Assembly (NCBI GenBank): GCA_002840125.1
Contig: PGZF01000001.1
Coordinates: forward strand, 1,307,237-1,371,236
Reading direction: 5' to 3'
DNA from: Gammaproteobacteria bacterium HGW-Gammaproteobacteria-15
GTDB taxonomy: Bacteria; Pseudomonadota; Gammaproteobacteria; Enterobacterales; Alteromonadaceae
Length of the DNA stretch: 64,000 nt
The notes under the pieces were generated by a model that worked only from the letters and a program-made list of their open reading frames with translations, was not told where the DNA came from and did no database searches. The translations under genes and the position numbers were made by a program. Below are positions 1 through 64,000 of the stretch, piece by piece. Numbering within the stretch: the stretch's first letter is position 1; the number at the start of each line of letters is the position of its first letter.

Positions 1-668
1 TAGTGGGGGCTGAAGTATTGATCCGCTGGCAAAGCAGTGAAGGGTTAATTTCTCCGGCAGAGTTTATTCCGCTGGCTGAAGAACTGCGGCTTATTATTAA
101 TATGACGCATCAGTTACTGGAAAGAGCACTGAGCGACTTACGCCAGTGGCATCAGGACGGCTATCAGCTGTATTTGTCTGTTAATTTATCTACCCAGCAT
201 CTGGAGCAACCGGCACTGGTAGAACATACCCGGTTTTTGTTGCAAAAATATCAGGTGCCAGCCAATTGCCTGCGGTTTGAAGTTACCGAAAGTGCGCTGA
301 TGCGCGACCATCAAAGTGCTATTGATACCATGCAGGCGCTTAGCGAGCTGGGCGTACAACTGGCACTGGATGACTTTGGCACCGGCTACTCGTCACTGAA
401 ATATTTAAAAGAGCTGCCGATTGACGGCATTAAAATTGACCGCAGCTTTGTACAGGATATCGGCATCGACAGCAGCGATGAAACCATTATTGAAGCCATG
501 CTCAGTATGGCCAACAGCCTGGGCATGTATTGTGTGGCAGAAGGCGTAGAAACCGAGCAACAACTGGCGTTTTTCAACCGCCGTCAATGCTACCTGATCC
601 AGGGTTATCTATTCGCCAAACCCATGCCTGCAGCAGATATGCCGGCATTTTTACAAACCGAACTGTAA
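1..668 (+). CDS. EAL-domain cyclic-di-GMP phosphodiesterase (C-terminal part)
   Basis: The reading frame is open from the first base, so the gene starts outside the window and only its C-terminal EAL domain is seen. The domain would hydrolyse c-di-GMP to pGpG. Visible signature motifs are the EAL-type opening (here E-V-L-I-R-W, keeping the catalytic Glu), S-V-N-L-S, F-E-V-T-E-S, D-D-F-G-T-G-Y-S-S, I-K-I-D and E-G-V-E-T, so the metal and substrate residues appear intact and the domain is probably active. What lies upstream (GGDEF, PAS or membrane sensor) cannot be seen. The gene ends about 110 bases before the DMT permease, on the same strand. Confidence 0.93.
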   Translation, partial: VGAEVLIRWQSSEGLISPAEFIPLAEELRLIINMTHQLLERALSDLRQWHQDGYQLYLSVNLSTQHLEQPALVEHTRFLLQKYQVPANCLRFEVTESALMRDHQSAIDTMQALSELGVQLALDDFGTGYSSLKYLKELPIDGIKIDRSFVQDIGIDSSDETIIEAMLSMANSLGMYCVAEGVETEQQLAFFNRRQCYLIQGYLFAKPMPAADMPAFLQTEL

Positions 669-778
669 CAAACGCCAGGCTGCTGCCAGATTGCGATATA
701 TTCTGCCAGTGCCTGCTGATGACCAGCGTAGCTCTGATATACTAAGCGGCCTTATTCATTAAACTTCAGGCTGCCATA

Positions 779-1624
779 TTGTCGCCGTTAGCCAAAGGAG
801 CCTTACTACTGCTGCTGGCCGAAGCCTGCTTCGCTGGTATTGGCGCTGTAGTTAAATTTACCAGCGGCACCGCTTCAGAAGTGCAGGTGGTATTTTTCCG
901 CAACTTTTTCGCCTTGCTGCTGATGTTGCCATTCTTATACAAGCACGGCTTTAGTCTGCTAAAAACCCAGCGCTGGTACCTGCACCTTAGCCGCGCGTTA
1001 ACCGGGCTTATCTCGATGTACTGCTTTTTCTATGTGCTGGCGCGTTTGCCGCTGGCGCAAGGCATGCTGGTGCTGCTGCTCTCCCCGTTTATTGTGCCCA
1101 TTATCGCCAGATTCTGGTTAAAAGAGCGCCCCAGCCGCCTGACACTGTTTGCCATAGCACTGGGTTTTGTTGGCGTAATGCTGGCACTACCCGGCACCGC
1201 TGGCACTGTTGATGCCATTATGCTGGTAGCGCTGGTATCTGCTGTGTTGGTGGCTGTTACCAAAACCACTATCCGTTATATGTCCGATACCGAGCCTGCG
1301 GTGCGTATTGTGTTTTACTTTTCGCTGCTTACCGCCATTTTATCTGCGGTACCGCTGCCATTTTACTGGCAGCCACTCAACAATGAGGTATGGCTGGCTT
1401 TTATTGGTATGGGTGTACTGGCAGCCATTGGTCAGTTAGCGATGACGCGCGCTTACGCCGTGGCGCCAGCCAGTGATATTGGCATGTGGACTTACAGCAG
1501 CGTAATTTTTGCCGGTTTGTTTGGTTATTTGTTCTGGCAGGAGCCGGTAACCATGGCCTGGTTTGCCGGTGTATTAGTTATTTTCTACGCCGGTTATATC
1601 ACTACACGGCAAAGATTACTGTAG
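779..1624 (+). CDS. DMT-superfamily (EamA) permease
   Basis: A 281-residue, very hydrophobic protein with about ten predicted membrane segments arranged as two EamA repeats, the usual architecture of drug/metabolite transporters. The first helix carries A-E-A-C-F-A-G-I-G-A and the second repeat ends in F-W-Q-E-P-V. The substrate cannot be read from sequence; family members export amino acids, nucleobases or other metabolites. The start used is TTG at 779, preceded by an AGG eight bases upstream; no better ATG lies near the first helix. It stands alone between the EAL gene and the intergenic repeat before miaB. Confidence 0.85.
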   Translation: MSPLAKGALLLLLAEACFAGIGAVVKFTSGTASEVQVVFFRNFFALLLMLPFLYKHGFSLLKTQRWYLHLSRALTGLISMYCFFYVLARLPLAQGMLVLLLSPFIVPIIARFWLKERPSRLTLFAIALGFVGVMLALPGTAGTVDAIMLVALVSAVLVAVTKTTIRYMSDTEPAVRIVFYFSLLTAILSAVPLPFYWQPLNNEVWLAFIGMGVLAAIGQLAMTRAYAVAPASDIGMWTYSSVIFAGLFGYLFWQEPVTMAWFAGVLVIFYAGYITTRQRLL

Positions 1625-1669
1625 CAGCTGTTCGTCCGTAGCAGATTCCGCATAGACCGGTCTGCCCAC

Positions 1670-1733
1670 GTCAACGCGCCGTAAACCCTTCCATGGGGGC
1701 TCGACTCAGGCATCCATGCCTTCAACGGTTGAC
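1670..1733. repeat. 64-bp intergenic element with terminal inverted repeats
   Basis: Between the permease and miaB lies a block bounded by GTCAAC (1670-1675) and GTTGAC (1728-1733), which are perfect inverted repeats. Inside are the related words TTCCATGGGGG and AGGCATCCATGCCT, the latter itself an inverted repeat (AGGCAT/ATGCCT). No reading frame occupies it. The compact symmetrical design resembles dispersed intergenic repeats of gammaproteobacterial genomes; I noticed no second copy in this window. That it is a repeat family is inference. Confidence 0.5.
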
Positions 1734-1794
1734 TTAGAGCACACCGGTCCATGCTTTATTCAATTCGCTGCATTCAGCCATTTTAAGCAAGCGC

Positions 1795-1823
1795 TGGCAA
1801 CGCGGGCCCGAACAGGCTAAAAT
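1795..1823 (+). promoter_or_regulatory. Putative sigma-70 promoter for miaB
   Basis: A TAAAAT -10 box (1818-1823) lies 17 bases after TGGCAA (1795-1800), about 45 bases before the miaB start. The -10 matches five of six consensus positions; the -35 is weak. Confidence 0.4.
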
Positions 1824-1866
1824 ACGCTCCCTTTTTTCCAAGTGACAATACAGGTAACAACGCACA

Positions 1867-3300
1867 ATGGGCAAAAAACTGCACATTAAAACCTGGGGCT
1901 GCCAGATGAACGAATACGACTCATCGAAAATGGCCGACCTGCTGGATGCCACTCATGGCTTTACACTGACCGAAGAGGCAGAAGACGCAGATGTAATTCT
2001 GCTGAACACCTGTTCTATCCGTGAAAAAGCGCAGGAGAAAGTATTCCATCAGCTGGGGCGCTGGCGTCCGCTTAAGGAAAAAAATCCGAATTTAGTCATC
2101 GGCGTGGGCGGCTGTGTTGCCTCGCAGGAAGGCGCGGCCATTCGTGAGCGCGCGCCCTATGTTGATATCGTGTTTGGCCCGCAAACCCTGCACCGCCTGC
2201 CGGAGATGATCAACGCCGTACGCGGTAATAAATCACCGGTAGTCGATGTCTCCTTTCCGGAGATAGAAAAATTCGACCGCCTGCCCGAGCCCAAAGCCGA
2301 TGGCCCAACCGCCTTTGTTTCGGTAATGGAAGGCTGCTCAAAATACTGTACTTTTTGCGTGGTGCCTTACACCCGCGGTGAAGAAGTCAGCCGGCCGCTG
2401 GATGATGTATTATTCGAAATTGCCCAGCTAGCCGAACAAGGCGTGCGCGAAGTTAACCTGCTGGGGCAGAATGTTAACGGCTACCGCGGTGAAAAATTCG
2501 ACGGCACTATCTGTCATTTCTCCGAATTGCTGCGTTTAGTCGCCGCGATTGACGGCATTGACCGTATTCGTTACACCACCTCACACCCGGTAGAATTTAC
2601 CGACGATATTATCGAAGTATACCGCGACGTACCCGAGCTGGTTGATCACCTGCACCTGCCGGTACAAAGCGGCTCTGACCGCATTTTAAACCTGATGAAA
2701 CGCGGCCATACCGCGCTGGAATATAAATCGCAAATTCGTAAGCTGAAGAAAATCCGGCCGAATTTAAGCATGTCGTCTGATTTTATTATCGGCTTCCCCG
2801 GTGAAGACGATGCTGATTTCCAGGCCACCATGGATTTAATTGCTGCAATCAATTTTGATATGAGCTTCAGTTTTATCTACAGCGCACGCCCGGGCACACC
2901 CGCAGCAGATTTGCCGGATGATGTCAGCGAAGACGCAAAAAAACAGCGGCTGTATATCTTGCAGGATCGTATCAACCAGCAGGCGCTGAAAATTGCCCGA
3001 GGCATGCTCGGTACCGAGCAGCGTATTCTGGTAGAAGGGCCGTCGAAAAAAGATATTATGGAACTGACCGGGCGCACCGAAAATAACCGGGTGGTTAATT
3101 TTGAAGGCTCGCCAGACATGATAGGCTGTTTTGTCGATGTGAAAATTACTGATGTATTCAGTAATTCATTGCGTGGTACGCTAATCCGTACAGAGCAGGA
3201 TATGGGCTTGCGCCGTGAAATAGCACCGCAGCAAATTCTGGCGCGGCAAAAAGCCGTGCCGGTAGCAGACGTACTTGGCGTAACCACTTTTACACCTTAA
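1867..3300 (+). CDS. miaB: tRNA-2-methylthio-N6-dimethylallyladenosine synthase MiaB
   Basis: MiaB adds the methylthio group to i6A37 of tRNAs reading UNN codons, using radical SAM chemistry. The 477 residues show the full family plan: an N-terminal UPF0004 domain with three cluster cysteines (C12, C49, C83), a radical SAM core with C-S-K-Y-C-T-F-C (C157, C161, C164), and a C-terminal TRAM domain (about residues 380-445). Length agrees with the E. coli enzyme. The ATG at 1867 begins the typical [12 protein letters not shown] opening. A strong palindromic terminator follows directly, but the gene heads the conserved miaB-ybeZ-ybeY-corC-lnt order. Confidence 0.97.
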
Positions 3301-3307
3301 CTGATCC

Positions 3308-3329
3308 GGGGGCATTAATGCCCCCTTTT
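3308..3329 (+). terminator. Rho-independent terminator after miaB
   Basis: An 18-base perfect palindrome, GGGGGCATTAATGCCCCC (3308-3325), is followed by TTTT. It sits between the miaB stop and the ybeZ start. The short T tract suggests it may be partial, letting some transcription reach ybeZYX-lnt. Confidence 0.65.
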
Positions 3330-3345
3330 ACACTGAGGCAGGCAT

Positions 3346-4350
3346 TTGAGCACAACTTTACATACTGCAGATTTAACGCTGGAAGGTGCTGACAACCGGC
3401 GGTTAACGCTGTTATGTGGCCCCTTTGACGATAATTTAAAACACGTTGAACGCCGTTTGCTGGTTGAGATCAGCCAGCGCGACAACCAGCTAAAAATAGC
3501 TGGCCCGGCCGACAATGTTGCCGCGGCGTTGGATGTACTGCAGCAGTTGTATGCTGCCACGGCTTTGCCAACTGCCGAGTTAACGCCTGAGCAGGTGCAT
3601 TTGCTGATCAGCGAAAACTACGACATTCAGTACCAGCAAGACGACGGCGAACCACGTGATTTTAGCCTGAAAACCAAAAAAGGCCTGATCAAACCGCGCA
3701 ACCCGAACCAGGCGGCTTATGTTGGCAATGTGCTTAAACATGATGTCTGTTTTGGTATTGGCCCGGCCGGTACCGGTAAAACCTATTTAGCCGTAGCCTG
3801 TGCGGTAGACGCGCTGGAACGTAATCTGGTGCGGCGCATTGTATTAACGCGCCCGGCGGTAGAAGCCGGTGAAAAACTGGGCTTTTTACCCGGCGACTTA
3901 GCACAAAAAGTCGACCCGTACCTGCGCCCTTTGTACGACGCCCTGTTTGAAATGCTCGGCTTTGAAAAGGTTGAAAAATACCTTGAGCGCGGCATTATCG
4001 AAATTGCACCGCTGGCTTATATGCGCGGCCGCACACTGAACGACGCCTTTATTATTCTCGATGAAAGCCAGAACACCACGGTTGAACAAATGAAAATGTT
4101 TTTAACCCGTATTGGTTTTAGCTCCAAGGCTGTGATCACCGGTGATATTACCCAGGTAGATTTACCACGCGGCCAGTATTCCGGTTTAAAACATGCCATT
4201 GATGTACTGAGCGAAGTAGACGAAATCAGCTTTAATCATTTTACCGCCAAAGACGTGGTGCGCCACCCGATAGTACAGCGCATTGTTATGGCTTATGAAG
4301 CCTTTGAAGCCGCCAAAGCGGCAGCAGATAACGCAGCTAAAGGCCAATAA
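3346..4350 (+). CDS. ybeZ: PhoH-like ATPase YbeZ
   Basis: A 334-residue PhoH-family P-loop ATPase. Walker A is G-P-A-G-T-G-K-T (139-146) and Walker B F-I-I-L-D-E (235-240); the region before residue 110 is the N-terminal RNA-binding-like extension found in YbeZ. In E. coli YbeZ interacts with the endonuclease YbeY in rRNA processing, and here the two genes share one base (TAATGG, stop/start overlap), which supports coupled synthesis. The start is a TTG at 3346, giving M-S-T-T-L-H; no ATG fits better. Function beyond NTPase activity is family knowledge. Confidence 0.94.
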
Positions 4351-4811
4351 TGGCAATTATTCTCGATTTACAGCTGGCCAGCACAGCAGACAATTTACCT
4401 AGCGAAGAACAGGTTCAGCAGTGGCTGGAAGCGGCCATATTGCCTTTTCAGGCAGAGGCTGAAGTTACCGTGCGGATTGTTGATAATAGCGAGAGCCAAC
4501 AGCTGAATTTTGATTATCGCAGCAAAGATAAACCCACCAATGTGCTGAGCTTTCCGTTTCAGTGCCCTCCTGGCATCGAGCTGCCGCTACTGGGCGACTT
4601 AGTGATTTGCGCTCCGGTGGTGGCGGCTGAAGCAGCGGAGCAACATAAAAGCCTGCAGGCACACTGGGCACATATGGTAGTACACGGATGCTTGCATTTA
4701 TTGGGCTTTGACCATATAAATGACGACGATGCCGAGCAAATGGAAGCTGAAGAAATCACCATATTGCAGCAACTTGGCATTACTAACCCCTATTTGTTGG
4801 ATAACGAATAG
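4350..4811 (+). CDS. ybeY: Endoribonuclease YbeY (rRNA maturation factor)
   Basis: YbeY is a zinc-dependent single-strand endoribonuclease needed for 16S rRNA 3'-end maturation and 70S quality control. The 153-residue protein has the diagnostic [11 protein letters not shown] motif with the three zinc ligands H112, H116 and H122, and the upstream N-V-L-S-F-P-F strand. Its ATG overlaps the last base of ybeZ, and corC follows after 33 bases, as in most gammaproteobacteria. Confidence 0.96.
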
Positions 4812-4844
4812 GTTTTTTTTGTTTTTTGGAGCAACAGTTCACCC

Positions 4845-5717
4845 ATGAGTGACGACAATCCCCACTCTAGTCGCGGTTCTGCCGGTAAATCCTGGTTAGA
4901 TCGGATCGCCAGTATCTTCAGTGCAGAACCACAAGATATATCTGACTTACAAGACATCATCAGCGAAGCGCAAACGCGCAACCTGATTGATGCAGATACC
5001 AAAAGCATGCTGGACGGCGTACTGGATGTTTCCAATATGCGGGCCCGCGACATTATGGTGCCCCGTTCACAAATGGCCACTATCGACATTGACGACTCTG
5101 TCGCCGATATGCTGCCCATCCTGATGGAAAACAATCACAGCCGCTATCCTGTCGTTAATGAAGACAAAGATCATATTGAAGGCATACTGCTGGTTAAAGA
5201 CCTGCTGCAGTTCGCGCTGGACCCCAACGTTAACGACTGGCACCTGCGCGATTTACTGCGCCCGGCGGTGATTATCCCCGAAAGTAAACGGGTTGATGCG
5301 CTGCTAAAAGAATTCCGCCAGAAACGCTACCATATGGCCATAGTGGTTGATGAATACGGTGGTGTATCCGGCCTGGTAACCATTGAAGATATTCTGGAAC
5401 AAATTGTCGGCGAAATTGAAGATGAGCATGACGATGAAGAAGAAAACGATATCAAGAAAATGGCATCCCGGGTGTTTCAGGTGAGTGCCTTAACACCGCT
5501 GGATGAATTTAACGAATCCTTTAATACCACCTTTGATGAAGAAGACGCCGACACCATTGGCGGCATAGTGCTGCATGCCTTTGGCCATATGCCGGCTAAA
5601 GGTGAAAGCATAGAACTTGAAGGGCTAACCTTTAAGGTCAGCAAAGCTAACAGCCGCCGTTTAGTGCAGCTGCAAGTGATCCGCGCTAAAGAACCTGCCG
5701 AGACAGAGGAAAACTAA
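4845..5717 (+). CDS. corC: CorC/YbeX, CBS-domain magnesium/cobalt efflux factor
   Basis: A 290-residue soluble protein made of a paired CBS domain (about 65-190; M-V-P-R-S-Q at its start, [13 protein letters not shown] in the second CBS) and a C-terminal CorC/HlyC transporter-associated domain (about 205-285). An acidic linker ([10 protein letters not shown]) separates them. No membrane segment is visible, unlike the longer CNNM/CorB proteins. CorC was linked to Mg2+/Co2+ efflux; in E. coli YbeX also affects ribosome metabolism, which fits the ybeZ-ybeY neighbours. The gene ends five bases before lnt. Confidence 0.94.
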
Positions 5718-5722
5718 CTATC

Positions 5723-7276
5723 TTGCGTGCTGTAATCGCCAAGTTACAACAGGCCCTGCCCCATCTGCTGCTGATTGCGGCCGGTGGGGTTACTACGCTG
5801 GCCTTTGCCCCTTATACGCTCTGGTGGCTGCCACTGCTTAGCCTGGCACTGCTGGTGTTTTTACTGCAGCGTGCGCCCACGGCTAAACAAGCCGCGCTCA
5901 GAGGCTTTAGTTTTGGCCTCGGCTGGTTTGGTGTCGGCATCAGTTGGGTGCATGTCAGTATTGATCAATTCGGTGGCTTGCCGCTGGCAGGCAGCCTGGG
6001 GCTAATGGCCTTACTGGTTAGTTATCTGGCGTTATTTCCCGCCCTGGCAAGCTGGCTTAGCTATAAATTGCAACGCCCGGCGTTTACACCACTGTTATTT
6101 GCCGCCTGCTGGACAGTGGCAGAATGGTTGCGCAGTTGGTTATTTACCGGTTTTCCCTGGTTGTCTATGGGTTACAGCCAAACCAGCAGTGGCCTGCGTG
6201 ATTTCGCCCCGCTGCTTGGCGAAACCGGCATCAGCTTTTTGCTGGTTTTTTCTGCCGCAGCGCTGGCGCAGCTTTTTACCCCGCAACGTGTTGTTAGCCG
6301 CTATAGCTACGCCTTTATTGCCGGTTTATTATTTCTGCTCAGCCCACAACTGGTTAAATTTAACGGCTGGCAGTACAGCGAGCAACAGCTGTCTGTCGCG
6401 TTGGTACAAGGCAATATCAAGCAGGATTTACGCTGGGCGCCAGAGCAGGAATGGCCCACCATGCTTAAATATATGGATATGACACGGCCAAACTTTCAGG
6501 CCGATTTAATTATCTGGCCGGAAGCGGCCATTCCGAGGCTGGAGCCTGTCGCGCAGGACTTTCTTGATAACCTCAACCGTGCAGCGCTGTATCAGAATAC
6601 CGCAGTCATCAGCGGTATTCTCGATTACCACAGCCAAACCGAACAAGCCTGGAACAACCTGATTGTACTGGGTAAGCGCTACACCGACTCCACCGACGGC
6701 GACTACTTTTACGGCCATGGCAACCGCTACAGCAAGCACCATTTACTACCGATAGGTGAATTTGTGCCACTGGAGAGCTTGTTACGCAAACTGGCACCTA
6801 TTTTTGATTTGCCGATGAGCTCGTTCAGCCGTGGCAGTTATGTGCAGCCCAACCTGGTGGCAAACAGTTACCACTTGCTGCCGGCCATTTGCTTTGAAAT
6901 TGCCTTTCCAGCCCAGATAGCCGCCAATATGACCGACGCCACCCAACTGCTGCTAACAGTAAGCAATGACGCTTGGTTTGGCGATAGCATAGGCCCGCAC
7001 CAACACTTGCAAATAGCGCAAATGCGCGCGCTGGAGTTTGGCCGGCCACTGCTGCGCGCTACCAATACCGGCGTTACCGCCACCGTCGATGCCAGTGGCA
7101 ACATCAGCGCCAGAGCGCCGCAATTTACCGACGCGGTGCTGCAGGACAAGATACGCTTAACCAACGGCCAAACACCCTATACCCGCTTTGGCGATTGGCC
7201 GTTGGCCATATTTTGCGCCCTGTTGCTACTGCTGTTTACAGCACTTGCACTATTAAGGCAGCGTAAAAACCGCTAA
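5723..7276 (+). CDS. lnt: Apolipoprotein N-acyltransferase Lnt
   Basis: Lnt performs the last step of lipoprotein maturation, N-acylating the diacylglyceryl-cysteine at the outer face of the inner membrane. The 517 residues comprise about six N-terminal membrane helices, a periplasmic nitrilase-like domain (about 220-480) and a C-terminal helix. The catalytic triad is complete: E267 (I-I-W-P-E-A), K338 (Y-S-K-H-H) and C390 (A-I-C-F-E), matching E. coli spacing. The start is TTG at 5723 with AGAGGA 13 bases upstream, inside the end of corC. Last gene of the miaB-lnt block; leuS, which follows fairly closely in E. coli, is 18 kb away here. Confidence 0.96.
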   Translation: MRAVIAKLQQALPHLLLIAAGGVTTLAFAPYTLWWLPLLSLALLVFLLQRAPTAKQAALRGFSFGLGWFGVGISWVHVSIDQFGGLPLAGSLGLMALLVSYLALFPALASWLSYKLQRPAFTPLLFAACWTVAEWLRSWLFTGFPWLSMGYSQTSSGLRDFAPLLGETGISFLLVFSAAALAQLFTPQRVVSRYSYAFIAGLLFLLSPQLVKFNGWQYSEQQLSVALVQGNIKQDLRWAPEQEWPTMLKYMDMTRPNFQADLIIWPEAAIPRLEPVAQDFLDNLNRAALYQNTAVISGILDYHSQTEQAWNNLIVLGKRYTDSTDGDYFYGHGNRYSKHHLLPIGEFVPLESLLRKLAPIFDLPMSSFSRGSYVQPNLVANSYHLLPAICFEIAFPAQIAANMTDATQLLLTVSNDAWFGDSIGPHQHLQIAQMRALEFGRPLLRATNTGVTATVDASGNISARAPQFTDAVLQDKIRLTNGQTPYTRFGDWPLAIFCALLLLLFTALALLRQRKNR

Positions 7277-7350
7277 ATGTTAACAGTTAGCTTGTTTGCC
7301 GGCTGTACTCAGGTAAACTAAAACCATCTGAGCGTCAGTCGGCCCTTGCC

Positions 7351-7929
7351 ATGACTTTACTGCACAATATCAGCCGCACCCTGCAGCGCCGCCGCAACAG
7401 CACTTGGCATGCACTGGGATATGACACTACGGTGCGCGCTGAAACCCCGGCCGACTACGAGGCAATAGCCAGCCTTACCCGCTCTGCGTTTAATAATGAA
7501 GCTGAAGTTAACCTGATCACCGCATTGCGCCAGCAAACAGCAGACTGCATAGCGTTAGTGGCTGAACAACATGGCCAGATTGTCGGCCATATTCTGTTTT
7601 CAGCCGCTACGCTGGATAAAGCACCGCAAACCCGGCTAAAGGCCTTAGCGCCAATGGCGGTAAGCAATGTATTGCAACATCAGGGCATAGGTTCGGCATT
7701 GGTGCGTGCCGGGCTGGAGCAATGTAAAAAACGGGGGATTGCTGCTGTAGTGGTGCTGGGCCATCCGGCTTATTACCCGCGGTTTGGTTTTACCCCGGCC
7801 AGCCGGTTTAATATTAGCTGCCCGTGGCACGCAGCGGATAACGCCTTTATGCTGTTAGAGCTGACACCCGGCGCGCTTAAAGGTAAAAACGGCCAGGTGC
7901 TGTATCACCCGGCTTTTGCAGCGCTTTAA
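7351..7929 (+). CDS. GNAT-family N-acetyltransferase (YhbS-like)
   Basis: A 192-residue acetyltransferase. Residues about 29-180 form a GNAT domain resembling E. coli YhbS: an opening V-R-A-E-T-P-A-D-Y-E-A-I, the acetyl-CoA-binding loop region H-Q-G-I-G-S-A-L-V-R-A-G-L, and the family phrase V-V-L-G-H-P-A-Y-Y-P-R-F-G-F. An extra N-terminal stretch of about 28 basic residues precedes the domain. The acceptor substrate is unknown. It ends 43 bases from the oppositely oriented Lon-like protease gene. Confidence 0.85.
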   Translation: MTLLHNISRTLQRRRNSTWHALGYDTTVRAETPADYEAIASLTRSAFNNEAEVNLITALRQQTADCIALVAEQHGQIVGHILFSAATLDKAPQTRLKALAPMAVSNVLQHQGIGSALVRAGLEQCKKRGIAAVVVLGHPAYYPRFGFTPASRFNISCPWHAADNAFMLLELTPGALKGKNGQVLYHPAFAAL

Positions 7930-7972
7930 TCCGTGGAGACAACTCGAACCGATTCTCATATGGATGTGTTAA

Positions 7973-10366
7973 CTAATCCTCATCCATGCTGCCATTTACT
8001 ATTTCAGCAATCTCTGCCAGCCGCACCAAGGCTCGGCCATTAACTGATTTTTTCGGATACTGGCCGCGGCTGTTTTTCTCGCCGGCTTCTACACCAGTTA
8101 GCAGGGTTAACGCCTCATCCACGGTTTTCACCACGTACAGATGAAACTTCTGCTGTTTTACTGCGGTAATAACATCGTCATTCAGCACTAAATTCAACTG
8201 ATTACTGGCCGGAATAATCACGCCCTGCTCGCCGGTTAAACCGCGACTTTGGCATAAGCGGAAGTAGCCTTCTATTTTTTCATTTACCCCACCAATGGCC
8301 TGCACCTGACCATGCTGGTTAATTGAACCTGTTACCGCCAGGCTTTGTTTAATCGGGATATCAGTAATGGCCGATAACAGCGCGCACACTTCCGCCAGCG
8401 AGGCGCTGTCGCCGTCAATATGGCCATAGCTTTGCTCCATAGCAATATTAGCTGACAGCGTTAACGGAAACTGGCGGGCATATTTAGCGCCAAGGTAGCC
8501 GGTTAACAGCAGCACGCCTTTGGAGTGAATGGCTTTGCCCAGTTCAACCTCGCGTTCAATATCAACTACACCGCTGGAGCCGGCAAACACCGTAGCGCTG
8601 ATACGTGCCGGTGTACCAAAGGCGGTATCACCAATTTCCAGTACCGTCAGGCCGTTAATTTTACCCACGGCCAGGCCGTCGGTATCAATTAAAATCTGCC
8701 CTTCCTGAATATCTTCTAAAAAGCCTTCGCTAATACGGCCGGTACGGTGCTGCTTGCCTTTAAGCGCCTGCTGAATATGCTCTGCCGTTAAGCTGCTGCT
8801 GTGTTGCTGGCCGGCGTAATAGCAGGCTTCGCGTACCAGCTCTAATACGTCGGCAAAGCGGGCCGACAACTTACGCTGGTGTTCGGCTTGGCGAAAACTA
8901 AAGGTCAGCAGTTGTTTAAAACCGCTAGCGGTCAGCTCGTCAATGTTAAGCAAGCGCATTTGCTCGCGAATTTGCATCGCCATATAAGTGATGGTTTCGG
9001 CAGTATTGGGCAGGTAATGTTCAAAGTCGGCCAGCACCCGGAACAGCTCGTTAAATTCGTCGTCAACGTCCTGAATAAGGTAATATAGATCGCGCGAGCC
9101 CAGCAGCACCACTTTGACATTCAGCGGTATTGCCCGCGGCGTAATAATGGTTGAGTTAGTAACCGCATGCTCCGACAGCGTATCAATTAGCAGCTCGCCG
9201 GATTTTAGCGCCAGTTTTAATGCATCCCACAGTTGCGGTTGTGTCAGCAAGCGGTCGGCATCGAGAATTAAATAGCCGCCATTGGCGCGGTGCAAGGCGC
9301 CGGGGCGGATCATGCGGTAGTTGGTGTATAAGTTACCGCTGCTGGAATTGTACTCTACCCGGCCAAACAGGTTGCCATAGCTGGGATTAGGCTCAAAAAT
9401 AATCGGCGCACCCGACATACTTTCGTAATGCACCAGTACGTTTGGCACAAATTCTTCAATAAAAATTTCGCGGTTGTCGGCCTCTTCCTGCTTTTCGGCT
9501 TCAGATTCATCCGGCATCAGTTCCAGCACGGCTTTTACCAGATGGCTGCGCATTTCACGAATATAGCGCAGCACCCCTAGCTCAGCGGCATAGTCATGCT
9601 CCAGCTGTTTCAGCAGCGGCTTAATCGCCTGTTCTATGGTGTCTTTACGCAAGGCGCGCAGGCTTTCCGACAGCTCACGTTTCCACTGCGGCAGCTCCAG
9701 CAGCTGCTCATTTAGTATGGTTTCCAGCTCGCTGACCAGGCCGTAGAAATACTGCCGTTGCTCTTCGGTTAATTTAGAAAACTCCTGATCATCCAGCGGC
9801 TTGCCGTCGATAATCGGCGAAAAGCTTACTGCGCCGTTTTCTTCGTACAGCACAACATTTTTTTCCAGCGCCTTGCTTTCTACCAGCTCAATAGCATTTT
9901 CGTATTTATCGTCAAAGGCGCGGGCAATAGCTTTTTTCTTACGCTGATAACCAGGGTTGTCAAAGGCGGCCGGAAAGGTATCCAGCAGTTCATCTATCAG
10001 CGCTTCAATTTTTTTAACCAGTATTTTGCCTTCACCCGGCAGCAAACGCAGGGTGTTAGGTACACGCTCATCATCAAAGTTATTCAGGTAACACCACTCT
10101 TCCGGCGTGGCTTTTTCACTGGCAGCCTGCTGCAGTATGTCCTGCACCAGCGTAAAGCGCCCTAATGCCGGTTCACCCATTACGTACAGGTTATAACCGG
10201 GCATATCCATGCCAATGGCAAAAGCCAGTGCCGACTTAGCTCTGTCCTGGCCAATAAACGCCGGGATCAGTTGCTTAACATCCAGCGCCTGTTTAATCAG
10301 TTTGCTGTCCAGATGCGGCCCGAGTTGTTGTACCGTCAGTGCCAGAGGATTGAGGTGTTGGGTCAT
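7973..10366 (-). CDS. Lon-like (LonB/YcbZ-type) AAA+ protease
   Basis: A 797-residue ATP-dependent protease of the Lon-related group lacking the LonA substrate-binding N domain. The C-terminal Lon proteolytic domain keeps the Ser-Lys dyad, S654 in G-D-S-A-S and K697 in G-G-V-N-E-K-I-E-G, 43 residues apart as in LonA. The ATPase part has a long charged insertion (about 130-310), a Walker-B-like L-I-L-D-A-D and a P-loop G-E-P-A-L-G-R (64-70) where Arg replaces the usual Lys. Family members are soluble proteases or peptidases of poorly known substrate. It is divergent from the 91-residue gene at 10514, with a 147-base gap. Confidence 0.9.
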   Translation of the reverse strand: MTQHLNPLALTVQQLGPHLDSKLIKQALDVKQLIPAFIGQDRAKSALAFAIGMDMPGYNLYVMGEPALGRFTLVQDILQQAASEKATPEEWCYLNNFDDERVPNTLRLLPGEGKILVKKIEALIDELLDTFPAAFDNPGYQRKKKAIARAFDDKYENAIELVESKALEKNVVLYEENGAVSFSPIIDGKPLDDQEFSKLTEEQRQYFYGLVSELETILNEQLLELPQWKRELSESLRALRKDTIEQAIKPLLKQLEHDYAAELGVLRYIREMRSHLVKAVLELMPDESEAEKQEEADNREIFIEEFVPNVLVHYESMSGAPIIFEPNPSYGNLFGRVEYNSSSGNLYTNYRMIRPGALHRANGGYLILDADRLLTQPQLWDALKLALKSGELLIDTLSEHAVTNSTIITPRAIPLNVKVVLLGSRDLYYLIQDVDDEFNELFRVLADFEHYLPNTAETITYMAMQIREQMRLLNIDELTASGFKQLLTFSFRQAEHQRKLSARFADVLELVREACYYAGQQHSSSLTAEHIQQALKGKQHRTGRISEGFLEDIQEGQILIDTDGLAVGKINGLTVLEIGDTAFGTPARISATVFAGSSGVVDIEREVELGKAIHSKGVLLLTGYLGAKYARQFPLTLSANIAMEQSYGHIDGDSASLAEVCALLSAITDIPIKQSLAVTGSINQHGQVQAIGGVNEKIEGYFRLCQSRGLTGEQGVIIPASNQLNLVLNDDVITAVKQQKFHLYVVKTVDEALTLLTGVEAGEKNSRGQYPKKSVNGRALVRLAEIAEIVNGSMDED

Positions 10367-10513
10367 GTATTACCTTAGCTTAACCAGCTGTTATAGCGGC
10401 TATACTAGCAAAAAGCAGCCCTGCTGTGCTGGCCAATTTCATTGTTTAATTAAAGAAATACCTGTTGTTGTCGATACAGTGTTTATCAAGGCTAACAGTG
10501 CACGGGGCAAATT

Positions 10514-10789
10514 ATGAACGAGACTTACCGCTTACAAAAAATCCGCAACCTGGGAGTGCGCTTACAGGAGCTGGAATTAGTATCGTTAACTCCGGGTAAA
10601 TCTTATACATCAGCTGCACTTAACTTTCTGTTTGCTGACCACGAATTAGAGCGCCCAGCCGGTGTACCGCTGGAACATACCTTAAAAACCCTGGGCAACG
10701 CCATAGTAAGCAAACGTAAAGTGCGCTTTGCCAATCTTGACGCCGATGCAGTAATCGACTTTTTCTGCCGCTTATACCGCGTACATTAA
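10514..10789 (+). CDS. Hypothetical protein, 91 residues
   Basis: I do not recognise this protein. It is small, has no signal peptide or membrane segment, and looks like a compact alpha/beta protein (basic first half, D-A-D-A-V-I-D-F-F-C near the end). An ATG start follows a GGGGC-rich stretch. It is divergent from the Lon-like protease and lies 94 bases before the ECF sigma gene, on the same strand. Codon use matches its neighbours, so it is probably a real gene; function is unknown. Confidence 0.65.
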   Translation: MNETYRLQKIRNLGVRLQELELVSLTPGKSYTSAALNFLFADHELERPAGVPLEHTLKTLGNAIVSKRKVRFANLDADAVIDFFCRLYRVH

Positions 10790-10883
10790 GCCTTCTGTTG
10801 GCAGTAAATTAGCGCAGCGCTGAAATACATCTGCCTGCCAGCCGTTCTTATACCTCAGTTAATCTAAACTCAGGAATGGCAGC

Positions 10884-11552
10884 GTGAGCAACATTCATTT
10901 TTTGCCAGCGAAGCACAATAGCGCTAGGCTATCAGCCAATTCAGCAGCTATTAACACCAGTGCTATGCCAGAGCAATCAACCACGCCACCAGACAATTCG
11001 GTAACACCAGTGCCGCACGTTGCGCTGCTTAAACCCAGCGCCAGTAAAAATAAGCGCTATGAACAGTTGGTACAGCTTTACCATGCTGATATCTACCGCT
11101 ATGGCTACTGGCTGTGTAAAGACCCCGATATCGCCCAGGATTTAGTACAGGAAACCTTTTTACGTGCCTGGAAACACCTGGACAGCCTGCTGGATGCCGC
11201 TGCAGCAAAATCCTGGTTAATTACCATACTGCGCCGCGAAAATGCCCGCCGCTTCGAGCGCAAACAATTTGACTATGACGACGCCGCTGAGCAAGACAGC
11301 CTGCCCGACACCGGGCAAAGCAGTGCCGAACAAGATTGCGACAACAATAAGTTACGTAATTATATGGCGGCTTTGCCGGAAGAATACCGTGAGCCACTGG
11401 TAATGCAGGTTATTGGTGGTTTTAGCAGTGATGAAATAGCCAGCCTGCTGCAACTGAACGTTAATACAGTAAATACCCGTTTATTCCGCGCCCGCAAGCT
11501 ATTGCGTGAATACCTGAACATTAACCGGCATGGGGAGACTCACCATGAATAA
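10884..11552 (+). CDS. ECF-type sigma-70 family RNA polymerase sigma factor
   Basis: A 222-residue sigma factor with only regions 2 and 4. Region 2 (about 70-130) shows D-I-Y-R-Y-G-Y-W-L and A-Q-D-L-V-Q-E-T-F-L-R-A-W; region 4 (about 165-215) shows L-P-E-E-Y-R-E-P-L-V and an HTH ending in V-N-T-V-N-T-R-L-F-R-A-R-K-L-L. About 55 polar, low-complexity residues precede region 2, so the GTG start at 10884 (AGGA about eleven bases upstream) could be too early. Its 3' end overlaps the downstream DUF3379-type gene by eight bases, the usual arrangement of an ECF sigma with its cognate anti-sigma. Confidence 0.92.
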   Translation: MSNIHFLPAKHNSARLSANSAAINTSAMPEQSTTPPDNSVTPVPHVALLKPSASKNKRYEQLVQLYHADIYRYGYWLCKDPDIAQDLVQETFLRAWKHLDSLLDAAAAKSWLITILRRENARRFERKQFDYDDAAEQDSLPDTGQSSAEQDCDNNKLRNYMAALPEEYREPLVMQVIGGFSSDEIASLLQLNVNTVNTRLFRARKLLREYLNINRHGETHHE

Positions 11553-12249
11553 CACTGAAGTACGCCGTATTTTACTGGTTGACCCTTTTAGCCAGGAGCC
11601 GGCGGTGCGTGATGCCTTAGCACGGGATACTACTTTGCAGCAATTTGCCCTTGAACTGCAGCAACAGCAGCGTGATCTGGAAGATGCCTTACAGGTACCT
11701 GTGCCGCCGATGCTGGCCGAACGCCTGCTGCAAATACCGGCACAGCAACAACCTAAGCCACTGCGCCGCTGGTTTACACCACTGGCGCTGGCAGCCAGTA
11801 TTGCGCTGGTATCGGTGCTAAGTGTACAGCTTTATCAAAACAGTTTTGCCACTGATCTTGGCAGCCACGCGCTGGCACATGTGTACCATGAGAACGCTTA
11901 TTTGCAGCAGCATGCGCAAATGCAGCCTCTGGATGAAGTAAACCTGAAACTGGCCAGTTTTGATGCCAGCCTGCAAGACTGGCAGGATGAGATAATTTAT
12001 GCCCGTTACTGCACCTTTCAGGGAGTACGGTCTTTACACCTGGCAGTAAAAACCGCTAACGGTTATGCCACGGTATTTATTGTGCCCAAAGAAGCTGAAC
12101 TGGATTTTGTTGCCAGCTTTGCTGATAAACGTTATCAGGGATTAACCCTGGCCATGTCTAAAGCCAACGTAGTGGTAGTAAGTGACAACGCCGATGACTT
12201 GCAACAACTGCCACAGAAGCTGACAGATAAACTGATTTTTTCTGCCTGA
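11545..12249 (+). CDS. Probable membrane anti-sigma factor (DUF3379-like)
   Basis: A 234-residue protein with a cytoplasmic N-terminal part (about 1-80), one membrane helix (around residues 84-102, L-A-L-A-A-S-I-A-L-V-S-V-L) and a periplasmic C-terminal domain with H-V-Y-H-E-N and Y-A-T-V-F-I-V-P segments. This resembles the DUF3379 proteins encoded after ECF sigma genes in Shewanella and Vibrio relatives. I chose the ATG at 11545 because GGGGAG sits just before it; an in-frame ATG at 11530 lacks a site. It overlaps the sigma gene by eight bases, so translation is probably coupled. Anti-sigma function is inferred from context and topology. Confidence 0.78.
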   Translation: MNNTEVRRILLVDPFSQEPAVRDALARDTTLQQFALELQQQQRDLEDALQVPVPPMLAERLLQIPAQQQPKPLRRWFTPLALAASIALVSVLSVQLYQNSFATDLGSHALAHVYHENAYLQQHAQMQPLDEVNLKLASFDASLQDWQDEIIYARYCTFQGVRSLHLAVKTANGYATVFIVPKEAELDFVASFADKRYQGLTLAMSKANVVVVSDNADDLQQLPQKLTDKLIFSA

Positions 12250-12262
12250 GCCGGAGCAACCT

Positions 12263-13087
12263 ATGCCTGCGATTATTACCGGCACTGCGACAGCTCCTGT
12301 CGGCAACCTGCAGCATTTGGGGTTACAGGCATTTATGCCGCATCCTGCGCTGGCCGCCTGGGTGCAGTGTTATTGGGTTATGCGCCTTACAACCTTACCC
12401 GCTGCCGGTTACCAGCAAACACTGTATCCGGACGGTGGCAGCAGCCTGAATTTTTATTTTCAGCCCGGCCAGCCGCCACAATGTCATTTTAACGGCAGCC
12501 AGACACTAACTACCTTACAGTTAACCGAGGCTCTGGACGCCGTTGGTATACGCTTTTATCCCGGCGGCGCTTTTCAGCTACTTGGGCAGGATGCCCCACT
12601 GTTACAGGGCGATGCGGTAAATGCCGCTGATTTTGGTATTTCTACGTTGCCACCACTGCAACAGCAACTTGCTGCTACTGAGCATACCGCGGCAAGGTTG
12701 CAATATATTGATCAATGGTTGTTGCAACAAGTGCAGCAACGTAATGCCAAAAGCAGCCATATTCAACAGGTGTTACCGGTTTTATTGCTGCAACAGACAA
12801 CGCCTTCAGTTAGTGAGCTAAGCGCTGGGGTTAACCTGAGCCGGCGCCAGTTTGAGCGTAAATTCCTGCAACAGGTTGGCTTAACACCCGGCCAGTTAAA
12901 GCTGCTGCAACGGGTGCGCCATGCCAGACAACTGATCAACCTTAACCCGCAGCAGGCATTGACCGATATTGCGCTCTGTAGCGGCTTTTATGATCAGGCG
13001 CATTTTATTCATCAATTTCAGCGCATTACCGGCCAGACGCCCGGCCAGTACCGCCGCCGCAAGCAAAGCCAGTTTCGCATGTCGTAA
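12263..13087 (+). CDS. AraC-family transcriptional regulator
   Basis: A 274-residue regulator. The N-terminal half (about 20-160) resembles the sensor domain common in AraC proteins of the DUF6597 type (H-P-A-L-A-A-W-V-Q-C-Y-W, and P-D-G-G-S-S-L-N-F). The C-terminal half (about 165-268) is a double helix-turn-helix, with L-S-R-R-Q-F-E-R-K-F in the first and D-I-A-L-C-S-G-F-Y-D-Q-A-H-F in the second, ending in the family phrase G-Q-T-P-G-Q-Y-R-R-R. It starts 13 bases after the anti-sigma gene, with a GGAGCAACCT site, so it may be in the same transcript. A natural target is the AhpD-like gene that follows. Confidence 0.9.
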   Translation: MPAIITGTATAPVGNLQHLGLQAFMPHPALAAWVQCYWVMRLTTLPAAGYQQTLYPDGGSSLNFYFQPGQPPQCHFNGSQTLTTLQLTEALDAVGIRFYPGGAFQLLGQDAPLLQGDAVNAADFGISTLPPLQQQLAATEHTAARLQYIDQWLLQQVQQRNAKSSHIQQVLPVLLLQQTTPSVSELSAGVNLSRRQFERKFLQQVGLTPGQLKLLQRVRHARQLINLNPQQALTDIALCSGFYDQAHFIHQFQRITGQTPGQYRRRKQSQFRMS

Positions 13088-13151
13088 AAATACAATTCTG
13101 CTTAAACACTATGCGCCACTATAGTGGCTCCATCACCAAAGGGAGCGCAAC

Positions 13152-13607
13152 ATGACGCCACGCATAGATCGTAACGATGTTTATAAACTGCAACCCACCT
13201 TAGTAAAAGCACTGGGTAGCTTGGGCGAAGCGGCAGGACAGGTAATTGAAGCCTCACTGGTGCATCTGTTGCACCTGCGCATATCGCAGTTGAACGGTTG
13301 TGCCTTTTGCCTGCATATGCATGCTGCAGAAGCCCGCCACGACGGCGAGCAACAACAGCGGCTTGATGTACTGGCCGCCTGGCAGGAAACCCATTTTTTC
13401 TCCGCCCGCGAGCGCGCTGCATTGCGCTGGGCCGAAGCGCTGACCCTGCTGGCCAAACAGCAGGTATCTGACGATATCTACACCGAACTTACCGCACAGT
13501 TCAGCCAAGAGGAAATTGTCAATTTAAGTGCAGTGATAGTAACGATGAACGCCTGGAACCGCATAGCCGTAGGCTTTCAGTTTCAGCCGCAACAGAATAA
13601 AGATTAA
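13152..13607 (+). CDS. Carboxymuconolactone decarboxylase/AhpD-like protein
   Basis: A 151-residue helical protein of the CMD family with the alkylhydroperoxidase-type active site C-A-F-C-L-H-M-H (C50, C53, H57) and the typical E-R-A-A-L-R-W-A-E-A-L-T helix. These two cysteines support a thiol peroxidase or disulfide reductase role, probably in peroxide defence; ring-opening decarboxylase activity is unlikely given the CxxC. It follows the AraC gene after 64 bases with an AAAGGGAGCG site before ATG 13152. In many genomes such genes are regulated by an adjacent AraC/TetR protein, which fits here. Confidence 0.87.
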   Translation: MTPRIDRNDVYKLQPTLVKALGSLGEAAGQVIEASLVHLLHLRISQLNGCAFCLHMHAAEARHDGEQQQRLDVLAAWQETHFFSARERAALRWAEALTLLAKQQVSDDIYTELTAQFSQEEIVNLSAVIVTMNAWNRIAVGFQFQPQQNKD

Positions 13608-13632
13608 CGCGCTGTACAAGCTGTACTCTGAT

Positions 13633-13660
13633 AAAAAAACGGCCCACAAAGGCCGTTTTT
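13633..13660. terminator. Bidirectional terminator between convergent genes
   Basis: The stem AACGGCC/GGCCGTT with loop CACAAA is flanked by A-rich and T-rich arms, so it can stop transcription of the AhpD-like gene (+) and of the PEP-CTERM gene (-). Confidence 0.8.
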
Positions 13661-13680
13661 AACCACGCTTAAACGCTGTA

Positions 13681-14469
13681 TCAGTTGCTGTAGCGCATAC
13701 GCATGCGTAAACCCGCTAAGCCCGCAGCAAACAGGAAAATGCTGGCAGGTGCCGGAATATCATTTACCGGATCAACCTGATCACCAATAAAGCCGATCAG
13801 GTTTTTGGTTAATTCCTGTGAATTGGGTAAATCAAACTGATTCATCATAAAATTCACATCCAGGATCGTGGTTAACGCGCCGGCCATTGCATTACTCAGG
13901 CTGCCTACACCAAAAGCCACACCCGAGCCCATAGAACCGTCAGCACGTGACGTGATCCACTGGCCGGTACCGTTATCCATAAAACAGCCAGAGGCGGCAT
14001 AGGTTACTTCGCTTACTGCATTAGGGCCGGTAAACGGCGCATGTACCATCTGCGTGCCGTCGAAACAGCCATCGAAACCAAGAGCTCCGCCACCTAACAG
14101 CTCGATAAGCTCCAGTACCGAATTATTCCGGTCCATAAAACTTGAGTTTTCACCCATTAAAAACAAACCACCACCATTGCCGAGGTAGTTCATGTAGGTA
14201 TTTTGCGCGGCAGAATCCAGTGCGGCAGCATTAAAAAAACGCACATCCCACACCTGGCTATAGCCGGAAATATCGGCCAGCAGGCTATCAACAATAGTAA
14301 CGGTATTACCTACAGCTAAATGCAATGCCTGCAAGTTCGCCGTTAATGCACTGGTAGTACCCGCTTCTGTAGTTTGATCTGCACCATTTATAATAAGGAT
14401 CGGGCCAGCTGACACTGTGCCAGACAGGGCAAGGCCCGCCACACACAGTAAATGTTTTAATGTTTTCAT
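13681..14469 (-). CDS. PEP-CTERM-type sorted exported protein
   Basis: A 262-residue exported protein. Residues 1-21 form a signal peptide ending in V-S-A. The C-terminus is a tripartite sorting signal: P-A-P-A-S (239-243, a variant of the Pro-Glu-Pro motif), a hydrophobic segment I-F-L-F-A-A-G-L-A-G-L, and the basic cluster R-M-R-M-R (255-259). Such proteins are processed by exosortase and placed at the surface, often with exopolysaccharide. The body (I-L-I-I-N-G-A-D, G-G-G-L-F-L-M-G-E-N) resembles a ThuA/class I amidotransferase-like Rossmann fold without an evident catalytic Cys; that is a weak guess. GGAG precedes the ATG, and a sigma-54 site lies upstream. Confidence 0.8.
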   Translation of the reverse strand: MKTLKHLLCVAGLALSGTVSAGPILIINGADQTTEAGTTSALTANLQALHLAVGNTVTIVDSLLADISGYSQVWDVRFFNAAALDSAAQNTYMNYLGNGGGLFLMGENSSFMDRNNSVLELIELLGGGALGFDGCFDGTQMVHAPFTGPNAVSEVTYAASGCFMDNGTGQWITSRADGSMGSGVAFGVGSLSNAMAGALTTILDVNFMMNQFDLPNSQELTKNLIGFIGDQVDPVNDIPAPASIFLFAAGLAGLRMRMRYSN

Positions 14470-14512
14470 GCTTCACTCCGTGAATTAGTCTTGCCTGATA
14501 GGCAAAGGCACA

Positions 14513-14529
14513 GAGCAACATTCGAGCCA
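14513..14529 (-). promoter_or_regulatory. Sigma-54 (-24/-12) promoter of the PEP-CTERM gene
   Basis: Read on the minus strand, the site is TGGCTCG-AATG-TTGCT, against consensus TGGCACG-N4-TTGCA/T: only one mismatch in the -24 half, correct spacing, and the invariant GG and GC present. It lies about 45 bases before the ATG at 14469, leaving room for a start near 14503 and the GGAG ribosome site. PEP-CTERM genes are known in some lineages to depend on RpoN with the PrsK/PrsR pair, so the location is meaningful. Confidence 0.65.
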
Positions 14530-14618
14530 CTAAATATAATATTTCAAAAACATCAGCTTATATTCTAAATTGCTTAATAACGCAGAACCAACGTAAAAAA
14601 AGCCGACAAGCCAACCCC

Positions 14619-15182
14619 TTAAACAGCTGGCAATTTACTTAAACGGCGCCATAAATACAGGCCATACCAGGCGTTAAACCAAAAGCCGGTATACACAATG
14701 GCGGTAAGGTGTAACTCGCGCGAGAAATACAGCGGCACCGCCAGCGTATTAACAATCAGCCAAAACCACCAGGTTTCCAGTTTACGGTTCATCAGTAGAA
14801 ACTGGGCAATAATACTGAACATTAAAATGGCCGAGTCAACAAAGGGCGCGTAGGCATCAGTAAAGCGGTGCAATATCAAGCCATACAGCAACGTAACCAG
14901 CAAGGCCAGGGCAGCATAACCCAGCAACCGGATAGATGGTGCTGAGGTTACTGCTTTAACACCGCTGCTGCGGCCCCACTGATACCAGCCGATAAAGTTA
15001 GTGGCGATAAAAAACAGCATCAATACTACTTCAGCATACAGCTTTACCTGATAAAACAACACGGCAAACAAGGCACAGCCAATAACGCCCAGCCACCAGG
15101 TATGAATGCTGTTACGCGCAGCCAAAAACACCGCCAGCAAATAAAAGCCATTGGCGCCATATTCCAGATAAGTCGGGTTCAT
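14619..15182 (-). CDS. pnuC: Nicotinamide riboside transporter PnuC
   Basis: A 187-residue membrane protein with about seven helices and the PnuC signature aromatic motifs (N-F-I-G-W-Y-Q-W-G in the middle; W-F-W-L-I-V-N and F-N-A-W-Y-G-L-Y-L-W near the end). PnuC takes up nicotinamide riboside for NAD salvage, driven by later phosphorylation. I chose ATG 15182 because AGGAAA lies just before it; an in-frame TTG at 15197 has no ribosome site. It is the last gene of the racemase-DUF393-pnuC minus-strand run, 15 bases after the DUF393 gene. No riboswitch was seen upstream. Confidence 0.9.
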   Translation of the reverse strand: MNPTYLEYGANGFYLLAVFLAARNSIHTWWLGVIGCALFAVLFYQVKLYAEVVLMLFFIATNFIGWYQWGRSSGVKAVTSAPSIRLLGYAALALLVTLLYGLILHRFTDAYAPFVDSAILMFSIIAQFLLMNRKLETWWFWLIVNTLAVPLYFSRELHLTAIVYTGFWFNAWYGLYLWRRLSKLPAV

Positions 15183-15197
15183 CAGGGTTTCCTGCAA

Positions 15198-15605
15198 TTA
15201 AAAACGATCATTACCGCCAATGCCAAGGTTGTTAATCTTGCGTTTGCCCAGCAGTTTCAGCAGCAAATTACGGAAGAAACGTAACAGCGGATACAGCCAC
15301 TTTGCCAGCCGTTTTGATTTAAACAAATGATAATTCAGCCGGTTAAATAGCCCGCTGCGGCTGCTAAGCAGCGACAACATATAAATAGCGTCACTGCCGT
15401 AGTACCAGTTGTCGCCCATTTTCAGCACCATACCCTGATCAATATCCAGCCCCTGCGCAGTAATTTGCTGCATTACCTCAGTGTCTTCACGGGCGTTAAT
15501 CAGTTTAAGCTCGCCGACACTCTGGCGAATACGTACCATCTGGCAATAGGCATTGCAGGCCGGGCATTCTTTGTCGTAAATCAGCAGGATGGGGTTTTCA
15601 GCCAT
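15198..15605 (-). CDS. DUF393 (DCC-type) thiol-disulfide oxidoreductase-like protein
   Basis: A 135-residue protein of the DUF393 family, with the thioredoxin-like active site Y-D-K-E-C-P-A-C-N (C14, C17) at the N-terminus. The second half (L-N-Y-H-L-F-K-S-K-R, Y-P-L-L-R-F-F-R-N-L-L-L-K-L-L-G) is basic and amphipathic and may lie on the membrane. The redox partner is unknown. Its start overlaps the racemase stop by one base (TAATG), and pnuC follows at once, so the three are probably co-transcribed. Confidence 0.82.
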   Translation of the reverse strand: MAENPILLIYDKECPACNAYCQMVRIRQSVGELKLINAREDTEVMQQITAQGLDIDQGMVLKMGDNWYYGSDAIYMLSLLSSRSGLFNRLNYHLFKSKRLAKWLYPLLRFFRNLLLKLLGKRKINNLGIGGNDRF

Positions 15606-16327
15606 TAGGGTGTGTTGCCGGTATTCAGGTTATCAGGTAATGCCAGTCTAACAGCTGCAGCAGCATGGATCACCGTAGTATCAAATAACGGCACTGCGGC
15701 ATCAGCTTTACCCACCAGTAAGCCAATTTCGGTGCAGCCAAGAATAATGCCATCCACGCCTTGCCAGGCAAGGCCGGCCATCATCTTACGCACGGCTTGT
15801 TTAGATTCGGCTGTAATGACACCCAGGCAGAGTTCCTGATAAATAATCTGATGCAGGTTGTCTTGTTCGGCTTCGTTTGGCAGCAGCACTTCAATGCCAT
15901 GTAACTCACTTAACCGCTCGCGGTAAAACGGCTGCTGCATGGTAAATTTGGTGCCAAGCAGCCCGACACGGTTACAACCTGCCTGTTTTATTGCAACGGC
16001 AGTAGCATCGGCAATATGCAGCAGCGGAATACTCACTGCAGCTTCAATGCTACCGGCCACTTTATGCATGGTGTTGGTACAAAGCACAATAAAATCGGCG
16101 CCAGCCGCTTCCAGCGCGCGCGCGGCATTGGCCAGCACAACACCTGCGCCGTCCCAGTCACCGGCATGCTGCAGGCGTTCAATATCGTGAAAATTAACGC
16201 TGACTAAAATACATTTGGCGGAATGCAGCCCACCCAGTTGTTGTTTTACACCTTCGTTAAGCAGGCGGTAATAAGGAATAGTCGACTCCCAGCTCATACC
16301 GCCGATAAGGCCAATGGTTTTCATCAT
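15605..16327 (-). CDS. Aspartate/glutamate racemase family protein (YgeA-like)
   Basis: A 240-residue PLP-independent amino acid racemase relative. It has the two facing cysteine motifs of the family, V-L-C-T-N-T-M-H in the N-terminal half and I-L-G-C-T-E-I-G near the end, and the opening G-L-I-G-G-M-S-W-E-S-T. E. coli YgeA is a broad-specificity racemase, so an Asp/Glu or other racemase is likely. The ATG at 16327 follows GAGAG; the frame is open upstream to 16408 but has no site there. It is first of a three-gene unit with DUF393 and pnuC. Confidence 0.88.
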   Translation of the reverse strand: MMKTIGLIGGMSWESTIPYYRLLNEGVKQQLGGLHSAKCILVSVNFHDIERLQHAGDWDGAGVVLANAARALEAAGADFIVLCTNTMHKVAGSIEAAVSIPLLHIADATAVAIKQAGCNRVGLLGTKFTMQQPFYRERLSELHGIEVLLPNEAEQDNLHQIIYQELCLGVITAESKQAVRKMMAGLAWQGVDGIILGCTEIGLLVGKADAAVPLFDTTVIHAAAAVRLALPDNLNTGNTP

Positions 16328-16498
16328 AAGACTCTCTTTGATCTTCAGGCAGATAACATGGCGTAAAAACCCATCGTCTGCAATACCAACGCAAGACTGG
16401 CGATTCACTCAATAGCACTCACACTAAGGAATTAGTGTTTATTTATTTGGTTTTGATTGCTAAATTAGTTGCTGTCTTCAGTCCATTAGGAAGATCTT

Positions 16499-16846
16499 AT
16501 GACAATCAGCAGCTTGTTAATGACGTTGCTGGCAGCGGCCGTTGATAGTTCTGTTGTCACAATCGATAATGGCTTGCAGCAATGTGTACAGATCAATAAG
16601 TCCGATATAGTACAGCGCAATAATCTTACTCTGCTAAATGCCGATATTTCTGTACTGCAAGCCATAGACTATTGTGGCTGTAAATCAGCCGTTGCAAGTT
16701 ATCATCTGTATAGCAATAAACAGCATCTGCGCTCTGAGGTTATTACGCTAAAAAGCAGTAATATCTATTCGTTTGTACTGGCGACTGACGATAAGAACCC
16801 AATGCCGGAAGCACTAAAGTTACAACTTAGTTGTGGTAGTAATTAG
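16499..16846 (+). CDS. Hypothetical small exported protein
   Basis: A 115-residue protein with a short hydrophobic N-terminus (M-T-I-S-S-L-L-M-T-L-L-A-A-A) that could be a signal peptide cut after A-A. The mature part has three cysteines near the ends and a C-G-C-K-S-A motif in the middle, reminiscent of the DUF2195 family, but I hold that loosely. AGGAAG sits eight bases before the ATG. It is divergent from the racemase gene and is the last gene before the orphan island. Confidence 0.6.
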   Translation: MTISSLLMTLLAAAVDSSVVTIDNGLQQCVQINKSDIVQRNNLTLLNADISVLQAIDYCGCKSAVASYHLYSNKQHLRSEVITLKSSNIYSFVLATDDKNPMPEALKLQLSCGSN

Positions 16847-16879
16847 CGTTGTTTTTCAATTGCTTCTACCGGAGTAGGA

Positions 16880-16965
16880 GGCAAATTTTACTATTTGCCA
16901 GTCTTAAAAGACAAGAAACAAGACCCGCCACCATACATCCCCTAAGTGCTCGCTAACACGGCGGG
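16880..16965. repeat. Cluster of three inverted repeats at the island edge
   Basis: Three inverted repeats lie in a row in the non-coding stretch between 16847 and 17012: GGCAAAT/ATTTGCC (16880-16899, six-base loop), GTCTT/AAGAC (16901-16912) and CCCGCC/GGCGGG (16924-16965, 30-base loop). None is followed by a clear T tract in either direction, so they are not typical terminators. They mark the left edge of the minus-strand orphan island. Confidence 0.5.
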
Positions 16966-17012
16966 AAGAGCGCTTTTACCTATTTATGTAGGGAAAACTC
17001 ATAAGTTATGTT

Positions 17013-17621
17013 TTATGTTTGTTCCTCATTTTTAAATCTGCGTTTTTTGATACTCCCATAAAACAACCAAGCACATAGTAAACCAGCAAAACAACTCAAA
17101 AAATTAAACCAAATCGTAAATAAAAAATTTATCTCCGGAAAAGTTTTAATGGGGTACTTCCGGCCAATTTCCTTCACATCCTGTTCATTTATCAAGTAAC
17201 GAATGTCCGCCCGCATTATAAGAAACTGCCCATTCTCAATGATTTCATGTGCACTATCTTCTAACTGCCTATATTCCTGAGCTTTATACATGTAATATTC
17301 TTTCGCTTTGTTACAGTACTTATCCCTATTTATAGGATCGATATTTTCAGAATTTATACAGGCATCTATTAAATCAATCACGTATAGATTGTGAACCTTC
17401 TCTCGTTGAGCACTAACATTAGTAGTGTGTAAAGAATTTTCGTTGGCAACTTTTTGGAGCCAGCATAAAGAAAAAAACTGCGAAGAAAATGCGATAAACA
17501 ATACAACAAATATCAAAGCAATTCCCGTTAATGACGGAGACTTCACAATAGTTAACATCAAGGATTTTAGCCAAATCTTTGCCAATCGATAGTTTTTGCA
17601 CAAAACGATGAAATCTGGCAT
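17013..17621 (-). CDS. Hypothetical membrane protein, AT-rich
   Basis: I do not recognise this 202-residue protein. It has two membrane segments (about residues 28-56 and 166-191) flanking a central charged, probably helical and extracytoplasmic region with many Lys, Glu and Tyr, and a basic K-K-R-R-F-K tail. GGAGG lies six bases before the ATG. The gene is visibly more AT-rich than the housekeeping genes, suggesting transfer. It is the last of five minus-strand genes in the island. Confidence 0.6.
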   Translation of the reverse strand: MPDFIVLCKNYRLAKIWLKSLMLTIVKSPSLTGIALIFVVLFIAFSSQFFSLCWLQKVANENSLHTTNVSAQREKVHNLYVIDLIDACINSENIDPINRDKYCNKAKEYYMYKAQEYRQLEDSAHEIIENGQFLIMRADIRYLINEQDVKEIGRKYPIKTFPEINFLFTIWFNFLSCFAGLLCAWLFYGSIKKRRFKNEEQT

Positions 17622-17802
17622 TTTACCTCCGAAAATATGACGCCGCGGAAAGGTGTAAGTAACGCATTATCCAAGCTTTAGCGTTACGCCTTAAACAATG
17701 CTTTCAATACACAGTCCGAGAGCGAGGATAAGATTAAACTGATGCTTTCATCTATTTAATTTTTAGCTGACCATATTGATTTCTGCTGACTGACTTAATT
17801 CT

Positions 17803-17994
17803 CTATTCTTCACTGCCGGAGCCTAGTGCTGTAAGTACTGCAAAACCAAAACCAGACAAAATCCCCAACACGATATATGTAGCAGTTGACTCTCCATACA
17901 AAGCAAGGATGGTAAGACAAAGCATCCAAATAACAAGAACGGCAGCAGGTCCTCTAGCCTTAAGATTTATACTCACATTTTTAAAAAATTCCAT
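17803..17994 (-). CDS. Hypothetical small membrane protein, 63 residues
   Basis: A short protein with two hydrophobic helices (about residues 16-34 and 38-57) and an acidic end (G-S-G-S-E-E). A GGAGA site directly before the ATG supports translation. No family is recognised. It sits alone between spacers of 129 and 181 bases inside the orphan island. Confidence 0.5.
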   Translation of the reverse strand: MEFFKNVSINLKARGPAAVLVIWMLCLTILALYGESTATYIVLGILSGFGFAVLTALGSGSEE

Positions 17995-18123
17995 TCTCCA
18001 TTTTCCTCAAAGACTTGCGCCCTCCGTACACACGAACAACTTATTACAAGTCGAGCCGTGAAATAGCGTTTCGATAGCAATTGTCAAATTGCAACATCAT
18101 TGGCTACCTACTACAGCGATTGC

Positions 18124-18477
18124 TTATACGGTTTCAAGTAACCACTCCAATGACCACTCACCAAATCCCCAAATTACGGTTCCAAGAACAATTACAATAT
18201 GTGAAGTTAAAGCAAGAACAGAATGGAAACGACACGGTTTGAGATCAGGGATACCACTACTACCGAAGACTGGAGCACCTTCGCCCTTCAGCGCTGCATA
18301 TAGCGCTTTGAGCTCGTGTTGGAGCAAAGAGTACTCACTCGCGACACCGAACATGACGACCAGCGCCCCAAAATTCCCTAACCATTTAGGATCTTGAAAT
18401 ATACCAAGAAGAAGTCCCACCAAGGCCATTGCCAAAGCGAGAAAAATCATTCCCATTGAAAACTTGAATTTCTGCAT
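18124..18477 (-). CDS. Hypothetical membrane protein, 117 residues
   Basis: The protein has two hydrophobic segments at the N-terminus (about 5-26 and 33-47), a short soluble stretch with G-I-P-D-L-K-P-C-R-F, and a third hydrophobic segment (about 85-105). AGAAG precedes the ATG at about ten bases. A hairpin (18495-18523) lies just upstream. I know no matching family; small membrane proteins of this kind are common in gene cassettes and islands. Confidence 0.55.
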   Translation of the reverse strand: MQKFKFSMGMIFLALAMALVGLLLGIFQDPKWLGNFGALVVMFGVASEYSLLQHELKALYAALKGEGAPVFGSSGIPDLKPCRFHSVLALTSHIVIVLGTVIWGFGEWSLEWLLETV

Positions 18478-18494
18478 CTATGTTTCTTCTATAT

Positions 18495-18523
18495 AACGAC
18501 CAGCATCACTGCTGCTGGCCGTT
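18495..18523. repeat. Imperfect hairpin upstream of an island gene
   Basis: Arms AACGACCAGCA (18495-18505) and TGCTGGCCGTT (18513-18523) pair over eleven positions with one mismatch around the loop TCACTGC. It begins with AAC and ends with GTT, as the outer boxes of attC sites do, and lies about 17 bases before the start of the 117-residue gene. It is shorter than known attC sites and lacks the GTTRRRY box, so the attC reading is weak. Confidence 0.45.
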
Positions 18524-18689
18524 GACTGACTAATTAGCCGCTTAATACTACTTGATATTTGGGTAGTTACCATTAAAAAAGGGGTCGAAGCAAATAATTG
18601 CCACTTTTTATACAAAGCACTGAAATATATAAATTTAACCCAATCTACCTTTAATTGCCTCCGCCAAATTTTTCCTTGGCCCCGTTAAT

Positions 18690-19103
18690 TTATCTTTTCT
18701 CTACTATCCTAACCATGTATGGGTCACGTTTGTCACTAAACGCGCATGCCCCATCTGCGACGATCATGTTCGGATTATGTAGATATGCAACCGGATCTGA
18801 AACAACGGGTATTTCTTCACCACAGTGTTTGCATTTTGGACCGCAACCGGGAGAAAAATGACCGCCACAACTACAATCCGGTAAGCTCTTAGCAATTTGA
18901 TCTAGCAATTCCTGAGATTTTTCATACCAAACCAAATGCTTATCTTCCTCTCGATGAATAACATTTGAGCAAGTGTCACAAAAGAAATGCGGGAAGCACT
19001 CACTCATTCCGCTTGAGCGCCAAGCCGGTGTTAACCGATTGCAAGCAGAACACTTAAGATCTCCAACCCATTGTAGCGAGCGTTCGTATTCAACAATTTT
19101 CAT
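18690..19103 (-). CDS. Hypothetical cysteine-rich (zinc-ribbon-like) protein
   Basis: A 137-residue soluble protein with repeated CxxC knuckles: C18/C21, C42/C45 and C91/C94, plus C77, C79 and C87. The spacing suggests two or three zinc-binding ribbons, the last containing C-K-H-C-G-E-E-I-P. The C-terminal 40 residues (M-I-V-A-D-G-A-C) have no cysteines other than one. No named family is recognised; proteins of this type are frequent in accessory gene pools. It lies 70 bases downstream of the methyltransferase gene, on the same strand. Confidence 0.6.
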   Translation of the reverse strand: MKIVEYERSLQWVGDLKCSACNRLTPAWRSSGMSECFPHFFCDTCSNVIHREEDKHLVWYEKSQELLDQIAKSLPDCSCGGHFSPGCGPKCKHCGEEIPVVSDPVAYLHNPNMIVADGACAFSDKRDPYMVRIVEKR

Positions 19104-19173
19104 GAGACATATCTCTATCTATTGGGGCACAAATTGGAGCGCAGCGGAAATTTGATCTGCGTGATTGTACTGG

Positions 19174-19767
19174 TTAAGGCTTGGCGGCAATTGTATAAAC
19201 GTGCTTTTCCGGGTATTGGTCCAGTTCAAGGTGTAAAACAGACAAGCCATTATCCATAAGCAATTTCATATTTTCGTTAATACCAATAGAGCTGTAGTAA
19301 AACGTGTCATCGTGCCATCGATCAGTATGCTCTCCTTCAGCATTGCCAAACGTATATATCAGAATGCCACCTTCTGCCAAGAGCTGACACAGCTTTGACG
19401 CGACAGGTTTTTGCATAGCCAACGGTAAGTGGAAAATGCTGTCCCATGCAACAATGAGATCGAACTTCTCTTCTGTTTCCCAAGAGCAGATATCTTGATG
19501 CAAAAATTTGTGCTCGGGGTGGTTTAGGCATGCCAACCTAATCATTTCTTTTGACACATCAATGCCTGTAACCGAGAAGCCGCTGCTTTCCAATATGCGG
19601 ACAAATCTACCACCAGAACCACAACCTACGTCGAGGGCTTTTCCACCGCGCCGCGCAAATTTAACCGCCCGTTGAAACTGATTTACACCATAAGCAGACT
19701 CTACGTGTTGGTCATGCCACCACTGAGCAATTTTGTCGTATTTCGTTCCTAGTACAGATGGTTCCAT
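19174..19767 (-). CDS. Class I SAM-dependent methyltransferase
   Basis: A 197-residue methyltransferase with a complete Rossmann-type SAM site: motif I A-L-D-V-G-C-G-S-G-G-R (44-54), the acidic residue at the end of strand 2 (D70 in V-T-G-I-D-V-S), motif II H-Q-D-I-C-S-W and motif IV D-L-I-V-A-W-D-S-I-F-H-L. The acceptor is unknown; small free-standing enzymes like this methylate small molecules, and are common in islands and integron cassettes. First gene of the minus-strand island, with no obvious ribosome site besides AGAG-like bases. Confidence 0.85.
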   Translation of the reverse strand: MEPSVLGTKYDKIAQWWHDQHVESAYGVNQFQRAVKFARRGGKALDVGCGSGGRFVRILESSGFSVTGIDVSKEMIRLACLNHPEHKFLHQDICSWETEEKFDLIVAWDSIFHLPLAMQKPVASKLCQLLAEGGILIYTFGNAEGEHTDRWHDDTFYYSSIGINENMKLLMDNGLSVLHLELDQYPEKHVYTIAAKP

Positions 19768-19950
19768 TTGAGAGCCTTAGCACTTATCCGACGGGCCCCC
19801 CCTACTTAAACACGGGTTAACGCGTACTTGTAAATATGATGTTTTCCAGAGTAATCAGCATTTATAAAAAATACAATTACTTGAGCCTTTATCATTGTGG
19901 AGTACTCCAGAGAGTATGGCTTAACCTGCCTTGTACAGAGCCGCGGGTAT

Positions 19951-19977
19951 AAAAAAACCTGCTGACGCAGGTTTTTT
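19951..19977 (-). terminator. Terminator after the ABM gene
   Basis: The stem AACCTGC/GCAGGTT with loop TGAC is flanked by A and T runs on both sides. It ends the minus-strand nhaD-ABM unit and insulates it from the island. Confidence 0.8.
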
Positions 19978-19989
19978 CGGATCTGCTAA

Positions 19990-20340
19990 TTACACCAGAT
20001 TAGGTGCGTCGAAATTGGCTGGCTCGTCGCTGTAAATACACACATTCCAATCTGCTGCCAGGCCGTCTTCGGCTAAGCAGTAGGTGTCGAAAAAGTGCTT
20101 TATTTCTGCGCGCTGGCAGTGTGCTTCAAAGCTTGGCAGGTCGGCCCAGATTTCGTTAAAAGCAATAGGAAAGCTTTTGCCCTCTGCAAACGGGCTGGCT
20201 ATATGCCGGGTTACAATATACTGCAGGCAGCCGTCTTCGCGCAGGGTGTTTGGCTCCAGGCTTTGCAGCACTTTAAACAGCTCGTCTGTCTTGCCCGCTT
20301 TGGGCTGAAACTGGGCGATACAATATACTTTTTTTGACAT
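19990..20340 (-). CDS. Antibiotic biosynthesis monooxygenase (ABM) domain protein
   Basis: A 116-residue single-domain ABM protein of the YgiN/quinol-monooxygenase type. It opens with the typical strand Y-C-I-A-Q-F-Q-P-K-A-G-K, followed by E-P-N-T-L-R-E-D-G-C-L-Q-Y and F-N-E-I-W-A-D-L-P-S-F-E-A-H. The fold is a dimeric ferredoxin-like barrel that oxidises quinols or removes reactive compounds without a cofactor. It begins 25 bases after nhaD with an AGGATT site and is probably co-transcribed. The link to sodium transport is unexplained. Confidence 0.85.
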   Translation of the reverse strand: MSKKVYCIAQFQPKAGKTDELFKVLQSLEPNTLREDGCLQYIVTRHIASPFAEGKSFPIAFNEIWADLPSFEAHCQRAEIKHFFDTYCLAEDGLAADWNVCIYSDEPANFDAPNLV

Positions 20341-20365
20341 GGTTAATCCTTAATAACTGCTGGCG

Positions 20366-21847
20366 TTAATGCCCAACTGTCTTGCCTACGGCTTTGCCAA
20401 CAATATGAAACAACTCGGCGTTTAAATATAAATGCGTCATTACACTGGCGATATACCCCAGCAAAATAACCGGCGCCCATTTTAAATGACCGGCAAAAGT
20501 ATAATAGCCGCGGGCCTGGCCCATTAACGCCACACCGGCTGCCGAACCAACCGACAACAGGCTGCCACCGACACCGGCGGTTAAGGTGATCAGCAACCAC
20601 TGGCCATGCGACATAGCCGGGTCCATGGTTAATACCGCGAACATTACCGGTATGTTATCTACCACAGACGACATCAGGCCCAGTGCTACGTTAGCGTAGG
20701 TTGGGTCAAAGTTACCGTACAGGCCGTTAGATAGCAGTTCCAGATAACCAAGGAAGCCCAGGCCGCCGACACACACTACCACGCCGTAGAAAAACAGCAG
20801 CGTATCCCACTCGGCACGTGCTACCCGGTTAAATACATCAAACGGCACCACCTGGCCTAAAGCACGGATGCGTTCCATATCACCTTCACGCTCGGCCAGC
20901 GCCCGTTTGCGCGCCAGAGAACCGGGTAAAGTCATCCGCAGGAAGTAACCAAAAAATTGTAATAGACCCAGGCCTGTCATCATGCCCAGCACCGGCGGCA
21001 AACCCAGCACAGAATGGAACACAACCGATAAGGCAATGGTACAGATAAACAGCGTAAGAATGCGCAGCGCGCCGCGCTTTAGCTCAACCACCTCTTCATC
21101 ACCGTCATGCTTGCCGGGGTAACGGTTTTCAACAAAAAAGCTCATTATTGCGGCGGGTATCACAAAGTTAACCACAGCCGGGATAAACAACACGAAAAAC
21201 TCGGCAAAGGTGACTTTTTCTGCCTGCCACACCATCAGGGTGGTGATGTCACCAAAAGGGATAAAAGCGCCACCGGCATTGGCGGCCACCACTACACTGA
21301 CACAACACAGGCTGATAAAGCGTTTATCACCTTCGGCCACTTTCATTACCACGGCACACATCAGCATCGCCGTGGCCATATTGTTAGAGAACGTCGAAAT
21401 ACAAAATGCCAGCGCGCCACAAATCCAGAACAGGCTACGGTAACTAAAGCCCTTACGGATTAACCAGCTACGCAAGGCATCAAACAGCCGGCGCTCTTCC
21501 AGCGCGCTAATGTAGGTCATGGCTACCAGCAAAAACAGCATCAGCTCGGCGTATTCAAGCAAGGTATGGCGAAACGACTGCTGGGCAACATCAGACATAC
21601 CCTGCTGGGTATAATGCCAGCCAATCATGCCCCAGATAATACCGGCAGCTACCAGCACCGGCTTGGATTTACGCAGATGAATTTTCTCCTCTGCCATCAC
21701 CAGCATATAAGCAAAGGCAAACAGCCCCAGGGCAACAAAGCCTAACATAGAGCCGGTAAGATCAATTGGCCCGGTATCGGCCAGAACGGAGGCTGGCAGC
21801 AAGGCCAGTACAGCGATAAAAGCGGTGATAAATTTCATGTTTAACAT
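20366..21847 (-). CDS. nhaD: NhaD-type Na+/H+ antiporter
   Basis: A 493-residue inner membrane antiporter with about twelve helices of the ArsB/NhaD ion transporter superfamily. Its N-terminus has a cleavable-looking hydrophobic leader (L-L-P-A-S-V-L-A-D), as in Vibrio and Alkalimonas NhaD. Conserved NhaD stretches include F-S-N-N-M-A-T-A-M-L, N-A-G-G-A-F-I-P-F-G-D-I-T-T and S-S-V-V-D-N-I-P-V-M-F-A. NhaD exports Na+ (or Li+) in exchange for protons, supporting life in salty or alkaline water. A strong terminator separates it from the universal stress gene upstream, so it probably has its own promoter within 21848-21890. Confidence 0.93.
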   Translation of the reverse strand: MLNMKFITAFIAVLALLPASVLADTGPIDLTGSMLGFVALGLFAFAYMLVMAEEKIHLRKSKPVLVAAGIIWGMIGWHYTQQGMSDVAQQSFRHTLLEYAELMLFLLVAMTYISALEERRLFDALRSWLIRKGFSYRSLFWICGALAFCISTFSNNMATAMLMCAVVMKVAEGDKRFISLCCVSVVVAANAGGAFIPFGDITTLMVWQAEKVTFAEFFVLFIPAVVNFVIPAAIMSFFVENRYPGKHDGDEEVVELKRGALRILTLFICTIALSVVFHSVLGLPPVLGMMTGLGLLQFFGYFLRMTLPGSLARKRALAEREGDMERIRALGQVVPFDVFNRVARAEWDTLLFFYGVVVCVGGLGFLGYLELLSNGLYGNFDPTYANVALGLMSSVVDNIPVMFAVLTMDPAMSHGQWLLITLTAGVGGSLLSVGSAAGVALMGQARGYYTFAGHLKWAPVILLGYIASVMTHLYLNAELFHIVGKAVGKTVGH

Positions 21848-21890
21848 CTTTATTTCTGCGCAAGTAAAGTGTGTTGTTACACGGGTTGAT

Positions 21891-21917
21891 AAAAAACAAC
21901 CCGGCCAGGCCGGGTTG
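21891..21917 (-). terminator. Rho-independent terminator between usp and nhaD
   Basis: On the minus strand the stem CAACCCGGCC/GGCCGGGTTG (one-base centre at 21907) is followed by six T. The ten-base GC-rich stem makes it strong. It lies directly after the universal stress protein stop. Confidence 0.85.
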
Positions 21918-21923
21918 CAGTAA

Positions 21924-22778
21924 CTAACGTAAAATAAGCAGGGAGCATTTGGCTTTGCATATCATGGCAGTGGTAGTGCTGCCGACAATAAATTGCCGGA
22001 TACGGGAGTGGCCATAAGCGCCCATCACCATTAAATCTATCACATGCTCTTGCTGGTACTGGTGCAGCACCGTTTCCGGCTCGCCGGCTACTATCGCTAC
22101 TTTAGTGTCAAAACCGGCGTTGCGTAGTATTTGCGCCGCGCTGTCCATTTGTGCCCGTGTTGCTTCTGTGTCGGCACCGGCCATCACCAGATGCACCGGC
22201 AAGCCACGGCCCAGCGGGCTGCCTGCCAGCATTTCCAGGCCTTTTAACGCCGTAGCACTGCCATCGTAGGCCAGCATAATACGTTGCGGCGCTTTATAGC
22301 TTTGCTGCGTAAGCAAGATGGGTTTGTGTAAACTGCGGATCACCCGTTCAACATGCAGGCCCATATGGCCGTGCGCTTCAGCGCTGCTAAAGCCACGCTT
22401 GCCCAGTACCAGCAGCCGGGTTTCGTCTTCCAGTTCGGTTAAGGTTTCAACCAGCTGGCCGTGGCGTAAGCGCTCGTCTACCGCTTTAACACCGGCTTGT
22501 TCAGCACGTGCTTTGGCAGCGTCTAAAATACTACGACCGCGCTCCAGCGCCAGCTTGCTGTGTTTTTCATCCAGCTCGGCCAGCTGCTGTAGTAATAATT
22601 CCTGTGAGCCCAGGCCAATGCTGCCGCTAAGATCCGGTGTTTGGGTATGTTGCGCTTTGTCCAGCACATGCACTACCGACATAGCTACATCAAGTTTTTT
22701 TGCCGCCCATACAGCGTAATCGCATACCGCTTCGGCGTAAGGTGAGGCATCAATACACGCCAGTACTTTTTTAGTCAT
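21924..22778 (-). CDS. Tandem-domain universal stress protein
   Basis: A 284-residue protein with two UspA domains (about 1-145 and 150-284). The second has the exact ATP-binding pattern G-x2-G-x9-G-S (G-A-Y-G-H-S-R-I-R-Q-F-I-V-G-S); the first has a degenerate version (G-K-R-G-F-S-S-A-E-A-H-G). So one domain probably binds ATP and the other may have a structural role. It starts 20 bases after the SulP gene with GAGGAGC before the ATG, suggesting co-transcription; Usp proteins often accompany or regulate anion transporters. Confidence 0.9.
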   Translation of the reverse strand: MTKKVLACIDASPYAEAVCDYAVWAAKKLDVAMSVVHVLDKAQHTQTPDLSGSIGLGSQELLLQQLAELDEKHSKLALERGRSILDAAKARAEQAGVKAVDERLRHGQLVETLTELEDETRLLVLGKRGFSSAEAHGHMGLHVERVIRSLHKPILLTQQSYKAPQRIMLAYDGSATALKGLEMLAGSPLGRGLPVHLVMAGADTEATRAQMDSAAQILRNAGFDTKVAIVAGEPETVLHQYQQEHVIDLMVMGAYGHSRIRQFIVGSTTTAMICKAKCSLLILR

Positions 22779-22798
22779 TGTTGTGCTCCTCGGTAAAA

Positions 22799-24280
22799 TT
22801 AATGGCCCATCAGCTTTTCAACCGCATCTGGCCGGTTATGCACAGCAAACTTGTCTACCAGAGTAGCGCTGGCTTCATTTAAGCCAATCAGTTCCACTTC
22901 AGTGCCCTCACGGCGAAACTTAATAACGACCTTATCCAGCGAGCTAATGGCGGTGATATCCCAAAAATGCGCCCGGCTTAAATCAATGCTGACTTTTTCT
23001 ACCGCATCTTTAAAATCAAAGGCGGCGACAAATTGCCCGGCTGAAGTAAAAAACACCTGCCCTACCACCTGGTATTCGCGCAAACGGCCGTCGGCAGATA
23101 ACGTAGAGCCGATATACAGAATTTTGCCCACCTTACTGGCAAAAAACAGTGCGCTAAATAACACGCCCACTAATACGCCATACGCCAGGTTATGGGTAAA
23201 CACCGTTACCAGTACCGTGGCTATCATTACTACGCTGGAGCTTTTCGGGTTTTTGCGTAAGTCTTTCACCGAACCCCAGCTAAAAGTACCGATAGACACC
23301 ATAATCATAATAGCCACCAGCGCTGCCATAGGTATCAGCCCAACCCAGGCGTCTAAAAATACGATTAAAATTAATAAAAACACACCGGCCAGCAAGGTGG
23401 ATAAGCGCGTACGGCCACCGGATTTTACATTAATAACCGACTGGCCAATCATGGCACAACCTGCCATACCACCAATTAAGCCCGAACCAATATTTGCTAC
23501 GCCCTGGCCGACACATTCGCGGTTTTTATCACTGCTGGTGTCGGTTAAATCATCCACAATAGTGGCTGTCATTAACGATTCCAGAATACCCACCACGGCT
23601 AACGCTAAAGCATACGGGAAAATAATTATCAGGGTATTCCACGTTAGTGGTACGTCAGGCCATAAAAAGATCGGCAGGCTGTCTGGCAGTTCGCCCATAT
23701 CAGCTACAGTGCGGAGATCAAAACCAAAATACAGCGCCAGTGAGGTCAGCACTACGATACATACCAGCGGTGAAGGTATGGCTTTGGTGACATAAGGAAA
23801 CAAATAAATGATAGCCAGGCCCAGTGCCGTCATCACGTACATCTGCACAGAACCATGCACTGTCAGCTCGGGTAACTGGGCAATAAAAATCAGGATCGCC
23901 AGTGCGTTAACAAAACCGGTAACCACCGAGCGCGAGACAAAACGCATTAAGTCGCCAAGCTTAAACAGGCCAAAAATAATTTGCAGCACCCCGGTTAGCA
24001 AGGTGGCAGCAAGCAGGTACTCCAGCCCGTGCTCGCGCACCAGTGTTACCATTAACAGTGCCATAGCGCCGGTAGCGGCAGAGATCATGCCCGGCCGGCC
24101 ACCGGCAAAGGCGGTAATAACAGCAATACAGAATGAGGCATACAGGCCAACTTTGGGGTCAACGCCTGCAATAATAGAAAAAGCAATAGCTTCAGGTATC
24201 AGCGCCAGTGCCACAACTAAGGCCGCAAGCACATCTCCACGCAGGTTGGAAAACCAGTGTTGTTTTAAGTAGGTAATCAT
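22799..24280 (-). CDS. SulP-family anion transporter with STAS domain
   Basis: A 493-residue SLC26/SulP transporter: about ten to fourteen helices (residues 1-380) and a C-terminal STAS domain (about 395-490; [14 protein letters not shown]). The N-terminus has the SulP phrase [18 protein letters not shown]. Substrates in the family are sulfate, bicarbonate, chloride or dicarboxylates; in marine bacteria Na+-dependent bicarbonate uptake (BicA-like) is frequent, and a neighbouring Na+ antiporter would fit, but this is inference. It heads the SulP-Usp pair; 209 non-coding bases separate it from the ybeL-like gene. Confidence 0.92.
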
Positions 24281-24489
24281 TTAACAGTCCGGATCAGGTA
24301 ACACGTTATCCGCCAGGCAAACTGCATTAGCGGTATTAAGTACTATCAGCTATCGGCAATCTGTTACATTGGCCCGGGTATCCTGCACTACAAAAGAAAA
24401 GGTGTCTGGTGTTACGGCGGCGCAGTTTAGCAAAAAAACACTATGCTGCCCACCGCTGAAACAGGAATTAGCTGGAAAAATGCGTGTGG

Positions 24490-24972
24490 CTATACCGGCA
24501 GACCTTCGCGGAAAAACTGTACGCCACCGCATTCACCGCAAGCCAGTAGCTCTGCCGGATGGGTGTAATCAATATGCTGTAAACAATGGCTGCAACGGTA
24601 ACGCCCCATACCCACTATTTCGCCCTGATAGTAAACGCCCTGATGTTTAAAATCCTGCGCCAGCTCCTGCCACTCTAACTGGCTTTTATCGGTAATGCTG
24701 CTCAGCTCCTGCCACAATGCTTCCGGCCATAGCGATGGCGGCTCCGTACTGTCTTTAGCCACATCTTCAGCGTCATGGTCCTGCCACTGGCGTTTTAGCG
24801 TTTCTACAAACAGCGCCGTTTCATAGGCGCTCAGCTCTTTACCGGCTTTAACATAGGCTTTTAACTGCTCAACAAACCCATATATATTGTCCAGTTGCTG
24901 TTGCTCAGCTTGTTGTAATGTCTGGCTGAACTCACTAAGCCAGGCCTGATACTTCTTTACAAAATCGGTCAT
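24490..24972 (-). CDS. Zinc-ribbon protein, YbeL/DUF1451 family
   Basis: A 160-residue protein with a helical, Gln-rich N-terminal half (about 1-70) and a C-terminal zinc ribbon with two CxxC knuckles, C127/C130 (R-C-S-H-C) and C145/C148 (C-G-E-C-G-G). This matches E. coli YbeL, whose function is unknown and whose gene lies next to leuS there as well. It is divergent from leuS with a 134-base intergenic region. GGAGGTT precedes the ATG. Confidence 0.88.
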   Translation of the reverse strand: MTDFVKKYQAWLSEFSQTLQQAEQQQLDNIYGFVEQLKAYVKAGKELSAYETALFVETLKRQWQDHDAEDVAKDSTEPPSLWPEALWQELSSITDKSQLEWQELAQDFKHQGVYYQGEIVGMGRYRCSHCLQHIDYTHPAELLACGECGGVQFFREGLPV

Positions 24973-25017
24973 GGAACCTCCAATGGTTTAAAACCAGTAT
25001 AGACAATACGCTGCTTG

Positions 25018-25046
25018 TTGTTGTCAAAACGCCGCTGCGGTATGCT
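25018..25046 (+). promoter_or_regulatory. Putative sigma-70 promoter for leuS
   Basis: TTGTTG (25018-25023) and TATGCT (25041-25046) are separated by 17 bases, about 60 bases before the leuS start in the divergent ybeL/leuS spacer. Confidence 0.45.
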
Positions 25047-25085
25047 ATAGCCACTTTTTTGCCGCTACAGCGGCGCTTGTACTAA

Positions 25086-27698
<2,613 letters not shown>

Positions 27699-27699
27699 G

Positions 27700-28179
27700 A
27701 TGGCCCGCCTAAGCCTGCTGATTGCCCTGCTAAGCAGTATGCTGCTTAGCGGCTGCGGCTTTCATCTGCGCGGTGATTTGCCCCTCAGCCATTTTCCGGC
27801 CATGTATATTCAAAGTGATCGCCACTCTGAACTGGCGGCACTGGTGAGTAACCGGCTGGAACACAACAAAGTAGAACTGCTGGCTTCCTACCAACAATCA
27901 GCACCAATGCTGCAATTGCTTAGCGATTCGCTGGAGCGGCGTACCTTATCGCTGTTTCCTAATGGTCAGGTGGCTGAATATGAACTTATTTACAAAGTAA
28001 GCTACGCGCTGACCATGCCGGATGGCGAACCGCAGCAATATCAGTTTGAGCTGTTCCGCGATTATCAGGACGACCCGAACCAGGCCGCGGCCAAAGCAAA
28101 AGAGCTGGAACTGATGCTGGGCGAGCTACGCAAGCAGGCTGCCAACCGTATTGTGCGCCAGCTGTCACGGTTGCATTAA
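27700..28179 (+). CDS. lptE: LPS assembly lipoprotein LptE
   Basis: LptE is the outer membrane lipoprotein plug of the LptD translocon that inserts LPS. The 159-residue precursor has a lipoprotein signal with lipobox L-L-S-G-C (Cys19), followed by the LptE-typical G-F-H-L-R-G. The body (S-L-E-R-R-T-L-S-L-F-P-N-G-Q-V-A-E-Y-E-L) matches the family. It begins one base after the leuS stop and is followed by holA, the order found in E. coli. Confidence 0.95.
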   Translation: MARLSLLIALLSSMLLSGCGFHLRGDLPLSHFPAMYIQSDRHSELAALVSNRLEHNKVELLASYQQSAPMLQLLSDSLERRTLSLFPNGQVAEYELIYKVSYALTMPDGEPQQYQFELFRDYQDDPNQAAAKAKELELMLGELRKQAANRIVRQLSRLH

Positions 28180-28198
28180 TGCCAACCGGGCTACGCTA

Positions 28199-29242
28199 AT
28201 GCAAAAACTCTATGCCAATCAGCTGGAACAACACTTAGCCGGGCAACTTGCCCCCTGTTACCTGCTGTTTGGCGAAGAGCCGCTGCAAAAGCTTGAAGCC
28301 ATAGATGCCATCCGCGCAGCGGCAAAACAGCAAGGTTATCTTGAACGCATCAGCTTAGCCGCTGACGCCCAGTTTGACTGGAATGAACTTAGCAACGAGC
28401 TGCAAGCTATGTCGCTGTTTGCCGAGCGGCGCTTAATTGAATTAGAGCTGGTGCAGCAAAAGCTTTCTGCTGTGGCCAATGAACAGTTAAAAAACCTGCC
28501 GCAACAGTTACACAGCGATATTATTTTGCTGATCCACGGCGAGCGCAGCCACAGCGATGTCAGCAAACTGGCCTGGTTTAAGCAGTTACAAACCCAGGCA
28601 GTACAAATACCCATTTATGCGCTGGATGAGCGCCAAAGCCAGCAATGGCTAAGCCAGCGCGCGCGCCAGTTACAACTACAGCTAAGCAGCGATGCGCTGG
28701 CATTGCTGCAGCACCATTGTGCCGGTAATTTACTGGCCGCACGGCAAGAGCTGGAAAAACTGGCGCTAAGCAATTTGCCCCAGCCACTGGATGCCAATGC
28801 CTTAAGCTCCTTTTTAGCCGACCACTCCAGCTTTACGGTATTTCAGCTGATTGACGCCATTTTACAGGGCCAGACCGACGAAGCACTGCACCGCCTGCAA
28901 CGGCTGTGTCAGCAAGACACCGAGCCGGTTATTATTGCCTGGCAGCTACAAAAAGAAGTGCTGCAACTACGCCAGTTACAGCAGACACCGCAGCACAACC
29001 TGAATGACAGCTTTAAAAGCCTGGCCATCTGGCCCAAACGCCAGCCAATGTACCAGAGTGCGCTAAAGCGTTTATCAGCCAGCTGGCTGGATTATCTGCT
29101 GCAGGAGCTGGCCGCATTTGACCGATTGTATAAAAGCGGCCAGTTAACTAACAGCGACGTGGCCCTGGCGCACCTGGTTACGTTATTTGTTAAGCCGGTG
29201 CCCAAAGCGTTTTCGCTGCAACAACACGCCAGCTATGATTAA
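28199..29242 (+). CDS. holA: DNA polymerase III subunit delta
   Basis: The delta subunit opens the beta sliding clamp within the clamp-loader complex. The 347-residue protein starts M-Q-K-L-Y-A-N-Q-L-E-Q and has the N-terminal P-C-Y-L-L-F-G-E-E-P-L domain and a C-terminal helical collar (about 210-340). I chose ATG 28199, 19 bases after the lptE stop, since the frame upstream to 28151 is inside lptE and has no recognisable HolA sequence. Length agrees with E. coli HolA (343). Confidence 0.95.
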   Translation: MQKLYANQLEQHLAGQLAPCYLLFGEEPLQKLEAIDAIRAAAKQQGYLERISLAADAQFDWNELSNELQAMSLFAERRLIELELVQQKLSAVANEQLKNLPQQLHSDIILLIHGERSHSDVSKLAWFKQLQTQAVQIPIYALDERQSQQWLSQRARQLQLQLSSDALALLQHHCAGNLLAARQELEKLALSNLPQPLDANALSSFLADHSSFTVFQLIDAILQGQTDEALHRLQRLCQQDTEPVIIAWQLQKEVLQLRQLQQTPQHNLNDSFKSLAIWPKRQPMYQSALKRLSASWLDYLLQELAAFDRLYKSGQLTNSDVALAHLVTLFVKPVPKAFSLQQHASYD

Positions 29243-29275
29243 GCGCACAAACCAAAAACTTATGACTAAGCAGCT

Positions 29276-29911
29276 ATGATAAAGCACATTGGTATTTTGG
29301 GCGGTACCTTTGACCCGGTACACAACGGCCACATTAGCTGCGCCCATTATGTCCAGCAACACTGTGCCCTGGATGAAGTACGGTTAATGCCCTGCCATTT
29401 GCCGGCGCATCGCGCCACGCCCGGCGTAAGCGGTGAGCAGCGCGCCGCCATGGTGCAACTTGCCATAAGCCCATACCCGCAGCTGAAACTGGAGCGGCTG
29501 GAGTTAAATAAGCCCAGCGCTTCCTACACTGTAGACAGCCTGCAATTACTGAGCGAACTTGAACCCGATAGCCGGTTTTACTTTATTATCGGTATGGATT
29601 CGCTGTGTTATTTTCGTAGCTGGAAAAACTGGCCAGGCATATTAGAATGTGCCCATTTATTAGTATGCCAACGCCCCGGTTACAGTCAGCAAGACGGCGA
29701 CGCCCCGGCATTATTGCAGCAGTTTGGTGTAACCGATCTGGCCACCATGCGCCAACGCCACAGCGGCGGCATTATGCTGCTGGCAAACCCGCTAACAGAC
29801 ATTAGCGCCAGCCAAATCCGCCAGCAACTGCAGCAACAGCAAAGCGCGGCAAAAACTTTAGATCCCGCCGTATTGAACTATATTCAAACACAGCAACTCT
29901 ATCAGGCTTAA
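29276..29911 (+). CDS. nadD: Nicotinate-nucleotide adenylyltransferase
   Basis: NadD adenylates nicotinate mononucleotide in NAD biosynthesis. The 211-residue protein shows the nucleotidyltransferase motif G-G-T-F-D-P-V-H-N-G-H (9-19, with the HxGH-type nucleotide site) and the C-terminal I-S-A-S-Q-I-R motif. Its start at 29276 lies 33 bases after holA. It precedes rsfS, the conserved order. Confidence 0.95.
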   Translation: MIKHIGILGGTFDPVHNGHISCAHYVQQHCALDEVRLMPCHLPAHRATPGVSGEQRAAMVQLAISPYPQLKLERLELNKPSASYTVDSLQLLSELEPDSRFYFIIGMDSLCYFRSWKNWPGILECAHLLVCQRPGYSQQDGDAPALLQQFGVTDLATMRQRHSGGIMLLANPLTDISASQIRQQLQQQQSAAKTLDPAVLNYIQTQQLYQA

Positions 29912-29973
29912 GCGCTATATCCGCGTTTAAACTGTGCTAAAATGCCGCTTTTTTAACGCGCAGAGGAATCAGG

Positions 29974-30294
29974 GTGCAAACAGCCGAACTGGTAAGTTTT
30001 ATTCAGGACAAAATTGACGACATGAAAGGCCGCGATATCGTGACTTTAGACGTGCGCGGCAAATCCAGTGTCACTGAGTTTATGATAGTGTGCTCCGGCA
30101 CATCAAACCGCCACACTAAATCGATTGCCGACTATGTCGCCGGCGAAGCCAAAAAAGCCGGCCTGCCGACCTTAGGCATTGAAGGCCAGGCATCCGGTGA
30201 GTGGGTATTACTGGATTTAGACGAAGTGGTAGTGCATGTAATGCTGGAAGAAACCCGCAGTTTTTACCAGTTGGAAAAGCTTTGGAGCGCCTAG
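29974..30294 (+). CDS. rsfS: Ribosome silencing factor RsfS
   Basis: RsfS binds ribosomal protein uL14 and blocks subunit joining when nutrients are short. The 106 residues match the family (T-S-N-R-H-T-K-S-I-A-D-Y-V, E-G-Q-A-S-G-E-W-V-L-L-D-L-D-E-V-V-V-H-V). The start is GTG at 29974 with AGAGGAAT upstream. A TAAAAT box near 29938, in the gap after nadD, might give an additional promoter but no clear -35 is seen. Confidence 0.96.
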   Translation: MQTAELVSFIQDKIDDMKGRDIVTLDVRGKSSVTEFMIVCSGTSNRHTKSIADYVAGEAKKAGLPTLGIEGQASGEWVLLDLDEVVVHVMLEETRSFYQLEKLWSA

Positions 30295-30300
30295 GCTGAC

Positions 30301-30771
30301 ATGAAGTTAGTGCTGATTGCTGTAGGCAACAAAATGCCCGCCTGGGTACAAACCGGTTTTGACGAATATGCCAGACGCTTTCCGCGTGATATGCCGCTGG
30401 AGTTAATTGAAATTCCGGCCGGGAAACGCGGTAAAAATGCCGACATTAAACGCATTCTGGAACAGGAAGGCGAGAAAATGCTGGCAGTAATACCGCGCGG
30501 CAGCAAAGTCGTTACGCTGGAAGTTACCGGTGACAACTGGAGTAGCCCCACCCTTGCCACCAAGCTTACTGACTGGCAACGCGATGGCCGCGATGTGTGT
30601 TTACTGGTTGGCGGCCCGGAAGGGCTGGCTCCCGCTTGTATTGCCGCCAGTGAAGCCAAATGGTCATTGTCAGCACTGACATTACCGCACCCGCTGGTTC
30701 GGGTGGTACTGGCAGAAAGCCTGTACCGGGCCTGGAGTATCTGTACTAATCATCCTTATCATCGCGAGTAA
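30301..30771 (+). CDS. rlmH: 23S rRNA (pseudouridine-1915-N3)-methyltransferase RlmH
   Basis: A 156-residue SPOUT-class methyltransferase that methylates pseudouridine 1915 in helix 69 of 23S rRNA. The trefoil-knot SAM region is clear (L-L-V-G-G-P-E-G-L), as is the C-terminal [19 protein letters not shown]. It is placed six bases after rsfS and two bases before mrdA, as in enterics. Confidence 0.97.
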
Positions 30772-30773
30772 AG

Positions 30774-32642
30774 ATGTTTAAAAAGCGCGTTGCCATTCAG
30801 GATTTTGCCGCCGAAAGCCGTTTGTTTAATCAACGGGCGGTGTTTGCCATTCTGTTTGTCGTGCTGATGTTTAGCGTTATTGTGTTTAACCAGTATCAAC
30901 TGCAGATTGTCTCTTATCAGGATTATCAAACCCGCTCGGAAGGTAACCGCATTAAAGTGGTGCCGCTGGCACCCAACCGCGGCCTGATTTATGACCGCAG
31001 CGGCATTTTGCTGGCAGAAAACCGGCCGGTATTCTCGCTGGAGCTGATCCCAGAACAAATTAATGATATGGCCGGCACTTTGGCAGAGCTGGCAACGCTG
31101 ATCGAATTTACCGCCGAGCAGCAAGACGCTTTTTTAAAACAGGTCAGAGCCCAGCGGCGCTTTAACAGCATCACGCTGAAAGAACAGCTTGATGATCAGG
31201 AAGTGGCCATTCTGGCGGCCAATCAGCATCGTTTTCCCGGCGTAACTGTTGAGGCCCGCTTAAGCCGGCATTATCCGTTTGGGGATCTGTTTACCCATGC
31301 CCTGGGTTATATCGGCAAAATAAACACCCGTGAATTGCAGCAACTGGAGCTGGATGGCGAGGCAGCAAACTATGCAGCCAGCCGCGATATCGGCAAAATT
31401 GGCCTGGAGCGCTTTTATCAGCGCGAATTGCACGGCACCATGGGCTACCAGGAAGTTGAAGTGAACAACCGCGGCCGCTTAATCCGGGTGCTGCGTTCGG
31501 TTCCAGCCGTGTCGGGCCAGAATATCCAGCTTGGTATCGATGTCGGGCTGCAATTAACGGCACAACAGATACTTAAACAACATCGCGGCGCAATAGTGGC
31601 TATAGATCCACGCGATGGCGCCGTGCTGGCGTTTTACAGCAACCCCAGTTACGACCCCAACCTGTTTGTGCATGGCATCAGCTCGGCTAACTACAACGAA
31701 TTACTGAACTCACGTGACCGGCCACTAATTAACCGCGTAACCCAGGGTGTTTACCCGCCGGCTTCTACTATTAAGCCGCACCTGGCCTTACTGGGGCTGG
31801 AAAGCCGCACCATTACCACCAGTACAAAAATCTGGGACCCGGGCTATTACACCCTGCCCAACAGTGACCACCGTTTTCGTGACCATATCCGCTGGGGCCA
31901 TGGCTGGGTTGATATTTACACCGCTATTACCAAAAGCTGCGATACCTTTTTTTATGATATGGGCATTAAGCTGGGTATTGACCGGATCTCTGAATACATG
32001 CACAAAATGGGTTTTGGCGAGAAAACCGGTATAGATATTCTGGAAGAAAGCAGCGCCAATATGCCATCACGCGGCTGGAAACGGGCGCGGCATAACCAAC
32101 CCTGGTATCCCGGTGACACCGTGCCACTGAGCATAGGCCAGAGCTACTGGACCACCACGCCGCTGCAGCTTGCCGTTGCCACTACGCCTTTGCTTAACCG
32201 CGGTAAATTAGTTACCCCGCATATGGTAACCGCCTTTAACAATGGTGAAATCACCGCCGCCAACATTTTACCGCCACGGCAGGTACTGGAAGTAGAAAAT
32301 GAACAAAATTATGCCGTTGTTATGGATACCATGCACCAGACAGTAAGCACTCTGGGCGGCACAGCGCACAGAGCCTTTATTGGTGCACAATACAGCTCAG
32401 CAGGCAAAACCGGTACCGCGCAACTTGCCGCCATAGCACAGGATGCCAAGTATAATGCAGACGCTATTGATGAGCGTCTGCGCGATAACGCTATGTATCT
32501 TGGCTACGCCCCTTATGACAAGCCCACCATACTGGTGGTAGTGGCGCTGGAAAATGCCGGTGGCGGTGGCAGTAACGCTGCGCCGCTGGCCCGCCAGTTG
32601 ATGGATTACTACTTTACTGCCGGAGTAAACCGCGATGAATGA
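30774..32642 (+). CDS. mrdA: Peptidoglycan D,D-transpeptidase PBP2
   Basis: PBP2 is the elongasome transpeptidase that works with RodA on side-wall growth. The 622-residue protein has a short cytoplasmic tail, one membrane anchor (about 22-42), a pedestal domain and the transpeptidase domain. The catalytic motifs are S-T-I-K (331-334), S-C-D (388-390) and K-T-G-T (around residue 544). Its last codons overlap rodA by eight bases, so production of the pair is probably coupled. Confidence 0.97.
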
Positions 32643-33753
32643 TGATTTCACCGGCAACGCCCGGCACAGCCGGCTGGCGCAGTTTCATATCGACACACCG
32701 TTATTACTCGGCTTACTGGCACTGATAGGCTTTGGCTTAATGGTGTTATACAGCGCTTCGGGCCAAAGTATTGTCATGATGGAGCGCCAGATAGTACGCC
32801 TGGGTATTGCACTGGCCGTGATGATTGCCTTTGCGCAAATAAAACCCCAAACGTTAAAACGCTGGTCTTTTCCGCTGTTTTTAGTTGGCGTGGCGTTGCT
32901 GGTAGCGGTCATGCTGGTGGGCAGTGTTGGCAAAGGCGCCCAGCGCTGGCTGGATCTGGGTTTTATGATGTTTCAGCCATCAGAAATAATGAAGCTGGCG
33001 GTGCCAATGGCAGTAGCCTGGTTTATTGCATCCCACAGCTTGCCGCCCCGTATTTTGCATCTGCTGGGCGGTGTTCTGATGTGCGCCGTACCCACACTGC
33101 TTATTGCCCAGCAACCCGATTTAGGTACCTCTATTCTGATAGCCACTGCCGGGGTTTTTGTGCTGTTTTTATCTGGCATGAGCTGGCGCCTTATTGCTTT
33201 TGTGGCAGGCTTAATTTCGGCATTTTTGCCCATACTGTGGCTGTTTTTAATGCGCGAATACCAACGCCAGCGTGTATTAACCTTTCTTAACCCGGAAAGC
33301 GATCCGCTGGGTTCCGGCTACCATATTATCCAGTCAAAAATTGCCATCGGCTCCGGTGGTTTTGACGGTAAAGGCTGGTTACATGGCACCCAATCGCAGC
33401 TGGAGTTTTTACCCGAACGCCATACCGATTTTATTTTTGCCGTACTCAGTGAAGAGTTTGGTATGTTGGGTGTGTTAATATTGTTGGCAATTTACTTGTT
33501 TATCATTGTCCGCTGTATGATTATTTCCAGCCGGGCACAGGATAATTACAGTAAGTTGGTAGCCGGCAGCTTTACGCTGACCTTTTTTGTCTATGTGTTT
33601 GTTAATATAGGCATGGTATCCGGCCTGTTACCGGTAGTGGGAGTACCTTTGCCTTTGGTTAGTTTTGGCGGTACCTCGATGGTGACACTGATGGCCGCTT
33701 TTGGTGTAATAATGTCGGTAGGAACTCATAAACGCATGTTGGCAGCGCCTTGA
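32635..33753 (+). CDS. mrdB: Rod shape-determining glycosyltransferase RodA
   Basis: RodA is the SEDS-family peptidoglycan polymerase partner of PBP2. The 372-residue integral membrane protein has about ten helices and the SEDS signature regions (S-G-H-type long loop with [18 protein letters not shown], and the last-helix [11 protein letters not shown]). The start at 32635 overlaps mrdA by eight bases and the stop overlaps the rlpA start by four. Confidence 0.97.
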
Positions 33754-34589
33754 TGAAATACGTAGCTTTAACCCTTTCAGTACTGGTTTTACTCAGCGCC
33801 TGTAGCAGTAAGCGCAGTAGTACCCCTACAACAACTGAACCAGAGCCTAATGCCGGGCGTTATCAGCAAAAGAAAGACAGCATTCCGACGCGCCTGCCCA
33901 CGCTGCTGGAAATGACCGACCCTGTACCACAGGCAGAACCACTAAGCCGCGGCGGCAACAGGCCCTACAGCTTGTTTGGCCAGCATTATACGCCATTGGT
34001 GCAAAGTACAGATCACCGTGAAGTTGGTATTGCGTCCTGGTATGGCAATAAATTTCATGGCCATCTGACATCCAATGGCGAAACCTATAATATGTTTGCC
34101 ATGACTGCAGCACATAAAACCCTGCCACTACCGTCTTATGTTAAAGTGACCAATCTGGATAACAATCAATCGGCCATAGTGCGGGTAAATGACCGTGGCC
34201 CGTTTCACAGCGACAGAGTCATTGATTTATCCTACTCTGCTGCGCATAAAATAGGCATGCTACAACGGGGTACAGCCAGAGTTCAGCTGGAACTCTTACA
34301 ATCGCCCGCCATGTACGCGCAGGCCACTGTATCTGGCACCGCAGTAGCCCAAACCAGCAGTTGCTTTATTCAGGTGCTGGCCAGCTCAGATAGCAACCGC
34401 CTCAGCCAGTTACAGCAAAAATTGCAACGCGAACAGGCATTGCCAAGTGAAATACAGCCGGGCAGCGGAATTTTTCGCTTATTAGTCGGTCCTACTGCCA
34501 GTAAGCAGCAAGCGCAGCAATGGCTGCAACAGTTAAAGTCCGGGCTTTTCCCGGATGCATATTTTTTTGATAGCCGTCAGTGCAGCTGA
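33750..34589 (+). CDS. rlpA: Septal ring lytic transglycosylase RlpA
   Basis: A 279-residue lipoprotein. The lipobox is L-L-S-A-C (Cys18 region); a double-psi beta-barrel domain follows (about 88-180; G-I-A-S-W-Y-G and V-R-V-N-D-R-G-P-F), and the last 75 residues form a SPOR domain (S-C-F-I-Q-V-L-A to L-L-V-G-P) that binds denuded glycan at the septum. RlpA cleaves such glycan in some gammaproteobacteria. It overlaps rodA by four bases. The linker between the two domains is shorter than in E. coli, where RlpA is 362 residues. Confidence 0.93.
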
Positions 34590-34628
34590 CATCTGATTAA
34601 ACATAACGATTAAAAAAGAACAGGTCTC

Positions 34629-35792
34629 ATGAAAAGTTATTGCCATATTTTTGCCGTCGCAGCCGTTTCCCTTGCCAGTGCCAGCTTCAGCTTGTCTGCT
34701 ATTGCCCAGACAGTTACTCCTCAACCACCTGAAGTGGCAGCCAAGGGCCACATTCTGATCGACTATGACACCGGCAAGGTGTTATCCGAGCATAATGCCG
34801 ACATGTCGCTGGCCCCGGCCAGTTTAACCAAGATGATGACCAGCTATGTTATTGGCACCGAGCTGAAAAACGGCAATATCACCAATGAAGATATGGTAAC
34901 CATTAGTGAAAATGCCTGGGCGAAAAACTTTCCCGGCTCGTCGTTAATGTTTATTGAAGTAGGCACTAAAGTATCGGTAGCCGACTTAAACAAAGGCATT
35001 ATTATTCAGTCCGGCAATGACGCCTGTGTCGCACTGGCAGAGCATATTGCCGGTAGCGAAAGCGCCTTTGTAGACTTAATGAACGCCCATGCCGAACGTT
35101 TAGGCATGACCAGCAGCCGCTTTGGCAACAGCCACGGCCTGCCAAGCGCTGAGAACTACTCTACCCCGCGCGACATGGCCAAATTATCGGCTGCATTAAT
35201 CCGCGACGTGCCGGATGAATACGCTTTGTATGCCGAGAAAGAGTTTACCTACAACAACATTAAACAGTACAACCGCAACTCACTGTTGTGGGATCGCAGC
35301 CTGGAAGTAGACGGCATTAAAACCGGCCACACCAGTGAAGCCGGTTTTAGCTTAATTACCTCAGCCACCCGCGATGGCATGCGTTTAGTGTCTGTTGTTA
35401 TGGGCACTAACAGCGAACGCGCACGTCAGGCCGAAAATAAAAAGCTGCTTACTTACGGCTTTCGCTTTTTTGAAACCTTTTCGCCTTATCAGGCCGGGGA
35501 AAAATTTGCTGAACAACGTATCTGGCAAGGCGAAAAAGAAAATATTCAGTTAGGCATACTGCAATCAGCGCAGGTTACTATTCCACGCGGCCAACGCAAA
35601 AACCTGCAAGCCGATTTCACCTTGAATCAGCAACTGCTTGCCCCCATTACTAAAGGCCAGCAGGTGGGTACTATTTACCTGAAGCTTAATGGTGAAGATA
35701 TAGCGACTTATCCGCTGGTGGCGCTGGAAGACGTAGCACAAGGCGGTTTCTTCAGCCGGATTATTGATTACATTAAAATGCAGTTTAATTAA
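34629..35792 (+). CDS. dacA: D-alanyl-D-alanine carboxypeptidase (PBP5/6)
   Basis: A 387-residue periplasmic enzyme that trims the terminal D-Ala of pentapeptides. It has a signal peptide (cut after A-I-A-Q, about residue 27), the catalytic motifs S-L-T-K (65-68), S-G-N (near 129) and K-T-G (near 233), a PBP5 C-terminal beta domain and a terminal amphipathic helix (F-S-R-I-I-D-Y-I-K-M-Q-F-N) for membrane attachment. It is the last gene before the terminator at 35818. Confidence 0.96.
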   Translation: MKSYCHIFAVAAVSLASASFSLSAIAQTVTPQPPEVAAKGHILIDYDTGKVLSEHNADMSLAPASLTKMMTSYVIGTELKNGNITNEDMVTISENAWAKNFPGSSLMFIEVGTKVSVADLNKGIIIQSGNDACVALAEHIAGSESAFVDLMNAHAERLGMTSSRFGNSHGLPSAENYSTPRDMAKLSAALIRDVPDEYALYAEKEFTYNNIKQYNRNSLLWDRSLEVDGIKTGHTSEAGFSLITSATRDGMRLVSVVMGTNSERARQAENKKLLTYGFRFFETFSPYQAGEKFAEQRIWQGEKENIQLGILQSAQVTIPRGQRKNLQADFTLNQQLLAPITKGQQVGTIYLKLNGEDIATYPLVALEDVAQGGFFSRIIDYIKMQFN

Positions 35793-35817
35793 TTCGCCCA
35801 GATTATAGCTTTCTAAG

Positions 35818-35841
35818 TCCCGGCAATAGCCGGGATTTTTT
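35818..35841 (+). terminator. Terminator after dacA
   Basis: Stem TCCCGGC/GCCGGGA with loop AATA is followed by TTTTTT. It closes the leuS-dacA run and separates ybeD-lipB-lipA. Confidence 0.85.
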
Positions 35842-35898
35842 GTTACAATCAGGCCTAAATGGTAAGACAACGGCAAACGCCGTGATAGTGAGACAAAA

Positions 35899-36180
35899 AT
35901 GGCGCACGAAGTTAAAGACACTAAGTTTGACGAATATCTGGAATTCCCCTGTCAGTTCAGTTTTAAAGTACTGGGCATGGCCGATGACGCCCTGGTAGAC
36001 CAGGTTATGGCCGTCGTGCGCCAGCATACTGACGCCGGCGACTACAGCCCGGCCGTTAAACCCAGCAGCAAAGGCACTTATCATTCTGTTTCGGTTAGCG
36101 TAACAGTTACCAGTAAGCAGCATATTGAACTGCTGTACACAGAGCTTGGCAAAATTGAACTGGTGCGTTACGTACTCTGA
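35899..36180 (+). CDS. ybeD: YbeD (DUF493) protein
   Basis: A 93-residue ferredoxin-like-fold protein of the DUF493 family. It has the typical [12 protein letters not shown] and the C-terminal [14 protein letters not shown]. Its biochemical role is not established; an ACT-like regulatory fold has been proposed. As in E. coli it lies between dacA and lipB. Its start follows a GTGAG stretch with no strong Shine-Dalgarno. Confidence 0.93.
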
Positions 36181-36229
36181 GGTAGTACCACCAGCTTAGC
36201 CATTCGTATTCAGTGTATAAGGCGGTATA

Positions 36230-36937
36230 ATGCGCAGCGTTTCAGAGCAGGCCGGACAACAGGTAACAACAGAGCCAACACTAGCAGAGCAACTGGTCAT
36301 CAGAGAGCTTGGCGTGCAGGACTACACCACAGTGTGGCAGGCCATGCAGCAATTTACTGATCAGCGTAATAGCAACACAACCGATGAACTCTGGCTGCTG
36401 GAGCACCAGCCGGTATTTACTCAGGGCCAGGCCGGTAAAGAAGAACACTTGCTGTTCCCTGGCGATATTCCGGTGGTAAAAGTCGACCGTGGCGGCCAGG
36501 TAACTTATCACGGCCCGGGCCAGTTAATGGTGTACGTGTTGCTGGATCTAAAGCGCCGTAATATGGGTGTACGCCAGTTGGTAACACTGCTGGAACAGGT
36601 GCTTATTCAGTTGCTGTCGGCCTATGGCATTAATGCCTACGCCAAGCCCGATGCCCCCGGCGTTTACGTTGACGGTGGTAAAATTGCCTCTTTAGGGCTG
36701 CGGGTACGCAAAGGTTGTACCTTTCACGGCCTGGCGTTAAATGTGAATATGGATTTAAGCCCGTTTTCACGTATTAACCCCTGTGGTTATGCCGGATTAC
36801 AAATGATCCAAAGTAAAGATTTAGGCGGCCCGCAAAGCATTGCAGAGGCCAAACAACGAATAGTGCAGTGTTTTTCGCAGCAACTGAATGTAGCCACACT
36901 GCAGCACACTACAGGGTTAGATTGGCAAAATGACTAA
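36230..36937 (+). CDS. lipB: Octanoyl-[ACP]:protein octanoyltransferase LipB
   Basis: LipB moves octanoate from ACP to lipoyl domains. The 235-residue protein has [12 protein letters not shown] and the catalytic region [24 protein letters not shown] with the family Lys and Cys. The ATG at 36230 follows AAGG nine bases upstream and adds about 20 residues before the conserved core; a shorter start remains possible. The 3' end overlaps lipA by eight bases. Confidence 0.96.
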
Positions 36938-37895
36938 AACTGCACGTATGGAACCGGGCGTTAAACTGCGCGACGCTGACAAAATGGCCTTAATTCCTAT
37001 TAAGGTGCTGCCAACCGAGCCAGAACAAATGCTGCGTAAACCTGAGTGGCTGAAGATCAAACTGCCAAAAAGCTCAGAGCGCATCGATCAGATCAAAGGC
37101 GCCCTGCGCAAGCACGGCCTGCATTCCGTATGTGAAGAAGCCGCCTGCCCTAACCTGACCGAATGCTTTAACCACGGCACTGCTACCTTTATGATTTTGG
37201 GTGCTATATGTACCCGTCGCTGCCCGTTTTGTGATGTTGCCCACGGCCGGCCATTACCACCAAGTGCTGAAGAGCCGGAAAAGCTGGCTTTAACCATCCG
37301 CGATATGAATTTAAAGTACGTGGTAATCACTTCGGTTGACCGCGATGACTTACGTGACGGCGGCGCCCAGCATTTTGCCGACTGTATCAGCGAAATACGC
37401 AAACATAACCCAACCATTAAAATTGAAGTACTGGTACCAGACTTCCGCGGCCGCATGGATACGGCACTGGATATTTTAACCCAGACACCACCAGACGTAT
37501 TTAACCACAACCTGGAAACAGCGCCGAGGCTGTACAAGTTGGCCCGTCCGGGTGCTGACTACAAGTGGTCACTGCAGCTGTTAAAACGCTTTAAAGCTGC
37601 CCACCCTGAAGTGTCGACCAAATCCGGTTTAATGGTCGGCCTGGGTGAAACCACTGAAGAGCTGATAGAAGTATTAAAAGACCTGCGTGAGCACGATGTC
37701 GATATGTTGACCGTTGGCCAGTACCTGCAACCAAGTAAGCACCATTTACCGGTAAAAAGGTACATGCCCCCGGCCGAATTTGACGAAATTAAACGCATTG
37801 CTTATGAGCTGGGTTTTAAACACGTCGCCAGCGGCCCGTTTGTGCGATCTTCATATCACGCAGATCGCCAGGCAGCCGGAGAAGATATTAGTTAA
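36930..37895 (+). CDS. lipA: Lipoyl synthase LipA
   Basis: A 321-residue radical SAM enzyme that inserts two sulfurs into octanoyl-domains. The auxiliary cluster site ([12 protein letters not shown]) and the radical SAM site (C-T-R-R-C-P-F-C) are both complete, and the C-terminal [10 protein letters not shown] is present. Its start overlaps lipB by eight bases; both complete the lipoate pathway. A terminator follows. Confidence 0.98.
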
Positions 37896-37918
37896 TAGCG
37901 AGCTAATCTAGCTGTTAG

Positions 37919-37945
37919 AAAAATGCGCTCCAGGGCGCATTTTTT
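37919..37945 (+). terminator. Terminator after lipA
   Basis: Stem AAATGCGC/GCGCATTT with a six-base loop is followed by a T run on the plus strand, ending the ybeD-lipBA unit. Confidence 0.85.
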
Positions 37946-38056
37946 ATTTAGGCATATTTATCTCAGCCATCAGCACTTCATCAGCTTAAAAACACTTTAG
38001 CATCAATTTTTATAGCCTTTTATTTCATATCCTTGCAATAAAAAAGGAGATAGAAA

Positions 38057-39199
38057 ATGCTAAAATCATCCACTGTTATACTGTCACTCATACTTACGTT
38101 ACTTTATTGGTCATGGCCAGTTTTTGCTGAAAAAATTAGTGCTGTTCACCATGCTGTCGAGCTGAGCTCTGAACTTACCCAACACACATTACTTCTCGAT
38201 GTTTACCTACCTCATAATTATGCTGCCGGACGTCAGGAACCCTACCCCGTGCTTTATACTACAGCGGGTGACACCCGTTTTGAGGTGCTGCAAGCACAAA
38301 TTGACTGGCTCAGTCATACCAGTTTTTCACCTATGCCACAGTTAGTCATAGTACGGGTGCCGCGTTTGTCTTTTGCAGGCGCAGAAGCGTTATCTGATCA
38401 GCAGTACTATGCGCTGTTGGCAAAAGTGCTACGCCAGGAGGTGCAACCAGCTCTTAATACCCGCTTTAATCTGGCACCATTTAACATAATTGAGGGCTAT
38501 TCCAGCCGGGGCAATCTGGCACTGGCACTGTTGCAGCATGCCAGCGGCTACTTTAATGCGGCAGTGATACTAGCGCCGGCTTTAGAGTTACAGCCAGGTG
38601 ATGAGCTGGCTAACCTGCAACAAGCCCTGAAAACCCACAGCTTGGTTAATTACCTGTATTTGTCATTAGGCAACTTTGCCAACAACCGCCGCCATTTTGA
38701 GCAGCTAAAATCAGCAGCAAACACTGTTAATAAAGGCCAACCCGACTATCACTTCGATGATTTAAGTACCGAGCATTATCATAGTAGCGCCATGATCGGG
38801 CTGGAACGGGGCCTGCGTTATTTGTTTGCCGATGTGAAAGTGACAGATTTCTCACCTTTTGTTGATTCGGGTGTATCAGGCTTGCAGGCATACCACCAAA
38901 AACTTACTGATAAATACGGCTACCACATTGACATTGCAGACAATTTATTAGTGCTTGGTCAGTATTTTTTCGAACATCAAATGCCAGAACATGGCCAGCA
39001 AACTTTTGCAGTGTTATTTAAAACCTATCCACAGCAGCTAATTTATCAGCTGCGCTATGCTCAGGCGATGCTAGCCGCAGGATTAACCCGACAGGCTCAG
39101 GCACAGCTTAAGCATACCTTAAAACTTGCTACTAATGCGGGCGATAGCGAGCTGCAGCAATATGTCAGCCAGTTATTATCGCAAGTCCAGCTTAACTAA
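38057..39199 (+). CDS. Secreted esterase of the alpha/beta hydrolase (esterase D) type
   Basis: A 380-residue exported protein with a signal peptide cut near V-F-A-E (about residue 25). The first 260 residues resemble the putative esterase family, with D-V-Y-L-P near the N-terminus and a nucleophile elbow G-Y-S-S-R-G (around residue 155, Ser in the G-x-S-x-x-G setting). The last 100 residues form an all-helical tail that looks like one or two TPR-type repeats. The substrate is unknown. A strong AAAAAGGAGA site lies about six bases before the ATG. Its 3' end overlaps the opposite-strand regulator by 24 bases. Confidence 0.75.
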   Translation: MLKSSTVILSLILTLLYWSWPVFAEKISAVHHAVELSSELTQHTLLLDVYLPHNYAAGRQEPYPVLYTTAGDTRFEVLQAQIDWLSHTSFSPMPQLVIVRVPRLSFAGAEALSDQQYYALLAKVLRQEVQPALNTRFNLAPFNIIEGYSSRGNLALALLQHASGYFNAAVILAPALELQPGDELANLQQALKTHSLVNYLYLSLGNFANNRRHFEQLKSAANTVNKGQPDYHFDDLSTEHYHSSAMIGLERGLRYLFADVKVTDFSPFVDSGVSGLQAYHQKLTDKYGYHIDIADNLLVLGQYFFEHQMPEHGQQTFAVLFKTYPQQLIYQLRYAQAMLAAGLTRQAQAQLKHTLKLATNAGDSELQQYVSQLLSQVQLN

Positions 39200-41110
39200 C
39201 ACCTGCATAGCGTGCTCAGCGCCGGTTGTATTGGCCAGTATCCGCAGTGGCATAGCCTGTAAATCAGTGGCTACTGCATAGTCCGCAGTATACTGCCCCA
39301 GTTCTCGCACCTCATTATGCTGAGGATGATAGGCCATGATACGTTGTTGTTTATCAGCAAACAGCAACTGATCGTCGCGCCAGTAAAAGCGCCATTGCAG
39401 TATCTGCTGCTGTAACGCTGTAATATCTGTTAACCTGGCATTTTCCAGTAACTTAATGCTTGGGCTATCTGGTGTAGCAATAAACACCTGTCCGCTATTG
39501 CTTAGCTGCGCCCAATGTACCGCGCCGGAAAACAGCTGTTGTTGTGTCTGACGGTTAACATCAATCAGGATCAGCTGCGCCGATTTATCCAGGGCTAACA
39601 GAAACTCTCCGGCGCTGGTACTGATATGTTGCAGCAACACCTCTAAGTCATCTGCCGGCATCAGTCGCTGCGGCTGAGCATTGAGGAGCTGTTTGTTAAT
39701 ATGTTCAGCCCCCAGCATCCAGATAGCCTGGCCGTCTTGTTGCCAGACAAACGAGCGGATGTACTGCTCAGGACTAATACGTTTGACAGCGCCAGCCTCC
39801 TGTAACCACAATTCTTGCAGCCCTGACCGGTTGGAGATAAACGCAATATGCTCACCATCTGGCTGAAACTGAGCATCCTGCTCATCAAAGGGCGTCGCCG
39901 CAAGCCGGGTGTTGTTTGTATCCAGTAGCGCAACTTGCCTATCAGTACGGATCCGACTGGCTAGCCACTGATCTGGTGCAGCGGCTGAGGTAAAGTGCAA
40001 TTGTTGATACTCCGTCAATGCTAATGACTGACTCAGCCTGAGATCCCGATAAATATAAACCCTATCCTTATGTTGCTGTACCAGAGTGCCATCTTGCGCA
40101 ACGCTAAAATAGGCTGGCTGGTCTGAAGTATAGGGCAAAGTTGTTTGCTTAATTAAACTCAGCTCCGATGTCTGCAACTTATAGGCAAACAACCAGAGTG
40201 TCGGTATTGACTGCTGATCTAACCCCATCACATAAAGCTTAGAGCCTTGCCAATAGCTGCCGCTGATCTGCTGCAGTTTTATTGGTAATAAATCAGCGCT
40301 AAGCGTCTTACTGTCTGGGTCTACAGCAACAATATGCTCGCGACTGACCGCCAGTAGCCTGTTGTTGCTAACCCAGTACAGTTGTTGCACAGCAAACGGA
40401 GGGCAAGCATGCATGGTGGTCTGATTAGCATTCGTCAGCTGCAAGCTAATAAGCTGGGTGCATTTTTGTTTATCTGATTGCATGGTTAAGGCCACAACAG
40501 CAAGGTTACTACCATCCGGGCTTATGCTGGGTATACCGTAATAGTCAGCCGCGCTGTGAAGCGGTGTGCTTTGTTCAGTATGCAGATTTTTGCGCACCAA
40601 AGTTGCCGTTGCTGCCCCGCGTTCAATATAAAACAGCTGGTCATGGTTTAAGGTACCGTTTTGCTCATTGGCTACGCCATAGGTAAGTGGCTGTATCGTG
40701 CTAAGTTGATAACTGCGCTTCGTCGGCAGTACATTTAGTAGCAGGGCGACACCGAGTATTAGCGGCAAACCAACAGCAAAGTAAAACTGGTATTTAATTG
40801 ACTGCACTGGCGTATCGCCGGGGTCTGGCTGTAGCCGATAGCCTTTTTTCGGAAACGTCTGCAGCACATTTTTATTATCATCCCCTAAATGTTTCCTCAG
40901 TTGCGCTATGCAACGTTGCAAGGCATTGGGCGCAACGATGGTGTCACCCCAGACCTGTGCAAATAGTGCTTCCTGCGATACTAACTCCCCTCTGCTGGCA
41001 TACAATGCTTTAAACACAGCCAGCACTTTAGCTTCGAGCAAGATGGTTTCACCAAGGTACATCAGTTCACCGGTGGTAAGGTTGAGTGCACGGCCGTTAA
41101 TTATCAGCAT
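39176..41110 (-). CDS. Membrane-bound winged-helix regulator (CadC/ToxR-like) with beta-propeller-like sensor
   Basis: A 644-residue regulator. The N-terminal 95 residues form a winged helix of the Trans_reg_C type (S-Q-E-A-L-F-A-Q-V-W and R-K-H-L-G-D-D ending in F-P-K-K-G-Y-R-L). A membrane helix follows (about 110-130, F-Y-F-A-V-G-L-P-L-I-L-G-V). The periplasmic part has repeated short beta motifs such as S-I-S-P-D-G-S-N-L-A-V-V and F-Q-P-D-G-E-H-I-A-F-I-S-N, typical of TolB/PD40 propeller repeats. I chose ATG 41110 with AAGG upstream; a GTG at 41128 is also in frame. Convergent with the esterase gene, which may be its target. Confidence 0.85.
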   Translation of the reverse strand: MLIINGRALNLTTGELMYLGETILLEAKVLAVFKALYASRGELVSQEALFAQVWGDTIVAPNALQRCIAQLRKHLGDDNKNVLQTFPKKGYRLQPDPGDTPVQSIKYQFYFAVGLPLILGVALLLNVLPTKRSYQLSTIQPLTYGVANEQNGTLNHDQLFYIERGAATATLVRKNLHTEQSTPLHSAADYYGIPSISPDGSNLAVVALTMQSDKQKCTQLISLQLTNANQTTMHACPPFAVQQLYWVSNNRLLAVSREHIVAVDPDSKTLSADLLPIKLQQISGSYWQGSKLYVMGLDQQSIPTLWLFAYKLQTSELSLIKQTTLPYTSDQPAYFSVAQDGTLVQQHKDRVYIYRDLRLSQSLALTEYQQLHFTSAAAPDQWLASRIRTDRQVALLDTNNTRLAATPFDEQDAQFQPDGEHIAFISNRSGLQELWLQEAGAVKRISPEQYIRSFVWQQDGQAIWMLGAEHINKQLLNAQPQRLMPADDLEVLLQHISTSAGEFLLALDKSAQLILIDVNRQTQQQLFSGAVHWAQLSNSGQVFIATPDSPSIKLLENARLTDITALQQQILQWRFYWRDDQLLFADKQQRIMAYHPQHNEVRELGQYTADYAVATDLQAMPLRILANTTGAEHAMQVLVKLDLR

Positions 41111-41377
41111 CAGACATCGCCTTGGCACACTTCGCTGCTTTTTGCGTGTTGCTCATTAAAAGTGACCACTTAACAGTATGGGAAGCTTGTGTCGTCAAAC
41201 AGTATTTCCCTTTTTTCAGAATTTGTCTGTGGCTAAACTAGCCAACAATTTTGCGTTAATCAACTCCAACTTAGCAAAAGATTAACATCGCCAGCTGACA
41301 TTAGCACCGCCGCTATTAGCAGGCTGCTTTTTTGGGCAAAAGCCGCTATGCTTCTTTACAACTTTAAGGGGAAAACC

Positions 41378-41734
41378 ATGGAACACAGACGATTTAGCCG
41401 GGTAAGCTTTCAGGGTAAAGCCCATCTGGATATTGGCAGCCATAGCCTGGCCACTGAAGTGCTGGATTTGTCATTGCAGGGCGCCCTGATTAAAAAACCT
41501 ACCGATTGGCCGCCGTCGTTACCTAAACAGATGTTACTGCGTATACAGTTGAACGAGCTGCCAATAGAATTAAGTATGAAAGTTAGTGTGGCGCATGCGT
41601 CTGATACTGTTGTGGGTTTACACTGCGAGAAAATTGATATTGAAAGCGTGTCTCACCTGCGCCGCTTACTGGAGCTTAATCTGGGTGACGCTGAACTGTT
41701 AAGCCGCGAGTTGTCTGAGCTAAGCGCTGGCTAA
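41378..41734 (+). CDS. PilZ-domain protein
   Basis: A 118-residue protein that is essentially one PilZ domain, a c-di-GMP receptor. It carries the N-terminal R-R-F-S-R-V (the RxxxR-type loop) and the later D-L-S-L-Q-G-A-L-I (D/NxSxxG motif), so it is probably able to bind c-di-GMP. It could sense the messenger degraded by proteins such as the EAL enzyme at the window start. ATG 41378 follows AAGGGG; the in-frame ATG at 41348 lacks a site. Stop lies one base before the convergent lipoprotein gene stop. Confidence 0.88.
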   Translation: MEHRRFSRVSFQGKAHLDIGSHSLATEVLDLSLQGALIKKPTDWPPSLPKQMLLRIQLNELPIELSMKVSVAHASDTVVGLHCEKIDIESVSHLRRLLELNLGDAELLSRELSELSAG

Positions 41735-42916
41735 TCAGGGCGCCAGCGCTTGTTGGGCTTCGCTGTAACCCAGCTCTGACGCCTGCTGCATATAATGCTG
41801 CCAGCGCGGCCAGTTTTGTTGCTGCCGGGCCAGATAAGCAAAATAATACTGCACTGGCATTAAGTTTTCCGGTTGTTTCAGGATCTGTTGTGCCAGCTGA
41901 AAATACAGCCGCGGCATCTGCAGCTCAAATGAGCGCATCAGATTATTTTCTGCCACCACCCGGTATGCCTGCAAAGGCGTATGTTTGCAGCTCTCTACCG
42001 CCGTTAAGATGATATCCTCTGCACCCAGCTGCCATTGCTGCAAATAGGCTGAAACGTCTGCATTAGCTGCTGCAACAATAATATTCGGGTAAAATTTTCC
42101 GCTTTTGCAGACTTGCTGCGCAGTGGCTGCGGGTAACTGATATTCGTCGATAAAACCGAGTATATGCATAAACTCATGGCGCAACAGTGCCAGGCTGGCG
42201 TTGTCTGGCAGTTGCAAAATACCGTTGTTATAACTGGCTTTACCCCGCCCGGCCACCACCACTAACTGGCTGAAGTTACCCTTGGCTACCAACTCTTCCA
42301 AGGCCTGATAACGGCACTGCAGCAGGCTGCTGCTGTCTTCTGAGCACTGCAGTGAGGTGCTATTGATGGTATGCAGGGGTAAAAAACATACTGCTAACTG
42401 CGATAACTGGGCATCGGTTTGCCATTGTTGTAGCAGGTGCTGCCAGTTATCTACCCCGGCCTGCTGGCTGGCAACAGGTTGCAAGGTCAGCTGGCAGCCT
42501 TGCGGGTGCTGATAGCCCACAGTGGTTACGCTGTTATCCTGCCACAGCCCCAGCTCTGCCCGTTGGGCAGCAGAAACAGCGCTTGCTGCCATGGTGTCGC
42601 TATCAAGCTGCTGTTGTAACCACTGCGCAGTGGCCAGCCGCCCCTGCTGGCGCTGTTGTAATTGCAGCGCATGTTGCAAGGCCTGGTTATCGCCCAAATT
42701 AGCGGCCTGGCGCATCCAGCGCAGTGCAGCGTCATACTCGGCGTTGGCCAACCGCTGGCGGGCTAATGTCATGGCTGCACCAGCGTCTGTTTGTGCCTGT
42801 TGCATCAGCGCTGCCTCGCCATCAGGCGCAGGTTGGCAGGCGCTGAGTAATATAAATGCAAAAAAGCCAGCAAGCTGGCTTTTAATTCGCGTACTGATAA
42901 ACCGCTCAGGGTTCAT
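41735..42916 (-). CDS. Lipoprotein with HExxH metallopeptidase-like motif
   Basis: A 393-residue predicted lipoprotein: signal F-A-F-I-L-L-S-A-C with lipidated Cys27, then helical Sel1/TPR-like segments (D-A-A-L-R-W-M-R-Q-A-A-N-L-G, about 45-125), a central domain, and H-E-F-M-H (247-251) followed by G-F-I-D-E-Y (254-259). The HExxH plus D-E-Y arrangement is reminiscent of M64-type zinc peptidases, but overall family membership is not certain. The tail again has a Sel1-like element (A-S-E-L-G-Y-S-E-A-Q-Q-A). The ATG at 42916 overlaps the nlpI end by 11 bases with AAGG just before it, so translation is likely coupled to nlpI. Confidence 0.75.
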   Translation of the reverse strand: MNPERFISTRIKSQLAGFFAFILLSACQPAPDGEAALMQQAQTDAGAAMTLARQRLANAEYDAALRWMRQAANLGDNQALQHALQLQQRQQGRLATAQWLQQQLDSDTMAASAVSAAQRAELGLWQDNSVTTVGYQHPQGCQLTLQPVASQQAGVDNWQHLLQQWQTDAQLSQLAVCFLPLHTINSTSLQCSEDSSSLLQCRYQALEELVAKGNFSQLVVVAGRGKASYNNGILQLPDNASLALLRHEFMHILGFIDEYQLPAATAQQVCKSGKFYPNIIVAAANADVSAYLQQWQLGAEDIILTAVESCKHTPLQAYRVVAENNLMRSFELQMPRLYFQLAQQILKQPENLMPVQYYFAYLARQQQNWPRWQHYMQQASELGYSEAQQALAP

Positions 42917-43817
42917 CGAAACCTTCAGGGCTGGCATTTTCACCACGCAGCCGGGCCATTTCTAACCGGGCATAACGGTGCTCAACAAACTCAAATACAT
43001 TCGTTGCCAGTACTTTTTTGTAGTACTCCAGCGCCTGCTCGGGTTGTTGCTTGCTGTCATGCCACTTAGCCAGATAGAAATACACTTCACATAAGCGCTC
43101 TGCCAGTAATTGCGGGCCAGATAAATCCTGCATTACCGAGTCCAGTAAAGCACGCTCTGTCATCTCGCCGGCCAGAAACCGCACAATATTGGTAGACCAC
43201 TCAGCCTGATCCAATATTTGGGCACGCTGCTGCAATTGCTGCTTCGCCTGCTCTGCTGACTGCTCATTTTGCGCCAGATATAACCATATCACCCGGTAAG
43301 CATCTGTTGGTTTTAACGCCAGAAAACGTTCAAAATCGCCTACAGCCAATTCTGTCTTACCGGCATAATACAGTGCTATACCACGGTTTAAATAAGCAAA
43401 CTCGTGCTCAGGTGCCAGCTCCAGCGCAGAATCAAAAGCTTCGTATGCCGAATCAAAATCACCGCTAACGGTATGATGAATGCCAACAAAGTTGTACGCA
43501 TCTGCCATATCGGGTTTTAACCGCAAAGCTCTTAAAAAATCCAGCCGTGCCAGCGAGCGCAGGCCAACACTGTCATACATTACACCGCGGTCGTAATACA
43601 GCTGGGCAGATTGCTCTTCTGATAACTCGGCGCGATACAAAATTTCAGTTAAGCGGGCAATAGCCAGTTCAGTACGGTAAGACACCGCCAGAGGCTCTGG
43701 CGTTAGCCAGCCTCCGGTGGTGGCCGACTGAGTGGTTGCACAACCACCCAGCAATGTTACCAGCAGCGCTAACGGCGCTGCCCGGCGTAACAGCCTATCA
43801 GGCATTTTCTTCAACAT
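42906..43817 (-). CDS. nlpI: Lipoprotein NlpI (TPR adaptor)
   Basis: A 303-residue outer membrane lipoprotein with lipobox L-L-G-G-C and five or so TPR units (for example [20 protein letters not shown] and [15 protein letters not shown]). In E. coli NlpI helps the Prc protease degrade the peptidoglycan hydrolase MepS. The start overlaps the pnp 3' end by 20 bases; a second in-frame ATG at 43805 is possible. The gene order rpsO-pnp-nlpI is conserved. Confidence 0.93.
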
Positions 43818-45927
43818 TAGCAGACTCAGTAGCAGGTTTAGCGCTTGCTTCCTTGATACTCAGGCGTACGCGACCTTGCTTGTCAACTTCAAGTACCTTA
43901 ACAGCCACTTTCTGGCCAACTGTTAAGTGCTCAGATACATTGTTTACGCGCTCATCAGAGATTTGCGAAATATGTACCAAACCATCTTTGCCAGGCAGTA
44001 CGTTAACAAAAGCACCGAAATCAACGATACGTACTACTTCACCTTCATAAATGGCACCCACTTCAATCTCGGCGGTAATAGCGTTGATCTTGTCGATAGC
44101 AATTTGTGCCGCTTTTGCTGTAGTTGCAGCAATTTTAATGCTGCCATCATCTTCCAGCTCAATCGTAGTACCTGATTCTTCTGTGATTTGACGGATAACA
44201 GCGCCACCTTTACCGATAACTTCGCGGATTTTCTCCGGGTTAATCTTCATGGTGTAAATGCGCGGCGCGTATTCAGACATCTCTTCACGGTGACCGCTGA
44301 TTGCCTGGTCCATTACGTTCAGAATATGCAAACGGGCAGCTTTAGCTTGCTTAAGCGCAATTTGCATAATTTCTTTGGTAATACCGTCGATTTTAATGTC
44401 CATTTGCAGTGCGGTAATACCTTCGGTGGTACCGGCTACTTTAAAGTCCATATCGCCTAAGTGATCTTCATCACCTAAGATGTCAGACAACACAACGAAA
44501 TCGTCGCCTTCTTTTACCAGGCCCATCGCAATACCAGCGACAGAAGCTTTAATAGGTACGCCAGCGTCCATCAGGGCTAAAGAAGAACCACATACTGATG
44601 CCATAGAGCTTGAACCGTTAGATTCAGTGATTTCTGACACTATACGTACTGTGTACGGGAAGTCATTGAAATCAGGCATTACCGCTAAAACACCACGTTT
44701 AGCTAAACGGCCGTGGCCGATTTCGCGACGCTTAGGTGAGCCCACCATGCCGGTTTCACCAACACAGTACGGCGGGAAGTTGTAGTGCAGCATAAAGGTG
44801 TCAGTTTTAGCACTTAACAAGTCGTCGATGTTTTGTGCATCACGTGCCGTACCTAACGTTGCGGTTACCAGCGCCTGAGTTTCACCGCGTGTAAACAGCG
44901 CTGAACCGTGGGTACGTGGTAATACACCGGTCATAACGCTTAAACCACGGATCATTTCCGGATCACGGCCGTCAATACGCGGTTCACCTTTGGTGATACG
45001 GCCACGTACTACTTTAGATTCCAGCTCGTGGAAAATCTCGCCAACTTCGTTTTTATTCAGCTCTTCGCCTTCGGCCAGCTCAGCAGTCAGTTTTTCTACT
45101 AACGCGGCTTTGATCTCGCCGATACGCTCATAGCGTTTGGCTTTTTCAGTGATCTGATAAGCTTCGCCCAGTTGCGCGCGTGCCAGACCGTCGATTTTTT
45201 CAATTAACGGCAGGTTTTTCGCAGGCGCTTGCCAGTTCCACTTCGGCTTAGCACCTTCAGCAGCAAATTCGTTTATGGCATTAATGGCAGTTTGCATTTG
45301 CTCATGGCCATACATTACTGCACCAAGCATTACGTCTTCAGACAAAATACCGGCTTCAGATTCAACCATTAATACCGCACCGGCAGTACCGGCAACCACT
45401 AAGTCCAGCTTAGAGCTTTTCAGCTCGTCTTCTGACGGGTTCAGTACATACTGGTTATTGATATAACCAACACGGGCTGCACCAATAGGGCCGGCAAATG
45501 GAATGCCTGATAACGCCAGCGCTGCAGAAGTACCAATTAACGCTACGATGTCTGGCTGAATTTCTGGCTGTACTGACACTACAGTGGCAATAACCTGTAC
45601 TTCGTTGTTGAAGCCTTCAGGGAACAGCGGGCGAATTGGCCGGTCGATTAAACGTGAAGTTAAGGTTTCGCCTTCAGACGGGCGACCTTCGCGTTTAAAG
45701 AAACCGCCCGGGATACGGCCGGCTGCGTACATTTTTTCCTGGTAATTTACCGTTAACGGGAAGAAATCCTGGCCTGGTTTGGCTTCTTTCTTGCCCACTA
45801 CCGTTACTAAAACTGACGTATCACCCAGGCTGGCCAGCACTGCGGCATCTGCCTGACGGGCGATAACGCCGGTTTCTAAGGTGAAAGTATGTTGGCCGAA
45901 CGGGAATGATTTTACGATGGGAGTCAC
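43798..45927 (-). CDS. pnp: Polynucleotide phosphorylase
   Basis: PNPase is the phosphorolytic 3'-5' exoribonuclease of the RNA degradosome. The 709 residues contain two RNase PH core domains (about 1-215 and 310-540, with [10 protein letters not shown] and [11 protein letters not shown]), a KH domain (about 555-610, [11 protein letters not shown]) and an S1 domain (about 620-690, G-A-I-Y-E-G-E-V-V). The start is GTG at 45927 with AAAGGAAAC upstream. It follows rpsO after a terminator-like hairpin, the usual autoregulated arrangement. Confidence 0.98.
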
Positions 45928-46076
45928 GTGTTTGTTTCCTTTACTTAATCGCCTAATTGCGATGTCATTTTTGTCGTTTAATTCTTACTTAGTATACTCT
46001 GTAACCAAAGCGGAAAGATAGTTCAGTCAATCGCTAACTTTAGTGAAAAATAGTCTGCACTCTGGCAAGCTGAATT

Positions 46077-46105
46077 AAAAAAAGGGGCTTAAAAGCCCCT
46101 TTTTT
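46077..46105 (-). terminator. Hairpin/terminator between rpsO and pnp
   Basis: The stem GGGGCTT/AAGCCCC is flanked by seven A and six T, so it works in either orientation. It sits 11 bases after the rpsO stop and 150 bases before pnp, as the E. coli rpsO terminator does; partial readthrough into pnp is known there. Confidence 0.85.
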
Positions 46106-46116
46106 ACTCAAACCGA

Positions 46117-46386
46117 TTAACGGCGTAAGCCTAAACGCTCAATCAGTGTGGCGTAACGGCTCTGGTCTTTACCTTTTAAGTAATCCAGTAACTTACGACG
46201 CTGGCTAACCATACGCAGCAAACCACGACGTGAGTGGAAGTCATGCTTGTGCTGGGCGAAGTGGCCCTGCAGGTGGTTAATAGACGCAGTTAACAGGGCT
46301 ACCTGTACTTCTGGTGAACCTGTGTCGCCTTGCTTAACAGCGTAGTCAGCAACGATTTTTGCTTTATCAGCAGCGCTTAAAGACAT
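46117..46386 (-). CDS. rpsO: 30S ribosomal protein S15
   Basis: The 89-residue protein [12 protein letters not shown] ... R-L-G-L-R-R is a full-length S15 with the H[14 protein letters not shown] 16S-binding stretch. It primes assembly of the 30S platform. ATG 46386 follows GGAG; the frame is open upstream to 46434 but is not S15. It has its own promoter at 46465-46492 and a terminator behind it. Confidence 0.98.
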
Positions 46387-46464
46387 ATTTAACTCCAAAT
46401 GTGAGTGAACTATAGTCAGGGAATCGCCGATCACTCATCCAGCAGACCCCAAAAAATCCGCCGT

Positions 46465-46492
46465 ATAATAGCATTTTACTGCTTTTTTACAA
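46465..46492 (-). promoter_or_regulatory. Putative sigma-70 promoter for rpsO
   Basis: On the minus strand TTGTAA (46492-46487) and TATTAT (46470-46465) are separated by 16 bases, about 80 bases before the rpsO ATG, in the truB-rpsO gap. Confidence 0.55.
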
Positions 46493-46513
46493 GGCGTTTC
46501 TGCTACACCACCC

Positions 46514-47440
46514 TTAGGATAATGTGGCGGTATTTAATAAGCGCCGCGAGCTCAGCACGCCTTGTTCAACCTGGCCAATACCAAAGAAGTTATCGCCAGC
46601 GCCATGTAGCTTGATGGCGGCAATATCAGCCATTGTTACCTGACAGTTCTGGCCATGCTGTAACCGGTGTTGTTCCTGCTCTGTCAGTACCAGCTTAGGC
46701 ATATCGACAATACCGGCATCCAGTGGTAATAGCAGCGCATCCATGCTGCTAAAATCACCACTGGCATGGCATTGTTCTGCCAGTGCATCAAGCTGCGGCG
46801 GCGTAACCATTTGCGCCGCATGAAAAGGCCCAACCTGGGTACGATGCAACCGGCCAACATGGGCCCCACAGCCCAGCGCTTCGCCAAGGTCATCTATTAA
46901 AGTGCGGATATAAGTACCCTTAGAGCAGTGCACAATAAAATCTGCCGTGCTGCCATTGAATGCCAGCAACTCAAAGCGAAAAATACTGATAGGCCGGGCT
47001 TCGCGCGGTACGGTAATACCCTGACGGGCATAACGGTATAACGGCTGGCCCTGGTACTTCAGCGCCGAAAACATGGTAGGCACCTGTAAGATGTCACCAC
47101 GAAATGCCACCAGCGCCTGTTCCAGTTCAGCCTGGCTAAACTGCACCGGCTTTTCGCTGATCACTTCGCCTTCAACATCACTGGTGCTGGTACGAATGCC
47201 AAAGTTAGCCGTTACTAAATAGGTTTTATCCGTATCGAGCAAAAACTGGCTGAACTTGGTAGCTTCGCCAAAACAAATCGGCAGCAAACCGGACGCCATT
47301 GGGTCCAGCGCACCGGTATGACCTGCTTTTTGTGCCTGAAACAGCCAGCGCACGCGCTGTAAAATACCGTTGCTGCTCACTTCCAATGGCTTGTCTAACA
47401 ACAAAATACCGTTAACGGCCCGGGCATTTTTCCGCGCCAT
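46514..47440 (-). CDS. truB: tRNA pseudouridine-55 synthase TruB
   Basis: TruB makes the universal pseudouridine in the tRNA T-loop. The 308-residue protein has the catalytic region H-T-G-A-L-D-P-M-A-S-G-L-L-P-I (active Asp) and the K-G-T-Y-I-R-T-L-I-D-D-L-G-E strand, with a C-terminal PUA-like domain (about 250-305). Its ATG overlaps the rbfA stop by one base. Length matches E. coli TruB (314). Confidence 0.97.
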   Translation of the reverse strand: MARKNARAVNGILLLDKPLEVSSNGILQRVRWLFQAQKAGHTGALDPMASGLLPICFGEATKFSQFLLDTDKTYLVTANFGIRTSTSDVEGEVISEKPVQFSQAELEQALVAFRGDILQVPTMFSALKYQGQPLYRYARQGITVPREARPISIFRFELLAFNGSTADFIVHCSKGTYIRTLIDDLGEALGCGAHVGRLHRTQVGPFHAAQMVTPPQLDALAEQCHASGDFSSMDALLLPLDAGIVDMPKLVLTEQEQHRLQHGQNCQVTMADIAAIKLHGAGDNFFGIGQVEQGVLSSRRLLNTATLS

Positions 47441-47883
47441 TAGTTTGCCGGCTCGTCGCTGCTGTCTGTACTGTCAGCGGCATCGGCCACGTCATCCAAC
47501 GCCTGGCCTGACTGCAGCCTGCGCCGGTCATCTTCCGCCCGTGCAGTGCTAACTAAGGTTGCCATGCGGATACCTTCGTTTAATGACTCGTCAAAGGCAA
47601 AGCGGATATGCGGCACAATACGCGCCTGAATGCGTTTACCGATTAAGCTACGGACAAAACCAGAGGCATCGTTAAGGATCTTTAGGTTGTCTTCAACCTT
47701 ATCATCAGCCAGGCCTAAAAAAGTAACAAACACTTTGGCATGGGATAAGTCGCGCGATACCTCAACATCTGACACCGTAATCATACTGTGCAGGCGCGGA
47801 TCTTTAATTTCGCGTTGCAGGATCACCGCCATTTCTTTTTTCATTTGCTGCGACAGTCTGTCGACGCGCGAGAATTCTTTCAT
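47440..47883 (-). CDS. rbfA: Ribosome-binding factor A
   Basis: RbfA is a small KH-like factor for 30S maturation and cold adaptation. The 147-residue protein starts M-K-E-F-S-R-V-D-R-L-S-Q-Q-M and contains the D-P-R-L-H-S-M-I-T-V-S-D-V-E-V-S-R-D-L strand. ATG 47883 is chosen because the family opening begins there; the frame stays open upstream to 47925. An acidic, Ser/Asp-rich tail of about 20 residues ends the protein. Confidence 0.95.
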   Translation of the reverse strand: MKEFSRVDRLSQQMKKEMAVILQREIKDPRLHSMITVSDVEVSRDLSHAKVFVTFLGLADDKVEDNLKILNDASGFVRSLIGKRIQARIVPHIRFAFDESLNEGIRMATLVSTARAEDDRRRLQSGQALDDVADAADSTDSSDEPAN

Positions 47884-47911
47884 AACTGTATTTCCACTGT
47901 CTGTTGCAGAC

Positions 47912-47938
47912 AAAACAGGGGCCAAAGGCCCCTGTTTT
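47912..47938 (-). terminator. Hairpin in the infB-rbfA gap
   Basis: The perfect 12-base stem AAAACAGGGGCC/GGCCCCTGTTTT with loop AAA lies 16 bases after the infB stop. It resembles an intrinsic terminator and may lower expression of rbfA-truB relative to infB. Confidence 0.6.
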
Positions 47939-47954
47939 ATTGCTGCGTTGCCTG

Positions 47955-50639
47955 TTACAGGGTGCGTTCAACCTGTATTACTTCAAACACTTCGATCTGA
48001 TCGCCTTCGCGCACATCGTTGTAGTTCTTCACGCCGATACCACATTCAAAGCCGTTACGTACTTCACTAACGTCATCTTTGAAACGACGCAGCGATTCCA
48101 GTTCGCCTTCAAAAATAACCACGTTGTCACGCAGTACACGGATAGGCGCATTACGTTTAATGATACCTTCGGTAACCATACAGCCGGCTATAGCGCCAAA
48201 CTTAGGTGAACGGAACACATCACGCACCTGCGCCAGGCCGATAATTTGCTGCTTAAACTCAGGCGCTAACATGCCTGTCATGGCGGCACGCACTTCGTCT
48301 AACAGCTCATAAATGATGCCGTAGTAACGTAAGTCAAGGCCTTCATCTTCTACCAGTTTACGCGCAGTGCCATCGGCACGAACGTTAAAGCCGATAACAA
48401 TCGCCGATGAAGCGGCTGCCAGCGTCACGTCGGTTTCAGTAATACCACCTACGCCGCTACCAACAATTTTCACTTTCACTTCGTCGGTAGATAACTTCAT
48501 CAGTGATTCAATGATAGCTTCAACAGAACCTTGTACGTCTGCTTTAAGTACAATGTTCAGCTCAGACACGTCGCCTTCAGTCATGTTCGCGAACATATTT
48601 TCCAGCTTAGACTTCTGCTGACGCGCTAACTTAACATCACGGAATTTACCCTGACGATACAGTGCTACTTCACGTGCTTTACGCTCGTCTTTAACCACTG
48701 TAACTTCATCACCGGCTTGTGGCACACCGGATAAACCTAGGATTTCTACCGGAATTGACGGGCCAGCAGTTTTAATTTCTTTACCGTTTTCGTCACGCAT
48801 TGCACGAACCCGGCCGTATTCAAAACCACACAGCACGATTTCGCCCTGTTTCAGCGTACCTTCCTGTACCAGGATAGACGCTACCGGGCCTCGACCTTTG
48901 TCCAGACGTGATTCAATAACCACACCGCGGGCCAAACCTTCTTTAACCGCTTTTAATTCCAGCAGCTCAGATTGGTTCAGAATGGCTTCAAGTAAATCAT
49001 CAATACCCATGCCTGATTTTGCCGACACTGGTACAAACTGCGTATCACCGCCCCACTCTTCAGAAATAACGTCGTACTGTGACAGCTCGTTACGTACCCG
49101 ATCCGGATCTGCTTCTGGCTTATCCATTTTGTTCACAGCAACCACTATCGGCACACCGGCAGCTTTAGCGTGCTGGATAGCTTCTTTGGTTTGTGGCATT
49201 ACGCCATCATCGGCTGCTACTACCAGAATAACAATATCGGTTGCCTTGGCACCACGGGCACGCATTGAGGTAAACGCCGCGTGGCCTGGTGTATCAAGGA
49301 AAGTCACCATACCGCGGTCAGTTTCAACATGATAAGCACCGATATGCTGAGTAATACCACCGGCTTCCCCGGCAGCAACTTTCGCTTTACGGATATAATC
49401 CAATAATGAGGTTTTACCGTGGTCAACGTGGCCCATAACGGTCACTACCGGTGCACGAGGCTCCAGTGCACCTTCGCCCTGGCGGTCAGACATTACTGCT
49501 TCTTCCAGCTCGTTTTCTTTGGTCAGGGTAAATTTGTGGCCCATTTCTTCACAGACAATAGCCGCAGTTTCCTGATCAATAACCTGGTTAATGGTCGCCA
49601 TAGCGCCCATTTTCATCATCACTTTAATCACTTCTGACGCTTTAACGGCCATTTTGGCAGCCAGCTCAGCTACAGTGATGGTTTCGCCAATTTTTACTTC
49701 ACGCTCAACCGGTTGGGCAGGTTTATTAAAACCATGCTGCATGCTGGTTGGGGTTTTCTTTTTCTTTGAATGACGGTTAGCACGGTTAAAAGCTTCTTTG
49801 TCATTGGCATCGTCTTTTTTCTTGCCTTTAACAACCGGCGCTTTTTTACCTGCACCGCGACGGCCAGCGCGCTCTTCTTTAGCGTCAACTTCGTCTTCAG
49901 CCTGTTTAGCAAATTCATTGCTGGTCAGGTGGTAATCATCGGTATCCGCTGGCTTGGCTTTTTCTTCCTGTGCCCAGCGTTCGCCGTTTTCTTCGGCCAG
50001 TTTACGCGCAGCTTCTGCCTGCTTAGCGGCTTCTTCTTCCAGCTTGCGCAGTGCTTCCGCTTCTTGTTGCTGGCGAATACGATCAGCTTCTTTGCGGGCT
50101 TCTTCTTTTGCTGCACGACGGGCCGCTTCTTCCGGATCGTCTTTTAATAACTGAGCCTGTTTAGCATCTTCACGGCGTTTAGCATCGGCGGCTTTGCGCT
50201 CTGCTTCTTCTTTCGCTTTAGCTGCAGCAATTTCTTTCGCCTTACGGTCTGCCTCAGCACGGGCGTGATCAGCTTCAGCACGGGCTTTTTCTTCCGCTGC
50301 GCGGGCTTCTTCCTGTGCTTTTAACGTAGCTTCATCAATTATTGGCTTTTTCACATAAGTTTTTTGCTTACGTACTTCTACCTGAATTTCACGATTACGG
50401 CCTGCACCACCCGCTACGCTAAGCGTGGTTTTTTCTTTGCGCTTTAATGTTAAACGCGCAGGTTCTGCCGACTTACCACCATGCTGAGCACTTAAATGTT
50501 CCAGCAGGGATTTTTTCTCATCTTCGCTGACTACCTGACCGGCTACTTTACTGATACCGGCATCAGCGAATTGCTGCACTAACCGCTCAACAGTAGTACC
50601 GACATCACTGGCTAGCTTTTCTATAGTGACTTCTGCCAT
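47955..50639 (-). CDS. infB: Translation initiation factor IF-2
   Basis: IF-2 brings fMet-tRNA to the 30S P site and promotes subunit joining; its tRNA is encoded upstream in this operon. The 894 residues comprise an N-terminal IF2 domain (about 1-50), a long Ala/Glu/Lys/Arg-rich coiled region (about 95-270), a basic patch, then the GTPase domain with P-loop [16 protein letters not shown] motif, and C-terminal fMet-binding domains. The length and layout match E. coli IF2 alpha (890). The ATG has GGAGGT 12 bases upstream, in the gap after nusA. Confidence 0.98.
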
Positions 50640-50660
50640 TTGTGTTGTTACCTCCGTTGA

Positions 50661-52160
50661 CTACTTATTTTCTTCGCTAAACCAAACGATATTACGGGCT
50701 GCCATAATCATGTCGGCGGCTTGTTGTTCCGACATAGGGGCTATTTCCAGTAAATCGTCTACACCCAGCTCAGCCAGGTCGTCTAACGTTGTTACCCCTT
50801 TACTGGCCAAAACATAGGCCGTGTGGGTATCTAATTCTTTCAGCGCTAACAGCGCTTCTGTGGGTTGTGCGTCTTCCAGTGATTCTTCACTGGCCAGAGC
50901 ACGGGTGGTTAATACTGCTTTGGCACGGCCACGCAGCTCTTCCACTGTCGCTTCGTCCAGACCATCGATGCTTAACAGCTCGCTGATTGGTACATAAGCA
51001 ATTTCTTCCAGTGTGGAGAAACCCTCATCTACCAGCACATCGGCAAAGTCTTCGTCAATTTCAAGTGCATCAACAAATACCTGACGTACCTTAGCGGTTT
51101 CTTCCTGGTGCTTTTGCTTCATGGCGCTAACAGACATCACATTCAGTTCCCAGCCGGTAAGCTGGCTGGCTAAACGTACGTTCTGGCCGTTACGGCCAAT
51201 AGCCATCGCCAGGTTGGCATCTTCTACCGCGATATCCATTGAATGCGTGTCTTCATCAACGATGATAGAGGCCACTTCAGCCGGAGCCATGGCATTGATC
51301 ACAAACTGGGCATCGTTATCGTCATACAGCACAATATCAACCCGCTCACCGGCCAGCTCGTTAGATACCGCCTGCACACGTGAACCACGCATACCTACGC
51401 AAGCGCCAACCGGGTCGATACGACGGTCGTTACTTTTAACGGCAATTTTGGCACGGGCACCCGGGTCACGGGCAGCGCCACGCAGTTCAATCATCTCTTC
51501 GCCGATTTCAGGCACTTCAATGCGGAATAATTCCAGCAGCATTTCCGGGCGTGAACGGCTTAAAAACAGCTGAGCACCACGCGCTTCCGGTTTTACTTCA
51601 AACAATAACGCACGAATACGATCGCCCGGACGATAGGTTTCACGCGGTAACATTTCATCGCGGCCTAACATGGCTTCAGCATTATTGCCTAAATCAACAA
51701 TGATACTGTCACGGTTTACTTTTTTCACCACGCCGGTAACTAACTCACCCACCTGGTCAATATAAGCTTCTACTACCTGTGAACGCTCGGCTTCACGTAC
51801 TTTCTGTACGATTACCTGCTTGGCCATCTGGGTAGTGATGCGGTCAAATTCGATAGAGTCAATTTGCTCTTCGTAGTAATCGCCAATCTTTACCGAAGGG
51901 TCATCATACTGCGCCGCCGATAACGTCATTTCGCGGTACGGGTGCTCTTGCACCTGATCGTCAGGAATAACCTGCCAGCGGCGGAAGGTCTCATAAGAGC
52001 CGGTCTTACGGTCAATATTAACGCGAACTTCAATATCGCCTTCATTCTTTTTCTTGGTGGCCGCTGCCAGTGCAAACTCCAGTGCCTGGAAGATCTTTTC
52101 CCGTGGCACAGATTTTTCGTTTGAAACTGCATCAACAACTAATAATATTTCTTTTGCCAT
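50661..52160 (-). CDS. nusA: Transcription termination/antitermination factor NusA
   Basis: NusA binds RNA polymerase and nascent RNA to control pausing, termination and antitermination. The 499-residue protein has the N-terminal polymerase-binding domain, an S1 domain (about 135-200, [11 protein letters not shown]), two KH domains ([11 protein letters not shown] and [12 protein letters not shown]) and two C-terminal acidic AR repeats (after about 360), as in E. coli (495). It starts 29 bases after rimP. Confidence 0.98.
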
Positions 52161-52189
52161 TGTTTGTTGCCTCGCTTTGCCCCGATACC

Positions 52190-52645
52190 TTAAAACACCG
52201 GTACCACGTTTGCTTTATCTACGTTATCCATCAGCAAACGATAGGGTTTGCCATCTACTTCCACTATCAACATATCGTCTTCAATAGCTGTTAGTACGCC
52301 TTTAAACTTACGCCGGCCATCCTGTGGGATCGCCAGTTTTACTTCAATTTTTTGCCCTACTACCGCCAGAAAATGTGCGGGCGTAAACAATGGCCGATCC
52401 AGACCAGGTGACGATACCTCAAGCAGGTATTCATTTGTTATCGGATCTTCCACATCTAAAATGGCACTGACCTCACGACTGACCAGCGCGCAATCGTCAA
52501 CATTGACACCATCCGCATGATCAATATACAGCCGTAAAGTTGAGTGACGACCAGCCTGTACCAGTTCCAGCCCCAACAACTCAAAGCCTGCGGCTTCAAC
52601 GGTTGGCAGCAATAACTCTGTCAGTGTCTGTTCTTGCTTAGTCAA
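52190..52645 (-). CDS. rimP: Ribosome maturation factor RimP
   Basis: RimP is required for 30S subunit maturation. The 151-residue protein contains [13 protein letters not shown] and [10 protein letters not shown] and the S-S-P-G-L-D-R-P-L loop of the family. The start is TTG at 52645, supported by a strong GGAGG eight bases upstream; no ATG is in frame nearby. Two terminator-like hairpins separate it from the tRNA-fMet gene, so it may depend on readthrough or on its own promoter. Confidence 0.95.
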
Positions 52646-52710
52646 CGAGACCTCCGGAAATTCTGCTGTGGCAGGTTACTTTGTCAGTAACAGCGGCAAC
52701 AACAGTAAAT

Positions 52711-52730
52711 AAAAAAAGGGCGTTTAGCCC
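52711..52730 (-). terminator. Second terminator-like hairpin upstream of rimP
   Basis: On the minus strand GGGC-TAAAC-GCCC is followed by seven T. The four-base stem is short, so it is weaker than the one at 52762. Confidence 0.6.
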
Positions 52731-52761
52731 ATTACTGCGTAAAACTGAGTCTGCAGATACG

Positions 52762-52785
52762 AAAACGCCCCGAACTAGCGGGGCG
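52762..52785 (-). terminator. Terminator after tRNA-fMet
   Basis: On the minus strand CGCCCCG-CTAGTT-CGGGGCG is followed by TTTT. It lies 100 bases behind the tRNA and would free the tRNA 3' end. Confidence 0.75.
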
Positions 52786-52884
52786 AATGGGCATCCAATC
52801 AACTAACATATCGCCAATGTTAATTGAAAATCTAATCACTTCATCATCGCAGCATTTCAATAATTTCTACAACGAATAAGAAGT

Positions 52885-52961
<77 letters not shown>

Positions 52962-53035
52962 TCCGTAATTGGCGCTTATTATATAGCGCTGACTGGCTTA
53001 TCGCAAGCATTGCCTTGGCAAACTGTCGATAAATT

Positions 53036-53120
53036 TGGTGCCGAGAGCGGGACTTGAACCCGCACGTCCGAAGACACTACCCCCTCAAGATAGCGTGTCT
53101 ACCAATTTCACCACCTCGGC
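53036..53120 (-). tRNA. leuU: tRNA-Leu (anticodon GAG)
   Basis: An 85-base class II tRNA with encoded CCA, acceptor GCCGAGG/TCTCGGC, the D-arm GGTGAAATTGGTAGAC and a long variable arm (TGTCTTCGGACG region). The anticodon loop CTTGAGG gives GAG. In E. coli the same tRNA (leuU) follows secG, as here. Confidence 0.96.
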
Positions 53121-53133
53121 TAAATTAAGAGGA

Positions 53134-53460
53134 TTAGTTACCTACAGGAATATCGCTGGTATCGTCTTTTTTCGGTTCAACTTGCTCAGTAACAGGTACT
53201 GATAAATCATCCCAGGCATCGACTTTTTTGCTGCCTGCACTGTAGTTACCCAGTACGATACTTAACACAAAAAAGATAGTGGCCAGTACAGTAGTGGTTT
53301 TGGTAAGAAAATTACCCGTGCCTGACGAACCGAACACGGTAGCAGAGGCGCCGGCACCAAAAGCTGCACCCATATCAGCACCTTTACCATGCTGAATTAA
53401 CACTAAACCAATCAATGCTATGGCAACTAACAAATAAACTACTATCAAAATCTCGTACAT
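53134..53460 (-). CDS. secG: Preprotein translocase subunit SecG
   Basis: A 108-residue protein with two helices (about 2-22 and 54-73), the usual SecG topology, and the conserved V-L-I-Q-H-G-K-G-A-D-M-G-A-A-F-G-A-G loop. It stimulates SecYEG-driven export. ATG 53460 has AAGGAAT upstream; the frame extends to 53496 within the tpiA end but is not SecG. It begins two bases after tpiA and is followed by tRNA-Leu after 13 bases. Confidence 0.95.
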   Translation of the reverse strand: MYEILIVVYLLVAIALIGLVLIQHGKGADMGAAFGAGASATVFGSSGTGNFLTKTTTVLATIFFVLSIVLGNYSAGSKKVDAWDDLSVPVTEQVEPKKDDTSDIPVGN

Positions 53461-53462
53461 GC

Positions 53463-54215
53463 TTATTCCTTTGCACCTTTTGTAACTGCAAGGCAAATTT
53501 GCGCAAATTCTGCTGGTTTGAGGCTTGCACCACCTACCAGAGCACCGTCTATGTCGGCTTGGCGAAATAATGCAGCAAAATTTTCTGCATTAACACTGCC
53601 GCCATACAATAATTTTACCCTTACTGCTGATTGCTTATTATACCTGGCCAGATGTTGCCTGATAAAAGCATGGGTCGTTTGCGCCTGTTCTGGCGTGGCC
53701 GACTCACCTGTGCCTATGGCCCATATTGGTTCATATGCAATCACTGATTTCGCCAGTAATTCGGGCTGCGAAGCATACACCGCATCAAGTTGCCGTGCAA
53801 GAACCTGCTGCGTTTTTTCTTGCTGCCGCTCGGTTGCTGATTCACCAACACATAATATGGGCGTTAAACCTGCAGCAACAGCACGCGCCAATTTAGCCGC
53901 GATAAGCTCATCACTTTCACCATTTAACGCGCGCCGTTCTGAATGGCCGACTATCACGTAACTGGCACCTGCCTCTTGCAACAAGCCGGCACTGAGTTCA
54001 CCGGTAAAGGCGCCGCTTATTTCATCGCTTAAAGTTTGCCCACCAAGCGCAAAATTACACAATGCAGGAAAGCGTGTTAACAGCGTAGCTGGCGGACACA
54101 CAACAACAGCGTGTTCTGTTAACGGCAGTGCCGTTAACACCTCGACCATTTCCTCAACCAGTGCGGCTGAACCGTTCATCTTCCAGTTCGCGGCTATCAG
54201 TGGTGTGCGTTGCAT
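53463..54215 (-). CDS. tpiA: Triosephosphate isomerase
   Basis: A 250-residue TIM barrel with the catalytic residues in place: Asn and Lys of A-N-W-K-M-N-G, His of V-G-H-S-E-R-R and Glu of I-A-Y-E-P-I-W-A-I-G-T-G. It interconverts DHAP and glyceraldehyde 3-phosphate. In this lineage, as in Pseudomonas, it lies between glmM and secG, whereas in enterics tpiA is elsewhere. The promoter at 54247-54275 may serve tpiA-secG. Confidence 0.97.
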   Translation of the reverse strand: MQRTPLIAANWKMNGSAALVEEMVEVLTALPLTEHAVVVCPPATLLTRFPALCNFALGGQTLSDEISGAFTGELSAGLLQEAGASYVIVGHSERRALNGESDELIAAKLARAVAAGLTPILCVGESATERQQEKTQQVLARQLDAVYASQPELLAKSVIAYEPIWAIGTGESATPEQAQTTHAFIRQHLARYNKQSAVRVKLLYGGSVNAENFAALFRQADIDGALVGGASLKPAEFAQICLAVTKGAKE

Positions 54216-54246
54216 GGTGCTGTTTCCCTGTAATTAGACGGGCGCG

Positions 54247-54275
54247 ATATTAACCAACCACGCCTGTGCAAACAA
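54247..54275 (-). promoter_or_regulatory. Putative sigma-70 promoter for tpiA
   Basis: On the minus strand TTGTTT (54275-54270) and TAATAT (54252-54247) are separated by 17 bases in the 83-base glmM-tpiA gap, about 30 bases before the tpiA ATG. Confidence 0.4.
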
Positions 54276-54298
54276 GCTTTAATGGCGCCTTTGGACAA

Positions 54299-55633
54299 TC
54301 AACTGGCGATTTTTACTGCAGCAGCGATCTGCTCGGCATACTGCCTTACTTCAGTTGCATCTTCGCCTTCCACCATCACCCGGATCAGTGGTTCAGTGCC
54401 ACTTTTACGGATCAGCACCCTGCCGGAGCCATTTAGTTTGGCCTCAACATCAGCAATTACCTGTTTCACATGCTGTTTTTCCAGCGGTGCGGTGCCTTTT
54501 TCAAACTTCACGTTTACCAGCACCTGTGGCAGCTTATGCATACCCTGGCTAAATTCAGCCAGCGTCATACCCGCTTCTATCATTGCCGTAAGTACTTGTA
54601 ATGACGCAATAATGCCATCACCGGTACAAGTATGATCTAAATTCAGTACATGGCCGGAGTTTTCACCACCAATACGCCAGTTGTTCTCGCGCAGCAGCTC
54701 CATTACGTAGCGATCACCCACTGCACTGCGGGCAAAGGGGATATCCAGCTCTTTAAGCGCCAGCTCAAGGCCCAGGTTACTCATTAACGTGCCTACTACA
54801 CCGCCTTGCAGTTTATTCTGCTCTTTGGCAGCACGGGCAATAATATAAACTATTTCATCACCATCTATTACCCGGCCGGTATGATCAACCATCATTACGC
54901 GGTCGCCATCACCATCATAGGCAATACCCAGACCGGCTTTACGCTCCACAACAGTTTTTTGCAGCAATTCAGTATGGGTAGCGCCACAGTGATCATTAAT
55001 ATTTAACCCATCCGGGCTGGCACCAATTAGAATGACTTCAGCACCCAATTCCTTAAATACAGCCGGCGCGATGTGATAAGTGGCACCATGGGCACAGTCA
55101 ACAACAATTGTCATGCCGCTTAATGATAAATGGTTCGGCAGGTGGCTTTTACAAAACTCGATATAACGCCCGGCAGCATCATCAATACGCTGGGCCTTAC
55201 CCAGTTTTTCTGACGGTTCGCACACCATCGGCTGTTCCAGCTCGTATTCAATCGCCAGTTCAACTTCATCTGGTAATTTGGTGCCATCAGCGGAGAAGAA
55301 CTTAATGCCGTTATCGTAATAAGGATTGTGCGAAGCACTAATTACAATACCGGCCTCGGCCCGGAATGTACGGGTTAAATAGGCCACAGCGGGTGTTGGC
55401 ATAGGCCCTAACAAGCGCACGTTGATACCGGCAGCAATTAAACCGGCTTCCAGCGCTGTTTCTAATAAATAACCAGAAATACGCGTATCTTTGCCAATTA
55501 ATACTTTGCGGGTACCACGCTGCGACAACACACGGCCAGCGGCCCAGCCTAACTTCATGGCAAATTCAGGTGTAATAGGAAACTCACCTACCCGGCCACG
55601 CACGCCATCAGTTCCAAAATACTTTCTGCTCAT
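54299..55633 (-). CDS. glmM: Phosphoglucosamine mutase
   Basis: GlmM converts glucosamine 6-phosphate to glucosamine 1-phosphate for UDP-GlcNAc, needed for peptidoglycan and LPS. The 444-residue enzyme has the phosphoserine loop [10 protein letters not shown], the metal loop D-G-D-G-D-R-V, the sugar loop G-G-E-N-S-G-H and the phosphate site R-K-S-G-T-E-P. It starts three bases after the folP stop. Confidence 0.97.
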
Positions 55634-55636
55634 CCT

Positions 55637-56470
55637 TTATGCTCCATACTGCATGGCAGTCACTACCCTGACCGCCTGCACTGTTTCTCTAACATCATGC
55701 ACCCGGATGATCCGGGCCCCTTGTAATGCTGCAATAGTAGCGCAGGCCACACTGCCTGCCAAACGCTGATTCACCGGTATGTTCAGTAATTGACCAATCA
55801 TTGACTTACGCGACATACCAGCCAGCACCGGATAACCAGAATCAGTAAACTGTGCCAGTTGCTGCAACAGCAAATAGTTATGGCTCAGGCTTTTACCAAA
55901 ACCAAAACCGGGGTCAAGAATAATATGTTGCCTGTGCATGCCGGCTTGTTCACAGGCTGCGGCACGCTCTAATAAAAACTGTTTAACCTCTGCCACCACC
56001 TGCTGATACTGTGGCAAATGCTGCATACTGCGCGGAGCTCCCTGCATATGCATCAGGCATACCGGTACATCAGCAGCAATGGCGACTTCTAATGCGCCAG
56101 GCGCCAACAAGGCCCTGACATCATTAATAATATCGGCACCAGCCTGAACCGCAGCTGACATCACCCCAGCCTTGCTGGTGTCAACAGAGATGGCGCAATC
56201 AAAACGTTGGCGGATAGCCTCAATCACCGGTATTACCCGGTTTAGTTCGTCCTGCTCTGCGACATCCACGGCACCGGGGCGGGTAGATTCGCCACCGATA
56301 TCCAGAATGACGGCTCCGTCTGCCAACATTTGTTCGGCCTGGCGCAAGGCCGCATTTAACTGCTGATGTTTACCGCCATCAGAGAAAGAGTCCGGCGTGA
56401 TATTTAAAATACCCATAACCACTGGGCGGCTTAAATCCAGTTTGCGCTGGCGGGGCAAGGACAACAACAT
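55637..56470 (-). CDS. folP: Dihydropteroate synthase
   Basis: FolP condenses the pterin diphosphate with p-aminobenzoate in folate synthesis and is the sulfonamide target. The 277-residue protein shows M-G-I-L-N-I-T-P-D-S-F-S-D-G-G, G-G-E-S-T-R-P-G, I-S-V-D-T-S-K and D-P-G-F-G-F-G-K. ATG 56470 follows AGGAGCC; the frame is open upstream to 56524 across the ftsH terminator. Thus folP is probably transcribed from its own promoter. Confidence 0.97.
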   Translation of the reverse strand: MLLSLPRQRKLDLSRPVVMGILNITPDSFSDGGKHQQLNAALRQAEQMLADGAVILDIGGESTRPGAVDVAEQDELNRVIPVIEAIRQRFDCAISVDTSKAGVMSAAVQAGADIINDVRALLAPGALEVAIAADVPVCLMHMQGAPRSMQHLPQYQQVVAEVKQFLLERAAACEQAGMHRQHIILDPGFGFGKSLSHNYLLLQQLAQFTDSGYPVLAGMSRKSMIGQLLNIPVNQRLAGSVACATIAALQGARIIRVHDVRETVQAVRVVTAMQYGA

Positions 56471-56506
56471 AATGGCTCCTGTAACAGATATTTTGGTACT
56501 GGCAGT

Positions 56507-56532
56507 AAAAATAAACCCCGGCATAACCGGGG
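56507..56532 (-). terminator. Terminator after ftsH
   Basis: On the minus strand CCCCGG-TTATG-CCGGGG is followed by TTTATTTTT. It lies 27 bases after the ftsH stop, before folP. Confidence 0.8.
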
Positions 56533-56558
56533 CTTTAATTTAATTAAATACAGCAGAT

Positions 56559-58490
56559 TTAGTGCAGGTTACCTTCAGAAGGTTTACCCGGAGCAGCTGC
56601 ATCATCATCCTGGCTGACTTTGCTATCCGGCTTATCATCTGAGCCTGGCTTATCACGTGGCTCCCAATTCTCTGGCTGGCGCACTTCGCGACGGGCCATC
56701 AGATCATCAATCTGTTTGGCATCTATGGTTTCATACTTCATCAATGCATCTTTCATCGCATGCAGGATGTCCATATTTTCTTCAATCAGCTTTTTCGCTC
56801 TGTCGTAATTCCGGTCGATAAAGTCACGAATTTCAGCATCAATGGCTTTAACGGTATCTTCCGACATATGCTTATTTTTACTGACCGAGCGGCCCAGAAA
56901 CACTTCGCCCTCTTCATCGGCGTACAGCAACGGGCCCAGTTTCTCTGAGAAACCCCACTGGGTAACCATCTTACGCGCCAGATCTGTAGCCCGCTCAATA
57001 TCGTTCGACGCACCGGTAGTAACATATTCAAAACCGTAAATCACTTCCTCGGCAATACGGCCACCGAACAACGAGCTGATCATGCTTTCTAACAGACGTT
57101 TACTGTGCGATACACGGTCACGTTCTGGTAAGTACATGGTGACACCCAAAGCCCGGCCACGCGGAATAATACTGACTTTATACACCGGGTCATGATCCGG
57201 CACTAAGCGGCCAACAATGGCATGGCCAGCTTCGTGATAGGCTGTCATTTCTTTTTCTTTCTCTGTCATCACCATAGAGCGGCGTTCAGCACCCATCATG
57301 ATTTTGTCTTTGGCTTTTTCGAACTCGTCCATCGACACTACACGGCGACCACCACGGGCAGCAAACAGCGCAGCTTCGTTAACAAGGTTGGCTAAGTCGG
57401 CACCAGAAAAGCCCGGCGTACCGCGTGCAATAACTGATGGTTCTACACCTTCCGCCAGCGGCACTTTACGCATATGCACTTTCAAGATTTGCTCGCGGCC
57501 TTTTACATCCGGTAAACCTACCACTACCTGGCGGTCAAAACGGCCGGGGCGCAATAGCGCAGGGTCCAGTACGTCTGGTCGGTTAGTGGCAGCAATAACA
57601 ATAATGCCCTCGTTACCGTCAAAGCCATCCATCTCTACCAGCATCTGGTTTAAGGTTTGCTCACGTTCATCATGGCCACCACCTAAACCGGCACCACGCT
57701 GGCGGCCTACTGCATCAATCTCATCGATAAAGATAATACAAGGTGCAGCTTTTTTAGCTTGTTCAAACATGTCGCGCACACGGGATGCACCCACACCAAC
57801 AAACATTTCCACGAAGTCTGAACCAGAAATAGTAAAGAACGGCACTTTAGCTTCACCGGCAATGGCTTTAGCTAACAGCGTTTTACCTGTACCCGGTGGG
57901 CCAACCATTAAAATACCGGTTGGAATTTTGCCGCCCAGTTTTTGGAAACGGGATGGGTCGCGCAGGTAATCAACCAGTTCAGATACTTCTTCTTTTGCTT
58001 CGTCACAGCCTGCAACATCAGCAAAAGTGGTTTTAATCTGGTCTTCACCCATCAGGCGCGCTTTGCTCTTGCCAAACGACATGGCACCTTTGCCACCACC
58101 GCCCTGCATCTGGCGCATAAAGAAAATCCACACACCGATAAGCAACAACATCGGGCCCCAGGACAGCAGAATAGTGCCCAGCAAGCTGCTTTCTTCCGGC
58201 TTGCTGCCTAAGGTTCTGACATCATTTTTAATCAGATCATCCAGCAGCTTTTCGTCATAGCCACCCGGGATTACTGTTTCGAAGCGGTCACCGCTGCGTT
58301 TAACGCCGGTAATAACACCAGAGCGCTCAACCTTCACCTCTCGGATCTGGCCCTGATTTACCTCATTGATAAACTGAGTATAGCTGGTTTGCCGGTCGGT
58401 ACTGTCGCCGGGGCCAAAGCTGTTAAACACCGACATTAATACGACGGCGATCACTAACCAGACAATCAGATTCTTTGCCATGTCACTCAA
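56559..58490 (-). CDS. ftsH: ATP-dependent zinc metalloprotease FtsH
   Basis: FtsH is the membrane-bound AAA+ protease controlling LpxC, sigma-32 and misassembled membrane proteins. The 643 residues have two membrane helices (about 5-24 and 100-120), the AAA domain with Walker A G-P-P-G-T-G-K-T and the SRH region, and the M41 peptidase motif H-E-A-G-H. The C-terminus is a charged Asp/Lys/Pro-rich tail. It starts 49 bases after rlmE, the normal pairing. Confidence 0.98.
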
Positions 58491-58539
58491 GGTTATAACC
58501 TCTTCTTACCGATAAATAGATAATTACCCGGCTACTTTA

Positions 58540-59169
58540 CTAGACTTTGAAGCCGGTCGCCACGATATATGTCTCACGTGAACGCGCACGGGACGAATCG
58601 GGCTTACGAATTTTTACAGTGGTAAAGGCGGCGCGCACATCTTTTAAAAATTGCTCGAAGCCATCACCCTGAAATACTTTGACCACAAAACTGCCATTTT
58701 GCTTCAATACTTTGTGACACATATCAAGCGCCAGTTCCACCAGATACACCGACCTTGCCTGATCTGTAGTGTCATTGCCACTCATATTTGGCGCCATATC
58801 AGACAATACCACATCTACGTTCTGACCGCCGATCCGGCTCAGTAATGCGTTCAATACTGCTTCATCACGAAAGTCTCCCTGCAGGAAACTAACACCGTTA
58901 ATCGGATCCATTGGCAGAATATCGCAGGCTATCACGGTACCTTTGTCACCGACAAGACCAACACAAAACTGTGACCAACTGCCCGGTGCTGAGCCCAAAT
59001 CGACTACGGTCATAGCCGGTTTTATCAGTTTGTCCTGCTGGTTTATCTCTTCCAGTTTAAACGCTGCACGTGAACGCAGGCCTAATTTTTGTGCTTTTTG
59101 TACAAATTGATCATCGAAATGCTCTTTCAACCAGCGGGTGGAACTGGCGGAGCGTTTTTTCTTGGTCAT
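58540..59169 (-). CDS. rlmE: 23S rRNA (uridine-2552-2'-O)-methyltransferase RlmE
   Basis: A 209-residue FtsJ/RrmJ methyltransferase acting on U2552 of the 50S A-loop. Motif I is [13 protein letters not shown]; the catalytic K-D-K-E tetrad positions are represented by K in S-R-A-A-F-K-L, D in L-S-D-M-A-P-N, K in V-V-K-V-F-Q-G-D-G and E in R-E-T-Y. It is divergent from yhbY and is followed by ftsH. Confidence 0.97.
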
Positions 59170-59252
59170 GCTTTCACTCTTGATTAGTGTTATGCGTTAG
59201 ATGGCGCTACAATAACGCAAATTCAAGCGTTATCTGCGGAAATAGTCATTTT

Positions 59253-59549
59253 ATGAGTTTAACCAACAAACAGAAACAATTTTTAAAAGCAAAAGCCCAT
59301 GATCTTAAGCCGGTGATCCTGCTCGGTGGCAACGGCCTGACTGAAGGCGTGGTTGCCGAGATTGAAGTTGCACTGAGCTTTCACGAACTGATTAAAGTAA
59401 AAGTACCAACCGAAGACCGTGAGCAAAAAGTACTGATTATGGATGCGATTATCCGTGAAACCAAAGCAGATAAAGTACAGGTAATAGGTAAAACGCTGGT
59501 GTTGTTCCGCCAAAGTGAAGCGAAAAAAATTCAGCTGCCACGCGGCTAA
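59253..59549 (+). CDS. yhbY: CRM-domain RNA-binding protein YhbY
   Basis: A 98-residue CRM domain protein associated with pre-50S ribosomes. The family loop G-G-N-G-L-T-E and the opening L-T-N-K-Q-K-Q-F-L-K-A-K-A-H are clear. ATG 59253 begins the conserved sequence; the upstream open frame to 59187 is not conserved and the ribosome site is weak. It is the only plus-strand gene in the 41.7-64 kb block. Confidence 0.94.
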   Translation: MSLTNKQKQFLKAKAHDLKPVILLGGNGLTEGVVAEIEVALSFHELIKVKVPTEDREQKVLIMDAIIRETKADKVQVIGKTLVLFRQSEAKKIQLPRG

Positions 59550-59564
59550 GCATATATTAAACAT

Positions 59565-59591
59565 AAAAAAAGCGCCTTTCGGCGCTTTTTT
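59565..59591. terminator. Bidirectional terminator between yhbY and greA
   Basis: The stem AAGCGCC/GGCGCTT with loop TTTC has seven A before and six T after, serving both convergent genes. Confidence 0.88.
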
Positions 59592-59604
59592 GTTGGGCAA
59601 TATA

Positions 59605-60081
59605 TCAGATGTATTGCACTGCCATAATTTCAAATTCCACCACACCTTTAGGTGTAGTGATATTCACTACATCGTCAGCAGCCTTACCAATTAAGCCGCG
59701 CGCGATAGGTGAATTAACTGAGATCAGGTTATTTTTAATATCCGCTTCATCATCGCCGACAATGCGGTAGGTCACTTCTTCGTCGCTATCCAGATTCAGA
59801 ATAGTAACAGTACTGCCAAAGATAACCTTACCGGTGTTGGGTAATTTGCTGATATCAATGATCTGCGCATTAGATAACTTCGCTTCAATATCCTGAATAC
59901 GGCCTTCACAAAAACCCTGTTGCTCACGGGCAGCATGGTATTCAGCGTTTTCCTTTAAATCGCCGTGCTCACGGGCCGTAGCAATGGCTTGAATAATCGC
60001 TGGCCGTTTCACTGATTTAAGTTCATGCAGCTCAGCGCGCAGTCGTTCTGCGCCCTGCACTGTCATCGGGATTGCACTCAT
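59605..60081 (-). CDS. greA: Transcript cleavage factor GreA
   Basis: GreA rescues backtracked RNA polymerase by inducing transcript cleavage. The 158-residue protein has an N-terminal coiled coil whose tip bears the acidic residues ([13 protein letters not shown]) and a C-terminal FKBP-like domain ([10 protein letters not shown]). Its start overlaps the carB stop by four bases, a strong sign of coupling. Confidence 0.98.
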
Positions 60082-63000
60082 CCGTTAACTCTCTTATGTA
60101 GTTCCTGCACTGAGACTACGTTTTCAAACGCACTGGCGGCATTTGATTTTACCGTAGCAAAGGCAGCATTTAATGTCGTGGTGTAATTGGCTTTATACTG
60201 CAGCGCCCCGCGGCGAATGACCTTAGAGTCTTCAATCGCCTGGCGACCATCGGTCGTATTAACGATATAGCTGTACTCACCGTTTTTAATGCGATCCAGA
60301 ATATGCGGACGGCCTTCAGACACCTTATTTACCGTGCGGCATGTAATACCTGCGGCCTGTAATGCCTTAGCGGTACCGCCGGTAGCATCCAGCTCAAAGC
60401 CTTTTTCAACCATACGTTTTGCCAGTTCAACAACGCGCACTTTATCGCTGTCGCGCACTGAAAGCAAGGCACGGCCACCGGTAGGAATTAAGGTACTGGC
60501 ACCCAGTTGGCCTTTAGCGAAAGCTTCTTCAAAGGTATTACCTACACCCATTACTTCGCCGGTTGAACGCATTTCAGGGCCTAAAATAGGATCTACACCC
60601 GGGAACTTGTTAAACGGAATAACCACTTCTTTTACCGAGAAAAACGGTGGAATAATTTCTTTGGTAATACCTTGTGCAGCCAAAGATATACCAGCCATAC
60701 AGCGCGCGCCGACTTTGGCCACAGCCACACCGGTAGCTTTTGACACAAAGGGTACGGTACGGGCTGCACGCGGGTTAACTTCAATTAAGTATACTTCGTT
60801 ATCTTTTACCGCGAATTGGGTGTTCATCAGGCCGACAACACCAAGCTCCATTGCCAGTTTACGCACCTGCTCGCGCATTACATCCTGAATTTCTTTGCTC
60901 AGGCTGTACGGTGGCAAAGAACAGGCCGAGTCACCGGAGTGCACACCAGCTTGTTCGATGTGTTCCATAATGCCGCCAATGACCACCTCTTTGCCATCAC
61001 AGATAGCATCGATATCAACTTCAATGGCATCATCGAGGAAGTTATCCAGCAGCACCGGCGAGTCGTTAGATACGCTAACAGCGTCGGTCATATAACGGCG
61101 CAGGTCTTGCTCGTCATAGACGATTTCCATCGCGCGGCCACCTAATACATAAGATGGGCGCACTACCATCGGGAAACCAATTTCCGGTGCCTTGGCGATT
61201 GCTTCTTCCATGCTGGTGACAGTAGCGTTTTTCGGCTGTTTTAAGCCTAAACGCTCTACCGCTTGCTGGAAACGCTCGCGGTCTTCTGCACGGTCAATGG
61301 CATCCGGCGACGTGCCAATAATAGGCACTCCGTTGGCTTCCAGCGCACGGGCTAATTTCAGTGGCGTTTGGCCACCGTATTGCACGATAACGCCTTTGGG
61401 CTGCTCCTTACGTACAATTTCCAGCACGTCTTCCAGTGTAATTGGCTCGAAGTATAACCGGTCTGACGTATCGTAATCGGTAGACACGGTTTCAGGGTTA
61501 CAGTTAACCATGATGGTTTCGAAGCCGTCTTCACGCAGTGCCAATGAAGCATGCACACAGCAGTAGTCGAACTCGATACCCTGGCCGATACGGTTCGGGC
61601 CGCCGCCGATAATCATAATTTTATCGCGGTTGGTCGGTGCTGCTTCACACTCTTCATCGTAAGTGCTGTACATATAAGCGGTGTTAGAGGCAAATTCTGC
61701 CGCACAGGTATCAACCCGTTTATACACCGGGTGCAACTTGTAGCCGTAACGCTTTTTGCGTACTTCGTTTTCGCTGACACCTAACACGTCAGCAATACGC
61801 TTATCGGCAAAGCCTTTACGTTTTAAGCGTTTTAACCGGGCTTCGTCCAGCGCAGCAAAGCCATCTTTACCCAACGCCAATTCTTCTTTTACCAGATCTT
61901 CAATTTGCACCAGGAACCAGCGGTCAATATTGGTTAAGGTAAAAATTTCGTCCATGCTCATGCCAAAGCGGAACGCATCGGCGATATACCAAATGCGGTG
62001 CGAGCCCGGCTCTTTTAATTCACGGACAATTTTGTCTTTCGCTTCCGGCAGCGTGATATCGATAACAGGGTCTAAACCACAAACGCCAATTTCAAGGCTG
62101 CGCAGTGCTTTTTGCAGCGATTCCTGCTGGTTGCGGCCAATTGACATCACCTCACCGACCGACTTCATCTGGGTGGTTAAGCGGTCATTCGCGCCGGCAA
62201 ATTTTTCAAAGTTAAAACGCGGCACCTTGGTAACCACATAGTCGATGCTCGGCTCAAACGAAGCCGGGGTTTTGCCGCCGGTAATGTCGTTGGCAAGCTC
62301 GTCCAGTGTATAACCAATCGCCAATTTGGCGGCCACTTTGGCAATCGGGAAGCCTGTGGCTTTTGAAGCCAGCGCCGATGAGCGCGACACGCGCGGGTTC
62401 ATCTCGATGATCACCATGCGGCCATCAACCGGGTTAATACCAAACTGTACGTTGGAGCCACCGGTTTCAACACCGATTTCACGCAGTACCGCCAAAGAGG
62501 CATTACGCATGATTTGGTATTCTTTGTCAGTCAGCGTTTGCGCCGGGGCTACAGTGATAGAGTCACCGGTGTGCACGCCCATAGGGTCAAAGTTTTCAAT
62601 GGCACAAACGATAATGCAGTTATCGTTTTTATCGCGTACCACTTCCATTTCGTACTCTTTCCAGCCGATTAACGACTCGTCAATCAGCAACTCTTTGGTA
62701 GGCGATAAATCCAGGCCGCGGGTACAAATTTCTTCAAACTCTTCGCGGTTGTAAGCAATACCACCACCTGAGCCGCCCATGGTGAACGACGGCCGGATAA
62801 TACACGGAAAGCCAATGTCTTCCAGTACCTGGTAAGCTTCATCCAGCGAATGCGCAAAGCCGGCACGTGGGCACGCCAGGCCGATAGAACGCATGGCTTT
62901 ATCAAAGCGACCACGGTCTTCGGCTTTGTCGATAGCATCGGCGGTAGCGCCAATCATCTCAACATTATATTTAGCCAGCACCCCCTGACGTTCTAATTCC

Positions 63001-63299
63001 AGTGCACAGTTCAGTGCAGTCTGGCCGCCCATGGTAGGCAGAACGGCACAAGGGCGCTCTTTTTCAATAATTTTTTCCACTACCTGCCAGTGAATCGGTT
63101 CAATGTAGGTGGCATCGGCCATTTCCGGGTCTGTCATAATGGTGGCCGGGTTCGAGTTCACCAGAATAACGCGGTAGCCTTCTTCTTTTAATGCTTTACA
63201 GGCTTGGGCACCTGAATAGTCAAACTCACAGGCCTGGCCAATTACGATCGGGCCGGCGCCTAAAATCAGAATGCTTTTTAAATCTGTACGTTTTGGCAT
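60078..63299 (-). CDS. carB: Carbamoyl-phosphate synthase large subunit
   Basis: CarB makes carbamoyl phosphate from bicarbonate, ATP and glutamine-derived ammonia for arginine and pyrimidine synthesis. The 1073 residues form two homologous ATP-grasp halves (carboxyphosphate, about 1-400, with G-G-Q-T-A-L-N; carbamate, about 550-935, with Y-G-G-Q-T-P-L-K-L) and a C-terminal MGS-like allosteric domain (from about 940) that in E. coli binds UMP and ornithine. It follows carA by 30 bases. Confidence 0.98.
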
Positions 63300-63329
63300 T
63301 GCTGCTAAATCTCCGTAATTCGTGTCTGC

Positions 63330-64000
63330 CTAGGCGTTATGCTGTTGCATCAGCGCAATAAAATGGTCGAACAGCTCAGAGGCTTCGTGCGGACCCGGGC
63401 TGGCTTCAGGGTGGCCCTGAAAGCTGAACGCCGGTTTATCTGTACGATGTATGCCCTGTAAGGTGCCGTCAAACAACGACTTATGGGTGGCGCGTAAATT
63501 CGCCGGTAAGCTGGCTTCATCGACGGCAAAACCATGGTTTTGCGCGGTGATAAGCACGCGTTTGGTATCCAGATTCTGCACCGGGTGGTTACCACCATGG
63601 TGGCCAACCGTCATCTTCACGGTTTGTGCGCCACTGGCCAGTGCCAGCAACTGATGGCCTAAACAGATACCAAACACCGGAATGTCGGTTTCAAGAAAAG
63701 TTTTAATCGCTTCAATGGCGTAGGTACAAGGTGCCGGGTCGCCAGGGCCGTTGGACAAGAAAATACCGTCCGGGTTCATGGCTAATACGTCACTGGCCGG
63801 CGTTTGTGCCGGTACTACCGTCAACTTACAGCCGCGATCTGCCAGCATGCGCAAAATATTGCGCTTTACACCAAAGTCATAGGCCACTACATGAAACTGT
63901 TGTGGCGCTGCTGCGCGATGGCCTTCGCCCAATGCCCAGCTGCCTTCAGTCCACTGATAAGCTTTTTTCACGCTAACTTCTTTGGCTAAATCCATACCTG
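63330..64000 (-). CDS. carA: Carbamoyl-phosphate synthase small subunit (C-terminal part)
   Basis: Only about 223 residues of CarA are inside the window; the gene continues beyond base 64000. The visible part begins near the family phrase G-M-D-L-A-K-E-V and contains the class I glutamine amidotransferase domain: catalytic Cys in F-G-I-C-L-G-H-Q, the S-N-G-P-G-D-P loop and His/Glu in F-Q-G-H-P-E-A. It supplies ammonia to CarB. The N-terminus and any arginine/pyrimidine-controlled promoter are not visible. Confidence 0.97.

Follow-up and report, generated by a model that had tools for sequence, protein, structure and literature searches.

The promoters of proteobacterial PEP-CTERM genes were described by Haft et al. 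in 2006 (PMC1569441), who found a motif pair before 99 of 167 such genes. The pair consists of a 17-nt motif 1 ending in TTTACA and, after a spacer (mean 62.8 nt, S.D. 10.6, range 32-92 nt), a motif with GG at -24 and GC at -12. The genes form single-gene units, with an upstream non-coding region of more than 200 nt in over 65% of cases. PrsR was proposed as the activator and PrsK as the kinase of PrsR, and the box was tied to PrsK, PrsR and PrsT by phylogenetic profile. Neither helical steps in the spacer nor IHF are mentioned in section 7 of that paper, and term searches of it did not return them (PMC1569441).

Three other lines of work bear on such promoters. The PEP-CTERM gene pepA of Aquincola tertiaricarbonis RN12 is reported to depend on RpoN1 and to have a mapped -24/-12 start, in an organism where plasmid-borne prsK or prsK-prsR did not rescue a floc mutant (PMC9850573). 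The Vibrio qrr enhancers, which work with LuxO, form natural sigma-54 loops that are sensitive to the DNA helical repeat (PMC4740811), and sigma-54 promoters are described as often assisted by IHF (PMC7057263). In the main text of two sigma-54 surveys (PMC3162934, PMC12316311), term searches returned none of the words 'PEP-CTERM', 'exosortase', 'PrsR' and 'helical'.

The window, by which we mean the whole 64,000-nt stretch of DNA analysed, belongs to a Rheinheimera-type genome of 4.68 Mb. On its minus strand, at 14514-14529, we read directly a sigma-54 -24/-12 element, TGGCTCGAATGTTGCT, whose last T is followed by 44 nt and then by the ATG (14469) of a 262-aa ORF (13681-14469, minus strand); a probable ribosome-binding site, GGAG, was picked out by eye at 14476-14479 (minus strand). 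The sigma-54 promoter consensus is TGGCACRNNNNTTGCW, from which the element departs by one mismatch, T for A, the 16-bp layout being correct. This confirms, on the minus strand at 14529-14514, the site that the first-pass annotation had given as TGGCTCG-AATG-TTGCT with one mismatch and a 16-base layout. By itself the motif is weak evidence and could have arisen by chance: TGGCNCRNNNNTTGCW has 17 matches in the genome, its reversed form has 6, and a further one of the 17 (12906-12921) falls inside a window ORF (12263-13087). The case therefore rests on the composite of box and promoter.

The box, TGTCGGCTTTTTTTACG (14592-14608, minus strand), had been overlooked in the earlier reading. It is a PrsR-type enhancer box that fits motif 1 of Haft et al. 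(PMC1569441), and it lies 62 nt upstream of the -24 element (79 nt start to start; the spacer, read directly, covers 14530-14591 on the minus strand). Its presence beside the sigma-54 match is the decisive evidence for the promoter call. The box starts 10 nt behind the stop codon of a same-strand ORF (14619-15197, PnuC-like by eye; gap 14609-14618), and the whole switch is contained in the 149 nt between that ORF and the ATG; downstream, the neighbouring ORF runs in the opposite direction.

The kind of promoter is the one already described in 2006 (PMC1569441). Like that element, the locus has a 17-nt box with TTTAC near its 3' end, a 62-nt spacer, GG at -24 and GC at -12, a short leader and a PEP-CTERM-type gene downstream, in a genome that encodes XrtA, PrsK and PrsR. 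Unlike it, the window box ends in TTTACG and not in TTTACA, with G for A as its last base, and the tail of the protein has IPAP and scores under the HMM cut-offs. Aquincola pepA, too, is a PEP-CTERM gene preceded by a sigma-54 promoter (TGGCAC / CTGCTT) and, upstream, by a predicted enhancer, but its start and RpoN dependence were measured, whereas the window gene, a different gene in a different organism, is known from its sequence (PMC9850573). From the evidence set out below, we consider it very probable that the site is a sigma-54-dependent, PrsR-activated promoter that switches on the window gene and, with it, four or more further PEP-CTERM genes.

The 262-aa protein has a signal-peptide-like N-terminus (by eye), and its tail, IPAPASIFLFAAGLAGLRMRMRYSN, consists of IPAPAS, a hydrophobic stretch and RMRMRYSN (by eye and with our own regular expression). 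Residues 237-259, encoded at 13693-13761 on the minus strand, match PF07589 at 16.6 bits, below the cut-off of 20.7, and the score with TIGR02595 is 11.0 bits, below the cut-off of 16. The tail is best read as a variant PEP-CTERM tail, and the protein as an ortholog of PEP-CTERM proteins, because the tails of two orthologs pass the Pfam cut-off: that of a betaproteobacterial MAG (L039, 23.4 bits) and that of a Phycisphaeraceae MAG (L040, 23.6 bits), which are 62% and 48% identical to the window protein in the ortholog alignment. Two closer orthologs, L036 (18.8 bits) and L037 (14.9 bits), are under this cut-off. The genes with passing tails are at L039:3570-4349 and L040:1057-1869, and the Rheinheimera tails have drifted to IPAP or VPAP. 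Among the orthologs, the tail varies while the protein is conserved.

The nearest named orthologs, 97-98% identical, are from Rheinheimera pacifica, R. hassiensis and Rheinheimera sp. EpRS3. An orthologous protein is present in 3 of the 147 family genomes searched, its own genome included, and the window gene is therefore patchy. An AlphaFold model of the product, built from 9 sequences, was poor (mean pLDDT 44.0). The sole matches in a profile search of the PDB were sea-anemone cytolysins at E 0.18 or worse, which we took as chance.

In front of the orthologous genes, the sigma-54 site is identical in the Rheinheimera loci L033-L036 and reads AGGCGCGATTTTTGCT in R. nanhaiensis (L037), TGGCGTAAACATTGCT in Alkalimonas (L038) and TGGCACGAGGCGTGCT in the betaproteobacterial MAG. 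The pair of box and sigma-54 element is kept in L033-L037, and in L038 a box starting with CGTC is found at 80 nt. The betaproteobacterial locus has a sigma-54-like site and no clear box (the best match has 5 mismatches and is on the opposite strand), while neither a box nor a convincing sigma-54 element was found before the Phycisphaeraceae ortholog.

Within the genome of the window, all four genes over the PF07589 cut-off have a TGTC-N7-TTTACA box 78-79 nt before TGGC-N8-TGCW (start to start), which is the recurrence before other PEP-CTERM genes that the first-pass annotation had proposed to look for. A weaker candidate of the same genome (L005, G000:C7:314331-317396; SEPAT tail, 17.7 bits, under the cut-off) is without the pair and may lie outside the regulon.

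We expressed box and promoter as a composite pattern, TGTCN7TTTACN{49,79}GGCN8TGCW, which has 482 matches in 123 of the 147 family genomes, against 7 for a reversed control. The composite is thus beyond chance, about 70 times commoner than its control. Seven of the matches are in the genome of the window, five of them before PEP-CTERM-type genes; at the remaining two (L108 and L109) the downstream ORF has no PEP-CTERM tail. By our own regular expression, which has false negatives (L001 was missed), a PEP-CTERM-like tail is encoded downstream of 107 of 136 family sites and 45 of 90 class sites among those listed, versus 2 of 80 control ORFs, one of which is the window gene itself. Ten downstream proteins (9 of them tail-like, from 20 drawn) were compared with Pfam; six matched PF07589 at E 0.01 or better, one of these over the cut-off. 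With the box flipped, 20 matches were obtained in 20 of 147 genomes, versus 4 for the corresponding control, using a pattern that, with A required at one end, is a little stricter than that of the forward search. The box strongly prefers one orientation, and a few reversed boxes may be real.

The spacer of these promoters contains a further element. The consensus for IHF binding is WATCAANNNNTTR, and we found it at two places anchored to the promoter: reversed, starting 30-33 nt before the -24 T, and forward, 18-21 nt before it. The offsets were first set on the family data (30-32 reversed, 18-20 forward), and applied in that form to the class sites they gave 24 and 11 matches; the class offsets were one base larger, and the ranges were widened by one for the final test. 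With at most one mismatch, the consensus is present in 67 of 136 family sites and 46 of 90 class sites among those listed, the latter being the sites in extracted loci. Shuffled spacers gave means of 2.2 (family) and 1.2 (class), with maxima of 7 and 5. Shifting the test by -5, -4 or +4 to +10 nt left 0-2 family and 0-1 class sites, and a shift of +15 nt gave 10 of 135 and 3 of 90.

By the register derived from the family and class sites, the corresponding place in the window is 14548-14560 (minus strand), where TAAGCTGATGTTT is a weak match with two mismatches, above the limit of one used for the set. Elsewhere in the same genome, the sites of L001 and L003 have no mismatch, and those of L002 and L004 have three. 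The bend site is therefore a property of the promoter set; for the window promoter it is a candidate and not established. The promoter-proximal element might instead be bound by another architectural protein or by the alpha subunit of the polymerase. This is an unlikely alternative, though one that draws on the A+T-richness of the spacers, on the fact that IHF is named by sequence resemblance to a consensus, and on the poor matches (2-3 mismatches) of L002, L004 and the window promoter. It has to contend with a full 13-bp consensus that occurs in two orientations at fixed places, in numbers of listed sites (67 and 46) well apart from the shuffled maxima, with the presence of IhfA in the genome, and with the help that IHF often gives to looping at sigma-54 promoters (PMC7057263). 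IHF remains the putative occupant of the element in the promoter set.

The first-pass annotation had suggested RpoN control of the gene, as known through PrsK and PrsR in some lineages, which would place it in a surface or exopolysaccharide regulon, and had named exosortase, prsK and prsR as genes to look for. All three are in the genome, over their cut-offs: exosortase A (TIGR03109) at 295.7 bits (cut-off 208), PrsK (TIGR02916) at 583.1 bits (cut-off 300) and PrsR (TIGR02915) at 693.4 bits (cut-off 502.6), the last encoded next to the PrsK gene. RpoN has one match, of 514.2 bits (cut-off 277.35). An XrtA exopolysaccharide locus (C2:396000-414000) matches seven XrtA-associated models, each over its cut-off: the amidotransferase, the EpsB-type glycosyltransferase, the export protein, the chain-length protein, the tyrosine kinase, the deacetylase and the O-glycosylation ligase. 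Together with the box and the sister genes, these matches support the suggestion, which neither of the two genome checks refuted.

The activator is presumptively assigned by its family, because the PrsR model also matches 15 other loci of the genome, with scores of 268-404 bits. These loci, and the fact that no PrsR binding experiment was found in the literature examined, leave some room for another NtrC-type activator at the box; we judge this improbable, as PrsR alone passes the curated cut-off (693.4 bits, with the threshold at 502.6) and the phylogenetic profile of Haft et al. ties the box to PrsK, PrsR and PrsT (PMC1569441). PrsR remains the likely activator.

The distance between box and promoter, measured from the start of the box to the end of the promoter motif, takes discrete values. 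In the family, 149 sites were read, from among the matches listed (of 482 in all) and the extracted loci, and the 13 whose box has a last base other than A or G were set aside, which left 136 for the position tests. Among these 136, there are peaks at 83-84 and 94-96, with none at 87-92 or 99-102. A combined family series, of listed matches below 107 and listed longer-spacer matches of 107 or above, has means of 83.7, 94.95, 106.4, 116.3 and 130.0 (n = 36, 84, 30, 29 and 10 of 192), the heights of the peaks not being comparable; none of the listed distances is at 121-127, and three are off the peaks (80, 136 and 137).

The class set, drawn from 58 genomes outside the family, comprises 139 listed sites, 11 own-family matches having been left out. 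Of these, 18 are at 82-86, 0 at 87-91, 68 at 92-98, 2 at 99-102, 48 at 103-109 and three at 110. The best period for the listed sites is 11.4-11.55 bp, with a phase concentration of 0.72-0.80 versus null maxima of 0.31-0.36. Across family and class, the box-to-promoter distances come in discrete steps about 11 bp apart, which suggests that box and promoter must sit on the same face of the helix. The Vibrio qrr case differs in its activator and its regulon, and its helical sensitivity was seen with indels in the loop, whereas for the PEP-CTERM promoters it would follow from a class-wide histogram of spacings in one regulon (PMC4740811).

Shared ancestry of the promoters, in place of a helix-face constraint, would also give discrete spacings, and some sites are indeed orthologous or recent paralogs with similar spacers, a kinship that the spacing statistics ignore. 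That ancestry accounts for the pattern is nevertheless very improbable: the same steps recur outside the family, in the 139 sites listed from 58 genomes, no site of either set falls at 87-91, and the family series continues to steps near 116 and 130. The helix-face constraint is the reading we prefer. In the literature searched, outside which lay most subscription journals, we found no earlier report of the discrete spacing or of a promoter-anchored IHF-consensus site in about half of the sites, and no statement on IHF at PEP-CTERM promoters.

Least probable of all is that the sigma-54 match is fortuitous, with transcription of the gene starting at an ordinary promoter or reading through from ORF 14619-15197: that ORF is on the same strand with a gap of 149 nt, and the bare sigma-54 pattern occurs 17 times in the genome and 6 times reversed, but no sigma-70-type site was found in 13600-14700, L033-L038 have kept both box and promoter, and the composite far exceeds its control.

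In the mechanism that we propose for the PrsR-activated promoter, PrsK would sense a signal and phosphorylate PrsR, as expected from the family. Binding of PrsR to the box (14608-14592) would follow, with the 62-nt spacer bending back so that the PrsR ATPase meets the RNA polymerase-sigma-54 complex at 14529-14514; looping of the spacer may be aided by IHF at those promoters where an IHF-type site is present. Remodelling of the sigma-54 closed complex by the PrsR ATPase would open the promoter. The window gene would be turned on with at least four other PEP-CTERM genes, and surface or matrix proteins would be made together. Their products would be exported and, as expected, processed by exosortase A (XrtA) at the cell surface, beside the exopolysaccharide from its locus.

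Some composite sites precede genes of other kinds. The proteins behind three sites with short spacing (84-86), at L092:1352-1996 (minus strand), L099:196-840 (plus strand) and L168:236-1009 (plus strand), look Tat-exported by eye, with an RRNFLKK-type start; they lack a PEP-CTERM tail, match no family of Pfam or NCBIfam at E 0.001, and may belong to the regulon as non-PEP-CTERM members. A DUF5658 protein (PF18902; 48.7 and 58.5 bits, cut-off 25.2), possibly another non-PEP-CTERM target, is encoded by the ORF behind the site in two genomes of one family (f83; L206:1624-2112, plus strand; L207:989-1480, minus strand). Two similar ORFs of about 60 aa are found behind composite sites in two further loci, each from a different genome (L265:224-400 and L267:218-400, both on the plus strand), and that of L265 has no match in Pfam or NCBIfam.

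For Rheinheimera, the window site extends a known regulon of surface proteins by one gene. Beyond this gene, two class-wide features may be worth keeping, the discrete steps in spacing and the position of the bend site. It seems likely that the PEP-CTERM promoters of Gammaproteobacteria share one mechanical plan, in which a PrsR box with a strong preference for one orientation must sit on a fixed helix face (at about 84, 95, 106, 116 and 130 bp, with almost nothing between) and is combined with a promoter-anchored IHF bend site in two orientations. A rule of register and bend site should sharpen the prediction of PrsR regulons beyond the sigma-54 motif alone, and can bring in genes whose tails score under the HMM cut-offs. 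It also offers hundreds of natural promoters for testing sigma-54 enhancer communication over short loops. If the plan is true, the regulon would be a natural, class-wide spacing experiment on how short enhancer loops are built.
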